Positions 1 to 25,173 of a stretch of DNA of 25,173 nucleotides are shown here, one piece after another (within the stretch, counting starts at the first letter, position 1; each line of letters opens with the position of its first letter). The notes under the pieces were generated by a model. It saw nothing but the letters and a program-made list of their open reading frames with translations, did not search any database and was not told where the DNA came from. Location: the IMG/VR virus record IMGVR_UViG_3300022925_000165, positions 1 to 25,173 of that record, one strand, 5' to 3'. Origin of the DNA: a virus. The position numbers and the translations under genes are program-made.

Positions 1-3000
1 CTTCAGATGTATCTAAAGTATATGCAGGTAAAAATAATGTGTAGAGATGCATTGCATTATCTAACTCTCCAGGCACTCTTGGAGATGATGAACTTGCACC
101 TTTTAAAACTTTAAAGTTACCATCTTTATCTAAAAATATTTTATCAACTCTTCCTAAATAGTATTCAAAATCTGATCTTACGTCTGAATTAAATTTAATT
201 GGTTGTACTACTGAAGCACCTGAACCATCAAATGATCTGTCTTGTACACCTGAATCTATTGTTGATGCATCATCAACTCTTGGTCTAAAATCTAAACTAT
301 CTCTTAATTCATATCTAACACCTGTTGTTGATGAAGTGTAAGATGGAATATCTTCGTAATCAATAACACCTGAGTATGAATCAACATCAAAGTAATCACC
401 TGAACTGTGAGAAAAGTAATCAAAATCAATTAATAATTGTCCTGTTGGTGTTACTTCACCTGATTTTAATTTAATTCTACCAATGTCATAGAAGTTATCT
501 CTTTGACCGTTATCTAAATCAAATCTACTTGTAATGTCTGTATCACTTGTAGTTGCAGCTGTACTAAAATCAGCGGCCATGTAAATGTTATTAATTTTGT
601 AAACATCAGCCTTTGCTAATCCAATAGTTCCACTTTCAATTGTTGCCTGTGTTGATACAGCAAGTGTTTCATTTGAATTTAATGTTTTACCTTTTGAAGT
701 TCCTACAGATTTGTTTATAGTTAATAATGCTTTAACGTCATGTGAAGCGTAGTTAGCACCAAAGTCAATAGTTAATTGTGTTTTAGCAACATTTAAAGAA
801 AAGATTGCAGTTCCTTCATGGTTATTTCCTGTCAAACTTAATACATCACCTACAGCACCAGAGCCGCCAGAACCTAAACTTGTAATTGAAATAGTAAAAT
901 CATTTTCTGATAAATCAGCAAATGTTTCATCTACACCAGCAGTAAATGTTCCAATACCATCTCCAGTTAGTGATTTAATTTCATGTTTTCTAAATGTATA
1001 ACTTGTATCTGAAGCATTACCATTTGCAGTTGTTCTTAATGTTTTAATATTTGTATAAGGAAGTTTGAATATAGAAACATTTTTTTCAGGTGATTGTGAT
1101 TTTGCTCTTCTTCTTGTTACAATTGTTTTTGTAGAAGCAGCTGCAGTTACACTTGATAAAGTTAAACTTGAATTAGATATAATTGCCTCTACTAATTTTG
1201 TTTCTGTGTTACCACTATCATTTGTAAATGAAATTGAATCACCAACTTTTAATTCTTCAGTAAATCTTGTATTAATACCTTGTACATCAGCAGAACCTGA
1301 ACCAACGTCAATTGATCCTGTTAACACTAAGTTATCTCCATATGTAGCATCTAATGCTGTATCAGCAGTAAATGTTGGACTACCAGACATTGCAACTTGT
1401 TTAACTGATGGTAAATCAAATGATGTAACACCTTTTAATCCTACAGCATCTGCTTGAATAACAGCTGTGTTACTTGAGGTGCCTCCTGTAATAGTTTCTC
1501 CAGCAACAAAGTCACCTTGTACGTTTGATATTACAACAACACCATGAGCGACTGTACCACCAGAACTCCATGCTGAAAAGCCTGAAGTATCTATCGAAGT
1601 CGTACCGTCTGTATCATATAATTCAAAGTCATTTGTGCCTGGATTTCTTACTGTATAAACGTTACCGTTTAATTCTGTCATACCTGAAACGCCAGTAATT
1701 GTAACTTGTTGACCTTCTTTAAAGTTATGTCCTGTAACTGTAACTACTCCAGGATTTGCTTGTGTAACACCTGAACCAGATATAGTTCCACTTTCTGTTG
1801 AAGAATATTCTTGTACAACACCTGTTGCACCTGATGTGCCACCTGTTACAATTTCTCCATCAGTAAATGATTGTGCAGTGGTTATATTTAAATGTTTAAA
1901 CAAAACAATATCAAAAAGATAATGTCTGTAAATTGCACTGGTTAAAGATGAACTTGAAAATATGTTTGCTGATGCAGTACCAGCTGCATATTCAAAACCT
2001 CTACTTTTTGCTCTACCAATTGTAGTAATAGATGAATCTGATCCTGAGTTAGCACTACCACGTGAACTTGTAGCCACGTTATGTAGGGTTAATCCTTTAA
2101 ATGGTTCAACACCTGATGCAGAAGCAATATCTGGTGTACCATAAACGTTTGTTACGTTAATATAGTTACCAATATCAAATCTTGTACTAAAGTTGTTTTG
2201 TGTATCAAAATCCCTAGCCTTATCTACATCAATATAAGTAGTAGCTATAGTATCTATTTCATATCCTTTTACATATGCTTTTCCAGGAGAAAATCCTACA
2301 GCAAGTTTAGTAGTATCGCCACCATTTGCTGATGTGTAGATACCTCTATTATTACCTAATGCTAAATGTTCTCTAACATCTATGTCAAATGGTTTTACAA
2401 TATAGTCACCAGACTCGTCAAATGTTCTTCTTGCCAAAGTATCTTCTAAAACAGCGTACTCAGTTGATCTTACTTGATTTTGTAAAGTACCACTTGATAA
2501 TCTTAATAATTCATAAAAGTTATTATCTTCAGTACTTGTTAAAGTTTTTTTAGCTAGTGTTAATTCTATTTTAAATCTATGAGCACCAGGTGCGTTTGTA
2601 TTTGAAACACCTTGTGCATTATCATTTAAACTTGTGTCATCACCAGGTGTTACAAAAGATTCTGTAACCGTTAAACCTACTCTATAACTTGGAGTATTTG
2701 TATATTTGTCTAAGATTAATGTTTGAGCAGAAACTTGAACATGAAAACCATTAATGTAGTAAACACCTTGTTGTATTTGTGCAGCTGAACCAGTTGCAGT
2801 TGTATTTACAACAGCTGTATCACCCGATGAAGCAGTTAATGTTTCACCATCTGAAAAAGCAATTGTTGTATTATCTGTTCCGTTTGAATTAAAATACTTT
2901 ACAAATAAAGTGTCTGGATCAGTACCATCAGTTGCAACAGCATTTACTACTTTTGCAGTAACTAATGATGTGCCACCTGTTATAGTTTTACCAATATAAT

Positions 3001-3265
3001 CAGCGATTGTTGAATTTGATTTAGATGTTAATTTAACAGCATAGTAATTTAAATCATATCCAATTTCACCTGGAATGACCATTGCACCTTTATCAAAAAG
3101 ATGATCTGATAGTCTTTCTATTTGATTTTGTATTTGAGTTTGGGATTGAGTTAATTCTCTAGCCTGTACAGCAAATGCAGGTCGAAAAAGAATACGGTGA
3201 AACTTTTTTGACTCTGTAAAATCGTCATAATAAGGACTGACATTAAAATCAGTTGGACTTGGCAT
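1..3265 (-). CDS. Large DUF4815-type virion structural protein, partial at the left edge
   Basis: An open frame begins at the ATG at 3265-3263 and runs off the window, so about 1,088 codons are visible and the C-terminus is missing. The ATG is preceded by a good Shine-Dalgarno (GAGGAAAT, 6 nt away). The N-terminus (MPSPTDFNVSPYYDDF, then a glutamine-rich RELTQSQTQIQNQIERLSDHLF helix) is the pattern I associate with the DUF4815 family of marine T4-like phages, large tail or baseplate-periphery proteins of unknown exact role. The rest is Gly/Thr/Ser-rich, beta-rich sequence with short modules of the form GE-x-x-TGGTSGA-x-x-x-V, also present in the gp7-like and gp8 proteins upstream. It lies directly downstream of gp8, where T4 has genes 9-12, so an outer baseplate or fibre-attachment role is inferred. 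Family call fairly sure; function not. Confidence 0.8.
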   Translation of the reverse strand, partial: MPSPTDFNVSPYYDDFTESKKFHRILFRPAFAVQARELTQSQTQIQNQIERLSDHLFDKGAMVIPGEIGYDLNYYAVKLTSKSNSTIADYIGKTITGGTSLVTAKVVNAVATDGTDPDTLFVKYFNSNGTDNTTIAFSDGETLTASSGDTAVVNTTATGSAAQIQQGVYYINGFHVQVSAQTLILDKYTNTPSYRVGLTVTESFVTPGDDTSLNDNAQGVSNTNAPGAHRFKIELTLAKKTLTSTEDNNFYELLRLSSGTLQNQVRSTEYAVLEDTLARRTFDESGDYIVKPFDIDVREHLALGNNRGIYTSANGGDTTKLAVGFSPGKAYVKGYEIDTIATTYIDVDKARDFDTQNNFSTRFDIGNYINVTNVYGTPDIASASGVEPFKGLTLHNVATSSRGSANSGSDSSITTIGRAKSRGFEYAAGTASANIFSSSSLTSAIYRHYLFDIVLFKHLNITTAQSFTDGEIVTGGTSGATGVVQEYSSTESGTISGSGVTQANPGVVTVTGHNFKEGQQVTITGVSGMTELNGNVYTVRNPGTNDFELYDTDGTTSIDTSGFSAWSSGGTVAHGVVVISNVQGDFVAGETITGGTSSNTAVIQADAVGLKGVTSFDLPSVKQVAMSGSPTFTADTALDATYGDNLVLTGSIDVGSGSADVQGINTRFTEELKVGDSISFTNDSGNTETKLVEAIISNSSLTLSSVTAAASTKTIVTRRRAKSQSPEKNVSIFKLPYTNIKTLRTTANGNASDTSYTFRKHEIKSLTGDGIGTFTAGVDETFADLSENDFTISITSLGSGGSGAVGDVLSLTGNNHEGTAIFSLNVAKTQLTIDFGANYASHDVKALLTINKSVGTSKGKTLNSNETLAVSTQATIESGTIGLAKADVYKINNIYMAADFSTAATTSDTDITSRFDLDNGQRDNFYDIGRIKLKSGEVTPTGQLLIDFDYFSHSSGDYFDVDSYSGVIDYEDIPSYTSSTTGVRYELRDSLDFRPRVDDASTIDSGVQDRSFDGSGASVVQPIKFNSDVRSDFEYYLGRVDKIFLDKDGNFKVLKGASSSSPRVPGELDNAMHLYTLFLPAYTLDTSE

Positions 3266-3279
3266 ATATTTCCTCTATA

Positions 3280-4779
3280 TTAAAACTCAATGATTAATTT
3301 TATATTTTCTGTTTGATCAGTTGCTCTTGTAATTTTTGTTCTGTTTTCAACATAGATAATGTCACCTGAGTCATGTTGTAATTCTGGAGCAGCATAACCT
3401 GAAGTAAATGTTACATTGTTTACTGTTCCACTTTGAGATGTTTCTGGTGTTCCAGTTGCACTTGAACCTTGACCAGTAATTACGTTTGCACCTGAAAATG
3501 CAGTTACATTTCCATTACTATCAGCACCAGCATCATTATGTCTTGTCTGAATGTAATATAAAATACCGTTTACAGAATCCCACTCTACAACTTTACCAAC
3601 AGCACCTGTAGTTGCTTGATTGATTTCTTCATCAGCAGTAAATGTGCCTGGAGTTGGAGAACTTGCAATCTTCACAGCATACGTTCCTCTTAGTGTTGCA
3701 GCTGAAGCAGCTGTTCCACTTGCATTGTTTGGATCCTTAATTAAAGTAATTTTTCTAAAATCGTTTGCAGCTGTAAAGTCACCTGAATTTGTACTTTCAG
3801 TTCCTTCTAAAGAAGTATTTAACATTACAAAAAAACCACCTAATTCTTCTACAGCATTTTTGCCATGACCACCTTTTGGTGGAATAATAACATCTAGTTC
3901 AGCGCCTGATCCAGCACCACCAGCATTTGTTGCTGTAATTATATCAGCGTTTCTAATATAACCAGATGTATATCCTGAACCTCTTGTTGTAACTGTAACT
4001 GCTGTAATAACACCTGAAGTTAAAGTTACTGAAGCAACTCCTCCTGTACCATCACCTCTTATTGGTATAGCAGTTATTGTTCCTGATGTTGCACCACCTG
4101 AAACTGTATATGCAGAACCACCAGCTTTAATTTTAATTACATCTAATGCACCATCAGTAGCAGCTGCCGAAACAGTTGAATTTGTAGATACACCCATAAA
4201 ATCTGTAGATAAAAAGTTTGCTTGTTCAGATGCTGAAAGTGTGTACATGTACTTCCATTTATAATCGTCTGAAGTAGTAATTACTGAAGTTGATGTACCT
4301 GATGGTTTTTCAGTAGATGTACCATTATTATTATTATCTAAACATTTGTAAACATTGTAATCTTCAGTTACAACATAAAAAGTTGAGTCAAATAAAGTTG
4401 TTGCACCACTATTTGATGTAACTTTTGTTGATGTGTTACCAGTTACATATTCTTCATAGTCGTGTCTGTAAATATCGTAAACTGTTCCTGATGTCCAATT
4501 TCTTCTAGGTATTACAAATGATACATTTGAACCTGTAATTTTCTTTGCAGCTAATAGATCATCATAGTTTTTAAATTCGTTTAATACACTATCTGCTGGT
4601 GTAATTGGTGCAGACTCAGTTCCTTCGTAGTCTGTTCTTCCGTCTGGTCTTGTTAAAGTACCAAATTCTTGTGCTCTACCTATTCCTAAGTAGTAAACTG
4701 TCGGAGAAGCCTCAGAAAATGATTCCTGAAACTGTTCCGCATTGTTCATTCTAAATTTGTTTGTTATTATTGCTGGCAT
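3280..4779 (-). CDS. 8: Baseplate wedge protein gp8
   Basis: 499 residues, longer than T4 gp8 (334). Landmarks remembered from T4 gp8 appear in order: ITNKFR near the N-terminus (T4 VTSKFR), PADSVL near residue 60 (T4 PTDSVL), VIPRRNW (T4 VIPRRDW), VYKCLD (T4 VYRCLD), DDYKWKYMYTL (T4 DGYVWEYLFEI), FRKITLI (T4 FRQISII) and the C-terminal HSGDIIYVENR...DQTENIKLIIEF (T4 HSGEMIYMENR...DQTEEINILFTF). Gp8 dimers form part of each baseplate wedge and contact gp6, gp7 and gp10. The extra length is a Gly/Thr-rich beta insert after about residue 200, with GSGY-type repeats also seen in the neighbouring gp7-like protein. A TATAAATA box and GAGGAAT Shine-Dalgarno lie just upstream. Confidence 0.93.
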   Translation of the reverse strand: MPAIITNKFRMNNAEQFQESFSEASPTVYYLGIGRAQEFGTLTRPDGRTDYEGTESAPITPADSVLNEFKNYDDLLAAKKITGSNVSFVIPRRNWTSGTVYDIYRHDYEEYVTGNTSTKVTSNSGATTLFDSTFYVVTEDYNVYKCLDNNNNGTSTEKPSGTSTSVITTSDDYKWKYMYTLSASEQANFLSTDFMGVSTNSTVSAAATDGALDVIKIKAGGSAYTVSGGATSGTITAIPIRGDGTGGVASVTLTSGVITAVTVTTRGSGYTSGYIRNADIITATNAGGAGSGAELDVIIPPKGGHGKNAVEELGGFFVMLNTSLEGTESTNSGDFTAANDFRKITLIKDPNNASGTAASAATLRGTYAVKIASSPTPGTFTADEEINQATTGAVGKVVEWDSVNGILYYIQTRHNDAGADSNGNVTAFSGANVITGQGSSATGTPETSQSGTVNNVTFTSGYAAPELQHDSGDIIYVENRTKITRATDQTENIKLIIEF

Positions 4780-4796
4780 TTCTTATTCCTCATTTA

Positions 4797-4804
4797 TATT
4801 TATA
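4797..4804 (-). promoter_or_regulatory. T4-type late promoter box before gp8
   Basis: TATAAATA on the minus strand, an exact match to the T4 late -10 box, in the 35-base gap between the gp10-like gene and gp8. It ends 17 nt before the gp8 ATG, so transcription would start within or next to the gp8 Shine-Dalgarno, giving a very short leader. The gap is AT-rich, so a chance match is possible. Confidence 0.5.
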
Positions 4805-4814
4805 ATCATTTTTA

Positions 4815-6104
4815 TTACGTTCCTGATCCAAATAATGTTTTAACTATTGTACCTGACGAGTTTAAAATATCAAGTCTTACGGCACCTGACAACTCAGATG
4901 ATGTGATAGTATTTGCTTGAATAGATGCAGTACCCGTAACATTGCCTGATCCATCAAAACTTGCAGACGTCCACACTACATCTCCTGTCATACCTATTGT
5001 TCGACCTGTGGCTAATGTAGTTGCTGTAGTAGCACTTGTTGCTGTAGTAGCACTTGTTGCTGTAGTAGCACTTGTTGCTGTAGTAGCATTACCTGTAACA
5101 TTACCTGTAACATTACCTGTAACATTACCTTCTAAATTTGCGACAATAGTTCCTGCAGTTATTGTTAAATTACCTGTATCAGAAGCTGTGGCAGTTGTAG
5201 TACCTAAAATAAACTTATCTGCTGACTCATCCCAAGCGATTATGGCATTATCTCCAGTAGAGCCTCTTTCAATAATAATACCAGAGTCATTTGCATTTGA
5301 TGATACACCTGAGTTTAACTCTAATAAATTATCTGTAACTGTAGTATTTGTAGATGATACTGTTGTTGTTGCACCATTAACTGTTAAGTCACCTGTAACT
5401 GTTACATCATTAGCAAAAGTTAAGTTACCTAAATTATCTCCTGAAATCCAAGTTGTAGTTGTTGAACCATCGTTACCAGCTATTTTTAATTGTCTATTGC
5501 CAGTAGCTGAATCTGCATCAACAACTCCAATAATTACATTACCATCACCAGTAGTAAGGGTCTGACCGGCACTTTTTCCAATAAGTGTATTATAATGAGC
5601 AGCATTTGTTATTGCAGCACCAGCTAAACTTCCAATTAATGTGTTAAAGGATCCTTCAGTAATTGAATCCCCAGCACCAGAACCAATCATTGTGTTTCTT
5701 GTTGCAGTAGTTAATTGTGTACCAGCATCTTTACCAACTGCTGTGTTATTATCTCCAAGAGTAATTGCATCTAAAGCTCCAATTCCAACACCAGTATTAT
5801 TCTCGGCAGCGTTTAAAGTTCCTGTTGTTGCATTACCAATTAAAATTGAATCTGTAAAGTTAGTACCACCAATTTTTAACCAATCACCTGTAGGTGAGTT
5901 AATTTCAGGACTTGTTAAAGTCTTATTTGTTAATGTTTCTGTTCCAGTTAAAGTGACAAAACTTGCACTACTTAAAGTTGATCCGTCACCAAATGAAGTA
6001 TAGATTTCATTAAAGTTGTCGTTAATTAAATCACCAGCGGCTCGAAGTGTTGTACCTGTGCCGTCATTTGCAATTGTTCCGATGTTTATTGTTTGTTTTG
6101 ACAT
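4815..6104 (-). CDS. Fibre-like baseplate protein with a T4 gp10-type N-terminus
   Basis: 429 residues. The first ~40 (KQTINIGTIANDGTG...LINDNFNEIYTSFGDG) closely follow the start of T4 gp10 (KQNINIG..DDGTGD..., INENFDELYYELGDGD), the domain that anchors gp10 on the baseplate wedge. The rest is unlike gp10: residues ~95-190 hold repeats such as NNTGVGIGA, NNTAVGKDAG, NTMIGSGAG, NTLIGSLAG and NTLIGKSAG, typical of trimeric beta fibres. Then comes a Thr/Ser/Asn-rich stalk with exact short repeats (NVTG and ATTATS units) around residues 330-365. Likely a baseplate-attached fibre or spike between the gp7 and gp8 genes. Receptor binding is inference. A TATAAATA box and a GAGAGAG ribosome site precede the ATG. 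The opposite-strand frames here are mirror images of the repeats and not genes. Confidence 0.8.
   Translation of the reverse strand: MSKQTINIGTIANDGTGTTLRAAGDLINDNFNEIYTSFGDGSTLSSASFVTLTGTETLTNKTLTSPEINSPTGDWLKIGGTNFTDSILIGNATTGTLNAAENNTGVGIGALDAITLGDNNTAVGKDAGTQLTTATRNTMIGSGAGDSITEGSFNTLIGSLAGAAITNAAHYNTLIGKSAGQTLTTGDGNVIIGVVDADSATGNRQLKIAGNDGSTTTTWISGDNLGNLTFANDVTVTGDLTVNGATTTVSSTNTTVTDNLLELNSGVSSNANDSGIIIERGSTGDNAIIAWDESADKFILGTTTATASDTGNLTITAGTIVANLEGNVTGNVTGNVTGNATTATSATTATSATTATSATTATTLATGRTIGMTGDVVWTSASFDGSGNVTGTASIQANTITSSELSGAVRLDILNSSGTIVKTLFGSGT
5023..5087. repeat. 18-bp tandem repeat inside the fibre gene
   Basis: Three exact copies of GCTGTAGTAGCACTTGTT (5023-5040, 5041-5058, 5059-5076) plus 11 bases of a fourth. 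On the coding strand each unit gives six residues of the ATTATS stalk repeat. Exact copies at DNA level suggest recent expansion by slippage or recombination. Confidence 0.95.
5088..5131. repeat. 12-bp tandem repeat inside the fibre gene
   Basis: Three exact copies of ATTACCTGTAAC (5088-5099, 5100-5111, 5112-5123) plus 8 near-matching bases. It encodes the NVTG repeats and directly abuts the 18-bp array. Confidence 0.95.
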
Positions 6105-6117
6105 AACTCTCTCTTAC

Positions 6118-6125
6118 TATTTATA
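6118..6125 (-). promoter_or_regulatory. T4-type late promoter box before the gp10-like fibre gene
   Basis: Exact TATAAATA on the minus strand, 13 nt before the ATG at 6104, followed by GTAAGAGAGAGTT. The same box-plus-purine leader occurs in front of the other fibre-like gene at 15345, which supports a real promoter and ribosome-site unit. Confidence 0.6.
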
Positions 6126-6127
6126 TG

Positions 6128-8740
6128 TTATCCTGCATCCATTGTAACATTAGTATTATCAAATGTTGTTGTTGTTTCATCCATTGTATTTTGTGATACA
6201 TCGCCTATTTGTGCAGGAATTGTAAAGTTTGTTTTAAGTTTTCTTCCTTCTTCACTTGAAGTCATTAAAAAGATTGCATTTGAACCATCTAAAGATGTTC
6301 TTGTTCCTTGTACTTTAATATCATTTAATATTGCAAAAGTAATACCACTACTACTTAAACCTGAATTTGCAGTAACTCCAAATGCAGTATTAATAAATCT
6401 GTTTAAAACACCAAATCTTGGCCCAGCATATGCAAACCCTTGTCTTACATTTGTTAAACCACCTAATGAGTTAGGTAAGTTTCTTCTAACTCTACTTACA
6501 TAATCTATATGTATAGGTTGTGTTTTTAAAGTAACATCTCTTGTTGTTTTATCAAACTGTGTAATTGTTCCATCATCTAAATCAGCTGATACACCTAATT
6601 TTGCATTTGCTCTTAATGTAGTACCATCGGTTTCAGTTCCTAATCTACGACCAACAATTGTAGAATATAATTTAGATAGAACTGATCTTAGTATTTCTGT
6701 AATACCAGAATTTATACCAGTGACTCTTCTTACTTGTGCATTTAATCTTGTTTCTACAGAAATCTCACCTTGAAAATAAAAACCAGCAGAGTGAAGTGTT
6801 TTAATGTAACTATCTCTCCATTCATTGATTGATCTTCCAACTCTAATAATGTATGAGTAGTCCTGATACAACAAACTATCTTGTATTCTCATTGTATCTT
6901 CAGACACCCAACCATCTTCATTTAAAAAAGTACCATCAGTTGTAATTGTTGCTGAAACACCAACTGTAGCTGTGCCTTGTTGCAATCTTCTTATTGTAGC
7001 TGTAGCACCACCAGATCCTGTAATTGTTATATCTGTACCAAATGTGCCTGAGGCATCAGATAATTTTAAAACATTTGTATTTGTGTTAAGTGAAACTACT
7101 GTTGCAGTTATTGTAGAAGAACCATCCGAACCTAAACCTGAAACACTTTCACCTATAGTAAAAGCACCCACTATATCTGAAACTAAAAGATAAGTTGGAA
7201 GAGTCACAGTTGGTAGTGGAGAAGCTTGATAATTATAACCAGCCTCTACAACGTTTATTGTTAAAGCTCTTCCTATTTCAGATCCGTATGCTAAAACTTT
7301 TGCACCAGTACCAGACGTTGAACTTATAGTTAATGTTGGTAATGAAGTAAATCCATTTCCATTATCAATCATTCTTACGTCTGTAATATCTCCGACACCT
7401 GTACCACTTTCTTGTACAACTTTGTCTCCATGATATGGATCACTTACAGTAGTACCACCTTCTAAAATTAATTGACCATCTCCTGTTCCATCTTCTAATG
7501 TAACGCCACCATTAACCACAGAAACTTTTGCTGATGCATTACCTGAACTAAAGTTAACAACATCACCCATTTCGTATCCTGTACCACCATCGTCAATTAC
7601 AACTTCTTGTATAGAACCTGGTCCAACTGGTCCTATTTTTAATGAAGAGCCTGTACCTCCAGCTGTAAGTGCAATATCATCACCTTCATTATATAATGCA
7701 CCATCATTTGTAATAATCTTATTATCAATAATACCTGTAATAGTAACAGATACAGTTACATCTGAGTCTGTATTGTCAACACCTGTAATTGTTTGACCAG
7801 CAATAAAAGTACCATTTACAGACGTATCTCCTAAAACTAATTCAACAACAGTGACACCTCCAATAATAAATTTAAATACATCTTCAACTACAGCTGTGGC
7901 CTGATTAATAGATGAACTTGTTGGATTATTTGCTTGAGTTATTGTTTGTCCTACAAGATTTGTAGCGTCTGAACTTCCTATTTCTAAACAACGTAATATT
8001 TTTTTTGTATCCCATTTACCATCGGATACTCTTAAAATATTATCTTTTGGATATCTTATTTCTGCCTGTTCATTAAATAATAGTTTAAAGAATATTTCAC
8101 TTGCACGTTTTGTACCTTTTGCTTGATAAAGTGATTTAATATTTTTAATTAGGTTTCTTTTGTTAACATCATCATCTAGTGTATCAGGTATAGAAGTTAA
8201 AAATGAATTTCTAAATTTGGTTAAAAATCCTGATATAGTTTTATCCACATCAGCATAATCTAAAAGTTGTTGTATGTTTTGAACTGGATTGGCTCTGTAC
8301 TTGCCAATATTTGCCTGAGCACCTGAAGATGAACCTGTAATTAATTCACCTTCTATAAATTTATTTTGATGTGTAACAAATAAACGAGAACCTGTATCTA
8401 CATCTTCTACTAATATTGTAGCAGTAGCGCCTGATGTGGCACCTGTAATTAATTCACCGTTTAAAAAATCACCGTATGATGTATCTTCTAAAAGTATTCT
8501 ATCTGTAGAATCATCTTTGTTTACATTTGTACCATCTAACAATATAAAGTTTGTTGCACCAGTGGCACTATCTAATTGAAGATGATCTGGATCACCAATG
8601 TTTGTTAAAGTAATTTCTGCTGATTCTAAAAGTTGATAATATGCTTTTACAAAGTCTAAAAATAATGGATGATCTTCAAGTACAAAATCAGGTACTTGTG
8701 AATTTAGAAGATTTGATATTTTATCTTTAAAGTCGGCCAT
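6128..8740 (-). CDS. 7: Baseplate wedge protein gp7-like (C-terminal-core form)
   Basis: 870 residues, against 1,032 in T4. It matches the C-terminal third of T4 gp7 as I remember it: VPDFVLEDHPLFLDFVKAYYQLLE (16-39; T4 PDSYLLQDSNFEAFCEAYIQYL), a segment with LYQAKGTKRASEIFFKLLFNEQAEI near residues 205-230 (T4 FYSTKGIEASYKFLFKVLYNEEVEI), and YQDYSYIIRVGRSINEWRDS...HSAGF (T4 SRSYYVMKIKSNLPSSRWKSD...HPVGF). Its place between gp6 and gp8 is that of T4 gene 7. The large N-terminal part of T4 gp7 is absent. Beta-rich inserts fill other positions, including two GELITG-type modules at ~94-110 and ~129-145 and several GGTGY/NGNGF motifs. Gp7 anchors the wedge and binds gp10, consistent with the gp10-like gene next door. 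Confidence 0.82.
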   Translation of the reverse strand: MADFKDKISNLLNSQVPDFVLEDHPLFLDFVKAYYQLLESAEITLTNIGDPDHLQLDSATGATNFILLDGTNVNKDDSTDRILLEDTSYGDFLNGELITGATSGATATILVEDVDTGSRLFVTHQNKFIEGELITGSSSGAQANIGKYRANPVQNIQQLLDYADVDKTISGFLTKFRNSFLTSIPDTLDDDVNKRNLIKNIKSLYQAKGTKRASEIFFKLLFNEQAEIRYPKDNILRVSDGKWDTKKILRCLEIGSSDATNLVGQTITQANNPTSSSINQATAVVEDVFKFIIGGVTVVELVLGDTSVNGTFIAGQTITGVDNTDSDVTVSVTITGIIDNKIITNDGALYNEGDDIALTAGGTGSSLKIGPVGPGSIQEVVIDDGGTGYEMGDVVNFSSGNASAKVSVVNGGVTLEDGTGDGQLILEGGTTVSDPYHGDKVVQESGTGVGDITDVRMIDNGNGFTSLPTLTISSTSGTGAKVLAYGSEIGRALTINVVEAGYNYQASPLPTVTLPTYLLVSDIVGAFTIGESVSGLGSDGSSTITATVVSLNTNTNVLKLSDASGTFGTDITITGSGGATATIRRLQQGTATVGVSATITTDGTFLNEDGWVSEDTMRIQDSLLYQDYSYIIRVGRSINEWRDSYIKTLHSAGFYFQGEISVETRLNAQVRRVTGINSGITEILRSVLSKLYSTIVGRRLGTETDGTTLRANAKLGVSADLDDGTITQFDKTTRDVTLKTQPIHIDYVSRVRRNLPNSLGGLTNVRQGFAYAGPRFGVLNRFINTAFGVTANSGLSSSGITFAILNDIKVQGTRTSLDGSNAIFLMTSSEEGRKLKTNFTIPAQIGDVSQNTMDETTTTFDNTNVTMDAG

Positions 8741-8745
8741 TTCAT

Positions 8746-10602
8746 TTAATAACTACTAGTCGTGGTATAACCAATACCAGCGTTTGCTGAGCCTCCAACT
8801 AATGTATCAGCCTCTACTGTGACCGAACTATTTGCAACATCTATTTCCAATATTTGATTTCGTATTGGAACTAAATCATTTGAATTTGGTTTTACTGTGA
8901 TTTCAATAACTGTTGAAGCTGCACCCCTTATATTTTCTATGTTTGAAACATTTAAGGAATTTACTTCAACTAAACCTGTTAAGTAATTAATTGTGCCTTG
9001 TGTACTATTAGCATATGACCTTACAGAACCATCCATTCTATATCTTCTTACATTACCTTGACCATCATCATCTAAAAACCAAACGTTTGTGGAATCACCA
9101 TCTATTTTAAATCCTGTTGAAGATAATATGCCGCCTTCAGCAGAAGCGTGACCACTATGAGGATTATATAATGCATTTGCAAAGTTAATTGTATATTTTG
9201 TAGAACTGCCAATTGTTGGTACAAAAGATTTTCTTAAACGTACTGTAGTTATATTTGATAAAATACTTTCATCTGTATCATCAATTAGACCTGTAAGTTT
9301 TGAATGTCTAAAGATTGTATCAAACTTTTGTAATGTGTTTGAATTGTAATTCGTAATAGTTGTTATTATATCAGATTTAATTGTGTCTGCTACTTTTGTT
9401 GTTGATTTTTCATCAAACTTAACTGTTGAAGTTAATAAAACATTTGTAATTTCTGGATCAATAATAACTGGTGTAACTGAAGCAACAGAATATTTTTTTA
9501 AGTCTGTTACTATTCTTGCCTTTGTTGACTCAGTAAGATTAGAGCCACTTGTTGGTAAAATAGAAATATAAACTCGACCATAAAAAGGTGTTTCAGCGTT
9601 TTCACCACCCCAAGCAGAAACTGATTGTGTATTTGCATAGAGTTGTTTTACTTTTGATTTATAATCTTCTATTGTTACAGCTCTATCTTGTGATGAATAA
9701 AAATCGGGAGTGTTTTTCTTTATACTTTGTAATGACTCTGGTTCAGCACCACCTTGTGCTGATGAATTTACTGTAACGGTGATGTCTGTAAATCCTGAAA
9801 TTGAACCTGCAAGAGTAAATGCTGTAGCTCCATTTGCTTCTGTTTTATTGGTTACAACATAACTTACATTTATAATATTTCCATCATCTAATTTTTTACC
9901 AATTACACCATCACCAAAATAAATTTCGTATTGACCATCCTCTGCTTCTTGTAAAAAGAAGACTTTTGATGTGCCATCTAATTCTGTAATTGAGGTTGCT
10001 TTTGTATAAACATTTGTAGTAACATCAGCAGCACTATTTTGAATTACAACCTTAATTGTAGTTGTATCAACCCTATCACTTGAGATTAAAAATCTTTGAT
10101 CAATGTCTTGTTCATCATAAGTGTAGTTGTAACTTACATAAGTTCCTTCATAAACATTTAAACTTTGTGCAGTATAAACTCCATCAATAGGTTGAACTGT
10201 GTTATCAGCAACTGTAACAAACGAATAGGTAAGATCATCTATTGATGATGTAAATTTTGTACCTGCTGGAATTGTTATTGATGATCCTGTACCATCGTTA
10301 ATAACTAATTTCAAATCAGCAATTGGTGCTCGAGCAGAGTTAGGTGTGTAACCTACTAATTTAGCCAACGATGCCACACTTGATCTCAACTGTGCTGTAT
10401 CTAAAAACATTTCGTTGGCAACAAAGTTAGCATTGTAAGCCAAGTAGTGTGTATTGTAAGCAAGTAAGTCTAATAAAATTGCTAGTGAACTTCCTTCAAA
10501 ATCGTAATCTTTAAATTCGTTTTGATTTGATAAAAATCTTTTAAGTGAACCTTTTATATTTTCAAAATCTAATTCTGATATGTCTAGTCTGTGTGAACTC
10601 AT
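8746..10602 (-). CDS. 6: Baseplate wedge protein gp6
   Basis: 618 residues (T4 gp6 is 660). The N-terminus LDISELDFENIKGSLKRFLSNQ...FKDYDFEGSSLAILLDLLAYNTHYLAYNANFVANEMFLDTAQLRSSV is the hallmark of gp6/gpJ-type wedge proteins: a helical start, then DFEGS and LLAYNTHY. In T4, gp6 forms the ring that holds the wedges together and changes shape on contraction. The middle carries an AVTIEDYKSKV segment typical of the family. The gene starts 2 bases after the gp25 stop and ends 6 bases before gp7, matching the T4 order 25-6-7-8 and implying co-transcription. Shine-Dalgarno-like AGAGTAAGAT lies at the end of gp25. Confidence 0.93.
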   Translation of the reverse strand: MSSHRLDISELDFENIKGSLKRFLSNQNEFKDYDFEGSSLAILLDLLAYNTHYLAYNANFVANEMFLDTAQLRSSVASLAKLVGYTPNSARAPIADLKLVINDGTGSSITIPAGTKFTSSIDDLTYSFVTVADNTVQPIDGVYTAQSLNVYEGTYVSYNYTYDEQDIDQRFLISSDRVDTTTIKVVIQNSAADVTTNVYTKATSITELDGTSKVFFLQEAEDGQYEIYFGDGVIGKKLDDGNIINVSYVVTNKTEANGATAFTLAGSISGFTDITVTVNSSAQGGAEPESLQSIKKNTPDFYSSQDRAVTIEDYKSKVKQLYANTQSVSAWGGENAETPFYGRVYISILPTSGSNLTESTKARIVTDLKKYSVASVTPVIIDPEITNVLLTSTVKFDEKSTTKVADTIKSDIITTITNYNSNTLQKFDTIFRHSKLTGLIDDTDESILSNITTVRLRKSFVPTIGSSTKYTINFANALYNPHSGHASAEGGILSSTGFKIDGDSTNVWFLDDDGQGNVRRYRMDGSVRSYANSTQGTINYLTGLVEVNSLNVSNIENIRGAASTVIEITVKPNSNDLVPIRNQILEIDVANSSVTVEADTLVGGSANAGIGYTTTSSY

Positions 10603-10603
10603 T

Positions 10604-11035
10604 TTATCTTACTCTTTGTAAAAATGTTGATACTGAAACTGGTGCTTCTGTTCCGTTTATTAAAAACGAAACCATAATATTTAATCCATTGTTTTCTTCG
10701 TCATTTTGAACCACAACATCTTCTACTGAAACTCTTGGTTCATATTTTTCAATTGCCATAGCAACTCTATCTTTAATGATAACTAATAATGGTTCAGTTA
10801 TATTTTCAAATAAGAAACCTCTTAAATTACATCCAAAGTCTGAGTTAAAAGGTCTTTCATATTTGTTTGTTAAAATTATATTTTTAACAGCTCTTTTAAT
10901 TGCCTGTATATCAAAAACTTTTGCAACATCCTTTGTAGCAGGATTTTTAGTAAAACTCAAATTTAAATCACTATAGATTCTATTTGATCTTTTACTCTTA
11001 TTAGTTGTTGTTGCATCATAGTTTGAGTAGGCCAT
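10604..11035 (-). CDS. 25: Baseplate wedge protein gp25
   Basis: 143 residues (T4 gp25 is 132). It belongs to the GPW/gp25 family of phage and type VI secretion baseplates. Visible features are the N-terminal DLNLSFTKNPATKDVAKVFDIQAIKRAVKNIILT, the YERPFNSDFGCNLRGFLFE segment (59-77) and the conserved YEPRV (98-102). Gp25 nucleates sheath assembly and sits in the wedge core with gp6 and gp53. The gene is followed at once by gp6. Upstream there is only TTGAT between a TATAAATA box and the ATG, so no Shine-Dalgarno fits between them; translation may be leaderless or coupled to the PAAR gene. Confidence 0.95.
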   Translation of the reverse strand: MAYSNYDATTTNKSKRSNRIYSDLNLSFTKNPATKDVAKVFDIQAIKRAVKNIILTNKYERPFNSDFGCNLRGFLFENITEPLLVIIKDRVAMAIEKYEPRVSVEDVVVQNDEENNGLNIMVSFLINGTEAPVSVSTFLQRVR

Positions 11036-11040
11036 ATCAA

Positions 11041-11048
11041 TATTTATA
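11041..11048 (-). promoter_or_regulatory. T4-type late promoter box abutting gp25
   Basis: Exact TATAAATA on the minus strand in the 17-base gap between the PAAR gene and gp25. Only 5 nt separate it from the gp25 ATG, so a transcript from it would begin at or near the start codon. It could be chance in AT-rich spacer. Confidence 0.4.
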
Positions 11049-11052
11049 TGAA

Positions 11053-11361
11053 TTATCTGCCGTTTACTAAAACGTTTAAGGATCCAGAGATCATTGCACC
11101 ACCATCAGCACTATCACCTACACGTCCCCAAGGTATACCGCCTATCAAAACACTTGGTGAACCTTGATTTAAAACTGCTGGGTGTGAAATACATTTTGGC
11201 GGGTCACCAGGGATTAAAATAGTATGAGGTGATGTAGGAGTGCCTCTTACAGCACCTATAATACCATTTGCTCTAACTGTTCTTACTAAAGATATTGCTA
11301 AAGTAGTAATTCCATCACATCCGTGACCTGTAGTTAATGGATCGCCCTCTCTAACTGCCAT
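11053..11361 (-). CDS. 5.4: PAAR-type tail spike tip protein (T4 gp5.4-like)
   Basis: 102 residues, close to T4 gp5.4 (97). The sequence is glycine/proline-rich, with the N-terminal GDPLTTGHGCDG and the C-terminal GSPSVLIGGIPWGRVGDSADGGAMISGSLNVLVNG, the repeated pattern of PAAR domains. PAAR proteins form a metal-binding cone on the end of the gp5 needle and are the first part of the tail to hit the cell envelope. Candidate metal ligands are His13, Cys15, His46, Cys57 and His60, by position only. The stop is 18 bases before gp25. Shine-Dalgarno AAGGAA lies at the end of the preceding small gene. Confidence 0.93.
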   Translation of the reverse strand: MAVREGDPLTTGHGCDGITTLAISLVRTVRANGIIGAVRGTPTSPHTILIPGDPPKCISHPAVLNQGSPSVLIGGIPWGRVGDSADGGAMISGSLNVLVNGR

Positions 11362-11364
11362 ATT

Positions 11365-11511
11365 CTATTTTCCTTGCCCGTTATACGCTTTCCAACTACG
11401 TCTTTTTGATTTATTCATTGATGAAAACTTTGTACTTCGTTTTTTCTTGCCTAAAGATGACTTTTTATAGTTTTTTTCTCTAGGAACAAACGTTTTACTC
11501 ATTTTTGCCAT
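11365..11511 (-). CDS. Small very basic protein of unknown function (48 aa)
   Basis: 48 codons starting at the ATG at 11511-11509, which overlaps the stop of the upstream gene as TAATG, and ending 3 bases before the PAAR ATG. The product begins MAKMSKTFVPREKNYKKSS and is rich in lysine and arginine, with SMNKSKRRSWKAYNGQGK at the C-terminus. The second Met (codon 4) is an alternative start. The tight overlaps on both sides argue for a translated gene. The composition suggests nucleic-acid or capsid/tail electrostatic binding, but I see no domain and assign no function. Confidence 0.7.
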   Translation of the reverse strand: MAKMSKTFVPREKNYKKSSLGKKKRSTKFSSMNKSKRRSWKAYNGQGK

Positions 11512-11717
11512 TATCTACCTATTTTCTTCTTTCTACCCATCGGTAATTGGATTGAACTTATGATTTTTTTGCCTTTTTTGCTAATATATTCATAACCAAT
11601 CAATTGATTTTTAAAATTTTCTTGTACAGACTTAACAGCCTTCTTAAAACTTGTATCTTCTTTCTTTTCTTCTTGTCCTGATTCGTTCCAGAACAGAAAT
11701 TCACGCATTTTTGCCAT
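11511..11717 (-). CDS. Small hypothetical protein (68 aa)
   Basis: MAKMREFLFWNESGQEEKKED start, charged and lysine-rich, no signal peptide or membrane segment, C-terminus MGRKKKIGR. A clear Shine-Dalgarno (GAGGAAAT) precedes the ATG, and a TATAAATA box lies about 30 bases upstream, making this the first gene of the minus-strand run that goes on to PAAR, gp25 and gp6. It shares the start MAKM with the next gene. Function not recognised. Confidence 0.7.
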   Translation of the reverse strand: MAKMREFLFWNESGQEEKKEDTSFKKAVKSVQENFKNQLIGYEYISKKGKKIISSIQLPMGRKKKIGR

Positions 11718-11747
11718 AATTTCCTCAATTTTTAGTTAATTTTCTAC

Positions 11748-11755
11748 TATTTATA
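11748..11755 (-). promoter_or_regulatory. T4-type late promoter opening the PAAR-gp25-gp6-gp7 run
   Basis: Exact TATAAATA followed by GTA on the minus strand, with 30 nt to the ATG at 11717, leaving room for a normal leader and the GAGGAAAT ribosome site. It sits in the divergent gap (11718-11875) before the plus-strand cluster. This is the best-placed late promoter in the window. Confidence 0.7.
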
Positions 11756-11838
11756 ACGGTTTTTGTTCTACTTTTGTTCTATATACGCCAGAATGCCGAC
11801 AAGCTACGGAAGAATCGGACAAATATTCCATTTTTTTG

Positions 11839-11867
11839 TTGATTTTTACATAAAAATACGGTATATT
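11839..11867 (+). promoter_or_regulatory. Sigma70-type promoter for the plus-strand cluster
   Basis: TTGATT (11839-11844), a 17-base spacer and TATATT (11862-11867) resemble a host -35/-10 pair. The predicted start near 11874 is next to the ATG at 11876, which has no Shine-Dalgarno, so the first message would be leaderless. Host-type rather than late-type elements suggest early expression. Confidence 0.55.
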
Positions 11868-11875
11868 AATAGTAT

Positions 11876-12085
11876 ATGAAAAACAAAAACACAAATATGA
11901 ATATGGCAATTGTTAGAAACGTTGCATATAGACAAATCAATAAAATAAACAAAAACATAAAAGAAATTATCGAAGTTGATAATGAACTTTTAGATATAAT
12001 TAATATTAATATGAAAAATGCTATTAATAAAATTATACACGATTACAAAGTATATCAACAAACTGGTGTATATAAAATTAAATAA
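11876..12085 (+). CDS. Small hypothetical protein (69 aa), first of the plus-strand cluster
   Basis: MKNKNTNMNMAIVRNVAYRQ start, then a charged helical stretch rich in Ile, Asn, Lys and Glu (INKNIKEIIEVDNELLDIININM). No domain recognised. No ribosome site precedes any of the three early Met codons (1, 8, 10), in keeping with a leaderless message from the adjacent promoter. Its stop overlaps a possible start of the next gene (TAATG). Low-complexity AT-rich coding makes this one less certain than its neighbours. Confidence 0.55.
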   Translation: MKNKNTNMNMAIVRNVAYRQINKINKNIKEIIEVDNELLDIININMKNAINKIIHDYKVYQQTGVYKIK

Positions 12086-12099
12086 TGAAAGGAAACACT

Positions 12100-12255
12100 A
12101 TGAAAGACAAAATATCAATGATAAGTTTTATGATTTTTGTATTCAGTATGTTTTTTGCTGCTGGTGCCATTGAAGAAAATCAATTTTTTATGGGTGCCAT
12201 GTTAGTATTGACTGGAATACTTACTGGAACATTAACTGCTGTATTACAAAAATAA
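12100..12255 (+). CDS. Small two-helix membrane protein (51 aa)
   Basis: The start at 12100 is chosen because AAAGGA lies 5-10 bases before it. An in-frame ATG at 12085, overlapping the previous stop, would add five residues (MKGNT). The product has two hydrophobic stretches: SMISFMIFVFSMFFAAGA and a second of about 22 residues ending in LTAVLQK, separated by the short polar IEENQ. Likely a small inner-membrane protein. The stop overlaps the next start as TAATG. Function unknown. Confidence 0.65.
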   Translation: MKDKISMISFMIFVFSMFFAAGAIEENQFFMGAMLVLTGILTGTLTAVLQK

Positions 12256-12383
12256 TGAATAATAAACAATTAAAAACTGCAATTAAAAAACTTGAAAGAA
12301 GACTTGCTTATGGAAACAAATTACTTAAAACAAAATCTTTATTTCAAGTAATACAAATAATGAAAACTAAAAAGGACAAATAA
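12255..12383 (+). CDS. Small basic protein (42 aa)
   Basis: Begins at the ATG overlapping the previous stop (TAATG), so translation is probably coupled. The sequence MNNKQLKTAIKKLERRLAYG continues with a Lys-rich tail (MKTKKDK). It is predicted to be one basic helix. Its final codons contain AAAAGGACA, the ribosome site of the next gene. No homology recognised. Confidence 0.6.
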   Translation: MNNKQLKTAIKKLERRLAYGNKLLKTKSLFQVIQIMKTKKDK

Positions 12384-12387
12384 CACT

Positions 12388-12753
12388 ATGATAAAAGTAT
12401 CACAAAAATGTAAAACACTTGAAGAAGGCATTAAGTTTATGATGGCTGGTGCCAAAGCTGACTATGTTGCAATGTCAACTAGTTATGGCAAAAAAGAACT
12501 AACTGGTTATTCATTAGAACAAACTAGTTTATGGGATAAAAAAACAAAAATATCACAAGGTAAAAAGTACATTAAAGTTGTACAAGATACTGGCGTTTTT
12601 TGTTTTATCGTAAAAGAAGATTTTAAACATTTTAAAAAAGGTGATATACTAAAGGCCGCTGGTTATAATAAACCTGCTTTAAACTCACCAAGAGGAAATG
12701 TATTAACAGGTAACTATCCAATTCAATGGACAGGACCTTTATATTTAAAATAA
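12388..12753 (+). CDS. Hypothetical protein (121 aa)
   Basis: AAAAGGA lies about 12 bases before the ATG. The sequence looks like a compact soluble domain: helix (TLEEGIKFMMAGAKADYVAMS), then strands with KKYIKVVQDTGVFCFIV and KHFKKGDILKAAGYNKP, ending TGNYPIQWTGPLYLK. Codon pattern and spacing fit a real gene. I do not recognise the family. It belongs to the plus-strand cluster and is followed 18 bases later by another gene. Confidence 0.75.
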   Translation: MIKVSQKCKTLEEGIKFMMAGAKADYVAMSTSYGKKELTGYSLEQTSLWDKKTKISQGKKYIKVVQDTGVFCFIVKEDFKHFKKGDILKAAGYNKPALNSPRGNVLTGNYPIQWTGPLYLK

Positions 12754-12771
12754 CTAATAGGGAGTAATATT

Positions 12772-13047
12772 ATGACAAATGAACAATTAAGAAATGAAAT
12801 TATTGAAGTTGCAAAGAAAGTTGGTGCTACAGATGTTAACGTAGTCTGTGGTACTTTGTTTTGTAAATTTAACAATAGTATTGCCCATACAATGTCTGAT
12901 AATCTTAAAACTGTTTTACAAAAGTTTTTTGACAAACGTAAACCATATGATACGTTAGTTAAAATGTCAGGTGCATTGCCTGATAATGAATATGCTTATG
13001 ACTTTATGCCTGTGGTAGATTTTAGATTAAATGAATACGGAATTTAG
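12772..13047 (+). CDS. Hypothetical protein (91 aa), last of the plus-strand cluster
   Basis: Shine-Dalgarno GGGAGT precedes the ATG by about 8 bases. The sequence MTNEQLRNEIIEVAKKVGAT suggests an N-terminal helix, followed by VNVVCGTLFCKFNNS with two cysteines (C-x6-C region), and an acidic/aromatic C-terminus (NEYAYDFMPVVDF). No family recognised. Two hairpins followed by T-runs lie directly downstream, marking the end of the transcription unit. Confidence 0.75.
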   Translation: MTNEQLRNEIIEVAKKVGATDVNVVCGTLFCKFNNSIAHTMSDNLKTVLQKFFDKRKPYDTLVKMSGALPDNEYAYDFMPVVDFRLNEYGI

Positions 13048-13051
13048 AGTT

Positions 13052-13071
13052 ACCCTTTAAGGGTTATTTTT
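13052..13071 (+). terminator. Short intrinsic terminator after the plus-strand cluster
   Basis: ACCCTTTAAGGGT (13052-13064) is a short palindrome followed by TATTTTT, starting 5 bases after the stop at 13047. The stem is short, so it may be weak or act together with the next hairpin. Confidence 0.55.
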
Positions 13072-13075
13072 CCTT

Positions 13076-13124
13076 ACCGAGAGTTCTCTTTTGTTTTTGT
13101 TAATTATCTCTCGGTGAGGTTTTT
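13076..13124 (+). terminator. Second hairpin terminator between convergent genes
   Basis: ACCGAGAG (13076-13083) pairs perfectly with CTCTCGGT (13108-13115), with a 24-base AT-rich loop, then GAGGTTTTTATTTTA on the plus strand. It lies between the end of the plus cluster and the end of pstS, which converge here. The T-run favours plus-strand termination. Confidence 0.6.
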
Positions 13125-13127
13125 ATT

Positions 13128-14066
13128 TTATTTTACTTGTGTAATTGCTTCTTGTGGATTAGCCAAAGGCACTAAACCTAAATCAGTTAAGTAACCTCTA
13201 TTACTAATTGCTCTTTTTGAAGTAAACTCTTTAATATATTCATCAATACCAGGTATGACACCTTTGTGTTGATTTTTTACATAAAAGAATAATGGTCGAC
13301 TTATTGGATACGAACCATCTTGTATGGATTGTTTTGATATTGATTTACCATTGATTGAAGCTGCTCTTAATTTGTCTTTGTTTGCGTCATAGTAAGAATA
13401 TCCTAATATACCAAAGTTATTAGGATCAGCAACAATTTTATTAATAATCAAAGTATCGTTTTCACCTGCTTCTATAGCAGCACCATCTTCTCTTAATAAC
13501 GTACAATCTTTTTTGTTTGCTTCTTTAATTTCTTTAGGACATCCTTTTGACATCACTAAACTATTAAACGCATCCCTTGTACCTGAAGTTGGTGGTGGAA
13601 CGAGTACCTGAATTTTAATATCTGGTAAACTTGAATCTATATCAGACCATTTTTTAGGTAAAGAACCTTTTGCTGATAAGGCCTGCCATAGTTGTTCTTG
13701 TGTAAAGTTTATAGGTTCATTTTTAAGTGAACGAATAATTGCAATACCATCTAAACCCACAATCACTTGTGAAATATCGGTAACACCATTTTCAAAACAC
13801 ATCTTTTTTTCTTTTGGTTTTATGGCACGTGAAGCGTTTGTCATATCAGGTGTATTTACACCAATACCTTTACAAAACAATTTCATACCACCACCTGTAC
13901 CAGTCGATTCAATCACAGGTGTTTTAATACCCTTTTTACCTACTTTTTCTGCTACGACTGTTGAAAATGGAAATACGGTTGAAGAACCAACAATTGATAT
14001 TTGATCCCTTGCATATGATATAGTTGTCATCAAACTCATTATAAAAACTAATAATAATTTTCTCAT
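13128..14066 (-). CDS. pstS: Phosphate ABC transporter substrate-binding protein PstS
   Basis: 312 residues, the usual length for PstS. A signal peptide (MRKLLLVFIMSLMTTISYA, cut near residue 19-20) directs it to the periplasm. Phosphate-binding loops are recognisable: GSSTVFPF (27-34), TGTGGGMK (55-62), NASRAIK (77-83), SGTRDAF (161-167) and EDGAAIEA (193-200). Cys65/90 and 176/188 could form disulfides. PstS captures phosphate and delivers it to the host PstCAB pump, and copies are known in marine T4-like phages, where they are thought to sustain phosphate uptake during infection. No phage-encoded PstCAB is seen here. The AGGAAACC ribosome site lies 7 nt before the ATG, inside a 10-base inverted repeat that could block it (see 14070-14137). 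Confidence 0.95.
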   Translation of the reverse strand: MRKLLLVFIMSLMTTISYARDQISIVGSSTVFPFSTVVAEKVGKKGIKTPVIESTGTGGGMKLFCKGIGVNTPDMTNASRAIKPKEKKMCFENGVTDISQVIVGLDGIAIIRSLKNEPINFTQEQLWQALSAKGSLPKKWSDIDSSLPDIKIQVLVPPPTSGTRDAFNSLVMSKGCPKEIKEANKKDCTLLREDGAAIEAGENDTLIINKIVADPNNFGILGYSYYDANKDKLRAASINGKSISKQSIQDGSYPISRPLFFYVKNQHKGVIPGIDEYIKEFTSKRAISNRGYLTDLGLVPLANPQEAITQVK

Positions 14067-14069
14067 TTA

Positions 14070-14137
14070 GGTTTCCTATGTTTTACTTTAGAGATACGAG
14101 CAATAATATGCTCAATAGTATTTAACAATAGGAAACC
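14070..14137 (-). promoter_or_regulatory. Inverted repeat that can sequester the pstS ribosome site
   Basis: On the transcript, GGTTTCCTAT (14137-14128) is perfectly complementary to ATAGGAAACC (14079-14070), which holds the pstS Shine-Dalgarno AGGA. Between them a smaller hairpin, GAGCA/TGCTC (14113-14098), would fit inside the loop. A further copy of GGTTTCCTAT overlaps the start codon of the 25-residue peptide upstream (14238-14229). The pairing is visible in sequence; a regulatory role is inferred. Confidence 0.5.
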
Positions 14138-14152
14138 GACTGTAACAAAAGT

Positions 14153-14230
14153 TTAATATGGATAAGGTCCAACAATTAATGCAAACGCAACTAATAATAT
14201 AATAAGTGTTCCTGTAACGTAGTAATTCAT
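14153..14230 (-). CDS. 25-residue single-pass membrane peptide upstream of pstS
   Basis: The ATG at 14230-14228 has a near-perfect Shine-Dalgarno, AGGAGG, 6 nt upstream, the strongest in the neighbourhood. The product is MNYYVTGTLIILLVAFALIV followed by GPYPY: one hydrophobic helix (about residues 7-21) with a short aromatic/proline tail. It sits between the 85-residue gene and pstS, leaving 86 bases before the pstS ATG. It could be a small membrane partner protein or a leader peptide whose translation influences pstS. Function unknown; the ribosome site makes translation likely. Confidence 0.65.
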   Translation of the reverse strand: MNYYVTGTLIILLVAFALIVGPYPY

Positions 14231-14244
14231 AGGAAACCTCCTAT
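14229..14244 (-). repeat. Hairpin over the ribosome site of the 25-residue peptide
   Basis: On the transcript, ATAGGA and TCCTAT flank the loop GGTT, covering both the AGGAGG ribosome site and the first base(s) of the start codon. It shares the GGTTTCCTAT block with the repeat before pstS. Confidence 0.55.
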
Positions 14245-14498
14245 CTATTTTTTAATAACAGTTTTAATTTTTCGTACCAATAGATACCACCTTCTCGTAG
14301 GTCTTCATTGGCCGTTCTTAATTTTTCTAATCGTTTGGTTAAGTCTTTTAACGATTTTTTATCTAACGTCTTTTTACGTTCAACTAACTTTTCTAATTTA
14401 CTGATTACATTATCTATACTGACACAAGTATGATTAGGTATTTTAGGTGCCTTTTTCTTTAAAGACGTAAGTGTAATCTTCTTAGGCTGTTTAGGCAT
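14241..14498 (-). CDS. Small coiled-coil protein (85 aa), function unknown
   Basis: MPKQPKKITLTSLKKKAPK is a basic start. After HTCVSIDNVISKLEKLVE come heptad-like Leu/Lys/Glu helices (KSLKDLTKRLEKLRTANEDLREGG) and an end YWYEKLKLLLKNR. Predicted to be mostly helical, probably a coiled-coil hairpin. Similar short proteins with an LR-x-x-NEDLRE-x-G segment occur in phages, but I know no function. GAGGA lies 10 bases before the ATG. Between this gene and the fibre gene upstream is about 70 bases of AT-rich spacer. Confidence 0.7.
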   Translation of the reverse strand: MPKQPKKITLTSLKKKAPKIPNHTCVSIDNVISKLEKLVERKKTLDKKSLKDLTKRLEKLRTANEDLREGGIYWYEKLKLLLKNR

Positions 14499-14568
14499 AA
14501 GTGTAAGTCCTCTTGTGGGTTAATTCAACAATGTTCGGAAGTAAAAAAATATAAAATTATTAATAGTA

Positions 14569-15345
14569 TTATTTATTATAGAGATAGGTTTTTCCTGTAA
14601 GTTGTTCTATGTCTTTTATCATTTCTTCCATATTAACTCTTACAGTTTTTCCAGTCAATTTATTTACTGACAAATATTCCCATTCACCATTTGCATTGTG
14701 AGGAGAGATTTTTGTTTCATTACCAGATTCATCTTTTACATACATCGCTGCTTTTTGTTCATAACCTGTAGCTGATGATGATGTGGTTTGCACATATAAA
14801 TTACTTGCTGATGATGCTTGTTCAAGTTGAGCACCCCAAACTAAAAAGTTTGTTGCTGTTTGTGATTTGTCTCCATTGCCTGATATAACAATACGAGCTC
14901 CACCTGAATTAAGATTTGTTGCTGTTGCTGTAAAGGTATGACTAAATCGTTGCCAAGTTCCATCAAGTGTATAACTTATGGTTGTTATATCACCTGAATT
15001 ATTATAATAACCTAGTCCAACCGTTTGACCACTTGTTCCTTTTACATATAATGAAAACGTATAATCATTTCCACTTGTGTAGCTCATATAAGCTTGTTGA
15101 ATACGACCACCAGAAATACGATCTGCTGTTGTGTTACCATTTGGATCAGTCCCATCATTTGCTGTTACAACACCAGCTGCAGGTGCACCTACACCAGCAT
15201 CTAACCATGTTCCACTTTGATCAAATTGCTCTGAATACAATGCATAGTTTGTAACACCACTTCCACTATCGGCATCTTTTGAATAGATAGAAGCACTCTC
15301 TGCTGTAATTGCTGGTTCTGAACCTACTCTTATTATACCTGGCAT
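14569..15345 (-). CDS. Fibre-like virion protein with a carbohydrate-binding-like domain
   Basis: 258 residues. The middle (about residues 32-187) has the order YALYSEQFDQSGTW...VTANDGTDPNGNTTADRI...QQAYMSYTSGNDYTFSLYVKG...GTWQRFSHTFTAT...FLVWGAQLEQAS. This is the jelly-roll pattern ending in a W/GAQLE motif found in many phage fibre and spike proteins and related to carbohydrate-binding modules. The C-terminus, NGEWEYLSVNKLTGKTVRVN with the helix MEEMIKDIEQLTGKTY, resembles the ends of other marine phage tail proteins. A cell-surface glycan-binding role is inferred. Two tandem late promoter boxes precede it. The plus-strand frame within is a shadow. Confidence 0.75.
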   Translation of the reverse strand: MPGIIRVGSEPAITAESASIYSKDADSGSGVTNYALYSEQFDQSGTWLDAGVGAPAAGVVTANDGTDPNGNTTADRISGGRIQQAYMSYTSGNDYTFSLYVKGTSGQTVGLGYYNNSGDITTISYTLDGTWQRFSHTFTATATNLNSGGARIVISGNGDKSQTATNFLVWGAQLEQASSASNLYVQTTSSSATGYEQKAAMYVKDESGNETKISPHNANGEWEYLSVNKLTGKTVRVNMEEMIKDIEQLTGKTYLYNK

Positions 15346-15363
15346 AAATCTCTCTCTTTACTA

Positions 15364-15371
15364 TATTTATA
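15364..15371 (-). promoter_or_regulatory. Late promoter box, proximal copy, before the fibre-like gene
   Basis: Exact TATAAATA on the minus strand, 18 nt before the ATG at 15345, followed by TAGTAAAGAGAGAG. Nearly the same leader follows the box before the gp10-like fibre gene. Confidence 0.65.
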
Positions 15372-15387
15372 ATCTATCTCTTTACTA

Positions 15388-15395
15388 TATTTATA
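15388..15395 (-). promoter_or_regulatory. Late promoter box, distal copy, before the fibre-like gene
   Basis: A second exact TATAAATA, 24 bases upstream of the first within the direct repeat. The intergenic stretch 15397-15454 further upstream holds only AT-rich sequence and a GCGAAAAATTTTTTGC near-palindrome after the Fe-S carrier gene. Confidence 0.65.
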
Positions 15396-15454
15396 AGAAA
15401 TCCGCACAAGTTATCACTCAAGTTACTCGAAGTTTTGCGAAAAATTTTTTGCGT

Positions 15455-15763
15455 TTATATAGAAAACGACTCACCACAGCCACAACTAGACTTACTATTT
15501 GGATTCGTAATTACAAACTCGCTTTTAAAGGCCTCATCAATATAATCTAATTCTGTACCTAATAAGTAAAACTCTAAATCCTTTGATATTAATAAAACGT
15601 TTTCTAATAACATATCATTGTCTTCCTTATTATCTGTAAAAGACCATTCATAATTAAAACCTGCACACCCACCTCCCTTTACATCTAAACGTATGTAACG
15701 AGATTTGTTTTTCAGTTTAACTTGAAATAGACGCCACTTTGCTGTTTCTGTAATTGTAATCAT
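15455..15763 (-). CDS. A-type iron-sulfur cluster carrier (IscA/ErpA/HesB family)
   Basis: 102 residues, the usual size. The three cysteines that bind the cluster in this family are all present: Cys33 in GGGCAGFNY and Cys94/Cys96 in SSCGCGESF. ITITETAKWRL at the start and the acidic middle ending IDEAFKSEFVITNPN also fit. Such proteins receive [2Fe-2S] or [4Fe-4S] clusters and pass them to target enzymes in the cytoplasm. No other Fe-S assembly gene is in the window, so it probably works with host machinery. It lies between tail genes, a typical place for accessory genes in marine T4-like phages. AGAGGAAAG lies about 14 bases upstream of the ATG, rather far. Which member of the family it is cannot be told here. 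Confidence 0.93.
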   Translation of the reverse strand: MITITETAKWRLFQVKLKNKSRYIRLDVKGGGCAGFNYEWSFTDNKEDNDMLLENVLLISKDLEFYLLGTELDYIDEAFKSEFVITNPNSKSSCGCGESFSI

Positions 15764-15811
15764 ACTAGCTCTAGCACTTTCCTCTGGGACTCAACATAAC
15801 TATGTATAAGA

Positions 15812-16009
15812 TTAGAACTCCTTAGAGATAGCCATGTTAGGTTGTTCTTTACAGTCTTCGACCGCGGATGCGATTTTCTCTACATTATCTACTTTACAAG
15901 ATACCGACACTTTGACACATCCGACTAATAGCACAAAAAATAGCACGAAAAAAATTCCTGTATATGAGGCTAAGGTTTTGCCTTGAGTTTGCCGCTTCGA
16001 TATATTCAT
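15812..16009 (-). CDS. Small putative lipoprotein (65 aa)
   Basis: MNISKRQTQGKTLASYTGIF opens a basic N-region followed by a hydrophobic core (GIFFVLFFVLLVGC) ending in a lipobox-like LVGC with Cys31. After it come two further cysteines (38, 53) and a charged C-terminus, KEQPNMAISKEF. It would be anchored to the outer face of the inner membrane or to the outer membrane. Known phage lipoproteins include Rz1-type spanins and superinfection-exclusion proteins, but nothing specific links it to either. No clear Shine-Dalgarno precedes the ATG, so the start is uncertain. Base composition is richer in G+C than most of the window. Confidence 0.5.
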   Translation of the reverse strand: MNISKRQTQGKTLASYTGIFFVLFFVLLVGCVKVSVSCKVDNVEKIASAVEDCKEQPNMAISKEF

Positions 16010-16077
16010 ATGTTACTTACTACTTTTATAGATTAGAAAGCCCAGCCAGTTTTAATAGTGTTTAAGTTAGTCTTCGC

Positions 16078-17196
16078 CTAATTATGGTCAATTGGGTTAC
16101 CGTATGTGTGATACTCTTGTTGAGCACTTCTTGTGGTCGTTGTCTGTGATGATTCTATGATTTTATTGGCACTAATGGTTAACTGGCCTGTAGCGGCCAT
16201 AGTAATGTCTTTACCTGCAAATAGATTAATATCACCACCTACTGTTTGAGGACCGTTTTGTGATGTAAAGGCAGATACATTGACGTTACCACCTTCTACT
16301 TGTATATTGACATTTGCATTAGGACCAATCTGTATATCATAGTTGTTACCTGTTTGGCCGTCTGCGTTAATAATGACTTTATGACGGCCACCTAATGTGA
16401 CATCAGAGTCTCCCTTAATGTAGACCTTATTGTTCTTTTCGGTTATCGTATAGGTTGAATCTTTGTTAATTGTATTTCGTGTACCTGCGGCCGTGATTTC
16501 TGTTTCTGTACCACTGTGATGATAAAGCAATATACGTTCTTTGTCTGGTGTATCATCAAATTCAAATAGATGGCCGCTTTCTGTTTCATATACATGATTG
16601 TAAGGATATTCTGCGGCGTAAGTGTTTTCAGGTAAGGACCATATATCACCTTCAGAAGCAGTATCAAATACGGCCTGTATTGTGGCCGTGGGTATGTTTG
16701 TATAATTTGCGGCACGTAAGGCCTTTCTTGCTTCAAGTGTAATAGAAGAATCATCTGCGTCATTCCGTGCTAATCTATTAACATCATGTTGAGCATCTGT
16801 ACTACCTTCAGTCTGCGCTCTAGGGTATATACCATTTGGATCTGAGAAACCTAATCCTTCTGCGGCATTAATTGCACCTGATGTAGTAGGTTTGCCTGGC
16901 AATGCACCAAGGATTACTGCGTCTTGTTTTGTATCTGCATCTCTAAAGAAACCAATCACCCATGACCCTTCGACAAGGCCAAGAGGAGTCTGGCCAATAC
17001 CAGATACGCCAGATGAAGTAATAGGGAGTAAAGGATGTGCCCAAGGCAAGTCTGTAGTAGGCAGTTGTTCTTTGTTTTCTGTGTGATAACCTAAACAACG
17101 TACTCGAACACGGCCAAGTTTAAGAGGATCTTTACGATCTTCCACAACACCTGCGAACCAGATGAAACCGTCTTTGCCCATAAAGTCTGTAATCAT
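16078..17196 (-). CDS. 5: Baseplate central spike protein gp5, without lysozyme domain
   Basis: 372 residues, against 575 in T4. The N-terminal OB domain (about 1-100) has FAGVVEDRKDPLKLGRVRVR, nearly the T4 sequence, plus SGVSGIGQTPLGLVEGSWV and FSDPNGIYPR (117-126). After a ~50-residue linker, EYPYNHVYETESGHLFEFDD (186-205) matches the segment that follows the lysozyme in T4. Residues ~245-340 form the beta-helix needle (NKVYIKGDSDVTLGG...VNIQVEGGNVNVSAF). The T4 lysozyme domain (about 170 residues) is missing, so the spike punctures without cleaving peptidoglycan itself. The C-terminus should carry the PAAR tip encoded at 11053-11361. The gene's G+C (42-48% in samples) is well above its neighbours. 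Confidence 0.95.
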   Translation of the reverse strand: MITDFMGKDGFIWFAGVVEDRKDPLKLGRVRVRCLGYHTENKEQLPTTDLPWAHPLLPITSSGVSGIGQTPLGLVEGSWVIGFFRDADTKQDAVILGALPGKPTTSGAINAAEGLGFSDPNGIYPRAQTEGSTDAQHDVNRLARNDADDSSITLEARKALRAANYTNIPTATIQAVFDTASEGDIWSLPENTYAAEYPYNHVYETESGHLFEFDDTPDKERILLYHHSGTETEITAAGTRNTINKDSTYTITEKNNKVYIKGDSDVTLGGRHKVIINADGQTGNNYDIQIGPNANVNIQVEGGNVNVSAFTSQNGPQTVGGDINLFAGKDITMAATGQLTISANKIIESSQTTTTRSAQQEYHTYGNPIDHN

Positions 17197-17366
17197 TTTA
17201 TTTTTTTCCCATAAATGACCGTATTTAAAGCGGTCACCTCCCTATATTTATCCGTATTTAAACAATCTGCGTACGAGCCGCGGTGCGTAGCACTAATTAG
17301 AGGCCTATTGATAGAACCTCTTATATTCATTGCTTCTTTTGTGATATATTCTTTCATATTGTTCAA
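17193..17366 (-). CDS. Small ORF overlapping the start of gp5 (54-57 aa)
   Basis: Most of the 323-base gap between the gp27-like gene and gp5 (17197-17519) is explained by this frame. It ends in TGA inside the gp5 start (ATGA overlap), which suggests translational coupling. Starts possible: TTG at 17366 with AAGGA 11 bases upstream, or ATG at 17357 without a ribosome site. From the ATG it reads MKEYITKEAMNIRGSINRPL, then ISATHRGSYADCLNTDKYRE and a C-terminal VIYGKKIK; amino-acid use looks coding. No family recognised. A further 25-codon frame overlaps the gp27-like stop at 17520 (TAATG), but support for it is weak. Nothing else is seen in the gap. Confidence 0.5.
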   Translation of the reverse strand: MNNMKEYITKEAMNIRGSINRPLISATHRGSYADCLNTDKYREVTALNTVIYGKKIK

Positions 17367-17519
17367 ATTGTCTTTGGTCCTTTGTAAGATTGATATAGTT
17401 TCTTTCTTACATTGTTTGTAGGTCTATTCTATTCATGTCCTCTCATGTGGCCATACCCTTATATGGAAATTTTTTTCTAAACTCGCAATAAACTTTGAGG
17501 ATGCTCAATGTTTGTATCA

Positions 17520-19502
17520 TTATCTAAACCTATTAAAGAAACTTGAAACACCCTTGCCAAAACTTGAGTTTTTAAAGTTAACTATTGCTTTAGTTACAAA
17601 GTTATTGTTTAACACCCTATCTCTACCCATTGGATTAGATGTTGTAGGTAATTTAAGACCGCCAAAGATTAACTTGGCCTTTTCTGCAATCTTCTCTACT
17701 ACTGATTTTCTTGTTAATATGGCACTATTGATATTTGCAAGATATTTGTTTTGTAATACCCTATTGGATGTACTGTTTAGCACGTTATTAACCGCCTTAT
17801 TAGCGGCATCCTTGACATTTAAGTCTGTACTACTCAAATCTACATTAAGTGCTTTAGCAACGTCTTCTACGGTACTTATCTGTGGTGACGGTATTTTAAG
17901 GTCTTTGTGTATATTAAACGGTTTAAGTGTTGCAATATCAATACCTGAACCTATGACATCTACAGGTTGACTTCTAAAGTGTGCATTTTCTTTAAATGTA
18001 TCAGCATTTGGTAAATCACTTGCAAATACATTTCTTACTACGGTAATGGCTGTAACATGTTTTTGTGATAATAAATCTACTTGATGATGAAGTGATTTAA
18101 TTAGATAACGACCTGTTAATAGTTGATCAATTACATCATTTCGCATTACCCTATGATCATTTGTCGATTCAGCGGCATTGTATGATGGCACTTCACACCA
18201 TACCAGATCACCTACGTTAAGTGTAAAGTTACCAGGTATGTCTATGTCCATTGAGAAGTAATCACGTGATGCTTCTGATAGACCTTGTTTTTGTTCTAAT
18301 CTAGGATCATTGGCATTACCTTCACTATTTCGTATATGATTCCATCTTGTAGCAGGTGATACAAATACACGGCTGTAATAGTCATCCATATATCTACGAT
18401 TATCTGCGTTAGATGATTTAGTTAATTTTGATTTGTTTAGTCGGTCAATTTGATCTTTGTTTTTTGATCCATATGACTTATCATTTACGGTATAATCATC
18501 ATCAAAGTCAGCAGGACCTGGTGGCATTATACCTTGATACCTATTACCAGCACCAGATGGTGCGTCTATGTGAAGTGCTTGCTCATAATAACTTGTGTAT
18601 GATAATTTAGTCTTTGTAAATTTCTTATCAATTAAATCGTGTGAGTACATTGTACTACCAAACAAACCACCTCTTGTGTTAAGTAATGTGTTGTATGAAT
18701 TATTAAATTTAAATGAATAAGCCTTTGTAACAGGCGATTCTGTTTCTGTATCAGGTGTTCCAAAGTTACGATTAAATGCTGATAATAAATCTATAAAGGC
18801 AACAAATTTTCTGTTGTTAGCACTATCACTACTTTCTCTATACAAACTTTCTAATGTTCTAAAATGAAAACCTCGATTGTTTTCAAAAAAATGATAATGT
18901 GGTGTTTTAAAATTTATAGGTTCGGAAAGATATTTTATCATTTGTACGCCTTCAATAGGTCTTACATTTGGAAACGTATATGTGTAATTGCCCAATGTTG
19001 GATCAATAAACAAATCTTTTTTAGAATTAATTAATTCTTTATCATCTTTTACAAGTGTATTAACCATTTCAGCATATGAACCTGAAAGTGATTTAGATAC
19101 TCTTAATCGTTCATTACGTATTGACTCGATTGATGTAAATGATAAGGCAACTGCTTGTGTGTTTTGTGTCGTTGTGACTGATTTTTTTTCGTAAACTTGA
19201 AATCTATGATTAGTAGCATTAATTTCTTCATCGCCACCACCATCTATTGGGTTTCTCATTTTAAATTCTAAAAACTCATTACCAATAATAGGCAATCTAC
19301 TAGACACGGCTGCATTATCAAAAAACAATATGTTGCCTGATATAAAAGGTGAATCTAAATCTTGGTAAATATTAATGACAGCACTAAGGCCTGATATGTC
19401 TAACGCTGCACCGCCGTAACTATATAAAACTATATCCGATGCACGAAAATCACCTGGGTATCTATTAAACAAGTCACCATACTTTGGCTCACTTTGTGAC
19501 AT
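17520..19502 (-). CDS. 27: Baseplate hub protein gp27-like
   Basis: 660 residues, longer than T4 gp27 (391). The N-terminal half follows the T4 hub pattern: VINIYQDLDSPFISGNILFFDNA (T4 ITTLTMRDSLY...GMLQFYDS), GNEFLEFKM (T4 GNEIIQISV), HRFQVYEKKSV...SFTSIESIRNERLRVSKSLSGSYAEMV (T4 HFSVSVDSKGD...GTIHSIENLKF). Near residues 430-500, GNFTLNVGDLVWCEVP...GRYLIKSLHHQVD matches the T4 C-terminal barrel GNFNLTPGVKIIF...FYVDEVIHELS. A ~150-residue charged insert lies between. The last ~150 residues (DIATLKPFNIHKDLKIPSPQ onward) have no counterpart I recognise. Gp27 trimers form the hub torus that carries gp5, encoded just downstream. The ribosome site GGAGG is in the last codons of gp53. Confidence 0.87.
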   Translation of the reverse strand: MSQSEPKYGDLFNRYPGDFRASDIVLYSYGGAALDISGLSAVINIYQDLDSPFISGNILFFDNAAVSSRLPIIGNEFLEFKMRNPIDGGGDEEINATNHRFQVYEKKSVTTTQNTQAVALSFTSIESIRNERLRVSKSLSGSYAEMVNTLVKDDKELINSKKDLFIDPTLGNYTYTFPNVRPIEGVQMIKYLSEPINFKTPHYHFFENNRGFHFRTLESLYRESSDSANNRKFVAFIDLLSAFNRNFGTPDTETESPVTKAYSFKFNNSYNTLLNTRGGLFGSTMYSHDLIDKKFTKTKLSYTSYYEQALHIDAPSGAGNRYQGIMPPGPADFDDDYTVNDKSYGSKNKDQIDRLNKSKLTKSSNADNRRYMDDYYSRVFVSPATRWNHIRNSEGNANDPRLEQKQGLSEASRDYFSMDIDIPGNFTLNVGDLVWCEVPSYNAAESTNDHRVMRNDVIDQLLTGRYLIKSLHHQVDLLSQKHVTAITVVRNVFASDLPNADTFKENAHFRSQPVDVIGSGIDIATLKPFNIHKDLKIPSPQISTVEDVAKALNVDLSSTDLNVKDAANKAVNNVLNSTSNRVLQNKYLANINSAILTRKSVVEKIAEKAKLIFGGLKLPTTSNPMGRDRVLNNNFVTKAIVNFKNSSFGKGVSSFFNRFR

Positions 19503-19503
19503 A

Positions 19504-20034
19504 CTATCCTCCGATCAATGCTTTAAATTCTTCAACAATTAATTCTATAAATTCAGGTTTAACTAATTTAATTCTTCCTTTTTTGTGTTGTAATTTCATC
19601 TCATAATCATAATTAGTAACTGCTGTTGCACCTGGTGTTGTGCTGTTTACTTGTATTTTATGAGAATCATCAAAAGATGTTGTTGAACCACTTTCTTGTA
19701 CTATTTCATAATGATGAATAGCATTTACATTGTCATATTTGTCGTTTACATAGGTTTCAAATTGTGTTTGACTCAACGGCCAATCATAATATCGGTCTTT
19801 AATATTGTTAAACAATAATATTATCCAATAGTATTGCTGATCACCATAAAATCGTTCAGCAACTGACTCAGGTGTGTCTTCACCTTCTATATCGTATAAA
19901 TCAAATAATGCACCACTTTCTTTTAATCCTTCTTTAACTTGTACTCGTCTTAACAAATTTGTAACTAATTTATAATTACCGTCACCAACAGCATCATAGT
20001 ATATTTTAGGAAATTGATTAAAATAAGAAGGCAT
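19504..20034 (-). CDS. 53: Baseplate wedge protein gp53
   Basis: 176 residues (T4 gp53 is 196). MPSYFNQFPKIYYDAVGDGN opens as in gp53 homologues. A LysM-like region follows at about 52-88: EDTPESVAERFYGDQQYYWI, then NNIKDRYYDWPLS. This region clamps the (gp6)2-gp7 wedge core around the hub in T4. The C-terminus GRIKLVKPEFIELIVEEFKALIGG is helical. The start overlaps the gp48 stop by one base (TAATG) and the stop is one base before the gp27-like start, so the three genes form a tightly coupled set. Confidence 0.92.
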   Translation of the reverse strand: MPSYFNQFPKIYYDAVGDGNYKLVTNLLRRVQVKEGLKESGALFDLYDIEGEDTPESVAERFYGDQQYYWIILLFNNIKDRYYDWPLSQTQFETYVNDKYDNVNAIHHYEIVQESGSTTSFDDSHKIQVNSTTPGATAVTNYDYEMKLQHKKGRIKLVKPEFIELIVEEFKALIGG

Positions 20035-21143
20035 TATCTATTTCTACCTCTATCTGGTATCATACCGCCACCTCGAGCACTATCTCGTAATTCGTTATAT
20101 CTTGTTCTTTCTACAAGTTCTAATTCTTTAAATGTTAACGTAGCGTCAATTGACACTGGATCACCAGCCGCATGAGTTGAAAACTTATCAGACCCATAAT
20201 CTATATCAACGCCAGTACAAGCACATAATCCTATTGGATCTAAAAATGCGTTAATGTGTGCACCTTTCATAAATCTTATTACAAATTCATGTGGTACTTT
20301 ATAAGCAGCAATTGATTTACCACCACCAAATTTTTCAGGTAACATAGACTCTTTGATTGTGTGTAAAATGTTATTTACAACATCAGATTCTTTTCTACTT
20401 CTTGGTGTAAATTTAAATGTAAAACTAAATGTTCTATAATCTATACCTTCAAAAATCATTTCTTGCATTGCTGCTACACTTAAACCTGTTTTTCTTTGTG
20501 CGGCTGCGCCCAATCCTGCACCTACACCCGCTGATAAAAAAGCAAACCCATCTCTTATTAAATTAATTGATTGTTGTCCTAAACCTTTAAAGTTTTCTGA
20601 AAAATTACCACCATCTATTGATTTTTTTAATGCTTCAAATGCTGCAAATCCAACTCCAACTTCAGCTGCACCATAACCAGCTGCATATTGAAATTTTATT
20701 GTTTGAGGCATATAAATTGCTATAGTATCCTTTATCACTCTTTTTGATGATGCACTTCCTGTTATATCAAAACCACCATCTTTAACAACACCTTCAGTAA
20801 AAAATCTATTTGCACCATATACAACTTGATCAAGGTTATCTGCTCTTTTAGTTGCTTGTCTATTACCACCAATTTTAGGTGTTGCATCTCCAGCCTGCCT
20901 TTCAATTATATCAAATAAAATATAATGTTCCTGATCTTGTTTGTCTATAGGGTACACGTAAAAGTTATTACTTTCTACTCTATGAGGAGATGAATAATCA
21001 GCGTTTGTTGGATTGTAATTTACAATTCCCTTTTTACTAGCAATAGTATTAAAATTTGCTACAGTACCACCTGTTAGTCCAGAGGATTGTTTTTTAATTA
21101 ATCCGTTTACTATATTTGTTATAAATTTAAAAGGTTTTGCCAT
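20034..21143 (-). CDS. 48: Baseplate tail-tube cap protein gp48
   Basis: 369 residues (T4 gp48 is 364). Landmarks shared with T4 gp48 are YRTFSFTFKFTPRSRKESDVV (about 236-256; T4 VFTWDLTPRSTEDLM) and the C-terminal GLCACTGVDIDYG...VSIDATLTFKELELVER (304-346; T4 GPCQIQSIRFDKTP...FTLEITMREIITLNR). The middle has a Gly/Ala-rich amphipathic stretch (AFLSAGVGAGLGAAAQ). Gp48 sits on the hub and, with gp54, starts polymerisation of the tail tube. The gene follows the probable tape measure, as gene 48 follows 29 in T4. CATAAATATTAATATG at its start resembles the box before gp25 but with one mismatch. Confidence 0.9.
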   Translation of the reverse strand: MAKPFKFITNIVNGLIKKQSSGLTGGTVANFNTIASKKGIVNYNPTNADYSSPHRVESNNFYVYPIDKQDQEHYILFDIIERQAGDATPKIGGNRQATKRADNLDQVVYGANRFFTEGVVKDGGFDITGSASSKRVIKDTIAIYMPQTIKFQYAAGYGAAEVGVGFAAFEALKKSIDGGNFSENFKGLGQQSINLIRDGFAFLSAGVGAGLGAAAQRKTGLSVAAMQEMIFEGIDYRTFSFTFKFTPRSRKESDVVNNILHTIKESMLPEKFGGGKSIAAYKVPHEFVIRFMKGAHINAFLDPIGLCACTGVDIDYGSDKFSTHAAGDPVSIDATLTFKELELVERTRYNELRDSARGGGMIPDRGRNR

Positions 21144-21151
21144 ATTAATAT

Positions 21152-22846
21152 TTATGAGTAGTTTGCAAACTTCTCAACTGTTTTATCTGCGTTTGTTGTT
21201 CCTATAGATGTGTTCATGTCATTAGTCATAGTGGTAGAATTGTCAGAAGTAACAACGCTATTATTGATAAGATTTGTGCCTGCACCATTTTGAATTTCTA
21301 ATTTTTCTAGTTCGTTCACTTTCATTTCATTTACCTTTTCATTTTTTTGTAAAGGTATAAAGTTAGTATCCATTAGTCCCATTGCAGCTGATTGGCCTGA
21401 ATACATTTTTTCTAAATCTTCAGTTGTACCACTAAACAAAACATCGGATGTTTTTTGAAAAAATGATTTCTTTGGATACATTGTACTAAATTTATTAGGG
21501 TCTTCATTGTAAAGTTTTATCTTATCAATGTTTTTCATTGATTCCGCATTACCTTTATCTGCCCGATTACTTCCTTCTATATATTTTCCTATGCCAATAT
21601 TCTTTCTAGCATCTCTAAATTGCTCAAATGACATATCACCTAATTCACCTTTGTATTTGGTGTACTCATCTTTTATAATTGCTTCTTTTTTAGGTTCATC
21701 AAGTGATCCATAGTCCAAATTTGTTTCATCATTATATCCAAATGCACTTTCTTGTTTTTCTATCTCTCTTTCATTTGGATTGTCGTCCCTTGAACCAAAA
21801 AAGTATTTAACAAGTTTACCTATTGCTGTTCCTACTGCACCTCCAAACAATACAGTTATGCCTAATCCTGTTGCTGTTAATCCTGTCAATGCTGTTGCTA
21901 CTTTACCAGCGTTTGGTACAAACCCTGGTTTTGTAAACATATCTTTAAGAATTTTTATGCCCAAAACTTTTTCTAAAAAACCAACTCCCTCATCACTCTC
22001 TCCACGTTTTTTACCACCTAATAATTCGTTTGTTAATTCAGATTCAATTAATATCTTTTCTAACAAACCTGATGATGTTTCAAATTGTTTATCAGATTCT
22101 CGTTCTTCTTCTACTAAATTTTCTTTTGATACACTTCTTGCACTTATTGATGGTGCTTCTGTAAATAGTGATGATGTGGCCTCTTTTGCTAATTCTTCTC
22201 TTTGCTCTGATTGTGTTTGTACGGTACTTTGTCCACCAGTTTTAAATTGCTCTTTAGCCTCTTTTGTTCTTAATCTTCTTTTCAAAGATAATGCTTTACT
22301 CTCTGCCTGTTCATCAGACTCAATCGCCCTTTCAATTCTTTTACCAATGATTGGTATATTTGTAAGACCTATTCTTTGTGCTAATTTTAAAGGTTTTAAT
22401 TCTTTTTTGAAATCTCTAAATGATAATGATAATTTTGTGGTTAGTCCTAAAACTTTTTTTAGTTGTTCATTTGTTCTACCTACAGTTTCTTTTATGAATA
22501 TAAGTTCCTCATCACTAATAATGCCTTTTTTATTTAATCCTTCATATTCACCTATTTCTTTTTCAATAGTCTTTTGTAAAGTCTTTGCGTCATCAAACTC
22601 CATTCCTTTTAATCCTTCTAAATCACCAGGACCGTAGTTTATCACATAGTTTACTATATCTGTTCTTATTTTAGCATCATTTAATTTACTTTGATTCTGA
22701 TACCCAGCAGATTTCTCTAACTGTGATTGATATTCTTGCAAGGCATCAGATATAGCAAACTTAGGATCAGACTCTTCTTCTTTTTGTCTTTTAAGAATCT
22801 TATTAAAGTTTTCAGGATTTGCTTTTTTAAAGACTTTTGATTGCAT
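21152..22846 (-). CDS. Probable tail tape-measure protein (gp29-like)
   Basis: 564 residues, close to T4 gp29 (590). No clear sequence motif, but the architecture fits: a long charged helical N-terminal half (about 1-290, rich in Lys, Glu, Gln and Leu), one strongly hydrophobic Gly/Ala-rich segment near residues 315-345 (TALTGLTATGLGITVLFGGA, then VGTAIGKLVKYFFG), and a polar C-terminal half ending in low-complexity Asn/Thr (NNSVVTSDNSTTMTNDMNTS). Tape measures set tail length and pass into the cell envelope during DNA entry. Position also supports it: directly before gp48, as 29 is before 48 in T4, and downstream of the gp26 chaperone-like pair. The overlapping plus-strand frame at 21780-22637 is a shadow. 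Confidence 0.6.
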   Translation of the reverse strand: MQSKVFKKANPENFNKILKRQKEEESDPKFAISDALQEYQSQLEKSAGYQNQSKLNDAKIRTDIVNYVINYGPGDLEGLKGMEFDDAKTLQKTIEKEIGEYEGLNKKGIISDEELIFIKETVGRTNEQLKKVLGLTTKLSLSFRDFKKELKPLKLAQRIGLTNIPIIGKRIERAIESDEQAESKALSLKRRLRTKEAKEQFKTGGQSTVQTQSEQREELAKEATSSLFTEAPSISARSVSKENLVEEERESDKQFETSSGLLEKILIESELTNELLGGKKRGESDEGVGFLEKVLGIKILKDMFTKPGFVPNAGKVATALTGLTATGLGITVLFGGAVGTAIGKLVKYFFGSRDDNPNEREIEKQESAFGYNDETNLDYGSLDEPKKEAIIKDEYTKYKGELGDMSFEQFRDARKNIGIGKYIEGSNRADKGNAESMKNIDKIKLYNEDPNKFSTMYPKKSFFQKTSDVLFSGTTEDLEKMYSGQSAAMGLMDTNFIPLQKNEKVNEMKVNELEKLEIQNGAGTNLINNSVVTSDNSTTMTNDMNTSIGTTNADKTVEKFANYS

Positions 22847-22849
22847 TTA

Positions 22850-23119
22850 TTATTTCTTTGTTTCTATTTTACTAGGTTTACCATTTACATATAAACCAAA
22901 CCAAGCTGCACCAGCACCAACAACTACAGATACAAAACCTGCCTGTGCATTGTTTGGTTCAGGTAATGCCATAAACCATTGCATTGTCATATAGAAAGCA
23001 TATCCATATAACAACATGAATACTCTTGGTATTAATCTCCAGTTTGACATAAACTGAGGTACTTCATCTCTTAAAAATACCCATATGTTAACTATTATAT
23101 TTTTTCCTACTTCTATCAT
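22850..23119 (-). CDS. Small membrane protein with two helices (89 aa), holin-like in shape
   Basis: MIEVGKNIIVNIWVFLRDEV precedes a first hydrophobic helix (about 32-52, VFMLLYGYAFYMTMQWFMAL), a short loop with PEPNNAQA, and a second Gly/Ala-rich helix (about 60-78, AGFVSVVVGAGAAWFGLYV), then a lysine-rich tail. Size and topology resemble class II holins, and similar proteins occur in marine T4-like phages, but the location between tail-chaperone and tape-measure genes could equally mean a tail or DNA-entry role. Its ATG overlaps the stop of the upstream frame (ATGA), with GAGGAAGA as ribosome site. Confidence 0.75.
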   Translation of the reverse strand: MIEVGKNIIVNIWVFLRDEVPQFMSNWRLIPRVFMLLYGYAFYMTMQWFMALPEPNNAQAGFVSVVVGAGAAWFGLYVNGKPSKIETKK

Positions 23120-23316
23120 GTTCTTCCTCTTTGTTTCTCTCTTAACTTTTCGTTTTCTTCTTTTATATGTTGCATTAATAGTTCAACATATATGTCCCTC
23201 TCCCATGGTATCATTCCTTCAAGGTCTGATAGAGAATATTTATGATATTGCATTAAAGCAAAATTTGTTCTAAAATAACTCTCTAGGCTCTCATGTAAGA
23301 GGGTAACTGAAAAAAA
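23116..23316 (-). CDS. Downstream frame probably expressed by -1 frameshift from gp26
   Basis: This frame is open from a TGA at 23319-23317 to the TGA at 23118-23116 (66 codons). It has no ATG, GTG or TTG before the ATG at 23253, and that ATG lacks a ribosome site and would cut off a well-formed beginning. The peptide reads ...ESLESYFRTNFALMQYHKYS, then LSDLEGMIPWERDIYVELLM and a charged helix EENEKLREKQRGRT. An HKYSL...E-x-MIPWERDIY segment is familiar from small proteins next to gp26 in T4-like phages, sometimes labelled hub assembly proteins. Entry from gp26 by -1 slippage at 23310-23316 would give a 296-residue fusion (232 + 64). The stop overlaps the next ATG, so it lies in the coupled chain of genes. 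Confidence 0.65.
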   Translation of the reverse strand, partial: FFSVTLLHESLESYFRTNFALMQYHKYSLSDLEGMIPWERDIYVELLMQHIKEENEKLREKQRGRT

Positions 23317-24005
23317 TCAGTTGCACCTTGTAATAACAAATTGTGTTCAACACCCGACTTAGGGTTTTTATATTTTATCGTATGTGATATAATTGGCAAA
23401 GTATCAAAATAATCTTTTATCTTTTTAAATTGTGTCATTGTAAGATTATCTAAAAACTCATTCAACTCTTCCTTTTCAATTTCTTTTGCTTCAAATAATT
23501 CTTCACCTTGATATATTTGATCAATGCAATCTCTCATTAAATTAATTGACATATCTAAAATTGTTCTTTTGTTTGCAACTTCTTTGATTGTAGGTATTCT
23601 CATCATTACACCGTAATCTTTTGTAAATTCAATTTTAGTATTAATCTTTTTATTTAAATCAGGTTTTACATCTTCTATTTTTAATTCATAATCAACAACT
23701 TGTGTTTCATCATCTGGACATTTTAATTTCAAATTCACAACCTCACCAATAGATTTTGATCTTATGTTTAACCACAACCATTCAAAATCATATACAGGCA
23801 GTTTCTTAACATCTATATCACCTTTTACACACGCTTGTACAATATCAATTAAGATATTAACCATTTCACTTTCATTTTGATTTTCATTTGAAAGTAACAA
23901 TAGTTTTTGTTCTTTTACTAAGAACGGCCTGTACTTTATTTTTACATTATTTGATAATGTTAAATCATATTCAGGCACTTTCATTAATGGTATACTCATT
24001 TTCAC
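23283..24005 (-). CDS. 26: Baseplate hub/tail-assembly protein gp26 (T4_baseplate family)
   Basis: 240 residues. Start MKMSIPLMKVPEYDLTLSNN, then KIKYRPFLVKEQKLLLLS (the characteristic RPF/YLVKE-x-KLLL block of the family), DIDVKKLPVYDFEWLWLNIRSKSIGE (about 80-105), and LNEFLDNLTMTQFKKIKDYFDTLP before the C-terminus. In T4, gp26 is needed for hub assembly. Soluble helical proteins of this kind are also found as tail chaperones. AAGGAG lies 5 bases before the second Met (MKM). The last codons contain the slippery run that leads into the downstream frame; the zero-frame end is QLPSYMRA. Family call sure; chaperone role inferred. Confidence 0.85.
   Translation of the reverse strand: MKMSIPLMKVPEYDLTLSNNVKIKYRPFLVKEQKLLLLSNENQNESEMVNILIDIVQACVKGDIDVKKLPVYDFEWLWLNIRSKSIGEVVNLKLKCPDDETQVVDYELKIEDVKPDLNKKINTKIEFTKDYGVMMRIPTIKEVANKRTILDMSINLMRDCIDQIYQGEELFEAKEIEKEELNEFLDNLTMTQFKKIKDYFDTLPIISHTIKYKNPKSGVEHNLLLQGATDFFQLPSYMRA
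23310..23316 (-). promoter_or_regulatory. Putative -1 ribosomal frameshift site T_TTT_TTT
   Basis: Seven T's on the coding strand are placed so that the gp26 frame reads T_TTT_TTT_CAG, a canonical X_XXY_YYZ slippery heptamer. The -1 frame has a TGA immediately before it and is open after it. An imperfect stem (TTACCCTCT with AGAGAGTTA, 7 of 9 pairs) starts 3 bases downstream. Confidence 0.55.
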
Positions 24006-24016
24006 TCCTTATATTA

Positions 24017-25108
24017 TTAATAAAATATGTTTCGTATAATTTTAGGGTCTGGAAGACCTTTTGGGAATACACTACCACCCGTTACTCTACCTATCGGTAT
24101 ATTCTTTTTAATTGTTTCATAAACTTGACGACCAGCTCTACCTATTTCGTTACCAATACCAAATGGTAAATTATCTAAAAAACTACCTTGTATGTTTGTA
24201 GTATTTGTTCTATATTCCATTCTGTCAAGCGTTTTAAATTCTTCAGTATTATTTTTTGCTAGAAAGTTCCATGCTGTTGTAGCATAATTTCTATATGTAA
24301 ATGTGACACTTGTTTTTACAAATTGATTTGTAGCATCATAACTTAATGGTGTAGCAGCAATTGTTTTAGGCCACACCTCATACATTTGTACTTGATATGA
24401 TGAAAATCCAGATTGATCACCTAAACTTTTTCTTAACTCTTGTCTATCTCTGCCTGGATCACCTGATGGTTCAAAGTTTGCCAATGCAGCTGTAAATGTT
24501 TTTGTTAATGGTGTAATTGTAATCATACATGGTGTGGCATAGTCATCATAATATCCTACGTTGTGACTGATAGGATCAATTATAGAGTTTTGCCATGCTT
24601 CAAAAAATAATCTTTCTTCATAATTAACACTAGTGTAAAATTCTAATGTTACATCACCATATTGTACATTTTTTGCCATTGCTCTTTTAGGTCCATAATA
24701 CTGTTCATTGACATCATCAGTTATTGTTTTATCAGGTATACTAACATTTGAGCAAAATAAATCCATTCTTAATTGTAAATTTGTTTTAATGGCATCAGAT
24801 AGTTTAGCACTTTTATGTAATCGAGCAACTTGATCTAATGATTGAGTGTCATTATAAATGCCAACATTTCCTAATGCACTGCCTTTAGGGCCATCTACTG
24901 TAACTAGAAACTGTGTTGGTCTAGCAAATCCACCAGATTGTGTAATACCTGATCTAAATCTGTTAAATATAGAATCTCTATTTGTTGTTTTGTTATTATA
25001 ATCAAAACGTTTGTTTGTATCATTAACACTAAACTGTGATTTTGATGGTGGTATACCTAAACGTATATCTAAATCACCTATCTTTTTACCGACACTAATT
25101 AATGACAT
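24017..25108 (-). CDS. 54: Tail-tube-fold baseplate protein, gp54-like
   Basis: 363 residues (T4 gp54 is 320). After a variable start, ARPTQFLVTVDGP begins the fold. The key segment LFCSNVSIPDKTITDD...VQYGDVTLEFYTSVNYEERLFFEAWQNSIIDPISHNVGYYDDY (about 112-190) matches the T4 gp54 run IYSVKIPENRLSHEM...LDPLTLSFRMDPEASNYRAMQDWVNSVQDPVTG. Later YQVQMYEVWPKTIAATPLSY...TSVTFTYRNYATTAWNF is the closing strand pair. In T4, gp54 joins gp48 to start the tail tube. A tube-protein paralogue is the alternative, since gp19 and gp54 share this fold. The start overlaps the stop of the upstream gene (TAATG), with GGAGAT as ribosome site. Confidence 0.72.
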   Translation of the reverse strand: MSLISVGKKIGDLDIRLGIPPSKSQFSVNDTNKRFDYNNKTTNRDSIFNRFRSGITQSGGFARPTQFLVTVDGPKGSALGNVGIYNDTQSLDQVARLHKSAKLSDAIKTNLQLRMDLFCSNVSIPDKTITDDVNEQYYGPKRAMAKNVQYGDVTLEFYTSVNYEERLFFEAWQNSIIDPISHNVGYYDDYATPCMITITPLTKTFTAALANFEPSGDPGRDRQELRKSLGDQSGFSSYQVQMYEVWPKTIAATPLSYDATNQFVKTSVTFTYRNYATTAWNFLAKNNTEEFKTLDRMEYRTNTTNIQGSFLDNLPFGIGNEIGRAGRQVYETIKKNIPIGRVTGGSVFPKGLPDPKIIRNIFY

Positions 25109-25173
25109 TAAATAAATCTCCTACTGTCTGAATAAACTTGTGCTTCACTTGCTTTTTTAAATCTTTGTACTGG
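25108..25173 (-). CDS. C-terminal end of an upstream gene, partial at the right edge
   Basis: The last 21 codons of a minus-strand frame that enters from outside the window: PVQRFKKASEAQVYSDSRRF plus a final Ile, then a TAA sharing its last A with the ATG of the gp54-like gene (TAATG). The overlap supports a real coding end. Too short to name. Confidence 0.6.
   Translation of the reverse strand, partial: PVQRFKKASEAQVYSDSRRFI

Follow-up and report, generated by a model that had tools for sequence, protein, structure and literature searches.

The window analysed here is a 25,173-base IMG/VR virus record in which T4-like tail genes lie on the minus strand (Table 1). The gp26 gene follows a tail-tube-like gene, and is separated together with its -1 frame from a 564-aa gene by a single 89-aa gene (phrog_10198). 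Downstream of the 564-aa gene lie gp48-like (tail tube cap), gp53-like, tail protein and gp5-like genes. Its place in the gene order, with the gp48-like tail tube cap gene next to it, makes the 564-aa gene a candidate tape measure; a BLASTP comparison with the gene in the like position of phage Mosig found no similarity. The 89-aa gene is 87% identical to its Mosig homologue and gp26 only 37%, and DNA identity between the window and Mosig increases along the locus, from 54% (gp26) through 75% (-1 frame, TAC-C) to 83% (89-aa gene).

Table 1 Features of the gp26 locus and its neighbours, in the order in which they are read on the minus strand
Feature	Position	Strand	Basis
Tail-tube-like gene, precedes gp26	24017-25108	-	
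gp26, short form TAC-N, 240 aa, zero frame	23283..24005	-	PF12322, phrog_150, AlphaFold model
Shine-Dalgarno-like AAGGTG, 7 nt upstream of the heptamer	23324..23329	-	Anti-SD pairing score
TGA in the -1 frame, abutting the heptamer upstream	23317..23319	-	Sequence
Putative slippery heptamer U_UUU_UUU	23310..23316	-	In gp26 frame, from sequence
-1 frame after putative slippage, TAC-C/gp51 C-terminal domain, 64 codons + stop	23116..23310	-	phrog_634, phrog_150
Predicted hairpin CUCUU-ACAU-GAGAG, small and weak in the window, 8 nt past the heptamer	23288..23301	-	Pairs in the register of stronger hairpins of some relatives
gp26 zero-frame stop TAG	23283..23285	-	Sequence
Earliest candidate start codon of the -1 frame (ATG)	23251..23253	-	Sequence; scan for ATG/GTG/TTG
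Next gene, 89 aa, phrog_10198 (unknown function)	22850..23119	-	Between the chaperone locus and the 564-aa gene
564-aa gene, candidate tape measure	21152..22846	-	Gene order

The 3′ end of gp26 in the window reads GAT TTT TTT CAG TTA CCC TCT TAC ATG AGA GCC TAG. An earlier note, made from the sequence alone, had read this region as a -1 frameshift site, and the features that it listed are all present: T_TTT_TTT in the gp26 frame eight codons before the stop, a -1-frame TGA directly 5′ of it, a 64-codon -1 frame with protein-like content (containing MIPWERDIYVELLM), no ATG, GTG or TTG in that frame before the ATG at 23253, and an ATGA overlap at 23119-23116 between the TGA of the -1 frame and the ATG of the next gene. 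The -1-frame peptide runs from SVTLLHE to RGRT and its stop codon occupies 23118-23116. Eighteen minus-strand ORFs of the window (6269 codons) were scanned for in-frame T_TTT_TTN as a test of chance occurrence. Eight were found; that of gp26 alone lies at most 10 codons from a stop, and it is the only one of the eight at which the -1 frame outruns the end of the gene. The note had rested its case on the placement and the missing start codon rather than on the T-run itself, and the placement is indeed singular among the eight.

Profile searches showed that gp26 matches PF12322 (T4_baseplate) at E 9.8e-56 (residues 11-232, model positions 2-218 of 219) and phrog_150 at E 3e-57, and T4 gp26 matches the gp26 alignment at E 1.5e-17. 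When reading begins at the heptamer, the -1 frame hits phrog_634 ('baseplate hub assembly catalyst'; E 1e-28, positions 56-117 of 121) and also positions 231-281 of phrog_150 (E 8.6e-6); when it begins only at the ATG, the phrog_634 match weakens to E 4e-18. The joined product spans positions 3-281 of 282 in phrog_150 with 227 bits, where gp26 alone ends at 234 with 195 bits. In T4 gp51, residues 1-201 match PF12322 (E 4e-52) and residues 200-244 match the TAC-C alignment (E 9e-5); with the PF12322 domain and the TAC-C tail in one frame, it can be read as an in-frame long form. T4 gp26 gave no match to the TAC-C alignment. The -1 frame thus corresponds by homology to the C-terminal domain of T4 gp51. 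The conserved heptamer and -1 frame described below, the nearly end-to-end phrog_150 match and the layout of T4 gp51 together identify gp26 as TAC-N and its putative extended form as TAC-NC.

The AlphaFold model of gp26 (39 sequences; pLDDT 85.8) places the last helix at residues 227-232, ending at the slip site, with a low-confidence tail at 234-240. Modelled alone, the -1 frame is helical from its second residue (pLDDT 81.5, pTM 0.57), and from these separate models of the two parts the long form would therefore plausibly carry on the last helix of gp26 into the -1 frame. When the gp26 model was aligned with 320 chains, the best matches were 2ob9, the HK97 tail assembly chaperone (Z 7.1), and 3klu, YqbN, a phage chaperone relative (Z 6.8); the next match had Z 2.1. 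Both cover gp26 residues 1-88, and both Z scores are below the aligner's caution level of 8, under which a match can reflect a common arrangement, so that the fold match is supportive and not decisive. The predicted gp26 fold bears a moderate resemblance to the HK97 tail assembly chaperone. A Foldseek search with the gp26 model gave no match at E 0.001 (best E 1.3), and profile searches of the sequences of solved structures gave nothing usable (best E 0.055 for gp26 and 0.29 for TAC-C).

Relatives were collected by tblastn with gp26, which hit 515 phage records at E 1e-5 and 601 at 0.01. A total of 178 loci was assembled from the window, 160 IMG/VR loci chosen by gp26 similarity (the best 80 of 85 and the best 80 of 595), five loci from scans with the gp26 of OLIVR5 (one) and phiAS5 (four), and 12 isolate regions; the set leans to the relatives of the window because loci were picked by gp26 similarity. 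Four loci were too short past the gp26 stop and were dropped, and the 174 usable loci gave 120 distinct junctions once duplicate contigs and two isolates present twice had been removed as identical junctions. An in-frame heptamer U_UUU_UU(C/U/A) was present near the end of gp26 at 119 of these 120 (78 TTTTTTC, 36 TTTTTTT and 5 TTTTTTA). Its first Phe codon lies 2-10 codons before the gp26 stop, which follows 0-2 codons past the Phe-Phe pair in 84/119 junctions; the 8-codon tail of the window type is found in the other 35. Other Phe-Phe pairs in the same 119 genes are slippery in 7 of 108 cases. Among nine isolates taken later, the heptamer was found in five (Xanthomonas X1, Vibrio VH7D, BUCT-ZZ01, S-CRM01 and P-SSM2). 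In Vibrio VH7D (L183:1520-1700) the heptamer is followed by a gp51-like -1-frame peptide, and the frame is unannotated in the record. In blastn, 13 of the 40 phage records listed have a nucleotide match to the window starting at query base 693 or 696, which lie two bases ahead of the T-run and one base inside it, respectively. A chance T-run was considered as a candidate explanation and is rejected in view of the 119/120 conservation, the rarity of slippery Phe-Phe pairs elsewhere and the singular placement in the window.

The -1 frame is open from the heptamer in 119/119 junctions, with no inner stop in any of them, and measures 58-71 codons where it is complete. Its peptide is conserved from its very start (consensus FFRIxLxHxxLENYYxxNFALMQHHKYSLTELENMxPWEREIYV), and of columns 2-21 after the slip, 18 of which were counted, 15 vary most at the third codon position of the -1 frame. 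The counted columns 2-21 precede any start codon in 57-100% of sequences, and columns 5-21 in 57-71%. Judged by codon variability and peptide conservation, the -1 frame after the heptamer is coding before any start codon in the relatives. A reading of the frame as a separate small gene, translated from its own start (in the window, the ATG at 23253) or through coupling with termination of gp26, with the T-run as a coincidence of AT-rich DNA, is how the frame is annotated in the deposited records of Mosig, S-PM2, P-SSM2 and others, and an ATG does lie 2-14 nt past the first base of the gp26 stop codon in 39/119 junctions, so that coupled initiation would be possible in those clades. However, across the 119 junctions the first possible start falls at 16 different places (between -1 and +92 nt, counted from the gp26 stop), while the peptide 5′ of it is conserved, and the separate gene is rejected as the main reading because of these two observations. 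In nine of the 119 the first ATG stands at +92 nt, inside the conserved core; the SD-like element is at least 15 nt from the first start after the heptamer in all 119, which exceeds the usual spacing; the heptamer is kept in 119/120 junctions; and a separate 45-aa protein would be without the gp26-like domain found in T4 gp51. Taken together, we regard a separate gene as highly unlikely.

An intermediate reading is that both modes operate, the frameshift making the long form and an internal start adding a free TAC-C in some clades. The first ATG lies at +5 in 28/119 junctions and at +14 in 6/119, and T4 is annotated with an internal-start gp26′; the position of the start is nevertheless not conserved across the set and the SD-like element is too distant to serve the +5 and +14 starts, which leaves this combination improbable, if less so than a separate gene alone.

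The heptamer is missing from Vibrio D533, the sole exception among the 120 junctions, from three Ackermannviridae and from two Tevenvirinae, T4 and Salmonella Melville; the three Ackermannviridae and Melville are the four of the nine later isolates that are without it. T4 has separate genes 26 and 51, and the Phe-Phe pair of its gp26 is retained in the same position but encoded by the non-slippery codons TTC TTT. In both T4 (L093:5803-7229) and Melville (L184:658-2091) gp26 is encoded on the opposite strand from gp51, with Phe-Phe as TTC TTT. As the pair is kept without slipperiness in these two phages, part of its conservation may lie at the protein level. The opposite-strand arrangement and the TTC TTT codons are consistent with a loss of frameshifting after a second, fused gene arose. 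The published study of T4-like tail chaperones discussed below reportedly found that several T4-like groups retain frameshifting and that T4 has genes 26 and 51 in its place. In the three Ackermannviridae (L180, L181 and L188, each at 1500-1700) and D533 (L089:2050-2280), gp26 ends in ATT TTC ATT TAA or CTT TTC AAG TAA, and the -1 frame still continues with a gp51-like peptide that is alike among all four loci; for GG32 and UPM 2146 the likeness reaches beyond the first start, into upstream sequence that carries no gene annotation. These phages may possibly use a different slip site, one-tRNA or T7-like.

Signals flanking the heptamer were assessed against synonymous-codon permutations in a clade set of 44 representatives of less than 75% identity; the P-values treat related sequences as independent, and the use of representatives reduces the effect of kinship and does not remove it. 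The best anti-SD 8-mer stops 6 or 7 nt short of the heptamer in 93/119 junctions. Its pairing energy in the 44 representatives was -6.37 kcal/mol, against -4.89 in permuted sequences and -2.09 elsewhere in the gene, with 34/44 representatives better than their own permuted mean and 9/44 singly at rank <=0.05. The best anti-SD 8-mer of the window scores -6.3 kcal/mol, equal to its own synonymous permutations and showing no excess. Downstream, the folding energy of nt 1-40 after the heptamer was -6.62 versus -3.56 expected in the 44 representatives (19/44 at rank <=0.05), and four later windows showed no structure excess at p 0.05 in the same representatives. In the larger sets the excess is less neatly confined, with smaller later excesses in the 84 junctions of short overlap (nt 61-100, p 8e-4) and in the 35 of long overlap (nt 31-70). 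The long-overlap group, to which the window belongs, had a smaller excess over nt 1-40 (-4.19 versus -2.77 expected, median rank 0.31). A plain dinucleotide-shuffle test over 60 nt gave a weaker signal (mean z -0.76 versus -0.42 in a control region), and the downstream structure of the window itself is ordinary (z +0.84 over 60 nt and -0.40 over 45 nt).

In 62/119 junctions (22/44 representatives) the longest stem begins 5-9 nt past the heptamer; in 41 it begins elsewhere, and 16 have no stem of at least 5 bp; pairing registers differ from clade to clade. Compensatory changes in two hairpin groups, which were chosen after inspection of the stems, are modest (5 cells and 3 cells): two-sided pair changes were no more frequent than in shuffles, 172 and 158 of 500 of which reach the observed number, and the covariation score lay mostly above them (2 and 37 of 500). 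The SD-like element and the downstream structure thus exceed synonymous-codon expectation across the clade representatives and do not clearly do so in the window. Since the set shows the excess, and the hairpin of the window is small and its SD score equals its permutations, the putative stimulators are best regarded as a family property on average. A more specific proposal is that gp26/gp51 frameshifting in marine T4-like phages would be driven by a dnaX-like signal of SD-like element, U_UUU_UUY and hairpin, in which the hairpin would be selected but rebuilt in clade-specific registers, so that the ratio of short to long form would stay constant although the RNA structure setting it turns over. 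We give this proposal a little less than an even chance, a judgement lowered by the finding that only about half of the stems start at the usual spacing.

The same flanking signals bear on slippage by the polymerase rather than the ribosome, in which a T-run would give mixed mRNAs and normal translation of the shifted mRNA would yield the fusion. The site is a homopolymer run, of 7 T in the window, as this would require, but the uninterrupted run is just 6 T at 83/119 sites (7 at 31 and 8 at 5), and 6-T runs are short for polymerase slippage. Ribosomal slippage agrees with the codon phase, with the SD-like element and with the structure downstream, and transcriptional slippage is in our view very improbable.

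We consider it very probable that, through -1 ribosomal slippage on the U run, one gene of the phage yields the tail-assembly chaperone in two forms, short and long; from the sequence architecture, the conservation and the homology we infer the slippage, its rate and the action of the products as chaperones. The P-site and A-site tRNA-Phe would slip together one base back on U_UUU_UUU, and reading would resume at UCA. A slipping minority of ribosomes would produce TAC-NC and the rest would stop at TAG and release TAC-N. In the family, the SD-like sequence upstream and the RNA structure downstream probably aid ribosome pausing, as in dnaX. On the lambda G/GT model, TAC-N would coat the tape measure, and TAC-NC would recruit the tube subunit. 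The earlier note had claimed that gp26 extends by -1 frameshifting into a second chaperone-like frame. The extension is upheld by conservation and homology; the frame is not a second chaperone, being instead the C-terminal extension of the long form. The further claim that gp26 and the -1 frame are the T4-like counterpart of lambda G/GT is supported by the 119/120 heptamers, the gp26 family and the gp51 C-terminal domain, and the alignment across marine T4-like phages, which the note had suggested as a check, retains the heptamer and the -1 relation (119/120) while start codons wander.

Tail chaperones of T4-like phages were identified by Vladimirov, Gautam and Davidson (2022, Virology 566:9-15), and passages citing that study state that T4-like TAC-N genes carry a poly-T -1 signal and that some T4-like phages have a short gene and a separate fused long gene instead. 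The window comes from an uncultured marine group and, as far as those passages describe it, has the same poly-T TAC-N layout. The gp26/gp51 frameshift is accordingly a well-supported new example and not a new kind, because the arrangement in T4-like phages is already in print (Vladimirov et al. 2022). Among the titles and abstracts listed in a literature search of non-subscription papers, none describes gp26/gp51 frameshifting for cyanophages, and marine T4-like phages were not mentioned in passages retrieved by term from further papers citing Vladimirov et al. The additions made here are a survey of how widely the heptamer is conserved in IMG/VR and the tests of the SD-like element and structure, and the signal analysis may be new. 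A 2016 review still names T4 as the exception to G/GT-type frameshifting, and a 2010 comparison (PMC3037559) describes cyanophage and marine vibriophage gp51 as being without the first ~200 residues of other gp51 proteins, which frameshifting from gp26 would supply. If the frameshift reading is true, the short 'gp51' genes of cyanophages and pelagiphages would be the end of a gp26-gp51 fusion and not stand-alone proteins, and it would suggest that the Tevenvirinae swapped frameshifting for two genes. An abundant marine phage group would also become a test bed for recoding and tail-length control.

The lambda slippery sequence, G_GGA_AAG, differs from that of the window, and the likeness to G/GT drawn here is one of layout. 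The E. coli dnaX signal consists of an SD-like element, a slippery heptamer and a hairpin, a layout like that of the window's family; its heptamer is A_AAA_AAG and its shift ends in an early stop, whereas the shift in the window would lead to an extension domain. The role of the SD element in dnaX is stated in a published abstract. For lambda, a review assigns coating of the tape measure to the short form and recruitment of the tube protein to the long one. The Vandenendeviridae and Andersonviridae, according to a report on phage Adele (PMC12846349), also have a TAC-N with a poly-T -1 site, and their TAC-C frame is likewise annotated as a hypothetical protein; the invariant motif of that group is given there as GTTTTT, compared with T_TTT_TT(C/T/A) in the family of the window.
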